A stretch of DNA of 64,000 nt from Cyclobacteriaceae bacterium (lineage in GTDB: Bacteria > Bacteroidota > Bacteroidia > Cytophagales > Cyclobacteriaceae), in NCBI GenBank assembly GCA_019694875.1, contig JAIBBC010000001.1, forward strand, positions 1,867,501 to 1,931,500, given 5' to 3'. The translations under genes were made by a program, and so were the position numbers. This document shows, piece by piece, positions 1-64,000 of this stretch. The notes beneath the pieces were generated by a model that saw only the letters and a list, made by a program, of their open reading frames with translations, was not told the DNA's origin and searched no databases. Position 1 is the stretch's first letter. Each line of letters begins with the position of its first letter.

Positions 1-1455
1 AATCCGGATGCCAAGAAATACGGCAGCCAGATTACCGCAGACCAATTAAAAGAATACCTATCGATTATAGCATCGGATGCGCTGGAAGGCCGTGAAACCG
101 GTACCCGCGGACAAAAAATGGCTGCAGCATTTATTGCGGCACACTTTCAGGAACTGGGCTTTAAAGCCCCTGTTAATGGCAGCTACTATCAGCCCGTTGA
201 ACTGTACTCAAGTGTAACAGGTGAAGCTTATTTAAAAGTTGGCCAAACCAAGCTTGACAACTTCTCCGGAATTATTTACACCGGTTCTGCCGACACAGGT
301 GGTGAAATTTCGTTGCCCGTAGTTTTTCTGGGTTATGGATCTGAAGCCGAGTTCAATCAGGTTGATGTAAAAGACAAAGCAGTTGTCCTGCTGGCGAAAG
401 AGATGCGTATGCGTGGCAACCCGGTTGTTAAAATGGCGCAAGACAAGGGAGCAAAGTTAGTTATTGTTTGTGCGACCGAAACCCTGGCCGAATTCGACAA
501 TATGGCCGGTCAGTTCAAGAGCTTTATGGGCGGTGGCCGGTTGAGCTTATCTAAGCCTCAGGCAGGAAGCTCAATTGTAACGATGCTGGTTTCGCCTGTA
601 ACCGTTGAGAAGATTTTCAATACAACGATGGATAAGCTGAAGGCTGCTACCACAGCTGACGCAAAGAAGACTCCGTTAAAGAAATTCAAAGGTGCTAACG
701 TTCAGTATAAAGTTACAACGGAAGTAAAGACCACGTACTCCGACAACGTGTTGGGCTACCTGGAGGGAACCGACAAGAAGGATGAACTGGTAGTGGTTAC
801 TGCGCACTACGATCACATCGGTAAGCAAAGAAGCGGCTCAGGCGATATGATCAACAACGGTGCTGACGATGATGGTTCAGGAACAGTTTCTGTTCTTGCT
901 ATCGCAAAAGCATTTGCACAAGCTAAGAAAGAAGGTAAAGGTCCACGCAGAAGTATTTTGTTCATGACCGTAACCGGTGAAGAAAAAGGTTTGCTGGGTT
1001 CTGAATACTATTCTGAGCACCCGGTGTTCCCGCTGACCAGCACCGTAGTTGATTTAAACATCGACATGGTAGGCCGCAGAGACCCTCAGCACAAGGAAGG
1101 CACGTATGTTTATGTGATTGGTTCCGACAAGCTTTCGGCTGACCTGCATGAACTCAGCGAACGCGTAAATAAAGAAAATCTGAACATCGCGTTCGACTAC
1201 ACGTACAACGATCAGAACCACCCTGACCGCCTCTACTACCGCTCCGACCACTGGAACTTTGCGAAGAAGAACATTCCGATTGTTTTCTACTTCGATGGTA
1301 TCCATGAAGATTACCACAAGCCAAGTGATGAAGTGAGCAAAATTGAGTTTGACCTGATCGAGAAGCGCGCTCAAACTGTGTTTTACACCGCGTGGGAAAT
1401 TGCTAACCGCGACAATCGTTTGAAGGTAGATGAAGAAAAGAAGATCAAGGAGTAA
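1..1455 (+). CDS. M28 family metallopeptidase, 5' end outside window
   Basis: Secreted or periplasmic zinc aminopeptidase of the M28 family, which removes N-terminal residues from peptides. The frame is open from base 1 and the text before the first ATG (118) already matches the family (ASDALEGRETGTRG), so the true start lies upstream. The di-zinc ligand motifs are visible in order: TAHYDHIG, NNGADDDGSGT, TGEEKGLLGS (catalytic Glu pair), NIDMVGR and the C-terminal HEDYHKPSDE. A PA-like insert (FLGYGSEAEFNQVDVKDKAVVLL) precedes the catalytic part, as in many secreted M28 enzymes. The signal peptide would be in the missing part. The gene ends 25 bases before a bidirectional terminator shared with the convergent cystathionine synthase gene. 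The family is certain; the substrate is unknown. Confidence 0.93.
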   Translation, partial: NPDAKKYGSQITADQLKEYLSIIASDALEGRETGTRGQKMAAAFIAAHFQELGFKAPVNGSYYQPVELYSSVTGEAYLKVGQTKLDNFSGIIYTGSADTGGEISLPVVFLGYGSEAEFNQVDVKDKAVVLLAKEMRMRGNPVVKMAQDKGAKLVIVCATETLAEFDNMAGQFKSFMGGGRLSLSKPQAGSSIVTMLVSPVTVEKIFNTTMDKLKAATTADAKKTPLKKFKGANVQYKVTTEVKTTYSDNVLGYLEGTDKKDELVVVTAHYDHIGKQRSGSGDMINNGADDDGSGTVSVLAIAKAFAQAKKEGKGPRRSILFMTVTGEEKGLLGSEYYSEHPVFPLTSTVVDLNIDMVGRRDPQHKEGTYVYVIGSDKLSADLHELSERVNKENLNIAFDYTYNDQNHPDRLYYRSDHWNFAKKNIPIVFYFDGIHEDYHKPSDEVSKIEFDLIEKRAQTVFYTAWEIANRDNRLKVDEEKKIKE

Positions 1456-1473
1456 TCCAGACTGCTGATAAAA

Positions 1474-1507
1474 AGAAAACCCTGGCGATATCGTCAGGGT
1501 TTTTTTA
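1474..1507. terminator. Bidirectional rho-independent terminator
   Basis: The stem CCCTG (1480-1484) pairs with CAGGG (1495-1499), and flanking A and T runs extend it. A T run follows on the plus strand (1500-1506) and an A run precedes it, so it can stop both the M28 peptidase transcript and the convergent cystathionine synthase transcript. Confidence 0.8.
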
Positions 1508-1526
1508 TTGACTCTTTCGGTTGTGA

Positions 1527-2903
1527 CTATGAAGAAATCGCTTTCAATACATCGTGGCGGGTAATGATGTGCACTTTTTGATTTTCATCACGCACCAGCA
1601 CGGCTTTGTTTTCCTTGTTCAGGAATGACGAAAGCACATCGAGTGTACTGTCGGGCGCAACAAACTGCATCGGCTTATCCATCACTTCCGTGATCGCCTT
1701 ATTTTTCAATTCCGGGTCTTCCATGATTTTCTCCAGCAGCATCGATGAGCTTACGCTTCCAACGAAGTGTTCGCCTTCCGTTACCGGGATCTGGTCGATG
1801 CCCTCTTTGTTCATCAGCAGGATTGCTTCGCTTACCTTGGCTTTGTTAGCAACCGTGCACAACGAATCTTTTCCGTTCCGGCTTTGAATAATATCGCGGG
1901 CAGTAGACGCAAACATGCGCGTTTCCAGGAACCCGTGATCCTTCATCCAGTTGTCGTTATATACTTTAGCCAGATAGCGCGTGCCATGATCCGGCAACAG
2001 GATAACCATTACATCGTCTTGTTTGAGATGCTCTTTTGCATATTCCAGCGCTCCGTGTACCGCTGATCCGCTCGACCAGCCTACGAACATTCCCTCCTCA
2101 CGCGACAGCCTGCGGGTCATCAGGGCGCCATCCTTATCCGTCACTTTAATGAAACTATCGATCACACTGAAATCAACGTTTTTCGGAAGAATGTCTTCGC
2201 CAAATCCTTCTGTCAGGTAGGGATAGATTTCATTCTCATCGAAAATGCCTGTCTCTTTATATTTTTTAAATACCGAACCATAAGTGTCGATACCAACGGT
2301 AACGAGTTTCGGATTTTGCTCTTTCAGGAATTTTGCCGTACCGCACATCGAGCCTCCGGTTCCTACCGTGGCAACATAATGTGTGATCTTTCCTTCTGTT
2401 TGTTTCCAGATTTCCGGGCCTGTTGCCAGGTAGTGTGCTTTCGCGTTTGAAGGATTGTCGTACTGGTTCGGGTAAATCGAATTGGGAATTTCCTTATTCA
2501 GTTTTCGCGCGACTGAATAATATGAGCGTGGATCGTCAGGCGCTACGTTCGTCGGACAAACGATCACCTCAGCACCTACCGCACGTAAAATGTTGATCTT
2601 TTCCTGTGATTGTTTATCCGCCATGGTAAAAATGCAGCGATAACCTTTTGCGATCGCGGTCAGCGCAAGGCCCATTCCGGTATTTCCGGATGTTCCTTCA
2701 ATGATTGTTCCGCCCGGCTTTAAAATTCCGGCAGTTTCTGCGTCTTCAATCATTTTCAGCGCCATGCGGTCTTTCGTGGAGTTGCCGGGGTTGAAATATT
2801 CAACCTTGGCCAGCACGGTGCCGGGAATGCCTTTAAAAATTTTATTGAGTTTCACCATCGGGGTATTTCCAATGGTTTCTACGATTGAGTTATAGTAGTT
2901 CAT
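1527..2903 (-). CDS. Cystathionine beta-synthase / cysteine synthase with CBS domains
   Basis: PLP-dependent fold-type II enzyme that condenses serine (or O-acetylserine) with homocysteine or sulfide, in sulfur amino acid metabolism. The N-terminal motif ETIGNTPMVKLN is followed by the PLP lysine K44 in NSTKDRMAL and the phosphate-binding GTSGNTG loop at residues 70-76. At 458 aa it is longer than a plain cysteine synthase (about 310 aa). The extra C-terminal part (about residues 335-458) is a pair of CBS domains, as in eukaryotic-type cystathionine beta-synthase, and probably binds an adenosyl ligand. It ends at the terminator at 1474-1507. A perfect TAnnTTTG element lies just upstream. CysK-like versus CBS activity cannot be settled from sequence alone. 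Confidence 0.93.
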   Translation of the reverse strand: MNYYNSIVETIGNTPMVKLNKIFKGIPGTVLAKVEYFNPGNSTKDRMALKMIEDAETAGILKPGGTIIEGTSGNTGMGLALTAIAKGYRCIFTMADKQSQEKINILRAVGAEVIVCPTNVAPDDPRSYYSVARKLNKEIPNSIYPNQYDNPSNAKAHYLATGPEIWKQTEGKITHYVATVGTGGSMCGTAKFLKEQNPKLVTVGIDTYGSVFKKYKETGIFDENEIYPYLTEGFGEDILPKNVDFSVIDSFIKVTDKDGALMTRRLSREEGMFVGWSSGSAVHGALEYAKEHLKQDDVMVILLPDHGTRYLAKVYNDNWMKDHGFLETRMFASTARDIIQSRNGKDSLCTVANKAKVSEAILLMNKEGIDQIPVTEGEHFVGSVSSSMLLEKIMEDPELKNKAITEVMDKPMQFVAPDSTLDVLSSFLNKENKAVLVRDENQKVHIITRHDVLKAISS

Positions 2904-2919
2904 ACAGAAAGAAAGTGTA

Positions 2920-2927
2920 CAAACTTA
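2920..2927 (-). promoter_or_regulatory. Candidate -7 box for the cystathionine synthase gene
   Basis: On the minus strand this reads TAAGTTTG, a perfect match to the Bacteroidota -7 consensus TAnnTTTG, 17 bases before the ATG at 2903. No good -33 TTTG is found at 19-21 bases, so support is partial. Confidence 0.35.
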
Positions 2928-2954
2928 CGAAAAACCCGCAAAGCAGTTTTCAGA

Positions 2955-3878
2955 TCAGGCCACGCCTGCGAGGAGGTATAAAACGGCCATTCTTACGGCA
3001 ACTCCATTCTCAACCTGATCGAGAATGATGGAGTGCGCTGAATCGGCTGCATCGCTGCTTAATTCAACACCGCGATTGATCGGCCCCGGGTGCATCAGCA
3101 CGATTTCCTTTTTCAGGTTGTCGAGCATTTTTTTGTTAATACCGTAGTAGAGCGAGTATTCGCGCAGGGATGGAAAATATTTGATGTGTTGCCGTTCGAG
3201 CTGAATGCGAAGCACGTTTGCTACATCACACCAGTCGAGGGCCTTTTTTACATCGTATTCAATCAGCACGCCCAATTGATCGAGGAACTTAGGCAGGAGG
3301 GTAGGCGGTGCGCACACCATTACTTTTGCGCCAAGCTTTTGCAGCGCAAAGATGTTCGACAACGCAACGCGTGAGTGGAGAATGTCACCGATAATGGCAA
3401 TCTTTTTTCCCGTAACACTGCCGAGTTTTTCGCGGATCGAATATGCGTCAAGCAATGCCTGTGTCGGATGTTCGTGTGTTCCGTCACCTGCGTTAACAAT
3501 GTTTGCTTTGATGTGACGGGAGAGAAAATGCGGGGCTCCTGCGCTCGCATGCCGCATCACAATCATGTCGACCTTCATGGCCAGGATGTTGTTCACTGTG
3601 TCGAGCAGCGTTTCACCTTTTTTGACAGAACTGTTGGAAGCCGAGAAGTTAATCACATCGGCCGACAGGCGTTTCTGCGCAAGCTCGAACGAAAGTCGGG
3701 TGCGTGTTGAATTTTCAAAAAACACGTTGGCTATGGTTACATCACGCAGGGAAGGAACTTTTTTGATCGGGCGGTTGATGACCTGCTTGAAGTTATCGGC
3801 TGTTTCAAAAATAAGTTCTATGTCTTCGCGTGTGATGTCTTTAATTCCCAGCAAATGCTTTTGACTCAGTTTCGACAT
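2955..3878 (-). CDS. pyrB: Aspartate carbamoyltransferase catalytic subunit
   Basis: Cytosolic enzyme for the second step of de novo pyrimidine synthesis: carbamoyl phosphate plus aspartate gives N-carbamoylaspartate. It has the carbamoyl phosphate loop [11 protein letters not shown] (S57-R61), the [12 protein letters not shown] motif and the C-terminal [11 protein letters not shown] motif. Its 307 aa is the usual length for the catalytic chain. It follows pyrR by 4 bases, so the two genes are co-transcribed and probably translationally coupled. No pyrI regulatory chain is adjacent. Confidence 0.97.
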
Positions 3879-3882
3879 AGCA

Positions 3883-4422
3883 TCAATCCTTATTAATCAG
3901 CCAGATTTTATTGTTGTTACCTTTTTCCTCCAGCTCCACCAGCACTTTCTGTGAGGCGAGCGTATTCACGATTTTTCCGACATAATCCGGAGCGATCGGT
4001 AAATCGCGGTTATATTTTCTGTCGATCAGCACAAGTAATTCGACTTTTTCAGGCCGGCCAAATGAGATCATCGCATCCAGTGCAGCGCGCACCGTGCGGC
4101 CGGTGAACAATACATCGTCTACCAGCACAACTTTTTTACCCTCGATCACAAACGGAATTCTTGTTTCGGTCGCCTTCACAGGAATTTCCCTGCGCCTGTA
4201 ATCGTCACGATGAAATGTTGTGTCGAGCCAGCCCAACGGAATTGGCTTCCTGAGGATTTTTTCCAGTTTCTGATGGATGATTTCTGCCAGCAAAACACCG
4301 CGCGGCTGCAGGCCGATAATCACAGTTTCTGCGAAATCCTGATGATTTTCAATTAATTGCTGGCAAAGACGGCTTAGAGTGATGTCAAGAAGATCGGAAT
4401 CGAGAATTAGTTTCTTCTGCAT
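3883..4422 (-). CDS. pyrR: PyrR-type uracil phosphoribosyltransferase / pyrimidine regulator
   Basis: Type I phosphoribosyltransferase related to PyrR. In Firmicutes PyrR binds UMP and the pyr mRNA leader to cause attenuation, and it also makes UMP from uracil. The PRPP loop [13 protein letters not shown] is at residues 98-110, and the N-terminal part has the family pattern [15 protein letters not shown]. Its 179 aa is the normal PyrR length. It sits directly upstream of pyrB, which supports a pyrimidine role. The predicted leader before its own ATG is only about 10 bases, so no attenuator of the Bacillus kind is seen here. Whether it regulates anything in this organism is open. Confidence 0.92.
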
Positions 4423-4432
4423 AAGCCGAACG

Positions 4433-4440
4433 CAAATATA
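4433..4440 (-). promoter_or_regulatory. Candidate -7 box for pyrR-pyrB
   Basis: The minus strand reads TATATTTG, a perfect TAnnTTTG match ending 11 bases before the pyrR ATG, in the 38-base gap after the upstream gene. The -33 element at the expected distance is poor. Confidence 0.4.
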
Positions 4441-4460
4441 CAGAAATATCAGACGCGTTG

Positions 4461-6017
4461 TTAATCGATCTTAACGCGGTTCACGTAAAAAATGTCTTTT
4501 ACTTTTCCGTCTTCGTATTTCACGGTCTGATATCCGTACATGTAAAAGTTGTTACCGAACCAGTGACGAATTCTGCCGTCTTTGCTGTCGGACCGGACGT
4601 AATCCCCGGGGTTATTCATTTTTACTTTTTGAGTTGACTCCGAAACCTCACCATCCTTAAGATTGATTTTTTTGATAATCAATTCGGCCTCTTTTTTATA
4701 CAGGAAATACAGATTGTCGTTGGTGAGATGGAAATCGGTGACCTGATTCAGTGTGGGCATGCGCAGATCGTTCATGTCGATACTGTAATCGGCAACCACA
4801 GAACCCGTTGCATCGAAGAGGATTACTTCCGATTGCACCGTTCTGATTTCCTGTGTGTTGTTCATGTTATCGCCATAATAGCGGGCATCGTTTGTGTTGT
4901 ACATTCCTGAACCAGGGTAATAAGGGCCATACATATTTCCATACGGGCTGTAGGCATAGGAATACGGACTATAATAACGGGGTGAATAATTTTCTTTGGA
5001 AGGAATGTATGTCTCCGCCAGCAGGATGAACCCTTTGTCATGTTCAAGAATGCTGTGAGGCACAATGTAGTTCGAGAAGTCAGCGTCACCGTTAGTTTCA
5101 ACGGCCTTTTCCGTTCGGGCTTTAATTTTTTCTGCTCGCTTAGGTTTCATGTGATCGAGGTAGTGTTGCATTTGACCCAGATACGTGAATTTTATTTCCT
5201 GTTCAGAAAAAGGATTTACAGGCACAGCATAGAACCCCGATGATTGACGTGCACCCGTGTTCCCCCATGTACCCAGGATCATCAGGTCATCACGCTTGAG
5301 ATTGCTGCTAATGCCGGTTTGGAGTGCGTGATTTTCAATCGAGATAACATCTTCAATTAACTGCTTCCCAAACGGGTCGAATGTTTGAAACACGATTTGA
5401 TTCTTATCGCGATTCTCGCGACTGATTAAAATAGTGTTGAATGTTTGATTTTCGTTCACACGCACGTCAACCAGTTCGGTGCGTTTTTTAAAAAATCCGG
5501 GAATGATTTTAAAGTTCTTATTAGAAGGAGTGTAGATGAATACACCCGGTTCTTCGCCCACATCGCCTCCGAAAATGAAATTCTCCCCGCATTTATTGAA
5601 GTGGGTGAGGTTAATCTTGAGATCGGTCGCCACTTTTAACCGTTGCTGCTCAAATGATGAAAGGTTAACAGAAATAATTTCCATGTCGCCCCGCATTTCG
5701 TTTTTGATGAACAGGAAGTGAACAAAACCGTTTGAGTGTTCATAACCCGCCAGGTTACCCTGATTGTCTACCTCTAACTCCAGTGTTTTGCGTGTAGTTG
5801 CTGTTGAATCCAGCAGAATGAGTTCCCAGATGCGATTACGGTCGTTGAATTTGAATTTTTTTCGGAATAACGCGAGCCCATCTTCTTTCAATGGAATGAT
5901 TGTGAAGTCTTCATCGCTGTGGCGCTGAACAATTTCGTTGCGCTCCATTTGCTGCACCTGAGCATAAACACCGGTGAGAGATACAATACACCAGATGAGC
6001 AATGTTATTCGAAGCAT
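4461..6017 (-). CDS. Secreted protein of unknown function with Tyr/Pro/Gly-rich segment
   Basis: I do not recognise this 518-aa protein. It begins with a hydrophobic signal peptide (LRITLLIWCIVSLTGVYAQ), so it is exported. The body alternates short strands with charged turns in a way that resembles a beta-propeller or other all-beta fold, but no repeat motif is firm. Near residues 345-390 there is a low-complexity stretch full of Tyr, Pro and Gly (such as SPYSYAYSPYGNMYGPYYPG), probably a flexible linker. It lies 27 bases after the EVE-domain gene and 38 bases before pyrR, all on the minus strand. Confidence 0.8.
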   Translation of the reverse strand: MLRITLLIWCIVSLTGVYAQVQQMERNEIVQRHSDEDFTIIPLKEDGLALFRKKFKFNDRNRIWELILLDSTATTRKTLELEVDNQGNLAGYEHSNGFVHFLFIKNEMRGDMEIISVNLSSFEQQRLKVATDLKINLTHFNKCGENFIFGGDVGEEPGVFIYTPSNKNFKIIPGFFKKRTELVDVRVNENQTFNTILISRENRDKNQIVFQTFDPFGKQLIEDVISIENHALQTGISSNLKRDDLMILGTWGNTGARQSSGFYAVPVNPFSEQEIKFTYLGQMQHYLDHMKPKRAEKIKARTEKAVETNGDADFSNYIVPHSILEHDKGFILLAETYIPSKENYSPRYYSPYSYAYSPYGNMYGPYYPGSGMYNTNDARYYGDNMNNTQEIRTVQSEVILFDATGSVVADYSIDMNDLRMPTLNQVTDFHLTNDNLYFLYKKEAELIIKKINLKDGEVSESTQKVKMNNPGDYVRSDSKDGRIRHWFGNNFYMYGYQTVKYEDGKVKDIFYVNRVKID

Positions 6018-6044
6018 ATAACTTAAAACGCTTTTTTGACTTGA

Positions 6045-6449
6045 TTATTTTCCTTCGCTCAGGGCAAGGATCATGTCGAATTCTTCGGGCTTAACCGGCT
6101 GAACCGATAATCTCGAAACCCGAACCAATACCATGTCTGCAAGTTTTTTAGTGGCTTTCACTGCGGCCAGCGTAACAGGATTCTTGAGTTTTTTGTCTAC
6201 CCCAAGGTCCACAACCAGCCATTCTTTGTCTTTCGGATCGGGATAAGCTTCTTTCAGCACTTTTGAAATGCCGATAACAGCCTTGTCATCTCCGCTGTGA
6301 TAGATAAAGGCCAGGTCGCCTTTTTTCATCGCCTTCAGGTTATTACGCGCCTGAAAATTCCGTACCCCATCCCACGTGGTTTTTTTGTCTTTTACCAGGT
6401 CATCCCATGAGTAGGTACCGGGTTCTGTTTTTACGAGCCAGTAGTTCAT
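6045..6449 (-). CDS. EVE domain-containing protein
   Basis: Small (134 aa) cytosolic protein that is almost entirely one EVE domain, a PUA-like fold. It starts with the typical MNYWLVKTEPGTYSWDDLV and continues with TWDGVRNFQARNNLKAMKKGDLAFIYHSG, both hallmarks of the family. EVE domains are known to bind modified bases in DNA or RNA, and some are parts of restriction systems. Stand-alone forms of this size are widespread and their natural ligand is mostly unknown. No restriction gene is nearby, so a housekeeping nucleic-acid role is more likely. It lies 9 bases downstream of the small secreted protein gene. Confidence 0.93.
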   Translation of the reverse strand: MNYWLVKTEPGTYSWDDLVKDKKTTWDGVRNFQARNNLKAMKKGDLAFIYHSGDDKAVIGISKVLKEAYPDPKDKEWLVVDLGVDKKLKNPVTLAAVKATKKLADMVLVRVSRLSVQPVKPEEFDMILALSEGK

Positions 6450-6458
6450 AGCGGTAAA

Positions 6459-7097
6459 TTATAAATTTTTGAGGATGAATATAATGCGATCCCGGTCAGC
6501 ATTTTTCAGTTTTTTGAACTCACTGATTTTTTCTTTTGGTACACCGCCTGTTTTGTCCAGTTTCCTGAGAAGGTCTTTTGAGTCCGCAAAAGTTAATGCA
6601 TAGGGCTTGGTCATCTCGTATTGCCACAAGCGGTCGAAGTAGTCGTTGGTAGCTGCCTGATACCCATTACCCGGAGTTCCCTTTTTGATTTTGACGCGGT
6701 GCGTGATATAAACGGCATGTGCAGAATCTTCATACAATGTTTGCATAAAGACCGAATTAATAAATTTGAATTCTGCCACCGAATCGGCCGTAACCTGAAT
6801 TTTTACTTTTTTGATACGTGTGGGGTTGACCGTGTAATTAACATGCTCCAGCCTAATCAACAGCTGGTTGTTGTACAGATCAAGATTTACCGGAGCAGCG
6901 GTTTCCTGCTGACCGTAAAACACCTTCCCGCTTTTGAAGTCTTCGAAAAGATTGGGATTACCATCAACCGGTTTTTCATCCGTTGACAGCAGCCCGCTGT
7001 TGTTACTCCTTTTCGGATCCAATACATCAAACAGGGTCTGCGAATAGCATGCGACAGCAGACAGAATAAAGTAAAACAGAATCAACAGCTTCTTCAT
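6459..7097 (-). CDS. Secreted protein of unknown function
   Basis: Protein of 212 aa with a clear signal peptide (KKLLILFYFILSAVACYSQ), probably cleaved after the Gln. The start is placed at the second ATG (7097), which begins MKKLL; an ATG two codons upstream (7103) is equally possible. The mature part has an Asp/Asn-rich N-terminus, then a mixed alpha/beta region with no motif I recognise. It sits between the T9SS subtilase (13 bases upstream) and the EVE gene, probably in one transcript. Confidence 0.75.
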   Translation of the reverse strand: MKKLLILFYFILSAVACYSQTLFDVLDPKRSNNSGLLSTDEKPVDGNPNLFEDFKSGKVFYGQQETAAPVNLDLYNNQLLIRLEHVNYTVNPTRIKKVKIQVTADSVAEFKFINSVFMQTLYEDSAHAVYITHRVKIKKGTPGNGYQAATNDYFDRLWQYEMTKPYALTFADSKDLLRKLDKTGGVPKEKISEFKKLKNADRDRIIFILKNL

Positions 7098-7110
7098 ACA
7101 CAAAGTCAGT

Positions 7111-10100
7111 TTAATTTTTCTTCAGCACTCTGGCCTGCCCGACCACCTTATTCCTTTCTGTCACGAATTTCAGAATGTACATGCCGTCCGACAGCCCGGA
7201 GAAATCCATTTTATAAGCATCGTTCGATACGGTGAAGCCCACGACAAATCTTTTACCCAGCATATCATATGCATAAATGCTGATGATGCGGTCGATTGAT
7301 GAAAAATAAGCAACGCCTTGGGTTGGATTGGGAAACACCCGGAGCGACCGAATGCTAGTAAACATCTCTGTGCCGGTAATTACAAAATCATCCGACTCCC
7401 GATTGCACGTTTCGTCAAACGTGAGCACCGAGTAGTTGCCAGGTTCATCCGTGTAAACAATGTAGCGCAGTGTTTCCCCCGGAATAACCTCATGGTTCAA
7501 TAACCATTGATAGGAGGGTGACTGAACAAAACTGTATAACCGGTCTTCGTTAAACACAAGGTGATTGAAGGGCAGGGTATTGACAACCACCGGAATGGTC
7601 ACTTCATACATTTCTGTCGTTGCTCCCTTGGAAATCTCCAGTCTGACTTGCAGACTTTCGGAATCTTCAATTTTATAATGGACTTTTTGAGCTGTAGATA
7701 CCTCGTTGTTATTGATGAACCAGTGCAATTCATCGGGATTCCCGAAGCTTGTATTGGTGAGGTATAGGTAAGAACCTTCACAGTTGTACTGGAATGAAAA
7801 GTCAGCTAATAGAATATTATCGCATGTTGTTGGAATCCATCCGGGACTATTAACGAGTACGGAACTGCCCACCGCGAAAACAGAACTTCCGGTAAAATTC
7901 ACGTTGGTGATTACCAGATTATCCGAACACAAGCGGTAATTACCCGGAACAGTAATGGTTCCGTTATTGACACCTTCGTTTTGAATGGTGATCGGGTTGC
8001 CGGATGTAGACTGAAGAACCAGTGCATCGGTTAGAGTTAAAGTTTTATCAGATTCGATAAGTATTGAAGAACCTGCACCGAGTTCCAAATTATTAACTAA
8101 CACATCATCATGAACTGAAACAATGCCCTGTCCGGAGATGTGTGCAATTGAACCAGCCTCGTTAATGATAACCTGCGTATTTGCCAGGATCAACTCACCT
8201 GCAAAACTTTCCGATCCCAAATTGAGCGTAACATCATGTGCTATTTGGATAAGCGAAGCATCGTTTGAAACCACAGACGTTCCATTCAGCAGGTTGATTT
8301 CCAATGGTTGACTGCTCGTGAGCTCTGTGCCCGTAAGGTTTATCGATTTTGCTTCACCAGCCTGATCTGTTATTGAGTTTGTCTGAATGGTTAACCCCGA
8401 CAGATCGACCTCGCCTGCTTCAAGTGTAAGTGAATTTACCTGCACATCCTTTGCAAATTTCCAGGTTGAAGCGCCATTAAAATGAAGATTCAAATTTGTC
8501 AGGTTAGGTTGTGCTGTATTGAAGGTATAGTTACCTCCGTCACCTATCATACTAAATGTTCCGGAAGTTGAAACGGATAATGAGCTTCCGGTAACCAATA
8601 CATTCTCATATATCGAAAGCTTCTGGTTGTTCAGGCTCAGATTGAAATCTTTTGAGGTTAGCCAATAAAGTGAGTAACATGATGAAGAACCTGTCAGCGT
8701 AATGGTTGCTCCATTCGTGGAAGAAGAATTTTCATCAAAGATAACGCGGTCGTCAGCCGTAGGGACTGCGTCAGCTGCAGACCCCCCTGAAGTCAGTGAC
8801 CAATGCGTGGGAGAATTCCAGTTGCCGCTTCCCCCTATCCAATAATATGTTACATGCTGATCGGTCGTTGAAGTATAGGTCAGGATCAGCGAAAAATTTT
8901 GTGTGTTATTAGCGAGCTGGTTTTTGTGGGATATTCGCAGATAGTACTTAATAGGCTGAGGCGAGTCGAACTCAATTTTTTCAACGTTATCGCGAAAGTT
9001 GTTTCCCCGCGTAGCAGCGGCATTCGGACTTGCAGGATTCAGAATCCATGGTAATTGTTCGTTCCCGTTATCATCCACAATCTTCATGTCGAGATCATTA
9101 ATGAGCATCAACGTGGTTGGATTAAGCGAAGCAGGCGGATTATTTCCTGCCGGGTCGGTCCAAACAAGTGTTGCTGTAATTTTTTGATTTTCTGCCGGAA
9201 GCAGCTCCAGTTCAAATGTCTGGTTGCTGGCGAGCGTTGATTCTATTAATCGGGTATTGATGTCATCTTTCGACAGGATGACTTTTGCCGCTGCTTCAAC
9301 ATCCAGCAAACCCCAGCCGAAGCGGTAATCCGGCCCGGGTTGAGAGCCTGCTTCTTTTGCTGTGTGAATTGCGAGTGCTTTAAGTGTAGCAGCCCGCATG
9401 TAACTTTGATTGAGTTGTTGATAAAGCTGCTGAAGCAGAGTTAACGAGCCGGTAACTACCGGTGACGACATCGAAGTTCCATCGAGCATGCCGTATGAAG
9501 TGGTGGAGGTGGCCGTTGATGAAAAGATGTTAACACCCGGTGCACAAATGTCCGGCTTTATTCTTCCGTCATCGGTGGGTCCCCACGAACTAAAGGAACT
9601 CATGACTACGCTTGCCGGTCCCGTATAGGTGGTTGCGATTTTATTCACCGCACCTACCGTAATGATATTTTTGGCGTTGCCATAGGTTGAAATGGAATTG
9701 AAATCATTGTCCGGTGGGCGTGAGCCATCCCCGGTATCTGCGCGATCGTTTCCGGCTGATTTTACAATTGTATAGTAAGGTGCTGAAAAACACAGGTTAT
9801 CCCACGCGCGTGCGCGGGAATCATAAAACCCGAATTTGTAGTCTTCGGTAGTACTAATGGAAGGATCACCTGCCCAATCCCAACCCGTTCCGTTCCATTC
9901 CCATCCGGTTACGGTGCCATACGAGTGATTTGAAAAAAGTAGTGTAGTCTGGTCGGGTTTTGCTACCGCAATCATTTCTGTGAGGTCGTTCGAAAAGTCG
10001 TAAGAGAACGCGGTTGCATTTGGCGCCATTCCTTTTGCTGATGCATTGATGCCCGATGCCAGAATAGTTCCGGTAACATGCGTAGCGTGCGTACTCAGAT

Positions 10101-10515
10101 CGCTTGATCCGTCAATGACAGTAATGCGCCCTGTTAGTTCAACGTGATCGTTCTTGACGCGACCACCATCCCACACACCGACACGCATATTGCTTCCGGT
10201 AAGATTTAATCCCAGCGATCCGCCCGTGCGAAGTTCATTCACGCCAACGGTGCGACTGGCTCCTGAATTATGTGTTTTTTCAAAAATGGGAATTCCTGAA
10301 AGCGTTACATCGCTCATAATGTAAGCCTTTCCGTTTCGCGTAAACCTGGGGCTCACATTGTGTTTAACACAGTATTGAAATACCCGTTGTTTTCGTAACG
10401 ATTCGGTAGAGTCATTTTCAGCTGCAAGTTTTTTTAAGGCGTGCTCAGACTGAGCCATTGCGCTTATTCCCGTCAGCACGAAACAAATGAACATCACAAT
10501 TGCGCGCATCTTCAT
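7111..10515 (-). CDS. S8 subtilisin-like protease with T9SS sorting domain
   Basis: Large (1134 aa) secreted serine protease. After a signal peptide (residues 1-22) comes a short propeptide and an S8 catalytic domain with Asp116 (VGVWDGG), His143 (STHATHVTGT), oxyanion Asn256 (KSAGNDRAD) and Ser348 (LDGTSMSSPVV). A middle beta-rich part (about residues 560-900) has G8/right-handed-helix-like features and a region resembling Ig/PKD domains. The C-terminus (FPNPTQGVAYF through GMYILKFVTERNKVV) is a type A T9SS sorting domain, which in Bacteroidota directs export by the type IX system and surface attachment or release. All catalytic residues are present. It lies just downstream of the SusCD locus but behind a terminator, so it is probably a separate unit. 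Confidence 0.95.
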   Translation of the reverse strand: MKMRAIVMFICFVLTGISAMAQSEHALKKLAAENDSTESLRKQRVFQYCVKHNVSPRFTRNGKAYIMSDVTLSGIPIFEKTHNSGASRTVGVNELRTGGSLGLNLTGSNMRVGVWDGGRVKNDHVELTGRITVIDGSSDLSTHATHVTGTILASGINASAKGMAPNATAFSYDFSNDLTEMIAVAKPDQTTLLFSNHSYGTVTGWEWNGTGWDWAGDPSISTTEDYKFGFYDSRARAWDNLCFSAPYYTIVKSAGNDRADTGDGSRPPDNDFNSISTYGNAKNIITVGAVNKIATTYTGPASVVMSSFSSWGPTDDGRIKPDICAPGVNIFSSTATSTTSYGMLDGTSMSSPVVTGSLTLLQQLYQQLNQSYMRAATLKALAIHTAKEAGSQPGPDYRFGWGLLDVEAAAKVILSKDDINTRLIESTLASNQTFELELLPAENQKITATLVWTDPAGNNPPASLNPTTLMLINDLDMKIVDDNGNEQLPWILNPASPNAAATRGNNFRDNVEKIEFDSPQPIKYYLRISHKNQLANNTQNFSLILTYTSTTDQHVTYYWIGGSGNWNSPTHWSLTSGGSAADAVPTADDRVIFDENSSSTNGATITLTGSSSCYSLYWLTSKDFNLSLNNQKLSIYENVLVTGSSLSVSTSGTFSMIGDGGNYTFNTAQPNLTNLNLHFNGASTWKFAKDVQVNSLTLEAGEVDLSGLTIQTNSITDQAGEAKSINLTGTELTSSQPLEINLLNGTSVVSNDASLIQIAHDVTLNLGSESFAGELILANTQVIINEAGSIAHISGQGIVSVHDDVLVNNLELGAGSSILIESDKTLTLTDALVLQSTSGNPITIQNEGVNNGTITVPGNYRLCSDNLVITNVNFTGSSVFAVGSSVLVNSPGWIPTTCDNILLADFSFQYNCEGSYLYLTNTSFGNPDELHWFINNNEVSTAQKVHYKIEDSESLQVRLEISKGATTEMYEVTIPVVVNTLPFNHLVFNEDRLYSFVQSPSYQWLLNHEVIPGETLRYIVYTDEPGNYSVLTFDETCNRESDDFVITGTEMFTSIRSLRVFPNPTQGVAYFSSIDRIISIYAYDMLGKRFVVGFTVSNDAYKMDFSGLSDGMYILKFVTERNKVVGQARVLKKN

Positions 10516-10586
10516 TTTTTGATAGCGTTAGAAAAAGCTAAACAGGTTTTAAGTTCGGTTTAATCGGAAAAAATGTAAGGTATGTA

Positions 10587-10610
10587 ATAAAAAACCCCGC
10601 AGAGCGGGAT
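10587..10610 (-). terminator. Rho-independent terminator after the SusCD operon
   Basis: CCCGC (10596-10600) pairs with GCGGG (10604-10608) around a 3-base loop. On the minus strand a T run follows. It lies 27 bases after the stop of the Calx-beta lipoprotein gene and before the subtilase start. Confidence 0.8.
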
Positions 10611-10636
10611 TTTTTATTACGGAGAGAATAGTTGAT

Positions 10637-11473
10637 TTACGGTTTTGTGATGATAGTTGTACCGGTAAACCAAACAGTTCCATTAGGCCTGTAAAGTGTA
10701 TAATCGATGAGTATTTCGCGGGCGTCTTCATCGTACGTGCCCTGGCCTTCGTATTGATATCCGGCATAAGCATCGTTCGTAAAAATGCGGTCGCGAGCCA
10801 CTTCAACCGTTCCGGTTGTTGGATTTCCTGAATCCTGTGTAAAGACGATCACGATCCGTGAATCTTCGCCCACCTGCACGATATCGGCATCGCTCAACAC
10901 GAGCACGCCACCGCAACTTCCGCCAGGACCGGTACTTGCGAAGCCAGACACTGATCCAAACCCGGCATCTTCCACATCTACTGCGCCAACCCATTTCGAA
11001 ATTTTCGGAATGTCGGCTTCGCAATCATCGTTGACGATTTCTACGTTAACCGATGTCAGAACCTGCTTGTCAAGCGATGATTTTGAAAGATCGGTAAGCG
11101 TGATGTCAAACTTTCTTGTTTCAGATTCAAAAACTGAGTTGTCGATTACTTCAATTTCGATGAATGCTGAGTACTCACCTGCTTCGATCGTAATTGGACT
11201 TGGCGTTAACACATTATAATCGATGCCCTCCACTGCGCCATCTGCATCAATTTCAAAGCCGACTGTAACATCTTCTTTCTGAGGTGTTGAAATTTTTACG
11301 GGAATCTGCAGAGCGGTTTCTGAATTTTCCAGTAGCGCAAGGTTCGATCCGGATTCAATAAAAACGAAAGCCGGTCCGCGATATTCAATTTTATCCGGTT
11401 CATTACCGCAGCTCGCAGCCACGAGCGCGAAGAACAAAGCCGGCCATCTTGTATGCTTTATAATATTTTTCAT
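10637..11473 (-). CDS. Calx-beta domain lipoprotein of the SusCD locus
   Basis: Lipoprotein of 278 aa. The signal peptide ends in the lipobox VAASC, and the following residues (GNEPDK) are typical of an exported Bacteroidota lipoprotein. Residues about 35-135 resemble a Calx-beta domain (LLENSETALQIPVKIS, then GIDYNVL, ITIEAGEYSAFIEIEVIDN, ITLTDLS). The C-terminal half is a beta-rich region with no domain I can name. It follows susD by 12 bases and precedes a terminator, so it is the last gene of the SusCD operon. Third-position lipoproteins of this kind are usually surface ligand-binding partners of the SusCD pair; that role is inferred from position. Confidence 0.85.
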   Translation of the reverse strand: MKNIIKHTRWPALFFALVAASCGNEPDKIEYRGPAFVFIESGSNLALLENSETALQIPVKISTPQKEDVTVGFEIDADGAVEGIDYNVLTPSPITIEAGEYSAFIEIEVIDNSVFESETRKFDITLTDLSKSSLDKQVLTSVNVEIVNDDCEADIPKISKWVGAVDVEDAGFGSVSGFASTGPGGSCGGVLVLSDADIVQVGEDSRIVIVFTQDSGNPTTGTVEVARDRIFTNDAYAGYQYEGQGTYDEDAREILIDYTLYRPNGTVWFTGTTIITKP

Positions 11474-11485
11474 CGTGCGATCGGT

Positions 11486-12928
11486 TTAGTAGTTAGGATT
11501 TTGTTGGTCACGAATTGCAGGGTTTGCATTAAGCTCAGCTTGAGGAATAGGCCATACCCAGCGATGGCTCGAAGCAGGCAGGTCGCAAGCAGTTGCAGGA
11601 GCTGCACAGTCGCCACCGCGATCAATTGATGCGTCAGCCCTGCGGAGGTCAAACCAGCGGTGCCCTTCCAAAAACAGTTCCTTCCGTCTTTCGGTGTCAA
11701 TTGCCTGAAGCAAGATTGCGCCTGAAAGATTCTCGTCAACGTATCCATTGATTCTTGCTGCACGTAAGGTATTCAGATCGTCCATCGCGAGTGCGTCCTG
11801 ACCGGATTTTGCATATGCTTCTGCACGGATCAAATACATTTCGCTTACGCGGAAAACTTTGAAGTTAACCACACCGTCTGCTGCACCATTGCGGCCCAGA
11901 TATTTGATTGGCACAAGCTCGCCTACGCGATCGGGAGTTTCCAATTCATCCGAAAAGTAAGCATCATACCGAACGTCATCATCTGTATCATATAACGCGA
12001 GCAGATCCTGTGAAGCATTGAATGATACACGGTTATTCGGAACAAAAAATACATTACCGGCAACCTGCCCCTGTCCCGGGAGGTACGCGATTGACCAGAT
12101 TACCTCGTTTGCTACCGCGTCTTCGCTCCAGATGCTTGCAAAATCTGCAGGATCGGCAAGACCAAGTCCTGAATCATCAATGACGTTCGAAGCAGCATCA
12201 ATCGCAGTAGGATAATCTTTCGCGTATAATGCCACACGAGCCATTATCGCATCCACCACGATATCATCAATCCGGGTTCTGGATGAGGCAGTATTAATGT
12301 CTTCATCAAGTGTTCCGGAAAGAAGATCTTTTGCGTCTGCGAGGTCAGCATAAATTTGATCATACACCTCTTCAACGGTGTTACGGGAAGGTGTTTCAAT
12401 CGCATTGTTGAGCTTAACCGGTACCCCGAGTGCGGAGGAATTGCGGTCATAGTCGATCGCAAAGTATTTCAGCAGTTCGAAATGTGCGAACGCGCGAATG
12501 GCCAATGCCTGACCTTTGATTCGTGCCGCCTGACCTGCTTCTGTCTCTTCGAATTTGTCTACGTTCGAAATTACCAGGTTTGCGTCTTTGATCATCGAAT
12601 AAGGTGTTGCCCATGCAGTTGCCACGGTTCCATCATTGGCCACGTAGTTCCAGTCTGACATCGAGCGTAAGCCACCTAATGATTCTGAGGTTTCTGCCAG
12701 GTTATCAGTCATGATATCTCCGAGTACGCCAAAGTTTGCGTAGTATCCGCGGAAGTATGCATAGATACCGGTAAGATGGCTATGAACATCTTCAATGGTT
12801 TTGAATGCGTTGGAGCCGTCCAGGATATGTGTCGGATCGATGTCGACCGCTTCGCATGATGCAAACGACAGCACCGCGGTGACACTCATAATTTTTAATA
12901 TCTTATTCAAGTTCTTCATAGTTCTCAT
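11486..12928 (-). CDS. SusD/RagB family nutrient-binding lipoprotein
   Basis: Surface lipoprotein of 480 aa that acts as the lid of a SusC transporter and captures its substrate. The signal peptide ends with the lipobox SFASC. The SusD pattern is clear: an N-terminal TPR-like helical part (QALAIRAFAHFELLKYFAIDYDRN, GVPVKLN, TVEEVYDQIYADLADAKDLL) and the C-terminal signature FKVFRVSEMYLIRAEAYAKSG, followed by IDTERRKELFLEGHRWFDLRR. It lies 9 bases downstream of its SusC partner. No glycoside hydrolase is nearby, so the substrate need not be a glycan. Confidence 0.97.
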   Translation of the reverse strand: MRTMKNLNKILKIMSVTAVLSFASCEAVDIDPTHILDGSNAFKTIEDVHSHLTGIYAYFRGYYANFGVLGDIMTDNLAETSESLGGLRSMSDWNYVANDGTVATAWATPYSMIKDANLVISNVDKFEETEAGQAARIKGQALAIRAFAHFELLKYFAIDYDRNSSALGVPVKLNNAIETPSRNTVEEVYDQIYADLADAKDLLSGTLDEDINTASSRTRIDDIVVDAIMARVALYAKDYPTAIDAASNVIDDSGLGLADPADFASIWSEDAVANEVIWSIAYLPGQGQVAGNVFFVPNNRVSFNASQDLLALYDTDDDVRYDAYFSDELETPDRVGELVPIKYLGRNGAADGVVNFKVFRVSEMYLIRAEAYAKSGQDALAMDDLNTLRAARINGYVDENLSGAILLQAIDTERRKELFLEGHRWFDLRRADASIDRGGDCAAPATACDLPASSHRWVWPIPQAELNANPAIRDQQNPNY

Positions 12929-12937
12929 CTTTACGAA

Positions 12938-15901
12938 TTAAAACCCAATGTTTAAACCGGCTGTTACGGTACGCAAGGCAGGATATTGAGCACCTGTTAA
13001 CGTACCAGCTGCTAACTCAGGATCCCAGCCCAGAAATTCCGTACGAGTAAACAGGTTTTGGCCCTGTACAAACACACGCACATTCGACAATCTTGCTTTC
13101 GATACCAGGGTTGATGGCAAGTCGTATGATAACAATACGTTACGTAACCTCAGGAACGATCCATTTTCGAGATACCGTGTTGTTTGTGCCTGATAAGCTG
13201 GCGCAGGTGAACCTTCGAATGGAGTTACCCGTGGCACTTCTGTGATGTCTCCTGGTTGCTTCCAGGCAGTAAGCATTGAAGATGCCATTTGATCTACGAA
13301 ATACGTTGGATTCTCTACGTTTGTGCGGTCGTTGTTATAAATCTGGTTGCCGTGTACCCACGTAAAGAAGATTGACAACTCGATTCCATGGTACGAAAAT
13401 GTGTTCGTGAAGCCACCAAATCGTGGCGCGAAGCGCGTGCCCCATGTCCGAACGTCACTTAGTGAGAATTCACTTGTCAAAGAACCATCAGGCCTTCTGT
13501 ACAATGGATTACCGTTTGCCGGGTTAACACCCGCATATTCTACCATGTAATTTGTTCCAATCGGCTTGCCCTTCTTGAGAATCGTAAGCCCGGTTGGGAG
13601 TTCATCCAGATCACCATAGATTTCAACAACTTCGTTTTTGTTGTAGGTGAAGTTTGCGTTTACATTCCACACAAATCCGTTTGCCCGAATTACGTCTGCA
13701 CCAACAGAAATTTCGATACCGCGGTTGCGCAAGCTACCCACGTTTTGTACGAGACTTCCGTAACCGGTTGTCAGCGAAAGCGGACTAGGGTATAAAAGAT
13801 CTTCAGTTAAGCGATTGTAAAATCCAAACTTACCGGTAACGCGATCACCAAAAAGACCATACTCCAACGAAACGTCAAACATCTTTTGCGTCTCCCATTT
13901 CAAATTAGGATTTGCAAGTTGTGTTTGCAGAATTCCGGCCTGACCATCGTACGTTACACCAGCTGCAGAATACAACTCGCGTGACTGGAAATCACCAATT
14001 CCTTCCTGGTTACCCGAAGTACCGTAGCTAACGTTAAGCTTAACGAGATTAACGGTGTTAGCAATACTCTGGAAGAAAGCTTCATCACTAATAATCCAGT
14101 TTGCACCTACGGAATAGAAGGTTGCATACTGATTACCTGAACCAAAGCGTGAAGAACCGTCTCTTCTGACTCCGACACTTAAGTGGTAGCGATCTTTAAA
14201 TCCATACCGCACATCTCCGAAAACTGACGATAAGCCGCTTTCGGTATTATTTCCACCAAGCAATGGTAGATAAGTGCCACTTACGGTTAATCCGGCTTCG
14301 TTCTTCAGGTTCCCTGTCAGTCCATATCCGGTGAAGTTAAAACCTCTTACCTGGCGGAAGTTGGTTTCCTGGTACAGACCAACGCTTAAAGAATGATCTT
14401 CTCCGAACGTTGTTGAGTAGTTGAGTGAGTTTGTGTTGATGAATCGTGCATCGTATCCGAACCCGCGGGCGAGTGAACCTTGATTACCCGTAGCCTGACC
14501 ACCGGCATTAGTCGTACGGTCGTTGTAAGCTGTTTGATCGGCCTGACCGTAGTCCATACCAAATGAAGTTCTTGCTGTCAAACCCTTAATCGGCAGTTCG
14601 TAGGCCGCATAAATATTTCCTACCACTTTTAACTCGTTTGATTGCTGAGTGTTTTCCCTCAATTCCTGAAGCGGGTTCGGCTGACCTGTGCGGATAGCTG
14701 TGTACTCGCCATTTTCATCGTAGGGGGTTTCGTATGGATTTGCCCAACGGATTGCATTCAAAGGTGAGCCGATATAGGTGTCACCTTCGCGCGTCAGTTT
14801 ATTCTTTGAAAAACCAAACGTTGAGTTTACACCAAACCGGAATGGCCCGGATTCATGAGCCAGGTTAAGTCGGGAAGTGTATCGTTCAAGAGACGTTGTC
14901 TTCACAGTTCCATCTTGCTTCAGGTAAGCGCCTGAAAAGAAAAATGTTGTTTTCTCATTTCCTCCCTGGGCTGAAACCTCGTGTGTCTGGTAGGTAGCAT
15001 TCTGGAAAAGAACTTTAGCCCAGTCGGTATTGATTTTTCTTAATGCGTCAATTTCTTCAGCAGTTAAATCTTCCAAGGGAGATCCGCCAACCATGAGCTC
15101 GTAATCAATTTTTTGGTTGGAGTTCATCAGTTTGAGTTTATTGTTGCTTGGCCGTTGCGCCACACCATACTGAGTCTTGTAGGTGAATTTGGTTTTACCA
15201 GCTTTACCTTTCTTACTATTCAGGAGAATGACACCATTCGCTGCACGCGATCCGTAAATGGACGTAGCAGATGCATCTGTGAGGATGTTAACAATATCAT
15301 AATCATTTGGATTGAGGGTATTAAAACTGGTTGGATCAATTGGAACACCATCCAACACATATAATGGAGTTGTGCTGGCGCTGATAGAACCACGGCCACG
15401 GATTGTTACCGTTGCTGCCGCACCGGGTTGACCTGAACTACCCATAACCAACACACCTGGCGATCTGCCCTGCAATATCTGGTCAATGGAAGCGATGGGA
15501 ACGTCCTGAATTTGTTTGCCGGAAACGGTATTGATTGTTCCCGTCAGCGCCTTGCGCTCGGCATCCCCGTAACCTGTCACCACAATCTCAGTTAATTGAG
15601 TGGCATCGGTCGCCAGTTCAACGCTCAATGTGGTTCGTGTCCCCGGAGTTACTTCAATTGTTTTGTATCCGATAAATGAAAACACGAGAACAGACGATGC
15701 GTCCGGTAATGAAATTGTAAAGTTGCCGTCCTCGTCTGTACTTGTACCTAATGCAGTTCCTTTAACCGCAATACTTACCCCGGGCAATGCTGATTTTCCA
15801 TCCTGGGCAACAACTTTTCCAGTCACAATTCTGTCCTGAGCATACAAAAGCCCATGAATCGAGAATAGTACTGCACTCATCAGTAGTAGAGTTCTCCTCA
15901 T
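12938..15901 (-). CDS. SusC/RagA family TonB-linked outer membrane protein
   Basis: Outer-membrane TonB-dependent transporter of 987 aa. The start is set at 15901 (MRRTLLLMSAVLFSIHGLLYAQ, a good signal peptide). The longer frame to 15973 would begin inside the purF terminator hairpin and place 24 odd residues before the signal. A carboxypeptidase-like domain follows (TGKVVAQDGKSALPGVSIAV), then the TonB-box/plug region (EIVVTGYGDAERKALTG, GRSPGVLVMGSSGQPG, LYVLDGVPID) and a long beta-barrel. It ends 9 bases before susD, with which it forms the import complex. Confidence 0.96.
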   Translation of the reverse strand: MRRTLLLMSAVLFSIHGLLYAQDRIVTGKVVAQDGKSALPGVSIAVKGTALGTSTDEDGNFTISLPDASSVLVFSFIGYKTIEVTPGTRTTLSVELATDATQLTEIVVTGYGDAERKALTGTINTVSGKQIQDVPIASIDQILQGRSPGVLVMGSSGQPGAAATVTIRGRGSISASTTPLYVLDGVPIDPTSFNTLNPNDYDIVNILTDASATSIYGSRAANGVILLNSKKGKAGKTKFTYKTQYGVAQRPSNNKLKLMNSNQKIDYELMVGGSPLEDLTAEEIDALRKINTDWAKVLFQNATYQTHEVSAQGGNEKTTFFFSGAYLKQDGTVKTTSLERYTSRLNLAHESGPFRFGVNSTFGFSKNKLTREGDTYIGSPLNAIRWANPYETPYDENGEYTAIRTGQPNPLQELRENTQQSNELKVVGNIYAAYELPIKGLTARTSFGMDYGQADQTAYNDRTTNAGGQATGNQGSLARGFGYDARFINTNSLNYSTTFGEDHSLSVGLYQETNFRQVRGFNFTGYGLTGNLKNEAGLTVSGTYLPLLGGNNTESGLSSVFGDVRYGFKDRYHLSVGVRRDGSSRFGSGNQYATFYSVGANWIISDEAFFQSIANTVNLVKLNVSYGTSGNQEGIGDFQSRELYSAAGVTYDGQAGILQTQLANPNLKWETQKMFDVSLEYGLFGDRVTGKFGFYNRLTEDLLYPSPLSLTTGYGSLVQNVGSLRNRGIEISVGADVIRANGFVWNVNANFTYNKNEVVEIYGDLDELPTGLTILKKGKPIGTNYMVEYAGVNPANGNPLYRRPDGSLTSEFSLSDVRTWGTRFAPRFGGFTNTFSYHGIELSIFFTWVHGNQIYNNDRTNVENPTYFVDQMASSMLTAWKQPGDITEVPRVTPFEGSPAPAYQAQTTRYLENGSFLRLRNVLLSYDLPSTLVSKARLSNVRVFVQGQNLFTRTEFLGWDPELAAGTLTGAQYPALRTVTAGLNIGF

Positions 15902-15953
15902 AAATAATGGTTTTAGTGATACGTACGCCTCGTTTACCAACAAGGCAATAATG

Positions 15954-15979
15954 AAAAAGATGCAGCCAGGCATCTTTTT
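15954..15979 (-). terminator. Terminator hairpin after purF
   Basis: A perfect 10-bp inverted repeat (AAAAAGATGC at 15954-15963 and GCATCTTTTT at 15970-15979) with a 6-base loop. It ends in a T run on the minus strand, 65 bases after the purF stop and 52 bases before the susC ATG. Confidence 0.8.
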
Positions 15980-16044
15980 ACATAAAAATGGGGTAGAAAA
16001 AAATTACGACCCTAATGAAATCGGCTGAAAAGCAAAAAAGGGCG

Positions 16045-17928
16045 TTAATACGCGCGGACCAATTTCCCGTCCATGAAATTAACGTACGACCGGTTGGCTA
16101 CACGAGTGCCGCCTACGGTAGGGTAATTGCCTGTGAAGTACCAATCGCCACTGTGGCCCGGAATGGCCTTGTGCAAATTGTCTACCGTCTGGAAAACGAC
16201 CTGAACCTCAGCGCGCATGTCCGAAGGTCTTACGATCTCGGATATTTTTTGTGAGATTTGTTCATCTGTAAATTGATCGTAAAGACGCTGAACGTAATTC
16301 TTCGGACGCTCTTCCTGCACCGAGCGCTGGCACGCTTCGTAAACTTCTCCGAGCATGTAGTCTTTACCAGATTCTTTCAGCAGTTCAATCATGGCACGGA
16401 AAGCGACAAAATCGCCCATACGACTCATATCGATACCGTAACAATCCGGGAAACGGATTTGCGGGGCAGAAGAAACCACGATGATTTTTTTTGGATGCAG
16501 GCGATCAAGCATGCGAAGAATACTCTTCTCAAGTGTTGTGCCGCGCACAATGGAGTCATCAATAACCACCAGTGTGTCCTTGTCTTTATTCACCACTTCG
16601 TAGGTAGTGTCGTACACATGGGCTACCAGTTCATCACGCTGACTGTCATCCGTAATGAAGGTTCTCAGCTTGGCGTCTTTGATAACAATTTTTTCTACCC
16701 GTGGACGGAATGATAATACCTCCTCCAGCGGATCGATGGTGCTTTTGCCATCGATAAAAATTTCTTTCTGCTTGTTGATCAGGTAATCTTCAACACCGGC
16801 CATCAATCCATAAAATGCTGTTTCGGCCGTGTTCGGGATGTAAGAGAATACCGTATTCTTAATGTCGAAGTTAATCGACTTCAATACCTGGGGAACGAGT
16901 AAACGTCCAAGTTGTTTGCGCTCGCGATAGATTTCCGGATCGTTGCCGCGCGAGAAGTAGATGCGTTCGAAGCTGCAGGATTTTTTCTCGCCCGGCTCCA
17001 CGATTGAATGCATCCCGAATTCACCGTTTTTATTGATAACCAGTGCATGGCCCGGCTTGATCTCTTCAATCTGGCTATAGTTAATATTGAATGCCGTTTT
17101 GATAGCAGGTTTTTCAGAAGCAACCACAACAACTTCATCATCGGCATAGTAATAAGCCGGACGAATACCATTTGGGTCTCGCACGACAAATGATGAACCC
17201 GATCCGGTTAAACCGGCCATGGTATAGCCCCCGTCAAAATCCTTGCATGCCCTGCGCAGAACATTTTGCAGTTCTACTTCTTCTTCAATTATCTCCGATA
17301 CCTCTTTATTAGAGTATTTGTTCTTGTATTTTTCGAACAGCGATTGAACTTCTTCATCAAGGAAGTGGCCGATCTTTTCCATTACGGTAACCGTGTCGAC
17401 CTTTTCTTTCGGGTGCTGACCGAGGTTAACGAGAATGCCAAACAGTTCGTCAACATTGGTCATGTTGAAATTGCCGGCCATTACGAGGTTACGGCTTCTC
17501 CAGTTGTTTTGACGCAAAAACGGATGAACGTTTTCAATGCTGTTGAAGCCGTGCGTTCCGTAACGCAAGTGGCCCAGCCAAAGCTCGCCTGTAAAGGCAA
17601 CATTATCTTTCAGCCATTTTTCGTTGTTGAATTTCTCTTTCCCCGCTTTCTGGGCGCGCTTATATTTTTTGCCGATTTTTTTGAAAAGATTCGCTACGGG
17701 CTGTGATTTAATAGAACGATAGCGGCTGATGTAGCGCTGACCGGGTTCTGTATCGATTTTAATGTTGGCGATTCCGGCACCATCCTGGCCCCGGTTATGC
17801 TGTTTTTCCATGAGGATGTACATCTTATTCATTGCATAAGAAGTACCGTACTTTTCAATGTAGTAGGAAAGGGGTTTGCGCAGTCGAATCAGCGCAATAC
17901 CGCATTCGTGAAGAATTTCATCGCTCAT
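16045..17928 (-). CDS. purF: Amidophosphoribosyltransferase, long form
   Basis: First committed enzyme of purine synthesis: PRPP plus glutamine gives 5-phosphoribosylamine. The class II glutaminase nucleophile is Cys9 in HECGIALIRL, so an 8-residue propeptide must be removed, as in Bacillus PurF. Also visible are HNRGQDGAGIA, the GHLRYGTHG motif and the PRPP loop VVIDDSIVRGTTLEKS. At 627 aa it is much longer than the usual 470-510 aa. Extra segments lie early in the glutaminase domain (lysine-rich KKIGKKYKRAQKAGKEK) and elsewhere. It begins 9 bases after nuoN and is therefore likely carried on the nuo transcript. A second, standard PurF elsewhere in the genome is possible. Confidence 0.9.
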   Translation of the reverse strand: MSDEILHECGIALIRLRKPLSYYIEKYGTSYAMNKMYILMEKQHNRGQDGAGIANIKIDTEPGQRYISRYRSIKSQPVANLFKKIGKKYKRAQKAGKEKFNNEKWLKDNVAFTGELWLGHLRYGTHGFNSIENVHPFLRQNNWRSRNLVMAGNFNMTNVDELFGILVNLGQHPKEKVDTVTVMEKIGHFLDEEVQSLFEKYKNKYSNKEVSEIIEEEVELQNVLRRACKDFDGGYTMAGLTGSGSSFVVRDPNGIRPAYYYADDEVVVVASEKPAIKTAFNINYSQIEEIKPGHALVINKNGEFGMHSIVEPGEKKSCSFERIYFSRGNDPEIYRERKQLGRLLVPQVLKSINFDIKNTVFSYIPNTAETAFYGLMAGVEDYLINKQKEIFIDGKSTIDPLEEVLSFRPRVEKIVIKDAKLRTFITDDSQRDELVAHVYDTTYEVVNKDKDTLVVIDDSIVRGTTLEKSILRMLDRLHPKKIIVVSSAPQIRFPDCYGIDMSRMGDFVAFRAMIELLKESGKDYMLGEVYEACQRSVQEERPKNYVQRLYDQFTDEQISQKISEIVRPSDMRAEVQVVFQTVDNLHKAIPGHSGDWYFTGNYPTVGGTRVANRSYVNFMDGKLVRAY

Positions 17929-17937
17929 GAAGCCGTA

Positions 17938-19425
17938 TTAAAGCACAAAGTTAATTGTATTCAGCCAACCCATCAAAAAATCAGGACGGATGAACAAAAA
18001 CAGTATTCCTACAACCAAAATGAAGGCTAAAAAATTCTCGAAGCGGGTGTTTTCGGGCGATAAAGATGCGTTTGGCGACTTGAGGAATGCGTAATACGGT
18101 ATTTTGAGATAATAAAACAGTGAAACGACCGTATTGAGAAGTCCAAATATCAAGAGCCAAAGCAATACGGTTTTTCCGGTTTGTTCGTAGCTGGCCCACA
18201 GCGAGGCGAACATAAAAAGCTTGGATGTAAATCCACCCGTAGGCGGAATTCCGGTTAACGAAATTAAACCGCCCAGCAATACGACACTGAGAAATAAAAA
18301 TGATCTCCCGGTTCCGCTGAAGGAAGCGATGGAATCGATTGAATTTTTTTCGAACGCCTGCAGGCTGATAAACACCGCATAATTTGCTGCGAGGTATAAC
18401 GCACTGTAGAATAAAAATGCCTGCATGCTTTGTGAAGTCAGGCATACAACTCCGATCAACAAAAATCCCGACTGCGCAATAGAACTATACGCCATCATGC
18501 GCTTGGCGTTGTTCTGCCATAACGCTGATAAGTTTCCAATGCCAATACTAAGCATTGCGATAACGGCCATCACGAGTTGCCAGTCGAATGAAACGGTGGT
18601 TGTCGCGAACGTTGTCGTCATTTTGGCGAGCACAACAATTCCGGCAAGTTTAGGTACGACTGAGAGAAAGGCGATCACAGGCATCGGTGAACCTTCGTAT
18701 ACATCGGGCGCCCATATATGCATCGGAGCAGCGGCAATTTTGTACAGGAATCCAGCGAACGCCATGATTGCAGCTACAATTACCAATGCAGATTGATTGG
18801 CGGAAAGATTGTTTACAAAGTCGCCAGCCGTGAATTCAAGTGTTCCGGTGATGCCGAATAAAATCGAAAATCCGTAAAGCATAATGGCAGATGCGGCTGA
18901 ACCAAACAGGAAGTATTTTAAACTTCCTTCCGCACCTTTTTTAGTAAAGCTATATCCCGCCAGAATGTATGAGCTTATCGAAAGTAATTCGAGTGAAATG
19001 AAAACCATCACGAGGTTAGTGCTCATCATCAACAAATGACTGCCCAAAACGGCCCCGAGTAAAAACGTGTAAAACTCGCTGTTGAATTTTTCTGACAGCG
19101 ATTTGTTACGCATTGCCATCAATACGGTTAGCGCTGTGGCAACATCAACCAAAATTCGGAAGTAACATGAAAACTGATCCGAGTGGATCATATTGCCGAA
19201 TAGCGTTACCGGTGTATGGTAAAAAGCCCATGAAAAAAATGTATATGCGATGCTGGCTGTTAATATCGCCAATGTAAGCAGGGCATGAAGGTTGGTTTTC
19301 TTGCCTCTTAAGAAAAGTGCAACGACAACAAGCAACAATATTCCACACGCCAAAATCAATTCCGGCATTGCATAGTACAGGCTGATGCTGATTGACTTTA
19401 GCTTTGTAGATAAACCGGATTCCAA
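17938..19425 (-). CDS. nuoN: NADH-quinone oxidoreductase subunit N
   Basis: Antiporter-like proton-pumping membrane subunit of respiratory complex I, 495 aa and about 14 transmembrane helices. Conserved features include the TM5 glutamate in ISLELLSISSYILAGY and the motif PMHIWAPDVYEGSPMPVIAFLSVVPKLAG, which carries the TM7-TM8 proline and lysine. It starts 3 bases after nuoM. Confidence 0.96.
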   Translation of the reverse strand: MESGLSTKLKSISISLYYAMPELILACGILLLVVVALFLRGKKTNLHALLTLAILTASIAYTFFSWAFYHTPVTLFGNMIHSDQFSCYFRILVDVATALTVLMAMRNKSLSEKFNSEFYTFLLGAVLGSHLLMMSTNLVMVFISLELLSISSYILAGYSFTKKGAEGSLKYFLFGSAASAIMLYGFSILFGITGTLEFTAGDFVNNLSANQSALVIVAAIMAFAGFLYKIAAAPMHIWAPDVYEGSPMPVIAFLSVVPKLAGIVVLAKMTTTFATTTVSFDWQLVMAVIAMLSIGIGNLSALWQNNAKRMMAYSSIAQSGFLLIGVVCLTSQSMQAFLFYSALYLAANYAVFISLQAFEKNSIDSIASFSGTGRSFLFLSVVLLGGLISLTGIPPTGGFTSKLFMFASLWASYEQTGKTVLLWLLIFGLLNTVVSLFYYLKIPYYAFLKSPNASLSPENTRFENFLAFILVVGILFLFIRPDFLMGWLNTINFVL

Positions 19426-19428
19426 AGT

Positions 19429-21039
19429 CTACGGGTTTTGAATGAGGCGAATAGACTCCGTCAGGGTGTCCGAAAAATTCTTTGCGAACGGATTGATATA
19501 GTCGAGTAACACCTGTGGGAAAATTCCGAAGATCAGAATTACCAATGCGAGCGAGATGAGCATGCCAAATTCACGCCTGTCGAGATCGGTGAGCAGCTCC
19601 GTTCGAATTCCATTCTTTACGTGAAAAGGTCCGAAGAACATTCGTTGTAACGTCCATAAATAGTAAGCTGCCCCGAGTATTAATCCGAATGCAGCAGCAA
19701 ACGCAAAACCTTCGCTGATTAATTCATTAGTCGAACCGGAGGCCAACGCGCCCAACAGAACCATTAACTCGGCAATAAACCCTGAGAAGCCCGGCAAACC
19801 GAGCGAGGCGAAGAAAGCAATCAACACGAACACAAAAAACACCGGCATTTTCGAAGCCAATCCGGAGTAATTATTTATGAGCCGGTCATGCGTGCGATCG
19901 TACAAAACACCGGCAATTAAAAACAACATCGCTGAAATCAACCCGTGACTGAACATTTGATATACTGCACCGGAAATACCTTCAACGGTTAATGAAGCGA
20001 GCCCTAACAGAACGAAGCCCATGTGTGATACGGAGGAATAAGCAATAAGCCGTTTCAGATCTTTTGCTGCGAGCGCATTCAATGCAGCGTAAATAATCGA
20101 AAGCACACCTACGAAAGCTACTACGCTGCTCAGTTCCATGGCAGCGTCCGGGAAAATCGGATAGGCGATGCGTAACAAACCGTAAGCTCCAACTTTTAGC
20201 AACAGTGCTGCAAGAATTACAGAAATAGGAGTCGGTGCTTCAACATGCGCATCTGGCAACCAGGTGTGAAGCGGTACGGCCGGAAGCTTGATCGCAAAGC
20301 CAATGAACAACAGCAGGAACGCCCACCAGCGCGCAGTTTGTGAACCGATGACCCATGCATCATCCGGATTAAGGATTGACCCGATAATAAAATTAGCCGG
20401 ATCGCTCATGTGCAGCAGGCTGAACGTGTGAACAACTGTGTCACCGGATTCAGGAGCCTGAACTGAAATAACAAGCGCGATCAGAACGATCAATATGAGT
20501 ATTGAACCCAGTAGTGTGTACAATAAGAATTTAATGGAGGCATACTCACGCTTAGGCCCACCCCAGATGCCAATGAGGAAGTACATCGGCAGCAGCATAA
20601 ACTCGAAGAACAGGTAGAACAACAGGAAATCCAACGCGCAAAATGTTCCGATAATGGCTCCGTTCAAAATCCACAACAGGATAAAATACCCCTTTACATT
20701 TTTATCGATGGTCCATGACGATATACCCGCGATCAGCATCACCAATACGCTCAGCACAACCATGCTGAATCCGAGCCCGTCCAGTCCAAGCAGGTACTCA
20801 GCTTTCAAAATTCCCCAGTTTCCGAGATCGATTGAAAACCAGTTATACTTTTCCATTAACTGGAAAGAGCCTGACTGAGGGGTAATGTTGCCAACGATCA
20901 GCAGGATAATGAGCAGTTGAATGGCCGAGACAACAAACGTCAACAGCCGGAAGATTTTTTTCGCTTCCGCTGAAATGAAAAGGCCAAGCAGGGCAGCAAT
21001 AACCGGGGTAAAAATCAGATACGTGAGGAGGTTTTGCAT
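19429..21039 (-). CDS. nuoM: NADH-quinone oxidoreductase subunit M
   Basis: Proton-pumping membrane subunit of complex I, 536 aa. The TM5 glutamate motif FFEFMLLPMYFLIGIWGG and the motif LHTWLPDAHVEAPTPISVILAALLLKVGAYG (with the key lysine) are intact, as is YSSVSHMGFVLLG. It lies 6 bases after nuoL. Confidence 0.97.
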   Translation of the reverse strand: MQNLLTYLIFTPVIAALLGLFISAEAKKIFRLLTFVVSAIQLLIILLIVGNITPQSGSFQLMEKYNWFSIDLGNWGILKAEYLLGLDGLGFSMVVLSVLVMLIAGISSWTIDKNVKGYFILLWILNGAIIGTFCALDFLLFYLFFEFMLLPMYFLIGIWGGPKREYASIKFLLYTLLGSILILIVLIALVISVQAPESGDTVVHTFSLLHMSDPANFIIGSILNPDDAWVIGSQTARWWAFLLLFIGFAIKLPAVPLHTWLPDAHVEAPTPISVILAALLLKVGAYGLLRIAYPIFPDAAMELSSVVAFVGVLSIIYAALNALAAKDLKRLIAYSSVSHMGFVLLGLASLTVEGISGAVYQMFSHGLISAMLFLIAGVLYDRTHDRLINNYSGLASKMPVFFVFVLIAFFASLGLPGFSGFIAELMVLLGALASGSTNELISEGFAFAAAFGLILGAAYYLWTLQRMFFGPFHVKNGIRTELLTDLDRREFGMLISLALVILIFGIFPQVLLDYINPFAKNFSDTLTESIRLIQNP

Positions 21040-21045
21040 TATGCC

Positions 21046-22923
21046 CTAAATCAAAACGAAAAATAGAAAAATAATCAATCCGGCCACCGCCCAGAAAATG
21101 TAAAGCTGAATCCGGCCACCCTGGAAAGATCGGGTAAGCGATCCGGCTGATTTTACAAGTCGTGCACCGGTATCAACAATTCCGTCAACAATGTATCTGT
21201 CAAACCACGCGATTCCATGCGCAACGGAAACTTGTGTGTAAGCAATGAAATGAAGGAAGCCGTCAAGCACCCTTTTGTCTGTTGCCTCCGCTGCTGAAGC
21301 AAGCCTGACTATTGCGAGGCCGATTGTTCTCTGATAAAATGAATCGATGCCAAAACTGTTTTGAAGAATTGAATTGCTTTGGGGAGAAGGCTGTCTCCAA
21401 TAGAATAACACCCCAGCGATGAAAGCCACGAGCACCGTTACTGCCGAAAGACCTGAAGCAATGAGGCTTGTCTCAGCTCCGGTAAATGAATTTGCAAACC
21501 AACCGGAAACATGAATGGGGTTCACTGAAACGATAAACCAGCCAGACGCCACTGCGCATACGATCATCGGGATTCGCATCACCCAGGGTGATTCATGCAC
21601 GGTTGTTTGCGATTCGTTTCCAAAGAAAACAAATCGTATCAACCGGAAGGTATAGAGCACGGTCACGAACGATACAATCAAAATCAAACCCGTAAAAATA
21701 AATTGCGCAGATGGAATTGATAAGTTCCATGCAGCAGTTAGAATCGAATCCTTCGAAAGAAAACCCGAGAGCATGGGTAAACCTGCCAGCGAAGCACCTG
21801 CGATGCAAAAGACAATAAATGTAACCGGTAGTTTTTTTCGCAATCCTCCGAGGTTACGAATGTCTTGCACGTCTGATTTTTTTTGATCGTTAAGCTGGTG
21901 ACTGAGCGCATGGATTACCGAACCAGCCGCGAGGAACAGCCCTGCTTTGAAGAAAGCATGTGTAAATAAGTGTAGCAGTGCGGCATCTTTTGCTCCGATG
22001 CCAATTGCCGTGATCATCAACCCTAATTGAGATAGGGTAGAGTAGGCAAGAATTTTTTTGATGTCGAACTGGTTAAGCGCAGATACCGCACCAAACAATG
22101 CTGTGCTGATGCCGGTTATCGCGATAACGGTTAGCGCAGTATCGGTTAGCAATGGATTGATTCGGATCAGCAGGAACACACCCGCGGCTACCATCGTTGC
22201 GGCATGAAGTAAAGCAGACACCGGAGTAGGACCTTCCATTGCGTCCGGCAACCAGAATGACAAGGGAAGCTGTGCCGACTTGCCGACAACTCCAGCGAAA
22301 ATGCACAGTACACCGGTTGTCTGCCAGAATGTATCGGGACTGCCGGCCGGGTGAATCCAGGTGATCAGAATTCCAATCAGCATGAAAGCGTCTCCGATCC
22401 GGTTAAAAAGAAATGCTTTTTGCGCAGCTTTTGCCGCAGCTGGTTTTTCCATCCAATGTCCGATGAGCATATAAGATGAAAAGCCCATGAGTTCCCAGAA
22501 GACGAACGTAAGAATCAACTGGCTGGCAAGGACGATGCCCATCATGGAAAAAGTAAAAAGCCCAAGCATTCCAAAATACCGTGTAATTTTTGTGTCGTAG
22601 CCCATGTAACCCGTTGAATACAGGTGAACGAGAAACGATACAGTCGATACAACAAGAATCATAAGCCGCGAAGCGGCATCGAGCAAGAGGCTGAAATTAA
22701 TTTCTGTCGTGCCGATGCTGAACCACGATGCCGTTACGTGCAAGGCTTCGGAAGTAAAAAATAATATGAAGCTCAGGATTGTGCATACAAGCAAAAGAAC
22801 GGGTGCTGTCAAACTGGAAACCCAGCCGTATCGAGCAGGAATCAGGAAACTTACAATAGCAGAGATAAGCGGCAGGGTAAGTACCAGGCCGAGCAGTATT
22901 TCTGATGTTGAAAGGTTTGCCAA
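21046..22923 (-). CDS. nuoL: NADH-quinone oxidoreductase subunit L
   Basis: Distal proton-pumping subunit of complex I, 625 aa. The antiporter core is clear: FVFWELMGFSSYMLIGHW, LPLSFWLPDAMEGPTPVSAL, LLHAATMVAAGVFLL and YSTLSQLGLM. The C-terminal part carries the lateral helix and a final transmembrane segment (YIFWAVAGLIIFLFFVLI) that brace NuoM and NuoN. It lies 3 bases after nuoK. Confidence 0.97.
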   Translation of the reverse strand: MANLSTSEILLGLVLTLPLISAIVSFLIPARYGWVSSLTAPVLLLVCTILSFILFFTSEALHVTASWFSIGTTEINFSLLLDAASRLMILVVSTVSFLVHLYSTGYMGYDTKITRYFGMLGLFTFSMMGIVLASQLILTFVFWELMGFSSYMLIGHWMEKPAAAKAAQKAFLFNRIGDAFMLIGILITWIHPAGSPDTFWQTTGVLCIFAGVVGKSAQLPLSFWLPDAMEGPTPVSALLHAATMVAAGVFLLIRINPLLTDTALTVIAITGISTALFGAVSALNQFDIKKILAYSTLSQLGLMITAIGIGAKDAALLHLFTHAFFKAGLFLAAGSVIHALSHQLNDQKKSDVQDIRNLGGLRKKLPVTFIVFCIAGASLAGLPMLSGFLSKDSILTAAWNLSIPSAQFIFTGLILIVSFVTVLYTFRLIRFVFFGNESQTTVHESPWVMRIPMIVCAVASGWFIVSVNPIHVSGWFANSFTGAETSLIASGLSAVTVLVAFIAGVLFYWRQPSPQSNSILQNSFGIDSFYQRTIGLAIVRLASAAEATDKRVLDGFLHFIAYTQVSVAHGIAWFDRYIVDGIVDTGARLVKSAGSLTRSFQGGRIQLYIFWAVAGLIIFLFFVLI

Positions 22924-22926
22924 ACT

Positions 22927-23220
22927 TTAATCTTTTAATTCATGAACCTGATCGGGAACAGATGTCTGATAGTATTTATAGACGCGTAGCACGATCGCCA
23001 GACCCACAGCTGCTTCGCACACTGCTACAACAATTACAAACAAAGCAAGGAACTGGCCCGAAAGCGAAGGATTATTCCTGCTAAATACAATAAGGTTCAG
23101 GTTGGCGGCATTCAGCATCAACTCAATGCCGATCAATACCATGATCGCATTGCGCTTAATAATCACCGTCACTAGTCCGGTGGCAAACAAAATTGCGCTG
23201 AGAATTAACGTGTGCGTCAT
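22927..23220 (-). CDS. nuoK: NADH-quinone oxidoreductase subunit K
   Basis: Small (97 aa) three-helix membrane subunit of complex I. It shows the NuoK pattern IKRNAIMVLIGIELMLNAANLNLIVFSR, with the conserved Glu in helix 2, and AVCEAAVGLAIVL, with the Glu in helix 3. Its start overlaps the nuoJ stop by 4 bases (ATGA), so translation is coupled. Confidence 0.97.
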   Translation of the reverse strand: MTHTLILSAILFATGLVTVIIKRNAIMVLIGIELMLNAANLNLIVFSRNNPSLSGQFLALFVIVVAVCEAAVGLAIVLRVYKYYQTSVPDQVHELKD

Positions 23221-23732
23221 TTTCCGTTATTGCTTTTAGGATTGAAAGATGATGCGATAACAGCTGCGCCCAACAACGCAATTAACAGCAGTATGCCCGC
23301 TATCTCGAACGGCAGCACGTAATCACTCATCAGGATGATACCCGTTTGAGAAATACGATTGCCGGGAATTGCACCGGGATGTTGATAAAAATGCTGCTGC
23401 GAAAAAAGTTTAATAAAAATCACAGTCGAAAGAACTCCGATAAATGAAGCAGGCAGTAAATATTGGTTGCTAACAAGCAAAGGCTTTCCGGTGATGCGTG
23501 AACTAAGCATGACGCCAAAAATGATCAACACCAGCACCCCACCTGCATAAACGAGAATTTGTGTGACCGCAATAAACTCCGCATTGTAAATCACAAAAAC
23601 TCCGGCCAGGCTAGTCAGGCAAACGATGAGCAGTAAGGCCGCATGAAAAACATTCCGCACAAAAAGGATCGCGAGTGCCGCTGCTCCGGCCAGAATTTCA
23701 AATGCGTACAATGCAACCTCTGTCAGGTTCAT
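23217..23732 (-). CDS. nuoJ: NADH-quinone oxidoreductase subunit J
   Basis: Membrane subunit of complex I, 171 aa, five helices. The family signature around TM3 (EFIAVTQILVYAGGVLVLIIFGVML), which holds the pi-bulge helix, is present. It overlaps nuoI by 4 bases upstream and nuoK by 4 bases downstream. Confidence 0.96.
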   Translation of the reverse strand: MNLTEVALYAFEILAGAAALAILFVRNVFHAALLLIVCLTSLAGVFVIYNAEFIAVTQILVYAGGVLVLIIFGVMLSSRITGKPLLVSNQYLLPASFIGVLSTVIFIKLFSQQHFYQHPGAIPGNRISQTGIILMSDYVLPFEIAGILLLIALLGAAVIASSFNPKSNNGK

Positions 23733-24373
23733 GCTCCGGGAGGTTTAATCTTCGGTTTGAAAACAGGCCGGGCAGTTTTAGGAGCGTCACCGGTTGGCGG
23801 AGGTGTTTGTACGGCTTTCGCTTTCTGATGTTCTTCCAGTGCTTTCTTCTTATCGGCAATATCAGCAACGCTCATTTCCGCGAAAGCGTAGTTATGCTCC
23901 CGAATATCAAACACACTGAAGTCGTATGTTTTGGTCATCGTTAAGCACTCAGTCGGGCATACTGTTGTGCAAAGTCCGCAGAAGCAACACTTACCCATAT
24001 CGATATCGAACCTGGCTGCATAAATCCGCTTGGGTGTGCCGTCTGATGTGCGGCCTATTTCTTCGGTGGCTTTAATGGGTTCAATCGTGATGCAGTTTAC
24101 CGGACAAATTTTTGCACACTTGTCGCAAACAATGCAATCATCGATTTCATTATGAAGCTTGTATCGCCCGGTATCCGGAAGCGGGATGGAAACGTGAGGG
24201 TACTGAATGGTGGCAATGCCTTGCTGCTGATCGAAATAACCGGATGTGCGGATAGAGTGATTAGCAACAGTCTTGCGTGCTCTTACAAGATGGCTGAATG
24301 TAAGCCGTAATCCGCCCCATACCGATCGGGTTGCATCAAGTACGTTTTTCCAATAGCCGGTTTGCTGTTCCAT
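23729..24373 (-). CDS. nuoI: NADH-quinone oxidoreductase subunit I
   Basis: Ferredoxin-like subunit that carries clusters N6a and N6b in the peripheral arm of complex I. Two [4Fe-4S] motifs are present: CIVCDKCAKICP and, near residue 125, CCFCGLCTTVCPTEC. The start is placed at the ATG at 24373 (MEQQTGYW); the longer frame would begin with a TTG four codons upstream. A proline- and lysine-rich tail of about 35 residues follows the core and is not needed for cluster binding. It lies 45 bases downstream of the histidine kinase gene that separates it from nuoH. Confidence 0.96.
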   Translation of the reverse strand: MEQQTGYWKNVLDATRSVWGGLRLTFSHLVRARKTVANHSIRTSGYFDQQQGIATIQYPHVSIPLPDTGRYKLHNEIDDCIVCDKCAKICPVNCITIEPIKATEEIGRTSDGTPKRIYAARFDIDMGKCCFCGLCTTVCPTECLTMTKTYDFSVFDIREHNYAFAEMSVADIADKKKALEEHQKAKAVQTPPPTGDAPKTARPVFKPKIKPPGA

Positions 24374-24418
24374 CAACAGGAACAAAAATACACGAAAAGA
24401 CGTGAAAACAGTTTTTAC

Positions 24419-26488
24419 TTAAGAAGCCTTGGGAACGGTAAACCAGAATGTGCTGCCTTTGCCCTCGGTGCTCTCAACCCAGATGCGGCCGCCATTCTTT
24501 TCAACGAACTCCTTGCAGAGAATAAGCCCCAGGCCGGTGCCTTTTTCATTGGCCGTTCCGCGGGTACTGTACGGATTTATCTTATCGAAGAGTTTCTTCT
24601 GGATTTCGGCAGGCATTCCAACACCATTGTCTTTCACAGAAACCACAATCTCACGACCCTTGTCTTCAGAAGCGACAATGATCTCGCCTCCGTCATTAGT
24701 GAATTTGATCGCATTCGTGATCAGGTTCCGGATCACGAGGTTAATCGTGTTCTTATCGGCATAGCCGATCGCGGTTTCAGGAACCTTGTTGATCATGTTA
24801 ACGTGCTTCGTTTGAAGGGAACCCAGCAGTTCGATGTTTTCGTCCACAATCTTCTTAAGCTGAACATTGCTGGCCTGCAAATGCATTTTATCCATTTGCA
24901 ACACCGTCCAGTCGAGGAGGTTATTCATCAGCGCGCGGGTATGATTGAAGCGCGTTTTCAATTCTTTCACGGCCACCGGCAGTTCATCGGCTGTAATGGC
25001 GCCCTTATCCAGCAGATCCATTAAACCGGCCAACGCGTTGATAGGCGAACGAAGATCGTGCGAAATGATAGAGAAGAATTTGTCTTTCACTTCGTTTAGT
25101 TGCTCAAGCTCTTCGCTTCGCTTTTGCATTTCTTCCTGATGCTGCAACAGCAGAAGATTTATTTGTTTTCTGCGCTGTCCGCTGCGGTAAACAGTTATCA
25201 GCAGAATCGCGCTAAGCGCAACCACTACCACCAGGATGTTACTGATGAACTCACTTTTCTTAAGGCGAGACTGACGGTCCTCTTCCTGCATGGTAAGCGT
25301 AGCGATTTTATCATCGAGGCTTTCCGTTTCAAAACCAATTTGATCGCGCAGGATTTTCTGCTGGATTTCGTTGCTGTATAAGCTGTCTTCCAATGCGTGG
25401 AATTGTTTGAAATAGCCCAGTGCTTTTTTGTGATCGCCTTTTGTTTCCCATAGCGCAGCAAGAAGCTTGTAGCAGGAGATCTCTAATACGCGTGCTTTAA
25501 TTTCGGTTGACAGGCTTAGTGCTTTGGTTGTGAAAAGCAACGCCTCATCGGTTTTACCCTGCTCTTTATACACAGTTGCTCTTCCGAGTTCAACTTCGGC
25601 AATTCCGAATTTGTTAGCAGCCTGGTTGTGGAGGTTAATGGTTGAATCGTAATACGCGAGCGCTTTGCTGTAGTTCTTTTTGCCGAGGTAGGCTTTGGCA
25701 ATTTTTGAGAACGTTTTCGACTGGTCTTCGCGAAGTGTTACGTTGCCGGTTTCTTTCAATACCTTGTTAGCAGCGGTAACCGAGAGGTTTAAATAATAGA
25801 GTGCAGAATCGTATTCACCTGTTCGGAGTTTCACGTCACCAATTTCATCCAGCGAGTAAGGTTCACCTTCACGGTCTTCGATTGCCTTGCTGATTTCACG
25901 GCTGGCTTTAAGATGCTTTAGCGCAATCTCGTACTGACCAAGTTCTTTAAACACACGCCCCAGATTATGCAAAGCGATGGTGGTTGTAAGTGAATCCGTG
26001 TTGTTCTTGGCTGCTTTCTTAAGAATTTTAAAAGCATACGTTAGAAAATAATATGCTTCATCGTATTCGCCCAGTTCGTAGTAATAATTGCCAATGTTAT
26101 TATGGCTGCGGGCTATTGCAACACTGTCTTTGCTAGAGATAGCACCCTGCAAGCCGATGGACTCATATTTAAGAGCGTTCGTGTAGTCCCCTTTGTAGTA
26201 ATAATTTAACGCCAGTCGCTGAGCCGCGCGCTGCTTCAGGGGGAACTCTTTGATTTTTTCAGACAGCTCGATGGCCCGGGTGGTGTAGGTCAGGCTCTTT
26301 GAAAAGTCTTTGAATGCGTAGAGGTCGCTCAGTTGGATGAATGCCTTAACACGAGTTGTGTCTGGAATACCCTGTGAAATCACAACCTCCAGACTGTCGA
26401 TCTGACGGCCATTTTGAGCAATCGAATGAGTAAGGCTGCCACATAACAGGAGCAGCGTAAAACCCGGTATAACGAATATTTTTCTCAC
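24419..26488 (-). CDS. TPR-containing sensor histidine kinase inside the nuo operon
   Basis: Membrane histidine kinase of 689 aa. The GTG start at 26488 is chosen because its GTGA overlaps the nuoH stop and gives a good signal peptide (RKIFVIPGFTLLLLCGSLTHSIAQ); the longer frame begins with a TTG inside nuoH. The periplasmic part (about residues 25-390) is made of TPR repeats (such as ARSHNNIGNYYYELGEYDEAYYF). A transmembrane helix (about 418-440) and a coiled coil follow. HisKA carries His477 (FFSIISHDLRSP), and HATPase_c has NLITNAIKFTN, DNGVGMP and GTGLGL. There is no receiver domain, and no response regulator gene is adjacent. It is translationally coupled to nuoH, which implies co-expression with complex I. 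The ligand and the partner are unknown. Confidence 0.93.
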   Translation of the reverse strand: MRKIFVIPGFTLLLLCGSLTHSIAQNGRQIDSLEVVISQGIPDTTRVKAFIQLSDLYAFKDFSKSLTYTTRAIELSEKIKEFPLKQRAAQRLALNYYYKGDYTNALKYESIGLQGAISSKDSVAIARSHNNIGNYYYELGEYDEAYYFLTYAFKILKKAAKNNTDSLTTTIALHNLGRVFKELGQYEIALKHLKASREISKAIEDREGEPYSLDEIGDVKLRTGEYDSALYYLNLSVTAANKVLKETGNVTLREDQSKTFSKIAKAYLGKKNYSKALAYYDSTINLHNQAANKFGIAEVELGRATVYKEQGKTDEALLFTTKALSLSTEIKARVLEISCYKLLAALWETKGDHKKALGYFKQFHALEDSLYSNEIQQKILRDQIGFETESLDDKIATLTMQEEDRQSRLKKSEFISNILVVVVALSAILLITVYRSGQRRKQINLLLLQHQEEMQKRSEELEQLNEVKDKFFSIISHDLRSPINALAGLMDLLDKGAITADELPVAVKELKTRFNHTRALMNNLLDWTVLQMDKMHLQASNVQLKKIVDENIELLGSLQTKHVNMINKVPETAIGYADKNTINLVIRNLITNAIKFTNDGGEIIVASEDKGREIVVSVKDNGVGMPAEIQKKLFDKINPYSTRGTANEKGTGLGLILCKEFVEKNGGRIWVESTEGKGSTFWFTVPKAS

Positions 26489-27570
26489 AATACGATGTAC
26501 AATCTCCAAAATCCGCACAAAATAACCAAAGCGAGACTTACCGGAGTCAAATATTTCCAACTTAATTTCATCAATTGATCAATCCTGAGGCGTGGAAACG
26601 TCCACCGAACCCAGATTTGCCCCGTTACGAATATGAGCGATTTGATCATGAGCCAGCCAATTCCCCATGTTGTTGCCGACCAGCTTCCGGCTGTTCCCGA
26701 TGTCCATGAGCCTAATTTTACTACGCCAATGTCAGGAAACGGAGATGACCAGCTCCCGAAAAACAATACCGTACCCAGCACACTTACGAGAAGCATCATA
26801 GCATATTCCGACAACATGATCGAAGCCCAGCGGAAGCCTGAGTACTCGGTGTGATAGCCGCTCACCAATTCTGATTCCGCAATGGGTAAGTCGAACGGTG
26901 CGCGATTCGATTCTGCGAGTGAAGCGATAAAAAAGATTACCCATGCAAAAAAAAGCAATGGCATCCGGAAAACATTCCAATTTAAAAATCCACCTGCTGC
27001 AGACAGCGATTCGCCCCAACGGGTCACACCCAGAAAAAACTTCTCACCCGCATAAACCTGACTTTGCTGATACGATATTTCCTGAAGGTCGAGTGACTGA
27101 CAAACCAGACATACGCATAGCACAGAAAGGCCAAGCGGAACTTCGTACGAAATAATTTGAGCTGCTGCACGAAAGGTGCCGATGGTGCTATACTTATTAT
27201 TTGAACTCCATCCTGCAATCATTATTCCGATTACATCGAGTGAAACAACAGCAAGAAGAAAAAACACTCCGGATGAAATTCCTGAGCCGGGCCAGGCAGG
27301 AGCAAGCGGAATAACTGCGAAGCCCACAAACACGGCAAGGAAAATTACAAACGGTGCAAGCATGAACAGCAACCGATCGGCTTTAGCCGGAACGATATCT
27401 TCTTTCTGAATGAGTTTGATAAAGTCGGCAATGGACTGAACTATGCCATACGGACCTGTTTCCATCGGCCCGAGTCTGTCTTGAATAAAGGCCGAAACTT
27501 TCCGCTCGGCATAAATAACGAGCAGCGTGTAGAGCAGTAGAAAAGGAAGAATAAAAAGTAGGGTGCTCAA
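26485..27570 (-). CDS. nuoH: NADH-quinone oxidoreductase subunit H
   Basis: Membrane subunit of complex I at the quinone-binding junction, 361 aa. It shows the conserved loops ERKVSAFIQDRLGPMETGP, FIKLIQKEDIVP, RAAAQIISYEVPLGLSVL and ASLAESNRAPFDLPIAESELVSGYHTEYSG. It is the first nuo gene present here. nuoA-G are not upstream; murI is, 41 bases away. Its stop overlaps the GTG start of the following histidine kinase. Confidence 0.97.
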   Translation of the reverse strand: MSTLLFILPFLLLYTLLVIYAERKVSAFIQDRLGPMETGPYGIVQSIADFIKLIQKEDIVPAKADRLLFMLAPFVIFLAVFVGFAVIPLAPAWPGSGISSGVFFLLAVVSLDVIGIMIAGWSSNNKYSTIGTFRAAAQIISYEVPLGLSVLCVCLVCQSLDLQEISYQQSQVYAGEKFFLGVTRWGESLSAAGGFLNWNVFRMPLLFFAWVIFFIASLAESNRAPFDLPIAESELVSGYHTEYSGFRWASIMLSEYAMMLLVSVLGTVLFFGSWSSPFPDIGVVKLGSWTSGTAGSWSATTWGIGWLMIKSLIFVTGQIWVRWTFPRLRIDQLMKLSWKYLTPVSLALVILCGFWRLYIVL

Positions 27571-27611
27571 TTCGGGCGATTATTCGTCCAAATTCGCAAA
27601 AAAAGGCAAGG

Positions 27612-28451
27612 TTAAGAACCCCAGAGCGGATGTTTTTCAAGATTTACCTGCTCATGAAAGAAAAGGCGGGTGGATGCTTCAAACGAAGATGTGTAATCTG
27701 AAACCAGGAATTGGTGATTGACAGGCCCTATGCCGGGATTGATGAGTTTGCTCTCTTCGAGGTGTTGTTTGAGTGCCTGCGCGACAACCTCTGACGAATC
27801 GAGTATCGTCATCTTGTTTTTGTAGAACTCGTTAATTTCTTTTTTTATCAACGGATAGTGAGTACAGGCGAGGATTAAGGCTTCAATGTTCTGAAGTTCC
27901 GGGTCGTTGAGGTATTGTGCAATAATCTCGTGACTGATCTTATTGTCAAAAAATCCTTCCTCAATCATGGGGGCAAGCAATGGAGTAGCCAATGAATGCA
28001 CAGTAATCCGTTCGTGCGCTTCCTGAATCTTACGCTGATAAACGCCTGACTGTACGGTTCGTTTCGTTCCGATCAATCCCACCGCACGGCCGGCATACTT
28101 GTCCAGTACGAGGTTAACCATTGGATCAATTACGTTGATAATCTTTACCGAGCGAACGTATTCCTTTAATAACTCGTAAGCTGCTGAACTGGCTGAATTG
28201 CAGGCTATCACAATCACCTTGCAGCCTTTCATCAGTAGTACATCCGCAATCTTGATGGAATACGCCTGGATAGCCGCCTCCGATTTATCGCCATATGGCA
28301 GGTGGGCGGTGTCGCCAAAGTACACCATACTTTCATTCGGCAACAGCTCCTGGATGGCGTGCGCTACGGTAAGGCCGCCAATGCCGCTGTCAAAAATTCC
28401 GATGGGTGCACTTGCCGATGTATTCAAAACGTATTGGTTGAATGAGCGCAA
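27612..28451 (-). CDS. murI: Glutamate racemase
   Basis: Interconverts L- and D-glutamate to supply peptidoglycan synthesis. Signatures are PIGIFDSGIGGLTVAHAIQ (Asp and Ser of the active site), FGDTAHLPYGDKS, VIACNSASSAAYE (first catalytic Cys) and LILACTHYPLI (second catalytic Cys). No ATG is available. The frame given starts at a TTG (28451), and another TTG at 28427 (MNTSASAPIGIF) would fit the family N-terminus equally well. The upstream gene's terminator ends only about 10 bases before 28451, so murI needs read-through or a promoter overlapping the hairpin. Confidence 0.93.
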   Translation of the reverse strand: MRSFNQYVLNTSASAPIGIFDSGIGGLTVAHAIQELLPNESMVYFGDTAHLPYGDKSEAAIQAYSIKIADVLLMKGCKVIVIACNSASSAAYELLKEYVRSVKIINVIDPMVNLVLDKYAGRAVGLIGTKRTVQSGVYQRKIQEAHERITVHSLATPLLAPMIEEGFFDNKISHEIIAQYLNDPELQNIEALILACTHYPLIKKEINEFYKNKMTILDSSEVVAQALKQHLEESKLINPGIGPVNHQFLVSDYTSSFEASTRLFFHEQVNLEKHPLWGS

Positions 28452-28453
28452 AT

Positions 28454-28486
28454 AAAAAAAAGAACCCCATAGTTTCTATGGGGTTC
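28454..28486 (-). terminator. Strong rho-independent terminator
   Basis: A perfect 11-bp stem (28462-28472 with 28476-28486) and a TTT loop. On the minus strand it is followed by eight T residues. It lies 21 bases after the stop of the zinc-ribbon membrane protein gene and directly abuts the murI start region. Confidence 0.9.
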
Positions 28487-28507
28487 CGGATTAAATGTTG
28501 AACTTTT

Positions 28508-29236
28508 CTATGCTTTAGGGGCGAGCTTCAGTTCGCTTGCCTCGCGGTGACCGCAGTAACCACACTTGTAGTGTTTCAGCAGCAATCCGCCTTCAAAGGC
28601 TGTCGGCTCCTGCTTCATTTCTTCACGTTCCATGCGCAATGTGTAGTAGCCGCAGTTCGGGCAACGGTCAGCATGCTCGTAAGAGTTATATTTTTCGATC
28701 TTCTTATAGCCGGTTTTCTCATCCAGCCATACGTCATAGTCAACCGAGTGGATGTTAGCTTCTTCCGCGATCATGTCGGCATCCATGTATGCATCTTCTT
28801 CCTCTTCGCTCAGCTTACGCATTTTATTTCCTGCAGGGGAAGTTCGAGGCGTATTGCGGAGCTTGTCGAGGCGCTTTTCAACGTATTTCGGGTAGTAAAT
28901 CTTCAATAAACTGAAGAAAATGAAGTACGTGATAAAGCCCATGCTGACTACGATAAACAACCTCACCCAGAAGAAAATCATCCCGCTGTAGGCGATTTTT
29001 TCGGACCGGATAGTAAGGCCATAGGCGCATGCTGCGATAATGAAACAAAATACGGTATACCAGAAATACTTGATTTCGTGCAAGTTGATATAATCGTACT
29101 TGTCTTTGAGATCCTTTACCCGGGCGGCACTGAATTCATAATAGAGAAAGATCAGGATGCCCACGCCAATCATGGCGTAGCAAAGGTAAAGCATGTAAGA
29201 ATCCCACGTGGTAAGAAAGGATTGTAATGAGTCCAT
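28508..29236 (-). CDS. Membrane protein with C-terminal zinc ribbon
   Basis: Protein of 242 aa of unknown function. Three transmembrane helices are visible in the N-terminal half (about residues 15-35, 52-72 and 82-112). A charged cytosolic linker (EEEEDAYMDADMIAEEAN) and a zinc ribbon at the C-terminus follow, with two knuckles, CPNCGYY and CGYCGHRE, about 38 residues apart. The metal site suggests RNA, DNA or protein binding near the membrane. It is monocistronic and ends at a strong terminator. Confidence 0.85.
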   Translation of the reverse strand: MDSLQSFLTTWDSYMLYLCYAMIGVGILIFLYYEFSAARVKDLKDKYDYINLHEIKYFWYTVFCFIIAACAYGLTIRSEKIAYSGMIFFWVRLFIVVSMGFITYFIFFSLLKIYYPKYVEKRLDKLRNTPRTSPAGNKMRKLSEEEEDAYMDADMIAEEANIHSVDYDVWLDEKTGYKKIEKYNSYEHADRCPNCGYYTLRMEREEMKQEPTAFEGGLLLKHYKCGYCGHREASELKLAPKA

Positions 29237-29305
29237 AGCGGTCTAAGGGTTTTGGTCACCAAAAATATTAAAATCCTGAGAACTTCACTATTCCCCGAAA
29301 ACATC

Positions 29306-29341
29306 TTGTTTTTCCCCTACCCGGACTTATTTGTATAATTG
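29306..29341 (+). promoter_or_regulatory. Candidate promoter for fabI
   Basis: TATAATTG (29334-29341) matches TAnnTTTG with one mismatch and lies 20 bases before the ATG. The nearest TTG (29306-29308) is 25 bases upstream, longer than the usual 19-21, so the call is tentative. Confidence 0.3.
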
Positions 29342-29360
29342 TGCCTTAAACCAGAAAATC

Positions 29361-30173
29361 ATGAGCTACAACGTTCTAAAAGGCAAGCGAGGAATCATTT
29401 TCGGGGCACTCGATGAGAACTCAATTGCCTGGAAAACAGCGCTTAAAGTTAAGGAGGAAGGCGGTAGTTTTACCCTGACCAATGCGCCCATTGCTATGCG
29501 GATGGGCAAAATCAACGAACTGGCCAAAGCCTGCAATGCCGAGATTATTCCGGCAGACGCTACGTCTGAGCAGGACCTGACCACCCTGTTTACCAAATCG
29601 GTTGAGATTTTGGGGGGCAAGCTCGACTTCGTGCTGCACTCCATTGGCATGAGTCCGAACGTTCGCAAAGACAGGCCCTATGGCGACCTTAATTATGAGT
29701 GGTTTCTGAAGACGCTGGACATTTCCGGCCTGTCATTCCATAAAGTAATGCAGGTGGCTGAAAAGAACGACTCCATGAACGAATGGGGTTCTATTGTGGC
29801 CCTTACCTATATCGCGGCTCAGCGCACGTATCCCGACTATTCCGACATGGCGCAGGCGAAAGCAGTTCTTGAATCTATTGCCCGTAGTTATGGGTATCGT
29901 TTTGGCAAACTGAAGAAAGTTCGCGTGAACACAATCTCACAGTCGCCAACCAAAACTACCGCAGGAGCTGGTATTTCCGGGTTTGATGTGTTCTACGATT
30001 ATGCAAATCTTATGTCGCCTCTTGGCAACGCTTCCGCGGATGATTGCGCAAGCTATATCGTTTCCTTGTTCTCCGATTTCACAAGAATGGTAACGATGCA
30101 AAACCTGATGCACGATGGCGGATTCTCGACCACGGGTATCACAGATGATTTGATTGCACGATTGAGTAAATAG
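29361..30173 (+). CDS. fabI: Enoyl-[acyl-carrier-protein] reductase (NADH)
   Basis: Catalyses the last step of the fatty acid elongation cycle. The start is placed at 29361 (MSYNVLKGKRGIIFGALDE), the usual N-terminus with the nucleotide-binding loop; the longer frame adds ten unrelated residues. The FabI-specific catalytic pattern Tyr150 (ALTY), Tyr160 and Lys167 (Y-x6-K in YSDMAQAKA) is intact. Its 270 aa is typical. It is followed 46 bases later by ispE, with a palindromic element in between. Confidence 0.96.
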   Translation: MSYNVLKGKRGIIFGALDENSIAWKTALKVKEEGGSFTLTNAPIAMRMGKINELAKACNAEIIPADATSEQDLTTLFTKSVEILGGKLDFVLHSIGMSPNVRKDRPYGDLNYEWFLKTLDISGLSFHKVMQVAEKNDSMNEWGSIVALTYIAAQRTYPDYSDMAQAKAVLESIARSYGYRFGKLKKVRVNTISQSPTKTTAGAGISGFDVFYDYANLMSPLGNASADDCASYIVSLFSDFTRMVTMQNLMHDGGFSTTGITDDLIARLSK

Positions 30174-30183
30174 TATTTAAATA

Positions 30184-30218
30184 GTCACCGGTTGCCGGGT
30201 CAACCGGTAGCCGGTAAC
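30184..30218. repeat. REP-like palindromic element upstream of ispE
   Basis: A 35-base imperfect palindrome with four CCGG cores. Its inner part is a perfect 8-bp stem, ACCGGTTG (30187-30194) with CAACCGGT (30201-30208), around a 6-base loop. It ends one base before the ispE ATG. There is no T run, so it is not a standard terminator. It could be a REP-type repeat or an mRNA hairpin that affects ispE translation. Confidence 0.6.
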
Positions 30219-30219
30219 T

Positions 30220-31029
30220 ATGATTTCTTTTCCTCCCTGCAAAATCAATCTCGGACTGAACGTGATCTCGAAACGTTCAGATGGATACCACAATCTCGAA
30301 ACTTGTTTTTATCCGCTACCGCTTACCGATGCGCTTGAGATACTTCCAACCGATACGCTCTCTTTTAATCTTTCCGGCAATGCAATTCCCGGGGATGCTG
30401 CTGATAATCTCTGTCTGAAAGCTTACAAATTGCTGCAAAAAGATTTTGACCTCAAACCGGTAGCCATCTTTCTGCATAAAGTTATTCCTTCGGGAGCAGG
30501 ATTGGGTGGAGGCTCTTCGGACGGTGCGCATACGCTGCGATTATTAAACAACCTGTTCAAGCTTAACCTGACCACCGAAAAACTAAAAAGTTATGCGCTT
30601 CAGTTAGGAAGCGATTGTCCGTTTTTTATTGAAGATAAGCCGATGCTCGGAACCGGAAGGGGAGAGGTGCTGACCGAAATCGATGTAAATCTTCACGGAA
30701 AGTTTTTGGTATTGGTAAAACCGGATATTCATGTTTCAACCGCAGAAGCATACGGAGGTGTATTGCCGGCTGTTCCGCTTACGCGGATAAGGGAGATTCT
30801 TGAAACACAATCAGTCGCAGCATGGAAAGATGTTTTAATAAATGATTTTGAGAAATCTGTTTTTGCAAAACATCCACTGATTGGAGCTATTAGGCAACAA
30901 CTTTATCAGTGCGGGGCTTTGTATGCAAGCATGAGCGGATCCGGCTCCTCGGTATTTGGCATTTTTGAAAAGCCCGTTGATCTCAAATCACAGTTCGGAG
31001 ATCATTTTTACTGGGGCAACATGCTCTAA
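30220..31029 (+). CDS. ispE: 4-diphosphocytidyl-2-C-methyl-D-erythritol kinase
   Basis: GHMP-family kinase of the MEP isoprenoid pathway, which phosphorylates CDP-methylerythritol. The N-terminal PCKINLGLNVISKRSDGYHNLET and the ATP loop PSGAGLGGGSSDGAHTL are diagnostic, and the third GHMP motif (SMSGSGSSVFGIF) is near the C-terminus. Its 269 aa is normal. It converges with the EamA gene, whose stop codon overlaps its own by 4 bases. Confidence 0.96.
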   Translation: MISFPPCKINLGLNVISKRSDGYHNLETCFYPLPLTDALEILPTDTLSFNLSGNAIPGDAADNLCLKAYKLLQKDFDLKPVAIFLHKVIPSGAGLGGGSSDGAHTLRLLNNLFKLNLTTEKLKSYALQLGSDCPFFIEDKPMLGTGRGEVLTEIDVNLHGKFLVLVKPDIHVSTAEAYGGVLPAVPLTRIREILETQSVAAWKDVLINDFEKSVFAKHPLIGAIRQQLYQCGALYASMSGSGSSVFGIFEKPVDLKSQFGDHFYWGNML

Positions 31030-31937
31030 GGTCCGGTGTGTGGAAAAGGTTTCGGTCGTGTAAACCTGTCTTTAACAAACGGGTACGCAATCACAGCGCC
31101 TAAAATCACAACGGTTCCCAAATAGAAGTTCCAGCTCATCACTTCGCTTTGTCCGAACACAATCAGCGCGAGTATAATACCATACACCGGTTCGAGGTTC
31201 AGCGTAAGCTGAATGAAAAACACCGAAAGTTTTTTGGTCAGGTTGATTGCCACTGCGTATGCATACACGGTGCACACCAGCGACAGGATGCCGATCCAGA
31301 TCCAATCGCTCCATGAGGGAGCCAGATGCAGTTGACCGTCAGTTGCGAAATAAGAAGTGTAAACCGGAAAGAACACCACCACCGTGGCGCATGCACCAAT
31401 CATTTCATAAAATGTGATGGTCAGGGAGTTAACCCGCGTAACCAGTTGTGAGTTGATGACGGCAAACATGGCACACGTCAATCCCGACAGGATGCCAAGA
31501 AACAATCCCATCGGATATTGAAAGTCAAACGAGAAGATCAGATAGAGTCCAAGGATTACAACAAGTCCAAGACCAACTTCAACACCCTGAATTTTATTTT
31601 TCTTAACCATTGGCTCAATGAAAGCCGCCCACAACGAACATGTGGCGAACCCCACGAGGCTGGTTGATGGATTGGAAATTCTGCCGGATATAAAAAACGT
31701 TAGCCAATGCGAAGCAACAATCACCCCGGTAAGTAACATTTTAATCAGATCAGATTTATCAACCATAAACGATCCGCGAAGGATCACAATCACCACACCC
31801 ATGCCGATGGCGGCCAGAAGCGTGCGATAGAAGACCATTTCTACAGCAGGAATTGAAACGAGCTTTCCAAGGATAGCGGTGAAGCCCCAAAGAAACACCA
31901 GGAAATGAAGTTTGAAGTAATCGGATGTAGTAGCCAT
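31026..31937 (-). CDS. EamA/DMT-superfamily transporter
   Basis: Inner-membrane protein of 303 aa with about ten transmembrane helices in two EamA repeats (LHFLVFLWGFTAILGKLVS at the start, VYAYAVAINLTKKLSVFFIQLTLNLEPVYG in the second half). The family exports metabolites such as amino acids or nucleotide derivatives; the substrate is not predictable here. Its ATG directly abuts the lptF/G-like stop codon (TAAATG), so it is probably co-transcribed with tgt and the Lpt permease. Confidence 0.9.
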   Translation of the reverse strand: MATTSDYFKLHFLVFLWGFTAILGKLVSIPAVEMVFYRTLLAAIGMGVVIVILRGSFMVDKSDLIKMLLTGVIVASHWLTFFISGRISNPSTSLVGFATCSLWAAFIEPMVKKNKIQGVEVGLGLVVILGLYLIFSFDFQYPMGLFLGILSGLTCAMFAVINSQLVTRVNSLTITFYEMIGACATVVVFFPVYTSYFATDGQLHLAPSWSDWIWIGILSLVCTVYAYAVAINLTKKLSVFFIQLTLNLEPVYGIILALIVFGQSEVMSWNFYLGTVVILGAVIAYPFVKDRFTRPKPFPHTGP

Positions 31938-33095
31938 TTATCGCGGAACATACCGGTACATAACACCGGATATGGCGCCAAAGATAATAGCCGGAATCCA
32001 TACCGAAATAGCCGGAGGTAACGAACCTGCTTCCGCGAAGGTGCGGAACATCATGAAAAACAAAATGAACACGAACGAGAGCGCAAAGCCCAGAGCGATT
32101 TGAGCACCGGTCCCGCCCCGGCTCTTGCGCGATGAAACAATTACACCCATAAACGTCAGGATGAAGATTGAGAAAGGCGATGCGAAACGTGTGTACTTCT
32201 CAACCTCATACACATCAATGCCGGCTGAGCCGCGCGATTTTAACGTCTTGATGTATTTATTGAGTTCCGTAAGCGTAAGGCCATCGTATTTGCGATAATC
32301 ATTATCAAACTCGTTGGGATGAATCGCAAGTGTGGTGTCCAGCGGGGTTTTTCCTGTTTTTAGAATCTCTTTGGTGATCCTGGTATCCAGTGGAGGATTT
32401 GCAAGCGAATCAACTTTTTGGGTTGAATCGGGCTTGAGTGACGCAGGCTCGAAGATGTCATTGATTTGTGTTACCTCCCAATCGTAAAGCGTCCATTTGT
32501 TTTTTGTGGTATCCCACTCAATTCTTCTGGCGGTAAGCTTTTCAATCAGCTTCCTGTTCTTAAATCGCTCGAGCGTGAACTGGTAGCCTTTATCAGAACT
32601 GCTGTTATAACTCTGCAGATACAGGAAAACATTCTTCGATACCTGCATGTGAATGTTTCTAAAGCTTGAATTCGTTTTTGGTTTGAGATATTCAAGCTCG
32701 AATGCAAGCCGGGATTTGTTTGAGTTCGGAATGATCCAGCCATTCAGCCAAAAGCTGACACCGGCAATTAAGGCTGCCCCGATAAAATATGGCAACAACA
32801 ATCTTCTGAAGCTAACTCCGCTGCTGAGTATGGCTACGATCTCGGTATGACCGGCCATCTTGGCTGTAACATAAACCGTTGCAATAAAAACGGTGATCGG
32901 AGTAATTAATCCCGCAATCCACGGAAGGAAGTTTCCATAGTATCCGAGGATTTCAACAAAGCCGAGCTGCGCCTTTGCGTATTTGTCGGTCTTTTCGGTT
33001 AGGTCGATTACGGTAATTACAGCCAGCAACAATGCCACTACGAACACATACGTGCTCAGAAATTGCCGAAGAATGTACCGATCGAGGAGTTTCAT
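31938..33095 (-). CDS. LptF/LptG family permease
   Basis: Inner-membrane component of the LPS export bridge (LptB2FG type), 385 aa. The N-terminus (LLDRYILRQFLSTYVFVVALLLAVITVIDL) and the paired early helices are typical, then a periplasmic beta-jellyroll region (about residues 110-290) and three C-terminal helices. One family member is present; its partner must be encoded elsewhere, so LptF and LptG cannot be told apart. The ATG overlaps the tgt stop by one base. Confidence 0.9.
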   Translation of the reverse strand: MKLLDRYILRQFLSTYVFVVALLLAVITVIDLTEKTDKYAKAQLGFVEILGYYGNFLPWIAGLITPITVFIATVYVTAKMAGHTEIVAILSSGVSFRRLLLPYFIGAALIAGVSFWLNGWIIPNSNKSRLAFELEYLKPKTNSSFRNIHMQVSKNVFLYLQSYNSSSDKGYQFTLERFKNRKLIEKLTARRIEWDTTKNKWTLYDWEVTQINDIFEPASLKPDSTQKVDSLANPPLDTRITKEILKTGKTPLDTTLAIHPNEFDNDYRKYDGLTLTELNKYIKTLKSRGSAGIDVYEVEKYTRFASPFSIFILTFMGVIVSSRKSRGGTGAQIALGFALSFVFILFFMMFRTFAEAGSLPPAISVWIPAIIFGAISGVMYRYVPR

Positions 33096-34225
33096 TATAA
33101 CCGGGCTGACACTTTTTTAACCATTCCGTTTTTCCATTCGCCAAAGGTGCCGTTCAGAATCTGCTTGCGGGCTTCCTTAACCAGCCAAAGATAAAACGTA
33201 AGGTTGTGTAACGTAGCAATTTGCGCGCCTAAAATCTCTTTATTGATGATGAGGTGCCGAAGGTATGCTTTCGAATAAAAGGCACTGGCGTAGCCACCCA
33301 GTTCGGCATCAATCGGTGAAAGGTCATCTTTCCATTTTTCATTGCGGATGTTCACGATGCCCTGCGTGGTGAACAGCATTCCGTTGCGGGCGTTGCGGGT
33401 GGGCATTACACAATCAAACATATCCACACCCAAAGCGATACACTCCAGAATGTTCTCCGGTGTGCCAACTCCCATCAGGTAACGCGGCTTGTCGGCAGGA
33501 AGAATGTTGCAAACCACATCGGTCATTTCATACATCAATTCATGCGGCTCGCCAACCGACAAACCACCAATGGCATTGCCGTGCTGATTCTGAGCGGCTA
33601 TAAATTCAGCCGACTGAATCCGGAGATCTTTATACACGCTTCCCTGAACAATCGGAAAGAGCGTTTGTTGATAACCGTACAGTGGTTGTGTGCTATCGAT
33701 CCGCCTGATGCACCGCTGCAGCCACTGGTGCGTGATCGCGAGCGACTTCTTTGCATAATCGTATTCACAGGGATAAGGCGTGCATTCGTCCAATGCCATG
33801 ATAATGTCCGCACCAATAGCGCGTTGAATATCCATCACATTTTCGGGAGTGAACACATGCTTTGAACCATCGATATGCGATTTGAATGTAACGCCCTCAT
33901 CGTTGATCTTCCGGTTTTCAGAAAGTGAATACACCTGGTAGCCGCCACTGTCGGTAAGAATAGGCTTGCTCCAGCCATTGAATTTATGGAGTCCACCGGC
34001 CTGTTGCAGCAAACCGGTTCCCGGTCGTAAATAAAGGTGATAGGTGTTGCCAAGAATAATTTGCGCCTGAATGTCGTGTTCAAGCTCGCGCTGGTGAACA
34101 GCTTTCACAGTACCCGCAGTGCCCACCGGCATGAAAATAGGCGTTTCAATGTCGCCATGATCGGTATGGACAATACCGGCCCGTGCTTTGGATTGACGAT
34201 CGTTTGCTGAAAGGGTAAACTTCAC
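33095..34225 (-). CDS. tgt: Queuine tRNA-ribosyltransferase lacking the zinc cysteines
   Basis: Exchanges guanine 34 of tRNA-Asp, Asn, His and Tyr for preQ1. Active-site residues are visible: Asp92 (LTDSGGYQVYS), the DECTPYP motif (147-153) and the nucleophile Asp271 (MFDCVMPTRNARNG). The C-terminal zinc site normally has three Cys (CxCxxC) plus a His. Here the aligned positions are Leu309, Gly311 and Ser314, although the TLHNL His is kept. Length (376 aa) is normal. The loss could be common in this phylum rather than special to this strain. Confidence 0.95.
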   Translation of the reverse strand: MKFTLSANDRQSKARAGIVHTDHGDIETPIFMPVGTAGTVKAVHQRELEHDIQAQIILGNTYHLYLRPGTGLLQQAGGLHKFNGWSKPILTDSGGYQVYSLSENRKINDEGVTFKSHIDGSKHVFTPENVMDIQRAIGADIIMALDECTPYPCEYDYAKKSLAITHQWLQRCIRRIDSTQPLYGYQQTLFPIVQGSVYKDLRIQSAEFIAAQNQHGNAIGGLSVGEPHELMYEMTDVVCNILPADKPRYLMGVGTPENILECIALGVDMFDCVMPTRNARNGMLFTTQGIVNIRNEKWKDDLSPIDAELGGYASAFYSKAYLRHLIINKEILGAQIATLHNLTFYLWLVKEARKQILNGTFGEWKNGMVKKVSARL

Positions 34226-34297
34226 TGCCGCATTTTAAGGCGACAAAAATAAGCTAATATTTTGTTTTCACTGACCGGCAAAATGCCCTAACGGTTT

Positions 34298-36769
34298 CTA
34301 CTCATTTCGCAACGTGTCGGCCGGGTTAGTTCCCGCAGCTCTCAACGTTTGCAGGCCAACGGTAAGTACAAGCAAAGCGGTAATGAGCAGCAACGTAATG
34401 AAGTAACTCACTGGCGAAATGTTTACGTGATAGGCAAAACCCGACAACCACTCATTCAAACTATAAATACTTAGCGGCACAGCCAGCATCGAACCAATAA
34501 ACAGCACCAGCAGATAGTCATAGCTCATCAAACGGACAAGATCAACCATTCGCGCACCCAGCACTCTTCGCACTGCCATTTCTTTTGTCCGTGTTTTTAA
34601 CGCATACGCGATTAAACCTACCAGTCCGAGAAATGCAATCACAACAGCGAAAGCCCCAAATACAAATAACAGTTGAACCTGAATTCGCTCGCCTTTGTAA
34701 AGGTTATTGTACAGGTCATCCAGAAAAAAATACTCCATCGGGTAAGATGGAAACTGGTCGTTCCAGACCCGGCTTACGTTTGCAACAGCAGCGTTCATGT
34801 TTTGCGATTCTACTTTGATTAAGAATGTTCGCAGCCACAAAGGTTCGTTAACCATAATCACAGGATCTACTTTGTTGCGAAGCGTCTCCTGATGATAATC
34901 TTTCACCACACCTACAACAGGGCCGTAAGCCAGCACAGCATCTCCGATCGACCAATTGATCCTTTGCCCGATTGCTTCTTCGGGAGACTTCCATCCCAAC
35001 TGGCGCATGGCAGTTTCGTTAATTAAGTACTCGCGTGGCTGATCGATCAAATATTTTTGATACGGGTAATTTTCGGTGAATACGGGGGGAACGAATTGCT
35101 TCACAGGCGCTTGAATGTTTCTCCCCGCAATAAATTCCAATCCAAGAAGGGATATAAAATCGTGATCGATAATTTGGATATCCATTCGCGGAGCGTTGTT
35201 CGCATCAGTGTTAATGCCTTCAACTAACACCGGACCAGCATCCCGGATTTCGCGTGATGGCACCTCCATGCAAGCGCTTACGGAAACAATACCGGGCTGT
35301 CTGGCAAGCCGGCTTCGGAAGCTTTCAAATTTGTCTTTCACCGGATCGGGTGTTCCCGGAATAGCAATTACCTGTTCACGATGCATTCCAGGATTTGTAT
35401 TCAACAAGAATTCAAACTGGTGATAGGCGATGAGCGCGCTTGCGATCAACAGCACCGAAATGCCGAACTGTAGGGTCACCAGTACGCGCTTGAGACTAAA
35501 AGGATTTTCCTTTGCGGTAATCGACAGGGCTTTTGTCGTTTTCAAAACAGCAACTGGTTGTAAGCGTGTTAGCAACAGTACCGGGTAAATGCCGGTTACG
35601 ATCCCGAGCAAACAGGCGATGGCGAGTAACGTTAAAGCAAATGTGAACGGCTCCGGAAGAAATTGAAGTGCGACAACCTGCTGAACATAGGGAAACAAAA
35701 GGTATACTGCTCCGCCCGCGATACACAACGCTGTTATCTGGTACACAATCGATTCTGTTATCAGGTACGATATCAATTGCCTGCGGCTGGCGCCCATTAC
35801 TTTTCTCATTCCAAACTCTCTCGCCCGCCCGAGAGAAATGGCACTGTTGAGGTTCATGAAGTTTATGGCAGCCATCAGCAAAATGAGAACTCCGGCAAAG
35901 CCTACAACCCGTACGTAAAATATTTCTCCGGAAGGAACAATTTCACGCGCGAGGTGCGAAGTAAGATGAATGTCGCGGAGCTGCTGAAACGATATGTCGG
36001 TGTCCCGGGCCGATATTTCATCGTCATACTTTTTTATAAAATCTGGAACACCCGCCTCAACCTGCGAAATGCTGGCGCCATTCTGTAACAGCACGTACGT
36101 GTAGGCCCAGCCGGTTCGCTCAGACGGATCACGAAAGGAAATCAGCATGTCTATCGGTAAATGCGTATTGAGCGGAAGGTTTGGCATCACACCCGTAACA
36201 TGATGCAGTGTTTCAGTATTATTGAAATCACTGTTGATGAAAATCTCTTTGCCAATCGGATCCTGCGAACCGAAATATTTCTCAGCCAGCGATTGCGACA
36301 GTACAACAGAATTCGGCCGAGCTAAGGCTTCTTTTGGATTGCCGGAAACCAGCTTAATGGCAAAAACATCAAACACCTCTTTATCGGTTACGTATGCATG
36401 CGCGGGCCTGAATTTTTCGGTGCCGATGCGCGCATACTTTCTTTCCTGATTTTGAAAACGTATCAGCGTTTTAACTGCAGGAAATTCATTGGGCAGTTCG
36501 TTAATGTAGTCAGTTGGAATCCTGGCCCACTGCGTAGGTTCGCTTCCCGGGGGCGCATACACGTGCGTAGCCCGATAAATCCGGTCGGCATTATGGTTAA
36601 ATTGCTCATAGTGCGTTTCGAAGTACACATAGAGTGCAGCAAAAATGAACATGGTGAAGCCCATTGTCAGCCCGAACAGGTTCAGGAATGTGTAAGTTTT
36701 GTTTTTATAAAAACTGCGCGCAACAATCTTGAGGTTGTTGCTCAAAAACGTGAGCCGGCCATGTGTCAT
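34298..36769 (-). CDS. FtsX/MacB-type ABC transporter permease
   Basis: Inner-membrane protein of 823 aa with two MacB-type periplasmic domains and two FtsX permease domains, about eight transmembrane helices in all. The start is set at 36769 (MTHGRLTFLSNNLKIVARSF), since this family begins just before the NLKIAxR segment; the longer frame adds 21 residues. GRAREFGMRKVMGASR and KTRTKEMAVRRVLGARM are the cytosolic coupling motifs of the two halves. Such proteins export peptides or lipids, or transmit signals, with a MacB-like ATPase, none of which is adjacent. Confidence 0.9.
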   Translation of the reverse strand: MTHGRLTFLSNNLKIVARSFYKNKTYTFLNLFGLTMGFTMFIFAALYVYFETHYEQFNHNADRIYRATHVYAPPGSEPTQWARIPTDYINELPNEFPAVKTLIRFQNQERKYARIGTEKFRPAHAYVTDKEVFDVFAIKLVSGNPKEALARPNSVVLSQSLAEKYFGSQDPIGKEIFINSDFNNTETLHHVTGVMPNLPLNTHLPIDMLISFRDPSERTGWAYTYVLLQNGASISQVEAGVPDFIKKYDDEISARDTDISFQQLRDIHLTSHLAREIVPSGEIFYVRVVGFAGVLILLMAAINFMNLNSAISLGRAREFGMRKVMGASRRQLISYLITESIVYQITALCIAGGAVYLLFPYVQQVVALQFLPEPFTFALTLLAIACLLGIVTGIYPVLLLTRLQPVAVLKTTKALSITAKENPFSLKRVLVTLQFGISVLLIASALIAYHQFEFLLNTNPGMHREQVIAIPGTPDPVKDKFESFRSRLARQPGIVSVSACMEVPSREIRDAGPVLVEGINTDANNAPRMDIQIIDHDFISLLGLEFIAGRNIQAPVKQFVPPVFTENYPYQKYLIDQPREYLINETAMRQLGWKSPEEAIGQRINWSIGDAVLAYGPVVGVVKDYHQETLRNKVDPVIMVNEPLWLRTFLIKVESQNMNAAVANVSRVWNDQFPSYPMEYFFLDDLYNNLYKGERIQVQLLFVFGAFAVVIAFLGLVGLIAYALKTRTKEMAVRRVLGARMVDLVRLMSYDYLLVLFIGSMLAVPLSIYSLNEWLSGFAYHVNISPVSYFITLLLITALLVLTVGLQTLRAAGTNPADTLRNE

Positions 36770-36878
36770 AGAAAAGGATTTGAGAGTAGTGAAGTTCAGA
36801 AAAAAATAAGCCGTACGGAAACCGCCCGTCACAGAATCCTAAATCCGCGGGCAACATCAAAAACAAAAATTTTGAGGA

Positions 36879-39800
36879 TTAAGCTAAATGTTGATTTTCG
36901 CGGAACGCGTCAGGAGGGAACGTCTTCTTAAACAGCATCGGAACCTTGTCCATCCAGGTGACCTCTACGGAATACACTCCGTACTCTTCGGTTACCCGGC
37001 CTTTTATCTCATAGAATCCGCGGCCACGCAACGGATATTTCTTTTCGATGTCCGGAAAATGGACCGTATCGAAAACTTTTCCTTCGCGATCGTTAAACGT
37101 ACCGAAAGCCATCGGCACACCCGTACGTGTAAACGTTGGCTTGGTGGTAACACAGTATCCAAGAATACGAATCTCTTTGCCTGCGTGCAGCTTCAACTCG
37201 TCCGACAAAATTCCGCGCTCCGGATTTTCAATCAGTTGGAAGGGATTGCATAACGGAAATCCCAACAACTCAATCTCATCAAATGCGTCTTCAATCTCGT
37301 TGCGTTGAAGAACCGGCAGCGGATATTCTTTCGGGTCGGTATCGAAAAGATCTACGGTGGTTTTGGTCTTGTTTTTTGCATCGCTGAACCACAGCATAGC
37401 TTCCCACAATAGTTGCTGTTTAGTTTTAGCGATAAACCGGAACGCACCAATCCGGATCAGAATGCGAAGCTGCTCCAATCCCAAATCAATTCTTCGTAAA
37501 AAATTATCGAGACTTTTATAGGGTCCGTTCAATCCGCGTTCAGCTGAAATTTGTCGCGCAACTTTTGTTTCCAAACTCTTTAGATGAACAAACCCTATGT
37601 AGATGCGATCGTCATCAATCGTGGTCAGGTATTCACTATTGTTCACGCAGGGCGGCTCTATGATGGCGCCATTCATGCGCGCTTCGTGAACGTAAAACTC
37701 AGTACGGTAAAATCCTCCAAAATTGTTGATCACACCCACCATGAATTCCAGCGGATAATGTGCTTTGAGAAACAGGCTTTGATAACTTTCTACAGCATAG
37801 CTGGCAGAATGACCTTTTGCAAACGAATATCCTGCAAAACTCTCAATCTCATACCACACGCGGTCCGTGATCGGCTGCGGATATAATTTTTTACAATTCT
37901 CAAAAAACTGATCTTTCACGCGCTGAAACTCTTCCCGCGACCGGTATTTGCCCGACATGCCCCTCCGTAAAACGTCCGATTGTGTCAACGTTAGTTTGCC
38001 GAAGTGATGTGCAACTTTGATTACATCCTCCTGATACACCATCACGCCAAAGGTATCGGCCATCAGTTCGTCCATCACCGGGTGAATCGATTCATACCGT
38101 ACTCCCGCTTTCGTCATGTGGAAGCGTTTGATGTACTCCTGCATCATGCCTGAACTTGCCACGCCCGGCCTGATAATGGAACTCGCAGCTACGAGCGTCA
38201 GGTAATCATCACATTTGAGTTTCTCCAGCAGCATGCGCATGGCGGGCGATTCAACGTAAAAGCAACCCATTGCTTTGCTGTAGCGAAGGAGATCTTTAAT
38301 TTTTTCGTCCTGCGTAAATTTTCTGAATTGATAGACATCCACATCAATACCGCGATTGCGCTTTACATGTTTCACCGTTTCCTTGATGTGACCAAGTCCG
38401 CGCTGACTGAGGATATCAAATTTGTAAATGCCGAAATCTTCGGCCGCGTGCATTTCAAACTGCGATACCGGAAGGCTTTTTGGAGGAAATTCCGTAGCGG
38501 TATACGTATAAATCGGTTTTTCCGTGATGAGTACACCACCTGCGTGAATGGAGATATTAGCCGGAAGTTCAAGCGAAACAATGTATCGTGCGTAGCTGAA
38601 AATCAATTCAGCAATGTGATCACGTTTTACATTCATCTTCCGGGTATCGACCAGCGTGTCAATTTCTTCTTTCGGTAAACCGAATACTTTTCCGAGTTCG
38701 CGCAGCACCGATTTCTCCTGGTACGTGGTATGGGTTCCCAGCAGGCAAACATGATCGTAACCATACCGATTGAAAATGTACTCGTAAATCGCATCGCGGT
38801 TATCCCACGAAAAATCAATGTCGAAATCAGGAGGTGTTACACGTTCTTCATTCAGAAACCGTTCGAAGTATAAATTCAGTTCGATCGGATCGACATTCGT
38901 AATGCCCAGGCAAAATGCCACCGTACTATTCGCCCCGCTGCCACGGCCAACAAAATCATACCCCTGCCTTTTCGCATATTGAATCAAATCGTACGCGATC
39001 AGGTAATAAGCAATGAAACCTTTGTTTTGAATGATGGCGAGTTCTTTCTCAATGTGCGATTCCCATACTTCCGGCTGATTCTTATACCGGATTGCAAATC
39101 CTTTCTTTGTTTCCTCACGCAGGTAGATCACATCGGTTTCGATTGATCCGGAAAAAGACTTTTTGTTTTTGTCTTCGCCCAATTCGCACTCAATTCCACA
39201 TTGATCGAGCAACGCTTGCGCATTCGCTGCGAGCTCGGGAAACGAATCAAATTGTTCCAGCAGGTTGCGTTCCGGCACCATAAACTCTTCTTTCAATGCC
39301 TGGAAATGTTCCGGCAACTTGCTGAGGAGGGTATTATTCGCGATGCTCCGCAACAACCGGTGTGTGTTGAAGTCGCGCCAGATTAACTTCTTGCTGTTCG
39401 CAGGATCCGGAAACGGCGGAAGAAAAGTTACCGGCTGCCAAAGCACAAACTTGTGACTGAATTCTTCGCGTGCCGGATTGGCTGCGTACGCAACAAGCTG
39501 ATGCCTGCGTACACCGATGAATTCATTCTTCCGCAACTCTTGGGGTTCAATGGCTCCAACCGCATAAATTACAAATGCATTATCGAAGCGCGGTGCCCGT
39601 TGCGGAAAGGGTTTGTCTTCCCGGTTATGATGTGAAAGAAACCGATTAATCTCCTCAAACCCTTCGTTGTTTTTGGCGAGCGCGATGTAAAGAAATTCAT
39701 TTCCGTTCCTGAACTCTATGCCAACTACCAGGTCCAGATCGTACGGTTCTTTATCAAACTTTGTTTTACCGTTTGCCAGCGCGCGGCTTTCCTTGCACAT

Positions 39801-39947
39801 GCGCAGCATGTCGAGCCATGACGATGTGTTATTGATTTCCGTGAGCGCCAGCTTATGAACGTTGCACCGTTTCGCTTCTGCAAACAGGGCTTTGACAGGC
39901 AAGGTGCCGTATTTGAAACTGTTGCCGGTATGACAATTCAGATACAT
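36879..39947 (-). CDS. Error-prone DNA polymerase III alpha subunit (DnaE2-type)
   Basis: C-family DNA polymerase of 1022 aa, shorter than replicative DnaE (about 1150 aa). The start is set at 39947 (MYLNCHTGNSFKYGTLPV), the normal N-terminus of the PHP domain. The catalytic Asp triad is intact: D376 and D378 in PPDFDIDF, and D511 in KFDIL. RHD-like palm and fingers motifs follow, and the C-terminus has an OB fold (ILGYCVTTKPTFTRTGVPMAF). In the PHP domain the first metal-binding His is Asn4 (LNCH instead of LHCH), so the PHP nuclease is probably dead. It ends a run with dinB and a 2H protein, which fits a translesion mutagenesis role. Confidence 0.9.
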   Translation of the reverse strand: MYLNCHTGNSFKYGTLPVKALFAEAKRCNVHKLALTEINNTSSWLDMLRMCKESRALANGKTKFDKEPYDLDLVVGIEFRNGNEFLYIALAKNNEGFEEINRFLSHHNREDKPFPQRAPRFDNAFVIYAVGAIEPQELRKNEFIGVRRHQLVAYAANPAREEFSHKFVLWQPVTFLPPFPDPANSKKLIWRDFNTHRLLRSIANNTLLSKLPEHFQALKEEFMVPERNLLEQFDSFPELAANAQALLDQCGIECELGEDKNKKSFSGSIETDVIYLREETKKGFAIRYKNQPEVWESHIEKELAIIQNKGFIAYYLIAYDLIQYAKRQGYDFVGRGSGANSTVAFCLGITNVDPIELNLYFERFLNEERVTPPDFDIDFSWDNRDAIYEYIFNRYGYDHVCLLGTHTTYQEKSVLRELGKVFGLPKEEIDTLVDTRKMNVKRDHIAELIFSYARYIVSLELPANISIHAGGVLITEKPIYTYTATEFPPKSLPVSQFEMHAAEDFGIYKFDILSQRGLGHIKETVKHVKRNRGIDVDVYQFRKFTQDEKIKDLLRYSKAMGCFYVESPAMRMLLEKLKCDDYLTLVAASSIIRPGVASSGMMQEYIKRFHMTKAGVRYESIHPVMDELMADTFGVMVYQEDVIKVAHHFGKLTLTQSDVLRRGMSGKYRSREEFQRVKDQFFENCKKLYPQPITDRVWYEIESFAGYSFAKGHSASYAVESYQSLFLKAHYPLEFMVGVINNFGGFYRTEFYVHEARMNGAIIEPPCVNNSEYLTTIDDDRIYIGFVHLKSLETKVARQISAERGLNGPYKSLDNFLRRIDLGLEQLRILIRIGAFRFIAKTKQQLLWEAMLWFSDAKNKTKTTVDLFDTDPKEYPLPVLQRNEIEDAFDEIELLGFPLCNPFQLIENPERGILSDELKLHAGKEIRILGYCVTTKPTFTRTGVPMAFGTFNDREGKVFDTVHFPDIEKKYPLRGRGFYEIKGRVTEEYGVYSVEVTWMDKVPMLFKKTFPPDAFRENQHLA

Positions 39948-39964
39948 CGGTTGTACCGGCAGGA

Positions 39965-40471
39965 TTATGAAAACGGCAATTCCGTGTAATATGTCCACGT
40001 GCCATCATTGCCGCGAAGCACAGTAATCGATTCACATTTAAATGAGTTGGCGTATCGCGTGTTGCGAATGGCCGGCCAGAGTTTGTTGAAATCTTCTTTG
40101 CTGAGATTTTTCGCGAGCGTGATATGCGGAAGGCTTTCCTGCCCGGTGAGTTTCCGCATGAGTTCACACACAGAATTTTTGTTGATGATGTTCAGACAGA
40201 TGGTATGATTCTCGCCGTGCCGTAAAACATACAAGCCGTTGATGTAGATGGTAAAGGGTTTAAAGCCCGACAATACATTGTCGGAAATGTGATAAAGCAT
40301 GTTGTCGCTGTGCACATCGCGGTATTTAATCAGAGAGATGTGCGCTTTCGAGAATTCGCTCTCATACGAATGCCCCAATATCCGTCTGAACCGTTGCTTG
40401 AAAAGAGAAACGTCTTTGGCTATGGGTGTCGGGGGTGAAATAAGAAGAAAATTGTCGGTCGCCTCTTTCAT
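39965..40471 (-). CDS. 2'-5' RNA ligase-like 2H phosphoesterase
   Basis: Protein of 168 aa in the 2H phosphoesterase superfamily (LigT/2'-5' RNA ligase or cyclic phosphodiesterase type). Two H-x-T/S motifs are visible, His44-Ile-Ser46 (KAHISLIKY) and His116-Ile-Thr118 (LPHITLAKN), placed symmetrically as the fold requires. It lies 17 bases upstream of the dnaE2-like start and 18 bases after the RAYT stop, all on the same strand. Its natural substrate is unknown. Context suggests a part in the DNA-damage or mutagenesis operon, perhaps cleaning up cyclic or 2',3'-phosphate ends. Confidence 0.88.
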   Translation of the reverse strand: MKEATDNFLLISPPTPIAKDVSLFKQRFRRILGHSYESEFSKAHISLIKYRDVHSDNMLYHISDNVLSGFKPFTIYINGLYVLRHGENHTICLNIINKNSVCELMRKLTGQESLPHITLAKNLSKEDFNKLWPAIRNTRYANSFKCESITVLRGNDGTWTYYTELPFS

Positions 40472-40489
40472 AATCTTTTTTCTCTTTGA

Positions 40490-41338
40490 CTAATGTGTAT
40501 TCAACCACTTGGCTGGATTGTTGGCGATGTATTGCCGGATGGTATTCAATTCCACTTCAGAGAGGACAACACGATCATGGTATCGCGGCTGCCAATCGAA
40601 TTCCAATTGGTGGATTACAGCATATTTCTTCACTGCGGCCTTAAATCCACGGACAACAGACGCAAGATTTTCCGATTGGGGCTTGAACGCATTGGTTCGC
40701 CAGCTTTCATATTTCGGACGATTCAAAAATAAAATTCCATGCACGTGATCCGGCATGATCACGAACGCATCCAATTCAACAAACGGGAAATGTTGGGGTA
40801 TTTCATGCCAATATTTATTGGCGACATCACCGATTCGCGTCAACATTTGTACCGGCCGTAGAGACGCAAAATTTTGCGTCTCTACGTTGTTGCCCGCCCG
40901 CGTCTCTACGTTGTTGCCCGCCCGCGTCTCTACGTTGTTGCCCGCCCGCGTCTCTACGTTGTTGCCCGCCAGGGTCTCTACGTTGTTGCCCGCCAGGGTC
41001 TCTACGTTGTTGCCCGCCAGGGTCTCTACGTTGTTGCCCGCCCGCGTCTCTACGTTATCGCCCGCCCGCGTCTCTACGTTGTTGCCCGCCCGCGTCTCTA
41101 CGTTGTTGCCCGCCAGCGTCTCTACGTTGTTGCCCGCGTGTGTATCAATGGTGTTCTTAACCTGCGTCTTCAGGTTTGTTTCGACCTGTGCCTGTTCGTT
41201 GCTCTTTACAATCCGCCCGAAATACGGTTGTTTATTTTTTGTGCAAATCGTAACGAAATAAAAGCCGCGTGAGCCGTAGTCCCAGTTTTTTAACCGGGTG
41301 GTTTCAATTCGGTAGACGCCTTTATATTTCGTTGACAT
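40490..41338 (-). CDS. RAYT (REP-associated tyrosine transposase) with repeat expansion
   Basis: IS200-like Y1 transposase homolog of 282 aa. HUH His198/His200 (FVIMPDHVHGILFL) and the catalytic Tyr253 (WQPRYHDRVV) are present, with the N-terminal GFYFVTICTKNKQPYFGRIV and the IGDVANKYWHEIPQHFPFVELD segments normal for RAYTs. Between these (residues about 68-155) the protein carries eleven copies of an 8-residue unit (consensus GNNVETRA) that normal RAYTs lack. They come from the 24-bp DNA repeat at 40878-41141, whose distal end fuses with a perfect palindrome. Catalytic residues survive, so the enzyme may be active, but folding with a 90-residue insert is uncertain. RAYTs act on REP sequences rather than mobilising their own gene. 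Confidence 0.88.
   Translation of the reverse strand: MSTKYKGVYRIETTRLKNWDYGSRGFYFVTICTKNKQPYFGRIVKSNEQAQVETNLKTQVKNTIDTHAGNNVETLAGNNVETRAGNNVETRAGDNVETRAGNNVETLAGNNVETLAGNNVETLAGNNVETRAGNNVETRAGNNVETRAGNNVETQNFASLRPVQMLTRIGDVANKYWHEIPQHFPFVELDAFVIMPDHVHGILFLNRPKYESWRTNAFKPQSENLASVVRGFKAAVKKYAVIHQLEFDWQPRYHDRVVLSEVELNTIRQYIANNPAKWLNTH
40858..40885. repeat. Perfect 28-bp REP-like palindrome, in frame within the RAYT
   Basis: Positions 40858-40871 are the exact reverse complement of 40872-40885, so this is a 28-bp palindrome without a loop. Each half begins with GTAGAGACGC. It is read in frame by the RAYT gene on the minus strand (VETQNFASLR) and touches the tandem array. The arm sequence resembles a dispersed palindrome that I recall from other bacterial genomes, but I could not search for it. 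Confidence 0.85.
40878..41141 (-). repeat. 24-bp minisatellite, 11 copies, coding within the RAYT
   Basis: Eleven 24-base units in exact phase (unit 1 at 40878, unit 11 at 41118). On the coding strand each unit contains GTAGAGACGC or GTAGAGACCC, the arm of the adjacent palindrome, and ends in GGCAACAAC. Variants are mostly two types, encoding Arg or Leu, with a single Asn-to-Asp change. Because 24 is a multiple of 3, copy number changes keep the frame. The array is also open in other frames, which explains the Val/Ala/Arg-rich shadow ORFs. Confidence 0.95.
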
Positions 41339-41362
41339 TTTTAATACATTGGTTTTACCTCG

Positions 41363-42571
41363 TTAACCAGCCACCGCGCGAGAAACCTTTCCGTTAAACA
41401 CGTTCATTTCCATGCGCACCCTGCGGCTTACGCCAATGGTTGTTGCGCGAACCAGCTTCTCCACACCATGCTTGTGTTTGATGGTATCAATGGCCTCATA
41501 GAGATTGATAGTTTCGGCCGTATCGTTAAACAAATCGATTTGATGATTCCCATGCACGAGATTGCTTAACCGTACGCCCACCAGCCGGATCAGCATTCGT
41601 CTGTTATACAGTTTATCAAAAAGCTCCTGCACGACACGCAAAATGGTGTGATCAGATGAAGTGTAGGCAATGTGAACCTGCTTGGTTTCGGTATCGAAGT
41701 TTGAATAGCGGATTTTTACGGTAATGCAGGAGGCCAGTTTTTTCTGCTCGCGTAGTTGAAAGGCAACTTTTTCCACCATCGCAATCAAGATGGATTTCAA
41801 ACGCTTGACGTCAATCGTATCCTGATCGAAGGTCGACTCGGTCGAAATTGATTTTTGTTCTGAATATGAAACGACAGGGGAGTCGTCTACACCATGTGCC
41901 TTGTTCCAAAGCGATATACCGTTTTTGCCAAATGCGCTCGTCAAAAACTTGAGCGGCATCTCACGTAACGTTCCCACAGTGCGCACACCCATATCATATA
42001 AAAAGGAGGCCGTTTGTTTTCCGATCATCGGAATTTTATCCACCGCCAGGGGCGACAAAAACCCCTGCTCCGTCCCGGCCAGAATTTGCTTCGTGGCAAC
42101 AGGTTTGAATTCACCGGTAGCAACTTTCGATACCAGCTTGTTTACCGACATCGCCATGGAGATCGGCAGTCCGCTCTCTTTCGTGATTCTCTTTTGGAGC
42201 TCTACAGCCCATTTAAAGGCTCCGAAATATTTATCCATGCCACTAGCATCAACATAGAATTCATCGATCGATGATTTTTCAAATTGCGGAGCCGCATCGG
42301 CAATTAAACTTGTGACATGATGCGAAGCTTCCGAATACGCTTCCATGTCGCCCGAAATCACTTTGGCATCCGGACAAAGCTGAAGCGCCAGATACATCGG
42401 CATGGCCGAATGAACCCCAAACCTGCGGGCTTCGTAACTGCACGCAGCCACCACGCCCCTGCGACTGCTTCCGCCAACAATCAGCGGAATGCCTTCGAGT
42501 TTTTTATTTTTTCTGCGTTCTACAGCCACGAAAAACGCATCGAGATCGAAATGAATGATGTTTCTGTCCAT
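41363..42571 (-). CDS. dinB: DNA polymerase IV, Y-family
   Basis: Translesion DNA polymerase of 402 aa. Active-site residues are present: Asp9 and Asp11 in HFDLDAFF and Asp103-Glu104 in SIDEFYVDAS, with VAACSYEARRFGVHSAMP as the fingers motif. This is therefore a catalytically complete DinB rather than a dead ImuB. A clamp-binding motif QIDLF is at residues 344-348. The ATG lies 11 bases from a 15-bp palindromic operator, divergent from the S24 repressor gene, which suggests damage-inducible control. The following genes on the same strand are the RAYT, the 2H protein and the DnaE2-like polymerase. Confidence 0.95.
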   Translation of the reverse strand: MDRNIIHFDLDAFFVAVERRKNKKLEGIPLIVGGSSRRGVVAACSYEARRFGVHSAMPMYLALQLCPDAKVISGDMEAYSEASHHVTSLIADAAPQFEKSSIDEFYVDASGMDKYFGAFKWAVELQKRITKESGLPISMAMSVNKLVSKVATGEFKPVATKQILAGTEQGFLSPLAVDKIPMIGKQTASFLYDMGVRTVGTLREMPLKFLTSAFGKNGISLWNKAHGVDDSPVVSYSEQKSISTESTFDQDTIDVKRLKSILIAMVEKVAFQLREQKKLASCITVKIRYSNFDTETKQVHIAYTSSDHTILRVVQELFDKLYNRRMLIRLVGVRLSNLVHGNHQIDLFNDTAETINLYEAIDTIKHKHGVEKLVRATTIGVSRRVRMEMNVFNGKVSRAVAG

Positions 42572-42582
42572 GCGGCTAATTA

Positions 42583-42597
42583 ACTAAAAATTTTAGT
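42583..42597. promoter_or_regulatory. Operator 1, ACTAAA-N3-TTTAGT
   Basis: A 15-base palindrome, ACTAAAAATTTTAGT, 11 bases upstream of the dinB ATG. It has the same half-sites as operator 2, with the two centres 32 bases apart, close to three helical turns. It probably binds the divergent S24 repressor. Confidence 0.75.
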
Positions 42598-42607
42598 ATC
42601 AAAATAA

Positions 42608-42639
42608 ATTGACAACTAAAAAATTTAGTATTACATTTG
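42608..42639 (+). promoter_or_regulatory. Promoter of the S24 repressor gene
   Basis: ATTG (42608-42611), then 20 bases, then TACATTTG (42632-42639), a perfect TAnnTTTG box. Transcription would begin near 42645, at or just before the start codon. Operator 2 lies between the two elements, a position where bound repressor blocks polymerase. Confidence 0.7.
42615..42629. promoter_or_regulatory. Operator 2, ACTAAA-N3-TTTAGT
   Basis: A 15-base palindrome, ACTAAAAAATTTAGT, inside the promoter of the S24 repressor gene. It has the same half-sites and spacing as operator 1. Confidence 0.75.
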
Positions 42640-42643
42640 GACT

Positions 42644-43423
42644 ATGTCGATGGTGAATAAAAACCTGCGATTCCTCCGTCTTCAAAAAGGATGGACGCAA
42701 AAAGAATTGGCTGAAAAGCTTTCGCTGAAGCAGCCCGTGATCGGTGCGTATGAAGAAGAGCGTGCAACACCTCCGCTGGCGTGCCTCATGGAAATTTCAG
42801 ATCTTTTTAAGATCAGCATTGATACGCTTTCGCGGAAAGATTTGAGCAAGCTGCCCGAAGTTAAGTGGAGAGAGGCGGCTGTTGCAGTTAAAAGAGAAGT
42901 GCTGGCGATCACCGTCAACAGTGAAGACAAAGAAAATATTGAGCTGGTATCACAGAAGGCTGCTGCCGGATATTTGAACGGCTACCAGGATCCGGAATAT
43001 ATTAAAGACTTACCCAAGCTTAGCCTGCCGGTATTGCCGCGCAACGCAACGTACCGGGCATTCGAAATCAAAGGTGATTCGATGCTGCCGATACAATCGG
43101 GCGCGATTGTGTTTGGAGAATATGTGGAGAAACTACCGGAGGTTAAGAATGGGAAACTGTACGTGCTCGTTACCGAGAACGATGGCATCGTGTTCAAACG
43201 CGTGTTTATGAACGATGACAAATTGTTACTCGTGTCCGATAACCGCGAGTATGAACCGTATTCCATCAGCGCAGCTGACATCAAGGAGATTTGGGTTGTG
43301 AAAGCATTCTTTTCCACCAAATTCCCCGATATGGATGGAACGAGCTTTTCAGCCGATCAACTGGCTGCTTCGGTTCTCGAACTTCAGGAAGAAATCAAAC
43401 AACTCAGGAAGACTAAGAAATAA
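42644..43423 (+). CDS. LexA-like XRE/S24 family repressor
   Basis: Transcription repressor of 259 aa. The N-terminal XRE helix-turn-helix is GWTQKELAEKLSLKQPVIGAYEEER (about residues 16-40). The C-terminal S24 protease domain has Ser146 (KGDSMLP) and Lys185 (IVFKRVF), and an Ala108-Gly109 bond (KAAAGYL) fits the LexA self-cleavage site. It may therefore be inactivated after DNA damage through RecA. It is divergent from dinB, and the two share the operators. ATG codons exist at 42644 and 42650; the predicted transcription start is so close that the mRNA is nearly leaderless. No phage genes are nearby. Confidence 0.92.
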   Translation: MSMVNKNLRFLRLQKGWTQKELAEKLSLKQPVIGAYEEERATPPLACLMEISDLFKISIDTLSRKDLSKLPEVKWREAAVAVKREVLAITVNSEDKENIELVSQKAAAGYLNGYQDPEYIKDLPKLSLPVLPRNATYRAFEIKGDSMLPIQSGAIVFGEYVEKLPEVKNGKLYVLVTENDGIVFKRVFMNDDKLLLVSDNREYEPYSISAADIKEIWVVKAFFSTKFPDMDGTSFSADQLAASVLELQEEIKQLRKTKK

Positions 43424-43430
43424 GCATAGT

Positions 43431-43479
43431 GTCGGGCACTGGCTTCGTAGTGGTTGCCCCGGTGCCTGACGCTTTTTTT
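43431..43479 (+). terminator. Terminator of the S24 repressor gene
   Basis: A 12-bp stem with two G-U pairs (GTCGGGCACTGG at 43431-43442 with CCGGTGCCTGAC at 43459-43470), a 16-base loop, and a T run at 43473-43479. It lies 7 bases after the stop. Confidence 0.8.
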
Positions 43480-43539
43480 ATTATGTCTGATGAGACCCGA
43501 ACGGTAGGTGATGTTTCGCGCCTGATGTTTTACGTCTCA

Positions 43540-43581
43540 CCCCAATCCCCAATCCCCAATCCCTAGTCCCTAATCTCAATC
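43540..43581. repeat. Six degenerate CCCCAAT heptads over the WG gene's 3' end
   Basis: Six 7-base units: three perfect CCCCAAT copies (43540-43560), then CCCTAGT, CCCTAAT and CTCAATC. The stop codon and last residues (IEIRD) of the minus-strand WG-repeat gene lie inside the array, so the heptads overlap coding sequence. Apart from this array and the terminator, the gap 43480-43562 shows nothing I can name. Confidence 0.8.
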
Positions 43582-45662
43582 CACTCTGCCTTCTTCAACA
43601 CCAGGTACCGGTCGTTCTTCGCATCGTACATTAAAAAATCATACATCTGCGGAATGGTATTCAAGCCCTTTAGCGTAGCAAGTCCGTACTTGCCATCCTG
43701 CTTTACCACAATATAACCGTTGCCGATATCCTGTATCGATTCATACTTCGGGTGAAGCAATATGTTTCCATTTTCATCGGCCAAACCTTTTAACCCGTTT
43801 AGGGTAATCAACAGCCGTTTGGTTTTCAGCACTTCCACCGAAGTGTATCGCACCGGCAAAACAACTTTGCCTTCATTATCCATGTAGCCAAACAATCCTT
43901 TCTGTTTCACAATCGAATGCCCATTGGCGAAAGGTGTCACATCATCGTAGGCGGGATGAACAATAATTTTTTCATCGCGATTAATAAAACCCCACTTGTT
44001 ACGGATCTTAAACGCGGCCAGTCCTTCGCTGAACGGCATAATGTCTTCATACCGGTTGGCAATGCGCAGCCTTCCCAAATCATCAATAAAGCCATACTTG
44101 CCCTGACGCTTTATTCCGCGCAAACCTTCTGATGCAGGAAAAACTTTTTCAGCCGTTTCAACCGGAGGCAACTGGCGACTCACAATCTTTCCGTCAAAAT
44201 CGATCGTCCAGGTACCGCCTGTGGAAACGTATTCCGTGAAGTTTTCTTTGTTTACCTTGATCGGATTATCCGTGAAATACAGAACAGTTCCGTCAAACGA
44301 AACGAGAAACAACGTCTTGTTTACTTTTTTGAAGTACCGGTCTTTATTCAGCAGCATCACTTTGCTTGTCTGCGGATACACAAGCCATTTTTCCCGCGCA
44401 TCGATGATTCCGTACAAACCCTTGAATTTCACAGCAAGCTGGTCGTCACCGGTTTGAAGAATGCTGTCGTACACACACGCAACCACTTCACGGCCCGTTT
44501 CATCAATCGCTCCGAAGTAGTTCTTGCGAGTTACTACAAACAACCCGTTGTTGTTCTTCGTGATGGCATCATAGGCTTTCGAAGTTCTCAACAATCCCGT
44601 GGTATCGCGCAACGACCAGTTGCTATTGCCATCCTGCGTCAGCAGGTAATCTCCTTCGAATAAAATTTTACGGAACACAGGCTTTAGTAAAACTCCGCCT
44701 GTTTTTTTCAGTACCCCGTACCCGGTGGAAGTCTTATAGATGGCTAGTCCGTTTTGAAGGGGTTCGATGTTCTCAACACTGTTTCCAATTTTGTGAAAAT
44801 TCTTATCGGCAAGCCAGCATTGATGGTCGCTCATGATCTTGTAACGATCTTCGTTCAGGTACGCGATTGAATCACCCTCCACCACATCTAACGTCTTATT
44901 ATCGGCAGTCATCACCAGCCACTCATCGGGCACGCGCGCACGAATCCGCTCTTTGGTGATTTGAACGTCACGGAACTTTGCCTCCGATTTCAATTGTCCT
45001 TCGCGATTGATTAATCCTTGCTTTCCATTTTCATAAATGATCGCCACATCGCCCCTGAAATCGGAGAGGCTGTCGATTGTGAATCCTGAAATCTGTTTAC
45101 CACTCTCCGAGTACAACGCAATCTTGCCGGTGAAATCCTCCACTGCGTAACGCAAGCTGCCAATCGGGTAAATATTTTTGTACTCGAACGGGATCAGCAC
45201 TTTGTTTTCGAGGCTGATCAACCCGTGTTTGAACTTATTTCCTTCGCGCACAAAGGCGACAATCCGCAACGAATGAACCTTCACACCTGCGTACGTGAAC
45301 GGAATGATGACTTTGCCTTCTGTATTGATCAGGCCGGCACGCACCACAACAGGCGATGACTTTTTTGTCGCTACAATCAATGACCCATCAGCGGGCGTTA
45401 GCGATAAATAATCTGCTTTTGTTACTTGCTGATTATTAACGGTGACGATACCCCAGGTTCCGCCAAGCTTATAACCAGTAACTTTTCCTGAAACCGAAAA
45501 TGTACCATTGCTCCAGCCGAGCGCATCATACATAGCAGGGATAACTACCTGACCTGCTTCATTTTTCAATCCGAATTTTCCGTTTTCCTGAAATGGAACG
45601 TAAGGGCCTGCAACCGTTTTCAAACTGCTCAGAACAACCGCTATCACTAAAATCACTCGCAT
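43563..45662 (-). CDS. WG-repeat secreted protein
   Basis: Protein of 699 aa built largely of WG (KWFGFID-type) repeats, about 15-20 units recognisable as motifs such as GKYGFIDDLG, NKWGFINRDE, GLFGYMDNEG and GKQGLINREG. A signal peptide (RVILVIAVVLSSLKTVAG) exports it. WG repeats form a beta-rich solenoid or propeller-like scaffold; their binding partner is mostly unknown. It stands alone on the minus strand, and its last codons overlap the heptad repeat. Confidence 0.9.
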   Translation of the reverse strand: MRVILVIAVVLSSLKTVAGPYVPFQENGKFGLKNEAGQVVIPAMYDALGWSNGTFSVSGKVTGYKLGGTWGIVTVNNQQVTKADYLSLTPADGSLIVATKKSSPVVVRAGLINTEGKVIIPFTYAGVKVHSLRIVAFVREGNKFKHGLISLENKVLIPFEYKNIYPIGSLRYAVEDFTGKIALYSESGKQISGFTIDSLSDFRGDVAIIYENGKQGLINREGQLKSEAKFRDVQITKERIRARVPDEWLVMTADNKTLDVVEGDSIAYLNEDRYKIMSDHQCWLADKNFHKIGNSVENIEPLQNGLAIYKTSTGYGVLKKTGGVLLKPVFRKILFEGDYLLTQDGNSNWSLRDTTGLLRTSKAYDAITKNNNGLFVVTRKNYFGAIDETGREVVACVYDSILQTGDDQLAVKFKGLYGIIDAREKWLVYPQTSKVMLLNKDRYFKKVNKTLFLVSFDGTVLYFTDNPIKVNKENFTEYVSTGGTWTIDFDGKIVSRQLPPVETAEKVFPASEGLRGIKRQGKYGFIDDLGRLRIANRYEDIMPFSEGLAAFKIRNKWGFINRDEKIIVHPAYDDVTPFANGHSIVKQKGLFGYMDNEGKVVLPVRYTSVEVLKTKRLLITLNGLKGLADENGNILLHPKYESIQDIGNGYIVVKQDGKYGLATLKGLNTIPQMYDFLMYDAKNDRYLVLKKAEWIEIRD

Positions 45663-45669
45663 AAGACTG

Positions 45670-45677
45670 CAAATATA
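45670..45677 (-). promoter_or_regulatory. Candidate -7 box for the WG-repeat gene
   Basis: The minus strand reads TATATTTG, a perfect TAnnTTTG, with the ATG at 45662, so the transcript would have almost no leader. No clear -33 TTTG was found. Confidence 0.35.
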
Positions 45678-45740
45678 GGCCTGTTTTCAAGGAATTTTTC
45701 TGACCTTTGCGGGGTTATAAGACCTTTAACGGATTCGCAC

Positions 45741-47120
45741 ATGTACATCGAACAACTGTATACGAATTGCCTGGCGGAAGCAGCCTACTATATAGAGTCA
45801 GAAGGAGAAGCGGCTATTATCGACCCGCTTCGCGAAACGGAACCCTATATTGCAATGGCTGAAAAACGCGGAGCAAAAATCAAGTATGTGTTCGAAACGC
45901 ATTTTCATGCGGATTTCGTATCGGGCCACATCGATCTTTCGCGTAAAGTTGGTGCACCAATCGTATACGGCCCACAGGCTAATGCGAATTACGATGTTAT
46001 CAATGCTACCGATGGTCAGGAGTTTAAACTCGGCAAGATTAAAATCAAAGTTCTTCACACGCCCGGTCACACACCGGAATCAAGCTGCTACTTGTTGTTC
46101 GACGAAAATGGAAAGGAACACGCGGTGTTCACCGGTGATACTTTGTTTGTGGGCGATGTCGGTCGTCCGGATTTGCTTGACGGTGTGATGAGCCAGGATG
46201 AGTTGGCAGGCATGCTGTATGATTCATTGAACAACAAAATCAAAACGTTACCCGATAGCGTTACGGTTTATCCTGCCCACGGAGCGGGATCAGCTTGCGG
46301 AAAAAATATTGGCAAAGAAACTTTTTCAACCATTGGCGAGCAGAAGAAATTCAACTATGCGCTGCAGAGCATGACGCGTGAACAGTTCATCGAAAAAGTG
46401 ACGGACGGCATTCAGCCTCCGCCTCAATACTTCTTTGAAGATGCCCGCATCAACAAGCAAGGCTATGAGTCAATTGATAACGTGATTTCGAAGAACAATA
46501 AATCTTTATCACTTCCTGAATTTAAGAAGGCTGTTGCCGAAGGAGCAGTGATTCTGGATACACGCAAACCCGATGATTTTGAAAAAGGCTTTATCCCTGG
46601 CTCACTCAACATCGGCCTGAATGGTCAATATGCCGTTTGGGTAGGAACCTTGCTCGACATTAATCAACCACTGGTGCTGGTTACGGACGAAGGTAAAGAA
46701 GAGGAAGCGGTGCTTCGACTCGCACGCGTAGGCTACGAAAACGTTGTGGGTTGTTTGAAGGGAAGCGTGAGCGCATGGGATGGAAAGCTTGACACGGTGG
46801 AAACTATTTCTCCTGAGCAAATGAAGGCTGAAATTTCCAGAGGTGTTAATGTGCTCGATGTTCGCAAGCCAGGCGAGTGGGAGGTAAGCCATTTGAAAAG
46901 TGCTACATTCCTTCCGTTATCGGATATTCTTAAGAATACGGCCACGCTCGCGAAAAACAACCCATACCTCGTGCATTGTGCCGGGGGATATCGTTCGATG
47001 ATCGCAATCTCGATGCTGAAGCGTCTCGGCTTTACCGGCCGGCTGGTCAATATCCAGGGCGGTTTCGGGGCAATGGTTACGTCAGGTCTTCCGGTAGTTA
47101 CCGAAGAAGTGGTAGCATAA
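45741..47120 (+). CDS. Metallo-beta-lactamase/rhodanese protein, persulfide dioxygenase-like
   Basis: Protein of 459 aa. The N-terminal metallo-beta-lactamase domain has THFHADFVSGH, HTPGHTPESS, FTGDTLFVGDVGRPDLL and YPAHGAGSACG, which place it near ETHE1-type persulfide dioxygenases, iron enzymes that oxidise glutathione persulfide. Two rhodanese domains follow. The first (from about residue 270) has no catalytic Cys in the expected loop (LVTDEGKEE). The second carries the active loop VHCAGGYRS. A sulfide- or persulfide-detoxifying role is likely. It converges with the small NTF2-like gene, 2 bases apart. Confidence 0.9.
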   Translation: MYIEQLYTNCLAEAAYYIESEGEAAIIDPLRETEPYIAMAEKRGAKIKYVFETHFHADFVSGHIDLSRKVGAPIVYGPQANANYDVINATDGQEFKLGKIKIKVLHTPGHTPESSCYLLFDENGKEHAVFTGDTLFVGDVGRPDLLDGVMSQDELAGMLYDSLNNKIKTLPDSVTVYPAHGAGSACGKNIGKETFSTIGEQKKFNYALQSMTREQFIEKVTDGIQPPPQYFFEDARINKQGYESIDNVISKNNKSLSLPEFKKAVAEGAVILDTRKPDDFEKGFIPGSLNIGLNGQYAVWVGTLLDINQPLVLVTDEGKEEEAVLRLARVGYENVVGCLKGSVSAWDGKLDTVETISPEQMKAEISRGVNVLDVRKPGEWEVSHLKSATFLPLSDILKNTATLAKNNPYLVHCAGGYRSMIAISMLKRLGFTGRLVNIQGGFGAMVTSGLPVVTEEVVA

Positions 47121-47122
47121 AG

Positions 47123-47635
47123 CTATTCCATCGGCTTGGCCGACAAAAACATAGCTTCTGTAATCGACCGATTATTGTCTGAATCCGAGTCAACCAGGAT
47201 TTTCCATGTACCGTTTTCTTTTCGTAAAGCCACATGAAACTGCCCGAAGCTTAATTGCTTCTCACCTTTTGCATTTACAGTTTCATTTTTGAAATATCCC
47301 ACCTCGAATGCCTGTTCTCCGTTTGAAATTCGTTCAAGAAACCGGAGCTCGAACGTGTACGTCAATCCATCGCGAGCCATAGACCGTTTCCAGCCTGGCC
47401 AGCTTTTTTCCATAGCAGCTTTATATTGATCGTAATTGAAAACTTGTTTGCTGTCGCGCTCCACCCGAATAACATCTTTGGAATGCAGTTGGATAAACGT
47501 TTCCACATCCTGCGTCATGATCGCTTTGGTAAACGGCTTCCAGACCTGGATATCAATGGTTTGTTGATCGGTTTGCGCATGTGCGGCAACATTAATCAAT
47601 GTGATGATTGCTACGAGCAAAATTTTACGGATCAT
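47123..47635 (-). CDS. Secreted NTF2-like (SnoaL/DUF4440-type) protein
   Basis: Small (170 aa) exported protein. The start is set at 47635 (MIRKILLVAIITLINVAAHAQ, a clear signal peptide); the longer frame adds 8 polar residues. The mature part has the NTF2-like pattern, with an initial helix (PFTKAIMTQDVETFIQLHSKDVIRV), YKAAMEKSWPGW and the closing strands (FGQFHVALRKENGTWKILVDSD). This fold often binds small ligands; no specific function can be assigned. Confidence 0.8.
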   Translation of the reverse strand: MIRKILLVAIITLINVAAHAQTDQQTIDIQVWKPFTKAIMTQDVETFIQLHSKDVIRVERDSKQVFNYDQYKAAMEKSWPGWKRSMARDGLTYTFELRFLERISNGEQAFEVGYFKNETVNAKGEKQLSFGQFHVALRKENGTWKILVDSDSDNNRSITEAMFLSAKPME

Positions 47636-47680
47636 GGCATGATTTTTTGAAGAGACCATCTAAAATACGACTTTAAGCCG

Positions 47681-48088
47681 ATGAAACTTCTGATGATATG
47701 CTTGCTCACCGCCCTTGCGCCATCGCTGGCCGCGCAGCACAAACTGGAAGTTACCGTGAAAGGTATTCAGGCAGAAAAGGGAAATGTATTGATCGCTCTC
47801 TATAATTCCGATGCAACATTCATGAAAAAACATGTTGCCAGCCGTACGGTTAAGGCATCCGGTAATGATGTGACGGTTGTATTTGAAAATTTAAAACCCG
47901 GCCATTACGCAGTCAGCACGTTTCACGATGAAAACGATAATGAAAAGCTCGATACGAATTTTTTTGGGATACCAAAAGAGCTGTATGGGTTTTCCAACAA
48001 TGCAAAGGGTTCGTTAGGGCCCCCTTCTTTTGATAAGGCTCGCGTCAAAATTGAAGCTGACAAAAAACTGACTATTGATTTACGCTAG
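47681..48088 (+). CDS. DUF2141 domain-containing secreted protein
   Basis: Exported protein of 135 aa, with a signal peptide (KLLMICLLTALAPSLAAQ) and a single DUF2141 domain. Hallmarks are KGNVLIALYNSDATFM, FENLKPGHYAVSTFHDENDNEKLDTNFFGIPKELYGFSNNA and the terminal beta strand. The function of the family is unknown. It converges with the cytochrome c gene, whose 3' end overlaps it by 17 bases. Confidence 0.88.
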   Translation: MKLLMICLLTALAPSLAAQHKLEVTVKGIQAEKGNVLIALYNSDATFMKKHVASRTVKASGNDVTVVFENLKPGHYAVSTFHDENDNEKLDTNFFGIPKELYGFSNNAKGSLGPPSFDKARVKIEADKKLTIDLR

Positions 48089-48524
48089 TGCAGGCTTTGA
48101 TAACGCGACTGGCTTCTGCTACATCAACAATTCCGCGATTGTGATCCCATGAATTATAAATGTACGTTGCGATTTCGGCAATTTCCAGATCGGTTAATGT
48201 TACCACACCGGGCATCGGCTGAACAAAGCTCTTTCCGTTTACGGTAATGGGTTCTTTCAATCCGTATTTCATCAGGCACAGAACCTTTTCAAAATTTTGA
48301 TTCATGTAATCTGACGTATTCAGGGGAGGATAAACCAGCCCTAACCCGCTTCCGTTTTTCTGATGACAGTTGCTGCAGTGTTTCTGATATAGTTCTTCAC
48401 CCCTCACCACGTATTGCGTGAACTTAATGGAAGTGGTGTCGGGTTTCCCCGAATTAGAGGAGCAATTGAAAAGTGAAATCAGAAGAACAAAACATAGTCC
48501 GGAAAACGAAATGACTTTTATCAT
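48072..48524 (-). CDS. Class I cytochrome c lipoprotein
   Basis: Protein of 150 aa. The heme-binding motif CSNCH with the axial His is followed by GSGLGLVYPPLNTSDYM and a distal Met in VQPMPGVVTLTDLEIAEIATYIYNSW. The N-terminus ends with a lipobox-like ISLFNC, so it is probably a lipid-anchored periplasmic or outer-face cytochrome. The start is set at 48524 (MIKVISFSG). A GTG at 48536 that overlaps the SCO stop codon is a possible alternative. It is co-transcribed with the SCO gene. Confidence 0.9.
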   Translation of the reverse strand: MIKVISFSGLCFVLLISLFNCSSNSGKPDTTSIKFTQYVVRGEELYQKHCSNCHQKNGSGLGLVYPPLNTSDYMNQNFEKVLCLMKYGLKEPITVNGKSFVQPMPGVVTLTDLEIAEIATYIYNSWDHNRGIVDVAEASRVIKACTSVNQ

Positions 48525-48528
48525 TCCG

Positions 48529-49173
48529 CTATTCACGCTCCAGTCGTTTAATGTCCTTCATCAATCGGTCAACATCATCTTCTTTTGTACCGTCATACTT
48601 GCCACGAATTCTTCCCTGACGATCAATTAGCAAAAATGCTCCGCTATGAATGAACCCGTCAGGTTCAGCTTTGTCTTCCATCGCGGTAGCGAAATAACTT
48701 TTTTGTGCCAGGTCGAATACGTACTCCTTTGGCTGACCGGTAACAAAATGCCATTTGTCGCTTTTCACATCCAGGCGCGCGGCAAAGTCGTGCAGCAGTT
48801 GCACCGTGTCATATTCAGGGTCAATGCTATGCGAAAGCAACAATACCTCCGGATCGTTCTGTATGTCCTGGTAAACGCGTAACATTTGCGTTTTCATGAT
48901 GGGGCAAATCGTTCGGCAGGAAGTAAAGAAGAAATCGGCAACATAAATCTTTTTCTTAAATGTCTCGTTTGTAATGGTTTTTCCGTCCTGGTCGGTGAAC
49001 GTGAAAGGTGCGATGGTATGATATACCGTGTCATTAACTTGCTTCCCGTTTACTTCACGGGCAACAACCTGACGCTGACCAAAAATGGGCAGTCGATCTT
49101 GCTCGCATGCTCCAAAACCCACGAGCAAGAGCAGGAATGCTCCCGGAATTATTATTTTCTTTCCCATGTTCAT
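48529..49173 (-). CDS. SCO family copper/thioredoxin-like lipoprotein
   Basis: SCO1/SenC-like protein of 214 aa. The copper-binding CxxxC motif is in FFTSCRTICPIM, and the distal His in DGFIHSGAFLLID. A lipobox (LVGFGAC) near the N-terminus predicts lipid anchoring. SCO proteins deliver copper to the CuA site of cytochrome oxidase or act as thiol oxidoreductases. The pairing with a cytochrome c gene supports a respiratory role. Confidence 0.93.
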   Translation of the reverse strand: MNMGKKIIIPGAFLLLLVGFGACEQDRLPIFGQRQVVAREVNGKQVNDTVYHTIAPFTFTDQDGKTITNETFKKKIYVADFFFTSCRTICPIMKTQMLRVYQDIQNDPEVLLLSHSIDPEYDTVQLLHDFAARLDVKSDKWHFVTGQPKEYVFDLAQKSYFATAMEDKAEPDGFIHSGAFLLIDRQGRIRGKYDGTKEDDVDRLMKDIKRLERE

Positions 49174-49228
49174 CTGATTAAAATTTTCACGTTACAACTT
49201 TGTATCTTCAATAGTTTTTTTCCGAATC

Positions 49229-49909
49229 ATGCAGAACACCGCGGCCCTCTGGTATTTCGAAAGTGTAAATCTCTTTAATATTCTTTGCCCGCACAAGGTA
49301 AAAGCTATGGCAGGTAAGCATGAATTCCTCCACTTTAAAAAGGACGATTTTATTTATATCCCTGACGCGCAGGCGGACTATATCTACATGATTGCTCACG
49401 GACGCGTTAAAATCGGACATTATTTGGAAGATGGCAAAGAAGTAGTTAGCTCAATCCTTACCGCAGGAGAAATATTTGGCGAGCTTGCCCTGGCAGGGGA
49501 AGTAACGCGCAGAGATTTTGCTCAGGTGATGGATGACAAAACATCGATTTGCCCGCTGAGTATTGAGGAACTAAAGCAATTGATGTATGGCGACAAAGAA
49601 CTCAGCTTTAAGATTCTGAAGCTGGTCGGTCTGCGCCTGATGAAACTTGAACGTAAGCTGGAGCTCCTCGTTTTTAAAGATGCCCGTACCCGCATCATTG
49701 AATTTTTAAAAGATGCTGCCTCGTGGAAAGGCCAGAAGGTCGGCTTCGAAACGATGATCCCCACCAAGCTTACGCACAAGGATATTGCCTCGCTTACCGG
49801 AACATCCCGGCAAACGGTAACCAGTATCCTCAACGAATTGAAAGACAAAAACCTGATTTACTTCGACCGCAAGAAAATCCTGGTGCGCGACCTGGATAAT
49901 CTCAACTGA
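49229..49909 (+). CDS. Crp/Fnr family transcription regulator
   Basis: Regulator of 226 aa. It has an N-terminal cyclic-nucleotide-binding-like barrel (FLHFKKDDFIYIPDAQADYIYMIAHGRVKIG, GEIFGELALAGE), a dimerisation helix, and a C-terminal winged HTH (LTHKDIASLTGTSRQTVTSILNELKDKNLI). The few Cys (residues 20 and about 110) do not form the FNR cluster pattern. It is divergent from the SCO-cytochrome c pair, so control of respiratory genes is a reasonable guess. It ends two bases before the convergent phosphorylase gene. Confidence 0.92.
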   Translation: MQNTAALWYFESVNLFNILCPHKVKAMAGKHEFLHFKKDDFIYIPDAQADYIYMIAHGRVKIGHYLEDGKEVVSSILTAGEIFGELALAGEVTRRDFAQVMDDKTSICPLSIEELKQLMYGDKELSFKILKLVGLRLMKLERKLELLVFKDARTRIIEFLKDAASWKGQKVGFETMIPTKLTHKDIASLTGTSRQTVTSILNELKDKNLIYFDRKKILVRDLDNLN

Positions 49910-49911
49910 TG

Positions 49912-51561
49912 TTACTTATAGAGTATTGTAAAGTACTCGTCAGCCATACGCCCTGAATCAAATTTCGGCAAAATATCCTTCATGCTTGCTTTCACGATTT
50001 TGTTCCACTGTGCAGGCTTATTGTAGTACAACGGAATAATTTCATTTTCAAGAATACTCAGCAGGTTGGCTGCTTCCGTTTTGTCTTTGATCTCCTGCGG
50101 TAAGGAGTCGTCAGCTGTTTTTATAATAAACGAGTTCTTGCCATGCTTGGCAAATTCAGGAACCCATCCATCCGGAATGGAAAGATTCACAGATGCATTC
50201 ATCGCAGCGGTCATACCCGAGGTGCCCGAAGCCTCATGATACAGGCGAGGATTGTTCAGCCAGATGTCCGAACCTTTCTTGAGAAGAGCGGATAGTCCGA
50301 GTTCATAACCCGTTACAACCGCGCAGTTCGGTAAACTTTTCGTTTTCCAGAATATCTCGTTGAAAATATTAATAGCCTCAAAATCTTCCGGGTATGGTTT
50401 CCCGGCCCAGATTATTTGAATTGGATACTCACTGTTCTCAGCCAGCTTCACGAAGCGGTTGAAATCATGCAGCAAAAGATTGGCGCGCTTGTACGCAGCA
50501 AAACGCCTTGCCCAAACCACAGTTAACACATTTTCGTCAAACAGTTTACCGGTTTGATCGGCAATAACTTTAAACAACTGACGCTTGAGGTCTTTCTTTC
50601 GGTTCACCAAACCATTTTCATCATCCTTTTTCAACGCTTTCTCAAGCGCTTCATCCATCCAGTAAGTCTTATTTTGTGCGTTGGTGATTGCTTCTATCTT
50701 ACAAATCCCCTCATAGTCGCCCCACATTCTGCGCGATACTTCTCCATGAAGTTGCGAAACAGCATTTGCGCGCTTCGCAAGGCGCAAGGCAGTGAGCGTA
50801 TAATTCAACGAGCCGTTTTCGGGATACACATATTCCTGAACCTGCTCAAGCGTTAAACCATTGAAAAAACTCATGCTGTTCAGCAGCGGAATGCTGTGTT
50901 CTTCATTACCGGCTTTCTCAGGCGTATGCGTGGTGAACACAACACGTTTCTTAACTTCTTCAAGGCTCTTATGCTTGTCGAGCAGATAAAAGCACATGGG
51001 CAATGCATGACCTTCATTCATGTGGTAAATGTCAGTCTTACGTTCAAGAATGTCGAGCAAGCGCGCACCACCGATTCCCAATAAAATCGATTGAGCGATG
51101 CGTGTGGTTTCGTTCGGATCGTATAACCGGTGACTGATCGTCTGTGCGAGGTAATCGTTTTCGGGTATATCGGTGCTCAGCAAAAACAACGGAGCAGAAT
51201 TGAATACTTCCGGTTTAAGCAGATAAGCCTTAACAAATACTTTCGAGCCGTGAATGGTGATCGGAAAAATGATATTCGTATCGGTAAGAAATGAATAGTC
51301 TTTATCGCGGAACGTAACTTTCAATGTCTGATCCTGGTTGCGATCCTGATCGTAGTAGCCCTTCTTCCATAAAATACCAATTCCGATCAGGTTTTGTTTG
51401 AGTTCGTATGCGCTGCGCAAATGTGAACCGGCCAAAAAACCCAGACCGCCACTGTAAATTTTCAGAGGCTGATCGATAGCAAACTCCATTGAGAAGTAGG
51501 CAACAGGTTTTGAATAGTTTTTAGCGAATTTGTAGGGAAAAAGTGTCTTCAGGTCAATCAT
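49912..51561 (-). CDS. Glycogen phosphorylase-like protein lacking the PLP lysine
   Basis: Alpha-glucan phosphorylase-family (GT35) protein of 549 aa, much shorter than standard phosphorylases (about 800 aa). The N-terminal PVAYFSMEFAIDQPLKIYSGGLGFLAGSH is typical of the TIGR02094 type, and PDGW, EDFEAINIF and GSDIWLNNPRLYHEASGTSGM follow. In active enzymes the motif is SGTSGMKAALNG and the Lys binds PLP. Here Thr451 replaces it (SGTSGMTAAMNAS, codon 50209-50211). The protein may not be a PLP phosphorylase at all, but a glucan-binding or glycosyltransferase-like relative. Confidence 0.88.
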   Translation of the reverse strand: MIDLKTLFPYKFAKNYSKPVAYFSMEFAIDQPLKIYSGGLGFLAGSHLRSAYELKQNLIGIGILWKKGYYDQDRNQDQTLKVTFRDKDYSFLTDTNIIFPITIHGSKVFVKAYLLKPEVFNSAPLFLLSTDIPENDYLAQTISHRLYDPNETTRIAQSILLGIGGARLLDILERKTDIYHMNEGHALPMCFYLLDKHKSLEEVKKRVVFTTHTPEKAGNEEHSIPLLNSMSFFNGLTLEQVQEYVYPENGSLNYTLTALRLAKRANAVSQLHGEVSRRMWGDYEGICKIEAITNAQNKTYWMDEALEKALKKDDENGLVNRKKDLKRQLFKVIADQTGKLFDENVLTVVWARRFAAYKRANLLLHDFNRFVKLAENSEYPIQIIWAGKPYPEDFEAINIFNEIFWKTKSLPNCAVVTGYELGLSALLKKGSDIWLNNPRLYHEASGTSGMTAAMNASVNLSIPDGWVPEFAKHGKNSFIIKTADDSLPQEIKDKTEAANLLSILENEIIPLYYNKPAQWNKIVKASMKDILPKFDSGRMADEYFTILYK

Positions 51562-51702
51562 CAGAATAAAGTCAAGCCCGTAAACTACTAAAAGGAATGC
51601 AGTATGCTGAAGCAGTTAAAACATTTTCTCTAAATCGTGTCATGCAAACGTTTGAAGTAATTGTTTTGAAATCGTGAATTCGGGTTTTCGAGGTGAGTAA
51701 AA

Positions 51703-51735
51703 CTTGCCCGGGGTTTGCGAAAAAACTTATCTTGG
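51703..51735 (+). promoter_or_regulatory. Candidate promoter for the phosphodiesterase gene
   Basis: CTTG (51703-51706), 21 bases, then TATCTTGG (51728-51735), one mismatch from TAnnTTTG. The ATG at 51741 follows almost at once. The rest of the 180-base gap after the phosphorylase start (51562-51702) shows nothing I can name, and no clear promoter for the minus-strand gene. Confidence 0.4.
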
Positions 51736-51740
51736 CAAAC

Positions 51741-52952
51741 ATGAGAACCCGACTTCTGCTTTTATTTTTAGTTGTAGCAGGCTGGGCACACGCACAGCAA
51801 ACTCCCTATGTAATTATGGTGTCGTTCGATGGCTTCCGCCACGATTACGTTGAGCGATACAACCTTCCGAATTTCAAGAAGTTAATTAAACAAGGTGCTG
51901 CCGCTGAAGCACTGATTCCATCTTTTCCGAGTAAAACTTTTCCAAATCACTACACACTTGTGAACGGATTGTATCCGGGCAACCACGGACTGGTTGACAA
52001 CGAGTTCTATGATCCTGCTCAGAAAAAACTCTATAAGACAAAAGACCGCACAATGGTGGAGGATTCATCTTTTTACGGAGGTGTACCGCTGTGGCAATTG
52101 GCGAAACAACAAGGCATGAAGTCAGCTTCTTTTTATTGGGTAGGATCGGAGGCGAAAATTCTCGGCACATTCCCGGATTATTACCGCCTTTATGATGCCG
52201 ATGTGAAAAATGAAGAACGGGTCGATCAAACTATCCGTTGGCTTGAGTTGCCGGAAGCGGAACGACCACATTTTATCTCGCTTTATTTTTCGTTTGTAGA
52301 TCATGAAGCACATACGTCAGGGCCTACTTCAAAAGCCACGCAGCGGGTTCTTCATACAGCCGATTCACTTTTAGGAATGTTGATGACCAAAGTTGAAACG
52401 CTGAAACTGCCGGTTAACATCGTTGTTGTTTCGGATCATGGTTTGTATGAAATGAAACGCCAGGAAAAGGTGTTTCGCTATGTAGATCATCTCATTAACA
52501 CAACTGACACTTCGGTTGTATTTGCCAACGCAGGATCTCAGGTTCATTTTTATACAAAACGAGTGGACTCGTTGTATGCCGTACTCAAAAAGCAGGCAAA
52601 AGGATTTAATGTTTACAAGCAAAGTGAATTTCCGGAACGCTGGCATTACCGGCATCACCGCTCGGGCGATATCATGATTGTTGCTGACCCCGGAACTTAC
52701 TTTCTCCCGGCTCCAAAAGATTTATCGGCTTGGGAAGGAACAGGAAATTTTGGTGAACACGGATACGATCCCGCATTGACAAAAGAAGTTAATGGAATTT
52801 TTTATGCGATGGGACCGAATGTAAAAAAAGGAGTCAGGCTCAAACCATTCGAAAACATTCACGTGTACCCATTCGTAGCGAAGATTCTGGGATTGAAAAC
52901 TCCGTTGATTGATGGTGATGGAAAAGTACTGGAGATAATTTATAAGAAGTAA
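51741..52952 (+). CDS. Ectonucleotide pyrophosphatase/phosphodiesterase family protein
   Basis: Secreted alkaline-phosphatase-superfamily enzyme of 403 aa. The start at 51741 (MRTRLLLLFLVVAGWAHAQQ) gives a signal peptide; the longer frame adds 16 residues. The catalytic pattern is clear: VSFDGFRHDYV (first metal Asp), the Thr nucleophile in FPSKTFPNHYTLVNGLYPGNHG, and VVVSDHG and FGEHGYDP (second metal site). It probably hydrolyses nucleotide pyrophosphates or phosphodiesters in the periplasm to recover phosphate. It converges with the ABC ATPase gene, 15 bases apart. Confidence 0.95.
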   Translation: MRTRLLLLFLVVAGWAHAQQTPYVIMVSFDGFRHDYVERYNLPNFKKLIKQGAAAEALIPSFPSKTFPNHYTLVNGLYPGNHGLVDNEFYDPAQKKLYKTKDRTMVEDSSFYGGVPLWQLAKQQGMKSASFYWVGSEAKILGTFPDYYRLYDADVKNEERVDQTIRWLELPEAERPHFISLYFSFVDHEAHTSGPTSKATQRVLHTADSLLGMLMTKVETLKLPVNIVVVSDHGLYEMKRQEKVFRYVDHLINTTDTSVVFANAGSQVHFYTKRVDSLYAVLKKQAKGFNVYKQSEFPERWHYRHHRSGDIMIVADPGTYFLPAPKDLSAWEGTGNFGEHGYDPALTKEVNGIFYAMGPNVKKGVRLKPFENIHVYPFVAKILGLKTPLIDGDGKVLEIIYKK

Positions 52953-52967
52953 CCGCAGGTTAACAAA

Positions 52968-53915
52968 CTACTGAAGTTTTCTGATCAATTCTTCCAGCGT
53001 TCGGTATTGCTCATTGCCAATGATCCATTCAATCAGGTTTTCCCGGGATTGAATTGAAATGGTTATCGGGCTTTCCTTGTCAACAATAAAACCGTTTCGT
53101 TCCAGCGCGTTCTTCGTCCACAAATACTCATAGCCATCGCCAATCAGGTTTACGGTATGATTTCGCCACGCCTCATGAAAAACTTTTCCGGTCTTCAGGT
53201 CGAATCCTTTGAACTGAAAAATCACATCGAATGAACCATTGAGTACCAAATCTTCCGGTATTCCAATGATAAGTTTCTTGTCTCCGCCCGCCAGCCAAAT
53301 TAAATCTGCTGTCTGAAGTGCCAGGTCAAGCTCATGTGTGGCTACCAGAATTGCTTTGTTTGATGATCGCGCCAATCTTCGAAGCAGATTCATAATTTCT
53401 ACGCGATTATTTAGATCGAGATGGGCGGTTGGTTCGTCCAGCAAGATAACCGGAGTGTCTTGCGCAAGCGCACGTGCAATCATCGCCATCTGCAATTGAC
53501 CATCACTTAGCTCGTAGAGTTTTTTATCCCGCAGCGATTCAATGTGCGTATCGCGAATGGCGCTGTTAATAATAAGCTTGTCTTCGTTCGTCAGTTTGAT
53601 ATTCCAGTCGAGATACGGGTATCGCCCCAATGTTACCAGCTCCGTAACGGTCATGTTCACCGCGTTAACGCGATCGGTGAGTACCACAGAAACTTTTGTC
53701 GGATCAGTTGATTGTTTATCTGAGAGTAGGGGCTTTTGTAAACCTGCCAGCGTACGAATCAATGATGATTTGCCGATGCCATTCGCGCCCATAAAGCAAA
53801 CCAGTTCACCCGCCCGAAGCTCTAAGTCAACATGTTCGAACAGAACATTCCGTTGATCACCTTCGGCATATCCCACCGAAAGATTTTTCGATTGCAGTAA
53901 AATTTCTTGGCTCAT
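52968..53915 (-). CDS. Iron-type ABC transporter ATP-binding protein
   Basis: ATPase of 315 aa for a FecCD/BtuC-type importer. Walker A is GANGIGKSS, the signature is LSDGQLQ (Asp in place of the usual second Gly), Walker B is VILLDEPTAHLD, and the switch His is in VATHELDLA. A C-terminal domain of about 80 residues follows the usual ATPase core. It overlaps the permease gene by 4 bases (ATGA). Confidence 0.92.
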   Translation of the reverse strand: MSQEILLQSKNLSVGYAEGDQRNVLFEHVDLELRAGELVCFMGANGIGKSSLIRTLAGLQKPLLSDKQSTDPTKVSVVLTDRVNAVNMTVTELVTLGRYPYLDWNIKLTNEDKLIINSAIRDTHIESLRDKKLYELSDGQLQMAMIARALAQDTPVILLDEPTAHLDLNNRVEIMNLLRRLARSSNKAILVATHELDLALQTADLIWLAGGDKKLIIGIPEDLVLNGSFDVIFQFKGFDLKTGKVFHEAWRNHTVNLIGDGYEYLWTKNALERNGFIVDKESPITISIQSRENLIEWIIGNEQYRTLEELIRKLQ

Positions 53916-54925
53916 ACCCGGATTACTTTACTGCGTACGATCACCCAAATTACCACAGGAGCACCAATCAGCGCAGTGATTGCATTGATGGGCAAAACAA
54001 AATCACTTCCCGGCAGCCGGCTCAGGCTGTCGCAAAACAGCATTACAATTGCACCGGTCAGCATCACAGCAGGAATAAGAACTTTATGATTGGTTGTGTC
54101 GATTACCAATCGCGCAAGGTGCGGAACAGCCAATCCAACAAAGGCGATAGGACCGCAAAAGGCTGTCACTATTCCGGTTAAAACACTGGTTCCTATTAAA
54201 ATTAGCAGGCGCGATCGTATTAAATGAATGCCCATGCTCATGGCATAATTTTCTCCCAACAGCCACACATTCAATGGCTTAATACAAATGATACTGATCG
54301 CAAGACCCACCACTACACCGAATCCCAAAATCAGGATTTCGGTCCAGTTCAGGCTGGCAACGCTTCCAAATGTCCAGACTAGATAATATTGAATATCGTC
54401 CGCTTTACTGATGTACTGCAGAACTCCAACTATGGAGGAAGTTACCGCTCCGATCATCAACCCTATTATAAGTAGAGAGATGTTATCCCGGATCCGGTGT
54501 GAAATCGCTAAAACCGCCAGAAAAATCATTGCACTGCCAATACTGGCGACCAGGGCAATCGAAAGCGAACTTGAAAACAGCGAGCCCAAGCCGCCCGTCA
54601 TCAGTAAAATCGCCACAGCCAGGCTTGCCCCCGAGCTTAATCCCAAAACATCAGGCCCCGCCAGCGGATTTCTGAACAACGTCTGCATTTGTAAACCTCC
54701 GAGTGCCAGCGCACCTCCGGCCAGCATACAGGTGATGGCCTTCGTAAGCCTGAAATCAAAAAATATATCTTTCCAGATGGGGTTCGAAGGCTCGCTTCCG
54801 GTTAAAATTCTGAGCGTATCGGCTATTGGAATTTTGACACTTCCTAGGGAAACATTCAGCAAAAACAGCACAACCAGCAGCGCAGGCAATAAAATCCACC
54901 AATACTTTTGCACTACCTTTTTCAT
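53912..54925 (-). CDS. FecCD family ABC transporter permease
   Basis: Inner-membrane permease of 337 aa with about ten helices. Family motifs LAGGALALGGLQMQTLFRNPLAGPDVLGLSSGASL, GFVVGLAISIICIKPLNVWLLG-type text and CGPIAFVGLAVPHLARLVIDTTNHKVLIPA are clear. It imports iron siderophore, heme or cobalamin with the adjacent ATPase. No substrate-binding protein gene or riboswitch is visible nearby. It starts 200 bases from the divergent ribosomal operon. Confidence 0.93.
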   Translation of the reverse strand: MKKVVQKYWWILLPALLVVLFLLNVSLGSVKIPIADTLRILTGSEPSNPIWKDIFFDFRLTKAITCMLAGGALALGGLQMQTLFRNPLAGPDVLGLSSGASLAVAILLMTGGLGSLFSSSLSIALVASIGSAMIFLAVLAISHRIRDNISLLIIGLMIGAVTSSIVGVLQYISKADDIQYYLVWTFGSVASLNWTEILILGFGVVVGLAISIICIKPLNVWLLGENYAMSMGIHLIRSRLLILIGTSVLTGIVTAFCGPIAFVGLAVPHLARLVIDTTNHKVLIPAVMLTGAIVMLFCDSLSRLPGSDFVLPINAITALIGAPVVIWVIVRSKVIRV

Positions 54926-55030
54926 CGGGTTTCGGTCAAAAATCTGCGTAATGATAGTGATTTTGGCGGTTTTAAGCTGAAAAGCTGGTTTTTCGTGTAG
55001 CTAGTCTCTCCGGAAAATTTTGTACTGACC

Positions 55031-55061
55031 CTTGTTAGCTACCCTTTGTTTCCTATCTTTG
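55031..55061 (+). promoter_or_regulatory. Consensus promoter of the rplC-led ribosomal operon
   Basis: CTTG (55031-55034), exactly 19 bases, then TATCTTTG (55054-55061). This is a near-perfect Bacteroidota housekeeping promoter. It predicts transcription from about 55067 and a leader of about 58 bases before the rplC ATG. Confidence 0.88.
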
Positions 55062-55124
55062 CAGTCCTTTTTGGAGCCACATAGGCCCAAAATCCTGAAA
55101 AACAGACATTAAAAGGTTAATACC

Positions 55125-55757
55125 ATGCCTGGAATTATAGGACGCAAAGTGGGGATGACGAACGTCTATGGACCGGAGGGTGAGAACATCGCCTGTACCG
55201 TGATCGAGGCGGGACCCTGCATCGTCACACAAGTCAAAAATGTAGAAACTGACGGATACCGTGCAGTTCAACTCGCTTTCGGTGAAAAGAAAGAGAAGAG
55301 CACTACCAAAGCTGCTCTTGGTCACTTCAAGAAAGCCAACACCACACCCAAAAAATCTGTAGCTGAATTCCGCGACTTCCGTAAGGAGTTTGACGGCTTC
55401 GTTGAGCTCGGAAAGCAAATCAATGTTCAGGATATCTTCCAGGAAGGCGACTTCCTCGATGCAATCGGTACCTCAAAAGGTAAAGGTTTCCAGGGCGTTG
55501 TGAAGCGTCACGGCTTTGCCGGGGTAGGTGGTCAAACACACGGTCAGCATAACCGTTTGCGTGCACCCGGTTCAATGGGTAACGCATCGTTTGCATCGCG
55601 TGTACCAAAAGGCAAGCGTTTGGCAGGCCGTATGGGTGGCGATCAGGTGAAGGTTACCAACCTGAAAGTTGTCAAGATCATGGCCGACCAGAACATTATC
55701 GTGATCAGCGGTTCAGTTCCGGGCGCTAAAAATTCAACTGTAATTCTCCAGAAATAA
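55125..55757 (+). CDS. rplC: 50S ribosomal protein L3
   Basis: Large-subunit core protein, 210 aa. Hallmarks are [32 protein letters not shown] and the loop [25 protein letters not shown], which reaches toward the peptidyl transferase centre. It is the first gene of the cluster here; rpsJ is not in front of it. Its stop overlaps the rplD start (TAATG). Confidence 0.98.
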
Positions 55758-56389
55758 TGGAAATAGCATTATTAAAATATAGTGGCGAGAAGTCGACCAA
55801 GAAGGTAAGCCTTCCGGAGACTGTGTTTGGCATTGAGCCGAACGACCACGCGATATACCTGGATGTAAAGAGCTTCCTCGCTAATCAGCGTCAGGGAACA
55901 CACAAGTCCAAGCAGCGTAACGAAATTTCAGGTTCTTCTAAAAAGCTGAAAAAGCAAAAAGGAACCGGTGGGGCGCGTGCGGGTAACATTAAGAACCCTC
56001 AGTTCAAAGGTGGTGGCCGTGTATTCGGTCCTACGCCTCGCGACTATTCATTTAAGCTGAATAAGAAAGTAAAAGACCTGGCTCGTAAGTCAGCTCTTAC
56101 GTATAAGGCGAAAGACAATGCAATTGCTGTGTTGGAAGATTTCTCTTTCGAGACTGCAAAAACAAGCCAGTACGCGAAAATGCTTTCCGCTATTTCTTTG
56201 GCTGATAAGAAGACATTGCTGGTACTTCCTGAAAGGAACAAGAATGTTGTACTGTCAGGCAGAAACATTAAAAATGCGAAAATCACTACAGCTGATCAGA
56301 TCAACACATACGATGTGATGAATGCCGACAGCGTGATCTTCGTGGAAAGTTCTGTGAGCAAGGTTGAAAACTTATTAAATAAAGACTAA
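55757..56389 (+). CDS. rplD: 50S ribosomal protein L4
   Basis: Large-subunit protein, 210 aa, whose extended loop lines the exit tunnel. [32 protein letters not shown] and the loop [21 protein letters not shown] are typical. In E. coli L4 autoregulates its operon through the leader; a similar system cannot be judged here. It overlaps rplW by one base. Confidence 0.98.
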
Positions 56390-56676
56390 TGAGCGTCCTG
56401 AAGAAACCATTGGTTACCGAGAAAGTATCAGCCCTGAACGAAAAGGGCCGTTACGGCTTTTTCGTAGACATCAACGCCAACAAGGTAGAGATCAAGAAGG
56501 CGGTTGAAAAGCAATACGGTGTAAACGTAGTAAGCGTAAACACCATGAACGTAATGGGCAAACTCAAGACCCGCTACACAAAAACTGGAATTCTCGCTGG
56601 CCGCCAGCAGAACTACAAGAAAGCCATCGTAACGCTGGCTGAAGGTGAAGTAATTGATTTTTATAGCAACGTATAA
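56389..56676 (+). CDS. rplW: 50S ribosomal protein L23
   Basis: 95 aa, at the tunnel exit where SRP and trigger factor dock. PLVTEKVSALNEKGRYGFFVDINANKVEIKKAVEKQYGVNVVSVNTMNVMGKLKTRYTKTG is characteristic. It lies between rplD (one base overlap) and rplB (10 bases). Confidence 0.98.
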   Translation: MSVLKKPLVTEKVSALNEKGRYGFFVDINANKVEIKKAVEKQYGVNVVSVNTMNVMGKLKTRYTKTGILAGRQQNYKKAIVTLAEGEVIDFYSNV

Positions 56677-56686
56677 TTAATAGACA

Positions 56687-57511
56687 ATGGCGTTGAAGAA
56701 ATTAAGACCGATGACTCCCGGCACTCGTCACAGAGTGGCAGCATCATTTGATGATGTTACTACCAATGTGCCTGAGAAGTCACTCGTTGTTACCCTCAAG
56801 AAATCAGGTGGACGTAACAGCAATGGCCGTTTAACCATGCGCTACATTGGCGGTGGTCACAAGCAGAAGATTCGTATTATCGACTTCAAGCGTGACAAGG
56901 CTAATGTTCCTGCTACCGTTGCAACCATCGAGTACGATCCTACCCGTTCAGCCCGCATTGCTCTTTTGCACTACGCAGACGGAGCAAAGGCTTACATTCT
57001 TGCTCCTGCAGGATTGGAAGTTGGTCAGCAGATCGTTTCAGGTGCTGATGTAGCTCCTGAAGTTGGTAATGCACTCCCGCTTGCTAAAATCCCTGTCGGT
57101 ACAATCGTACACAACGTGGAGATTAAGCCAGGTAAAGGTGGAGCAATTGCCCGCTCAGCAGGTTCTTTTGTTCAGTTGCTTGCACGTGAAAACGGAGTAG
57201 CCACGCTGAAAATGCCTTCAGGCGAAATGCGTAACGTGTTGGATCGCTGCATGGCTACTGTAGGAACAGTTTCAAATGCCGACCACATGAACGAGAGTTT
57301 AGGTAAGGCTGGCCGTAATCGCTGGAAAGGTATTCGCCCTCGCACACGTGCGGTAGCGATGAACCCGGTAGATCACCCGATGGGTGGTGGTGAAGGTCGC
57401 GCTTCTGGTGGACACCCTCGTTCACGCAACGGCTTGCTGGCAAAAGGCAAGAAGACCCGTCACCCGAACAAATATTCTGATGGTTTGATCATTTCTAGAC
57501 GCAAAAAATAA
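56687..57511 (+). CDS. rplB: 50S ribosomal protein L2
   Basis: 274 aa, the conserved core protein near the peptidyl transferase centre. [10 protein letters not shown] at the N-terminus and [21 protein letters not shown] are diagnostic. The C-terminal loop reads [21 protein letters not shown], with Met where many bacteria have His (HPHGGGEG). It overlaps rpsS by one base. Confidence 0.98.
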
Positions 57512-57783
57512 TGGGACGTTCGATAAAAAAAGGACCGTATTGCGATGTGCGCCTTACTAAAAAAGTAGAGGCTGCAGAAAAGTCTGGCAAGAAGTCAGTG
57601 ATAAAGACCTGGTCTCGCAGATCAACAATTATCCCTGAAATGATCAGCCACACATTCGCAGTGCACAACGGAAATAAATTTATTCCTGTTTACGTGACTG
57701 AAAACATGGTGGGTCACAAGCTGGGCGAATTCGCTCCAACCCGCACATTCAAAGGTCACTCAGGTAACAGAAAAGAAGCTTAG
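57511..57783 (+). CDS. rpsS: 30S ribosomal protein S19
   Basis: 90 aa, in the head of the small subunit next to S13. [73 protein letters not shown] is standard. It follows rplB with one base overlap. Confidence 0.98.
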
Positions 57784-57789
57784 TAAATC

Positions 57790-58257
57790 ATGGAAGCTAC
57801 AGCTAAAAAAACGAAAAGATCGGTTCTCAAAAGAGAGAAGCGTGATGCCAAGAAGGAGGCAGCGAAGACTGGCGCGGTTAAGGCCCGCCTGACAAACGTA
57901 CCTACTTCACCACGTAAGATGAGATTGGTAGCTGACCTGATCCGCGGTGTTCGGGTTAACCAGGCGCTCAATATCTTAAAGTATGAGCCGAAAGTTGGCG
58001 CAGAGAAAATCGAGAAGCTTTTGCTTTCAGCGATCTCTAACTGGTCAGCAAAAAATTCTGAGCAGAAGCTTGAAGAAGCAGATCTTTTTGTGAAAGATAT
58101 TTTTGTGGATGGTGGCCGTATTCTGAAAAGATTGCGCCCAGCTCCGCAAGGACGTGCACACCGCATTCGCAAGCGCTCAAACCACGTAACACTGGTGGTT
58201 GACAGCCTGAAGAACGTTGGCACCGAAGTAAAATCAACTGAAAAAGAAACCAAGTAG
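57790..58257 (+). CDS. rplV: 50S ribosomal protein L22 with extended N-terminus
   Basis: 155 aa, longer than typical L22 (about 110 aa). It begins with a lysine-rich extension of about 30 residues ([21 protein letters not shown]) before the conserved [34 protein letters not shown], with a tail at the C-terminus after [13 protein letters not shown]. The core includes the tunnel loop [30 protein letters not shown]. It follows rpsS by 6 bases. Confidence 0.97.
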
Positions 58258-58259
58258 TA

Positions 58260-59093
58260 ATGGGACAAAAAATTAACCCTGTAGGATTCAGATTGGGCGT
58301 AGTTCGCGGTTGGGATTCCAACTGGTTCGGAGGCAACGGATTCTCCGACAAGCTTGTAGAGGATCACAAGATCCGCAAGTACGTTGACGCCCGTATCCAG
58401 AAAGGTGGTATTGCTAAAGTGGTTATCGAAAGAACCCTGAAGCGCATTACCCTTACTATTCACACAGCCCGTCCCGGTGTTGTAATCGGAAAAGGCGGTA
58501 CCGAGGTTGACAAGATTAAAGAAGAATTGAAGAAGCTTACCGGCAAGGATGTTCAGATCAATATCTTTGAAATTAAGCGTCCTGAACTGGATGCGAAACT
58601 GGTAGGTGAATCTATCGCACAGCAGATCGAAGCGCGTATTTCTTACAAGCGTGCCATGAAGCAAGCTATCGCTTCTGCGATCCGCGTAGGTGCTGAAGGT
58701 ATTAAAATTAAAACTTCCGGCCGTTTGGCAGGTGCCGATATGGCGCGTACTGAACAGTACAAAGAAGGACGTATTCCATTGCACACACTGCGTGCCGATA
58801 TCGATTACGCGATCTCTGAAGCACAGACTGTGTATGGTAAAATCGGTATCAAAGTATGGATCTTCAAAGGCGAGGTTTACGGTAAGCGTGATCTTTCTCC
58901 TAACGTTGGCGCAGTGGCGAACGCACAGCAGGGTGGTGCTCAGCAGGGCGGACCTCGCGGTGGCGGTAACGAACGCGGTGGCGACAGAAGAAGAGGCGGA
59001 GATAACCGTGGCGGTGGCCGTGGTGGAGACAGAGGCGGTCGCGGAGGCGAAGGTCGTGGAAGAGGAGATGGCCGTGGCGCAAGAAAGAATTAA
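58260..59093 (+). CDS. rpsC: 30S ribosomal protein S3 with RGG-rich tail
   Basis: 277 aa, longer than typical S3 (about 210-240 aa). The core is normal: [22 protein letters not shown], the KH domain [28 protein letters not shown], and [19 protein letters not shown]-type text, ending in [17 protein letters not shown]. After this come about 55 residues rich in Gly and Arg (RGG and RGGD units, QQGG pairs). The tail would lie on the solvent side of the mRNA entry site. The gene starts 2 bases after the rplV stop. Confidence 0.97.
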
Positions 59094-59121
59094 TTAAGGA
59101 ACGAGTTAAAGAACTACAGTA

Positions 59122-59541
59122 ATGTTACAACCTAAGCGTACCAAGTTCAGAAAGATGCAGAAAGGACGTGTGAAGGGCATTGCCACACGCGGTCACTCTC
59201 TGGCGTTCGGTTCTTTTGGTCTTAAATCACTTGAAGGCGGCTGGATCACAGCACATCAGCTTGAAGCAGCCCGTATCGCGGTAACGCGTGCGATGAAGCG
59301 TGAAGGTCAGGTGTGGATTCGGATTTTCCCGGACAAGCCAATCACCCGCAAACCTGCAGAGGTTCGTATGGGTAAGGGTAAAGGTGCTCCTGAATATTGG
59401 GTAGCGGTTGTAAAACCAGGAACTATCCTGTTTGAAGCGGGTGGTGTTGATCGTGCAACAGCGCGTGAAGCGATGCGCCTGGCGGAAGGAAAGCTTCCGT
59501 TCAAAACGAAGTTCACCGTAAGAAGAGACTACGTAGATTAA
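59122..59541 (+). CDS. rplP: 50S ribosomal protein L16
   Basis: 139 aa, placed by the A-site t[91 protein letters not shown] is characteristic. It is separated from rpsC by 28 bases, with no terminator. Confidence 0.98.
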
Positions 59542-59547
59542 TAAGCT

Positions 59548-59742
59548 ATGAAGAGCAAAGAAATTAAAGGAATGGGCGTTGCCGAGCTGAACGAAAAGAT
59601 CAGCACCGAAAAAGAAGCCTTGCGTAAAATGAAGTTTGCGCACCAGGTTTCCGCAATTGAGAATCCCATGAAAATGAAAGAATCCCGCAAGCTCATCGCG
59701 CGCTTGAAGACTGAGTTAAGGGCTAAAGAAATTCAAAAATAA
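59548..59742 (+). CDS. rpmC: 50S ribosomal protein L29
   Basis: 64 aa, helical protein beside L23 at the tunnel exit. The pattern is [62 protein letters not shown]. It lies 6 bases after rplP and 5 bases before rpsQ. Confidence 0.97.
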
Positions 59743-59747
59743 TTCCT

Positions 59748-60002
59748 ATGGAAAGGAACTTACGTAAAGAAAGAATTGGAAAAGTGGTGAGCAACAAGAT
59801 GCAGAAGAGCATCACCGTAGCAGTCGACAGGCGCGTAAAGCACCCGATCTATGGAAAGTTTGTTCACAAAACAACCAAGTTCATGGCGCATGACGAGAAG
59901 AACGAGGCTGGCATTGGCGACACTGTGCTGATTTCAGAAACCCGTCCGTTGAGCAAAAACAAGCGCTGGAGATTAGTTCAGGTCATTGAAAAAGCTAAGT
60001 AA
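59748..60002 (+). CDS. rpsQ: 30S ribosomal protein S17
   Basis: 84 aa, OB-fold primary assembly protein. [46 protein letters not shown] and [27 protein letters not shown] are diagnostic. It is followed by rplN after 2 bases. Confidence 0.98.
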
Positions 60003-60004
60003 TT

Positions 60005-60373
60005 ATGATAAGCACAGAATCAAGACTTACGGTAGCAGATAACAGCGGGGCAAAAGAAGTGCTCTGCTTGCACATCCCCGGAGGTACCGGCAAGCGCTAC
60101 GCTTCTGTTGGCGATAAAATCGTGGTAACGATCAAGTCGGCTATGCCAAACGGTCAGGTTAAAAAAGGAACCGTTTCAAAGGCTGTAGTTGTTCGCACGA
60201 AAAAGGAAATCAGAAGAAAAGACGGATCATACATCCGCTTTGAAGATAATGCAGCTGTTCTTTTGAACGCTCAGGACGAGCCACGCGGAACCCGTATTTT
60301 CGGACCCGTTGCCCGTGAGCTCAGAGAAAAACAGTTCATGAAAATTGTTTCACTCGCTCCTGAAGTAATCTAA
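60005..60373 (+). CDS. rplN: 50S ribosomal protein L14
   Basis: 122 aa, one of the most conserved ribosomal proteins. [48 protein letters not shown] and [29 protein letters not shown] are typical. The next gene, rplX, begins 3 bases later. Confidence 0.98.
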
Positions 60374-60376
60374 GTC

Positions 60377-60709
60377 ATGGAAACGAAGAAAGTAAAATTG
60401 CACATCAAGAAAGGCGATTCAGTAAAAGTGATTGCCGGTGATGATAAGGGTAAAGAAGGTAAAGTGCTGGAAGTGATCGGTTCTAAGAACAGAGCCATCG
60501 TGGAAGGTGTAAACATCGTTACCAAGCATCAGAAGCCATCAGCAGGTAAGCCTGAGGGCGGAATTAAGAAAACGGAAGCATCGATCCACATCAGCAATTT
60601 GATGCTGATCGATCCTGCCAGCGGAAAAACTACCCGCGTAGGCCGCAAGGCAAACGATAAAGGAAAATTACAGCGTTACGCTAAGACAACCGGAGAATTT
60701 ATAAAGTAA
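60377..60709 (+). CDS. rplX: 50S ribosomal protein L24
   Basis: 110 aa, an early assembly protein with the KOW motif ([45 protein letters not shown]). Its stop overlaps the rplE start by one base (TAATG). Confidence 0.98.
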
Positions 60710-61266
60710 TGGCAACTCCAAGATTAAAAGACAAATACACGAAGGAGGTTGTAGGGAATTTGAAAAACAAATTCCAGTACAAATCCATCATGCAGGTTCC
60801 TAAGATCGACAAGATCTGTATCAACAAGGGAATGGGTATTGCAGTAACTGACAAGAAGTTGATTGATGTGGCTCTTGAAGAGATTACAACCATCACCGGT
60901 CAGAAAGCTGTTGCCACAAAATCAAAGAAGGCGATCTCTAACTTTAAGTTAAGAGAAAACCAGCCAATCGGTGTTCGGGTAACGCTTCGTGGAAACACGA
61001 TGTACGAATTCCTGGATCGTTTGGTAAACATCGCTCTTCCCCGCGTACGCGATTTCAAAGGCGTAAGCGCGAAAGGATTTGATGGTCATGGAAACTATAC
61101 GCTCGGTGTAAAAGAGCAGATCATTTTCCCTGAAATCTCCATTGATAAGGTAACGAAGATCAGCGGTATGGATATCACATTTGTGACTACTGCGAAATCT
61201 GACGAAGAAAGTTATGAGCTCCTGAAAGCACTCGGGATGCCTTTTGCTAACGCTTATAAAAACTAA
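60709..61266 (+). CDS. rplE: 50S ribosomal protein L5
   Basis: 185 aa, binds 5S r[50 protein letters not shown] and [40 protein letters not shown] are typical. It is followed 8 bases later by rpsN. Confidence 0.98.
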
Positions 61267-61274
61267 GAATTGCT

Positions 61275-61544
61275 ATGGCTAAAACATCAGTAATTGCAAG
61301 GCAAACAAAAAGAGAACGTCTCGTGGCATTGTATGCTCCGAAACGTAAGGCCTTGAAAGAAGCCGGAGATTATGCAGCGCTGGACAAGCTTCCGCGTAAC
61401 GCATCACCGGTTCGTCTGAAAAACCGTTGCAAGCTTACAGGTCGTCCGAAAGGATATATTGGGAAGTTCGGCGTTTGCCGTAACGTTTTCCGCCAGATGG
61501 CCTCTGACGGCAAAATCCCGGGATTGACCAAGTCAAGCTGGTAA
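61275..61544 (+). CDS. rpsN: 30S ribosomal protein S14, zinc-free long form
   Basis: 89 aa, the longer form that lacks the CxxC zinc knuckles. [88 protein letters not shown] is standard for it. It is the last gene before an unusually long (172-base) gap in the operon. Confidence 0.97.
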
Positions 61545-61566
61545 TTCGGTCAAAAACGAAGAATTT

Positions 61567-61581
61567 CCGGGTTAGACCCGG
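61567..61581 (+). other. Perfect short hairpin after rpsN
   Basis: CCGGGT (61567-61572) pairs with ACCCGG (61576-61581) around a TAG loop. No T run follows, so it is at most a weak terminator or an mRNA-stabilising end. It lies 22 bases after the rpsN stop. Confidence 0.5.
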
Positions 61582-61640
61582 GGTTAAAATATTGGTTGCT
61601 GAGTGTCCAGGTCGGGGTAAAAACCGAAACCAGATGACAG

Positions 61641-61671
61641 TTTGAATACTAAAAAATGTTCAATATCTTTG
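61641..61671 (+). promoter_or_regulatory. Second ribosomal operon promoter, upstream of rpsH
   Basis: TTTG (61641-61644), exactly 19 bases, then TATCTTTG (61664-61671): a full consensus match. It lies between rpsN and rpsH, so the rpsH-onward genes can be transcribed separately. Confidence 0.88.
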
Positions 61672-61672
61672 C

Positions 61673-61709
61673 AGCCCGTTCAAAAGACGGGTTTGCTTTT
61701 TTAAAGGAG
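61673..61709 (+). promoter_or_regulatory. Leader hairpin and Shine-Dalgarno site before rpsH
   Basis: CCCGT (61675-61679) pairs with ACGGG (61687-61691), extended by A-T and G-T pairs. A run of six T follows (61697-61702), and then AAAGGAG (61703-61709), 7 bases before the rpsH ATG. The hairpin starts almost at the predicted transcription start. It looks like an attenuator or a 5' stability element. A strong Shine-Dalgarno is unusual in this window. Confidence 0.55.
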
Positions 61710-61716
61710 TAAGAAA

Positions 61717-62115
61717 ATGACGGATCCAATTTCAGATTATTTGACAAGGCTGCGGAATGCCATTAAGGCCAACCACAAAGTGGTTGAAATTCCTGCGTCA
61801 AACCTTAAGAAGGAAATAACCAAAGTGTTATTCGACAAGGGTTATATCCTGAACTACAAGTTCGAGCAAGGTTCAAATCCGCAAGGCACGATCAAGATCG
61901 CGCTTAAGTACAGCCCTGAAACAAAAGAGTCAGCGATTACAAGCCTGGAGCGTATCTCTACCCCGGGTTTGCGTCAGTACCGCGGCATCGACAATCTGCC
62001 AAAAGTATTGAACGGTCTCGGTGTGGCTATCCTTTCAACTTCGAAAGGTGTAATCACCGACAAAGAAGCCCGCAAATTGAATGTGGGTGGTGAAGTGTTG
62101 TGTTACGTCTATTAA
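61717..62115 (+). CDS. rpsH: 30S ribosomal protein S8
   Basis: 132 aa, primary rRNA-binding protein and, in E. coli, the repressor of the spc operon. [43 protein letters not shown] and [12 protein letters not shown]-type text followed by [33 protein letters not shown] are diagnostic. It is the first gene after the internal promoter, with an AAAGGAG Shine-Dalgarno 7 bases before its ATG. Autoregulation through the upstream hairpin is possible but not shown. Confidence 0.98.
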
Positions 62116-62127
62116 TAGAAGATCGTT

Positions 62128-62685
62128 ATGTCACGTATAGGAAAACTACCCATCTCATTACCGAAAGGCGTAACCTTCAACTTTTCGAAAGAGAATCATA
62201 CGGTAACTGTAAAAGGCCCTAAGGGAGAACTGAAGCAGGTTATCGATTCAGATTTTATTGTTAAGCAGGAAGAAGGTGCTGTTGTTGTGGAGCGCCCGAC
62301 TGAACAGAAGCGCCACAAAGCGATGCACGGTTTATACCGCGCATTGATCGCCAACATGGTGGAAGGTGTAAGCAACGGCTACAAGGCTCAGCTTGAGCTG
62401 GTGGGTGTTGGTTACAAAGCCTCTGCACAATCAAACGTGCTGGAGCTTAGCCTTGGATATTCACACAACGTGTTCCTGGCGGTACCAAGCGAAATCAAAG
62501 TTCAGGCTACCCAGGAAAAAGGTGGTAACCCCACTATCGTTCTGGAAGGAATCGACAAGCAATTGATTGGCCAGGTGGCCGCTAAAATAAAGTCACTCCG
62601 TCAGGTTGAACCTTACAAAGGAAAAGGTATCCGCTTTACAGGTGAGTATGTTCGCAGAAAAGCTGGTAAGGCTGCTGCTAAATAA
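62128..62685 (+). CDS. rplF: 50S ribosomal protein L6
   Basis: 185 aa, near the factor-binding site. SRIGKLPISLPKGVTFNFSKENHTVTVKGPKGELKQ and VEPYKGKGIRFTGEYVRRKAGKAAAK are characteristic. It is followed by rplR after 25 bases. Confidence 0.98.
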   Translation: MSRIGKLPISLPKGVTFNFSKENHTVTVKGPKGELKQVIDSDFIVKQEEGAVVVERPTEQKRHKAMHGLYRALIANMVEGVSNGYKAQLELVGVGYKASAQSNVLELSLGYSHNVFLAVPSEIKVQATQEKGGNPTIVLEGIDKQLIGQVAAKIKSLRQVEPYKGKGIRFTGEYVRRKAGKAAAK

Positions 62686-62710
62686 TTAAGCATCATAGAC
62701 GCATAAAACT

Positions 62711-63061
62711 ATGGCAGGCAAGAACAACGAAAGAAGAACAAGAATTAAGGCTGGTATTCGCAAGAAGCTTTCCGGAACGTCAGACCGTCCGCGGTTATCT
62801 GTTTTCAGAAGCAACAAAGGTATTTACGCGCAGATCATTGACGATTTGAAAGGCGTGACCCTCGCATCTGCATCAACAACCGAGCTTGGCGATAAAACAA
62901 CCTTAAACATCGAGAGCTCTAAGAGTGTAGGTAAGAAGCTTGCTGAAAAGGCGGCTGCAGCCGGAGTTCAAACCATCGTGTTTGACAGAAACGGATACCT
63001 CTATCACGGTAACATTAAAGCTTTTGCAGAAGGTGCAAGAGAAGGTGGTTTGAAATTCTAA
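62711..63061 (+). CDS. rplR: 50S ribosomal protein L18
   Basis: 116 aa, 5S rRNA binder. [51 protein letters not shown] and [26 protein letters not shown] are typical. rpsE follows after 10 bases. Confidence 0.98.
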
Positions 63062-63071
63062 GAATTAAGAT

Positions 63072-63590
63072 ATGTCAGTAAGCAATATCAGTACAGTAAA
63101 GGCCAGCGAAATCGATCTTAAAGAAAAGGTTGTAGCCATTGAGCGCGTAGCGAAAGTGGTGAAAGGTGGTCGCAGGTTCAGCTTTGCAGCTATCGTGGTT
63201 GTTGGAGACGGCAATGGCGTGGTAGGTTACGGCCTTGGAAAAGCAAACGAAGTAACGGATGCAATTACCAAGGGTGTTGACGATGCAAAGAAGCACCTCG
63301 TGAAAGTTCCGATCATTAAAGGAACTGTGCCGCATGAAGCAATCGGTAAGTACGATGGAGGTCATGTGTTGTTGAAGCCTGCTTCTCCTGGTACGGGAGT
63401 TATCGCGGGTGGTGCGATGCGCGCTGTACTGGAAAGTGCCGGTATCCACAATGTATTGGCAAAGTCTAAGGGTTCATCTAACCCGCACAACGTGGTGAAA
63501 GCAACATTTAATGCGCTTACGCAGATGCGCGATCCTTTGAGCATCGCGAAGAGCAGAGGTATTTCATTGTCCAAAGTATTTAACGGATAG
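63072..63590 (+). CDS. rpsE: 30S ribosomal protein S5
   Basis: 172 aa, accuracy protein of the mRNA entry region. [46 protein letters not shown] and [48 protein letters not shown] are standard. The stop is 4 bases before rpmD. Confidence 0.98.
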
Positions 63591-63594
63591 GATC

Positions 63595-63774
63595 ATGGCG
63601 AAAGTACAGATCACACAGTCGCGCAGCGATATCAAAAGACCGGAAAGACAGCAAAAAACTTTGCGTGCATTGGGTCTTGGAAGAGTGAACAAGTCGGTTG
63701 AAGTGGAGTACACTCCGCAAATCAAAGGCATGGTTCAGCAAGTAAGTCATTTGGTTACGGTAAAAGAGCTTTAA
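63595..63774 (+). CDS. rpmD: 50S ribosomal protein L30
   Basis: 59 aa, read directly from the sequence: ATG at 63595 and TAA at 63772-63774. [36 protein letters not shown] and [10 protein letters not shown] give the L30 fold. It lies between rpsE (4 bases upstream) and rplO (2 bases downstream), the standard order. Confidence 0.96.
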
Positions 63775-63776
63775 AC

Positions 63777-64000
63777 ATGAAACTGCATACATTAAAACCT
63801 GCTGAAGGTTCAACAAAAACCAACAAAAGACTTGGCCGTGGCCAGGGTTCAGGTGGTAGCACAGCGGGTCGCGGACACAAAGGTGCAAAGTCACGTTCCG
63901 GATATTCGAAGAAATTCGGTTTCGAAGGTGGTCAGATGCCTTTACAGCGCAGGGTACCGAAGTTCGGTTTCAAGAACAACGATAAGATCTACTACAAGGC
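63777..64000 (+). CDS. rplO: 50S ribosomal protein L15, 3' end outside window
   Basis: ATG at 63777. The visible part begins [65 protein letters not shown], which is the conserved, glycine-rich N-terminal region of L15. The gene runs off the window, where secY would normally follow. Confidence 0.96.

Follow-up and report, generated by a model that had tools for sequence, protein, structure and literature searches.

An in-frame minisatellite, probably born of a trapped REP palindrome, in a RAYT gene of a dinB-dnaE cassette

In the window, the whole 64-kb stretch of Cyclobacteriaceae DNA analyzed here, a RAYT gene contains a perfect in-frame REP palindrome and, joined to it, a 24-bp minisatellite. 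The array as a whole is probably best explained as mainly a tolerated by-product of a gene-trapped hairpin that grew in frame. In this scheme, a double-foot REP would have sat in frame within the loop that joins strand 1 to helix A of a subclass-2.4-like RAYT, probably before any array arose (the placement of the REP is seen directly; the order is what we infer). In the window's lineage, its 5′ arm together with 14 bp of adjoining sequence would then have been duplicated and multiplied block-wise to eleven copies; slippage or template switching at the hairpin is the most likely mechanism. In-frame steps would survive because the loop is predicted to be disordered and the core is intact, and persistence most likely reflects tolerance rather than function.

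The array, its palindrome and the host protein

TRF placed the array at 40876-41137, with a period of 24, 10.9 copies, 96% matches, no indels and a score of 461 (features are listed in Table 1). Translated in a single frame throughout, the octad is GNNVET(R/L)A, with one GDNVETRA. In gene order, the units end in LA, RA, RA, RA (the GDN unit), LA, LA, LA, RA, RA and RA, followed by an eleventh unit (40871-40894) that runs into the palindrome, its end being the palindrome arm. TRF and unit-by-unit reading bear out the eleven in-phase 24-bp copies of a preliminary description of this DNA, counting the arm-ending one, and its statement that the unit carries the palindrome arm also holds: the array abuts the perfect palindrome and the arm is common to both. 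Units 5-7 are mutually identical, as are units 8-10, a pattern suggestive of local duplication in steps. The differences between units speak against simple assembly stutter, though the copy count could still be wrong. Each unit contains the GTAG foot, and CA as well. No second locus for the 24-bp unit was found in the 4.68-Mb genome at up to three mismatches, 10 of 10 matches lying at the array.

Table 1. Features of the RAYT gene and its neighbors (positions in the window)
Feature	Coordinates	Strand	Evidence
RAYT / TnpAREP-like Y1 HUH protein, 282 aa including the array	40490..41338	-	
Perfect 30-bp palindrome, double-foot REP (GTAG...CTAC), in frame as VETQNFASL	40857..40886	.	
Ten complete 24-bp units, coding for GNNVET(R/L)A	40895..41134	-	TRF; pLDDT under 50 at residues 77-160
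Degenerate array edge (NTIDTHAG and beyond)	41138..41169	-	TRF 48-bp row reaches 41169
HUH motif MPDHVH, residues 195-200	40739..40756	-	H198 and H200 invariant, 37-row alignment
YIANNP with catalytic Tyr270 and Asn274	40514..40531	-	Invariant, 37-row alignment
WQPRYHDRVVL, residues 249-259, GTAG-recognition stretch	40562..40594	-	R104-equivalent is Leu259
Y-family DNA polymerase (IMS), dinB, upstream neighbor	41363..42571	-	Pfam PF00817, E 1.7e-44
LexA-like HTH/S24 repressor, divergent from dinB	42644..43423	+	Pfam HTH_3 and Peptidase_S24
2H phosphoesterase (2′-5′ RNA ligase-like)	39965..40471	-	Pfam PF13563, E 1.8e-10
DnaE-type polymerase of the cassette	36879..39998	-	Pfam PF07733, E 1.2e-65

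The palindrome, CGTAGAGACGCAAAATTTTGCGTCTCTACG, has no mismatch, and RNA folding of 40800-40960 gave a z of -3.25. The three frames of its 28-bp core read VETQNFASL, a frame opening with a stop, and RDAKFCVS; because only one opens with a stop, two of the three can be carried within a gene. Arm matches with at most one mismatch numbered 13 in the window, compared with 2.1 ± 1.4 in shuffles, the lone extra one being a single arm at 16279 with one mismatch. No second palindrome of the same arm was found in the entire 64-kb window, so that, for this arm, the gene lacks the flanking REPs that define a REPtron. The palindrome family is dispersed over 10 places in the 4.68-Mb genome (arms with at most three mismatches). 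Copies outside the RAYT looked intergenic by eye, some immediately after a stop codon; of the 9 such places, 8 were read (all but C3:913765), together with L010. Four of the own-genome palindromes (L004, L005, L006 and L010) overlap stop-to-stop frames that are 88 to 154 aa long and that were judged by eye to be spurious.

The array had been described as an addition to a conserved region of the enzyme. This was incorrect: it occupies a loop of variable length, in which the spacing from YFxT to HUH ranges from 44 to 168 aa among 68 RAYT ORFs (52 in 28 of them, 59 in 16). In the predicted structure, which was built on 37 rows with array columns nearly unique to the window, the core blocks are mostly at pLDDT 87-98 and the array falls below 50, so that it is predicted to be a disordered loop on the surface, between strand 1 and helix A. 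A solenoid or beta-helix reading of the octad, hinted at by weak Pfam matches to DUF2345 and FapA_N, was rejected on the basis of the same model, which gives the octad array pLDDT under 50 and no regular structure.

The best NCBIfam match of the RAYT ORF was REP_Tyr_transpos (REP-associated tyrosine transposase; E 5.5e-15), at 55.5 bits against a cut-off of 80; Pfam Y1_Tnp gave 19.5 against a cut-off of 23, the insert splitting the domain. The TnpAREP fold is present. H198, H200, Y270, N274 and P275 were all invariant in the 37-row alignment, giving the HUH motif and single Tyr of the class, and the catalytic HUH and Tyr thus remain, as had been proposed; the Y---NP context of the catalytic Tyr follows the accessible text of PMC6006769. 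According to the same text, the GTAG-contact residues (W94, Q95 and R104 in E. coli numbering) are well conserved and not strictly defining. The window RAYT keeps W249 and Q250 and lacks the full contact set, the R104 position, set by offset from W94 assuming no gap, being Leu. That position is Arg in 60 of the 69 RAYT ORFs parsed (from 70, L094 being left out). Among the five RAYTs found in such cassettes it is Leu (window), His (L041), Gln (L012), Cys (L155) and Arg (L154); HUH, Tyr, Asn and an open frame are intact in all five. Because R104 was lost while HUH, Tyr and frame were kept, GTAG recognition may have been changed or weakened in the cassette RAYT lineage, and the label "own target" is unsafe. 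The earlier suggestion of amplification from the enzyme's own target therefore survives in part: in-frame growth from a REP-type palindrome arm agrees with the data, whereas the words "own target" sit poorly with the leucine and with the lack of a second such palindrome flanking the gene in the window.

Relatives and the dinB-dnaE junction

The closest relative, L041, is a Cyclobacteriaceae MAG (by its identical places, one genome with G502 and G603) whose dinB is 96% and whose RAYT C-terminal half is 83% identical to those of the window. It shares the palindrome and its loop position with the window and carries 7.4 copies of a 15-bp unit that is half of the palindrome and encodes QNVET; the arrays of these sister species differ in both unit and number (GNNVETRA versus QNVET). 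In L012 (G062), the palindrome is in the same loop with the center ATAATTAT instead of AAAATTTT, and a second palindrome is at the C-terminus. The L012-type center occurs in 6 of 9 exact-arm copies in G062 and in 0 of 10 copies in the window's genome, so that the internal REP appears to follow its own genome's family in two orthologues, the window and L012, two cases being few. The first loop also holds a palindrome in L042 and decayed-looking palindromes in L154 and L155; at the C-terminus of L154, a palindrome is followed by repeats cut off by the contig end. The REP is probably older than the array because it is found in the first loop, intact or decayed, in the three nearest relatives whose array is different or absent.

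In a tree of 68 RAYTs, the window lay within a starred clade (98/95) whose 28 members have a first loop of at least 56 aa. No palindrome was detected in 24 of these 28 RAYTs, so an ancestral REP in the clade is something we infer. Parsimony on REP presence needed 5 changes in the first loop and 12 in the second. With five changes, repeated insertion into the first loop may have taken place; whether each orthologue had a separate recent insertion is a question that these counts do not settle.

The gene order is S24/HTH repressor (divergent), dinB, RAYT, 2H phosphoesterase and dnaE, an SOS-type mutagenesis cassette; from this layout, the RAYT is probably co-transcribed with dinB and dnaE. The RAYT lies at the dinB-dnaE junction in the window, L041 and L012 (the last with no phosphoesterase between), and a junction RAYT is also present in L154 (dinB side, where the contig ends) and L155 (dnaE side). 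In three genomes of the same genus (G065, G122 and G424), no RAYT was found, the dinB-2H phosphoesterase gap being 111-117 bp with dnaE behind; in G015, G024 and G044 this gap is 120-183 bp. In G084 (L150) it is 833 bp and contains a C-terminal RAYT relic, NYIVNNPSKWIEK, then an exact-arm palindrome. The weak matches of the relic to RAYT (best E about 0.001), together with the palindrome, suggest that a RAYT formerly at this junction has since been lost. The RAYT has thus been at the junction for some time, with losses.

Several further observations concern this neighborhood. The G084 gap holds, beside the relic, another small ORF, RKEMTEAERMLW..., which may be endonuclease-like. In L111 (G033), another, divergent HUH gene lies about 356 bp after dinB in the dinB-2H phosphoesterase gap, its best match being RAYT L033 (28%, E 4e-6). 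The dnaE adjoining the RAYT in G062 contains an in-frame REP arm (PVETHNVR; L012 1294), which the window's dnaE lacks. The window's 2H phosphoesterase is 90% identical to that of L041 and 34-38% to those of L065, L109-L112 and L147-L150, genomes in which dinB is 79-82% identical to the window's; the gene may have been replaced or be evolving very fast. A tandem repeat of CCCCAAT (7 bp, 5.1 copies, 43540-43575) lies at the end of a 699-aa ORF at 43563-45662.

Arrays and palindromes across RAYT genes

Arrays with a TRF score of at least 50 occurred in 10 of 68 RAYT ORFs (about 9 independent cases, L033 and L034 being near-identical) and were absent from the other 58. All are confined to two loops, one preceding HUH and the other lying between HUH and Tyr, and every period is divisible by 3; not counted here were 18 rows scoring 30-49, mostly two-copy, of which 9 had periods not divisible by 3. 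When units were compared with the palindrome of their gene, 7 of 11 matched beyond shuffles (a score reached by at most 7 of 500 shuffles), with the match partly by construction where array and palindrome overlap, L033 scored with the L034 palindrome, and the L045 palindrome already containing the repeated unit. The four units not arm-like beyond shuffles were those of L030, L032, L033 and one of L034. The second loops of L030, L033 and L034 carry long acidic tandem repeats (27 bp) with no clear match to a palindrome arm.

Palindromes were surveyed with the window's own REP arm in 148 genomes of the family drawn without regard to RAYT, and enrichment was counted there only, RAYT genes missed by the family search being uncounted; another survey was excluded because its genomes had been chosen largely for palindrome-holding RAYTs. 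Thirteen of the 148 genomes hold exact-arm palindromes, 32 in total. Eight of the 32, in 7 of the 13 genomes, are inside RAYT genes, compared with fewer than 0.1 expected at a generous share (7 of 29 with the window's genome left out); one of these RAYTs, in G055, is frameshifted. A RAYT match was present in 9 of the 13 palindrome genomes and in 26 of the remaining 135 (Fisher p = 3e-4, uncorrected for kinship). In the window's genus, palindromes were found in 2 of 2 genomes with a RAYT match (E ≤ 1e-25) and in 1 of 15 without. As far as these genome sequences indicate, the palindromes prefer RAYT genes. G592, of the same genus, has seven dispersed palindromes and no RAYT match at E 1e-25; these may be REPs orphaned when a RAYT was lost, or the assembly may have a gap.

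Alternative explanations and meaning

The array could have been made by the RAYT itself, if the enzyme nicked near the GTAG foot of the internal REP in single-stranded DNA and rejoined it out of register. Characterized TnpAREP enzymes cut at CT or CA near a hairpin with GTAG as guide, according to the accessible part of PMC8266576. The GTAG foot in every unit and the co-occurrence of REPs and RAYT across genomes are in its favor, and the CA makes the unit compatible with this cleavage rule, yet ordinary slippage needs no enzyme and the GTAG-contact arginine is missing from the window RAYT and from three of the four remaining cassette RAYTs; we consider this route quite unlikely. The same loss, found in 4 of 5 cassette RAYTs, could instead mark a degenerating gene, a non-working RAYT in which the array has gone unpurged. 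The frameshifted REP-holding RAYT of G055 and the G084 junction, reduced to a C-terminal relic and palindrome, would fit. All five cassette RAYTs nevertheless retain HUH, Tyr, Asn and an open frame, and the window's C-terminal half is 83% identical to that of L041, which makes decay unlikely.

A selected role for the repeat, as a linker or interaction arm whose copy number tunes the enzyme's partners or activity (a contingency locus), is very unlikely. The frame is held across at least 10 units, and other RAYTs also carry long arrays in these two loops, but any tolerated insert would keep frame, the repeat is wholly different in a sister species, the array is predicted to be disordered, and most RAYT ORFs have no array at that score. 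It also seems quite improbable that the RAYT was captured by the LexA-like/DinB/DnaE cassette, abandoned GTAG-guided REP recognition and became a damage-induced single-strand nuclease whose fast-varying loop switches partners.

Palindromes kept in frame within proteins, as here, also occur as the Rickettsia palindromic elements (RPE); to our knowledge, these have no association with RAYTs and no arm-seeded minisatellite. RPE are mentioned by Di Nocera et al. (2013; PMC3733652), who describe intragenic GTAG REPs that are in frame, many of them in genes for DNA repair such as dnaE2, and whose clusters code for 43 to 82 aa. The window is alike in having a REP read in frame inside a gene and differs in that its unit is one arm plus flank; the accessible text of that paper makes no mention of a REP inside a RAYT. 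There is also a likeness to TnpAREP subclass 2.4 (Quentin et al., 2018; PMC6006769), of Bacteroidetes and Cyanobacteria, for which the text available describes double-foot REPs in frame in tnpAREP genes, "generally" between HuH and Y, short DNA repeats in the variable loop there, and the motifs NH[IFV]H, WQ and YIxNNP. The window gene likewise holds a double-foot REP in frame and the motifs WQ and YIANNP; at the first motif it reads DHVH (D for N). Unlike the subclass as described in that text, its insert is before HuH (the usual position being general, not strictly defining) and became an eleven-unit minisatellite, and the gene is not flanked by this REP and lies in a dinB-dnaE cassette. BrickBuilt of Porphyromonas gingivalis, also Bacteroidota, is similarly a minisatellite in a small element with inverted-repeat ends; this MITE differs, as far as the accessible part of PMC4596501 goes, in its 23-bp unit, not a multiple of three, and in being always intergenic.

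No paper on RAYT minisatellites or on RAYTs in dinB-dnaE cassettes was recognized among the matches listed, most subscription journals being outside the scope, and supplementary figures S6 and S10 of PMC6006769 may show similar repeats. New here are the pre-HUH position, the recurring emergence of coding minisatellites seeded by a palindrome arm, and the cassette setting. A mobile palindrome trapped in a gene of its presumed mover family would have given rise to new coding sequence, with a ten-residue insert first and a minisatellite next, repeatedly and in the same two loops. A RAYT in a mutagenesis cassette also offers a testable case for what RAYTs do for their hosts.
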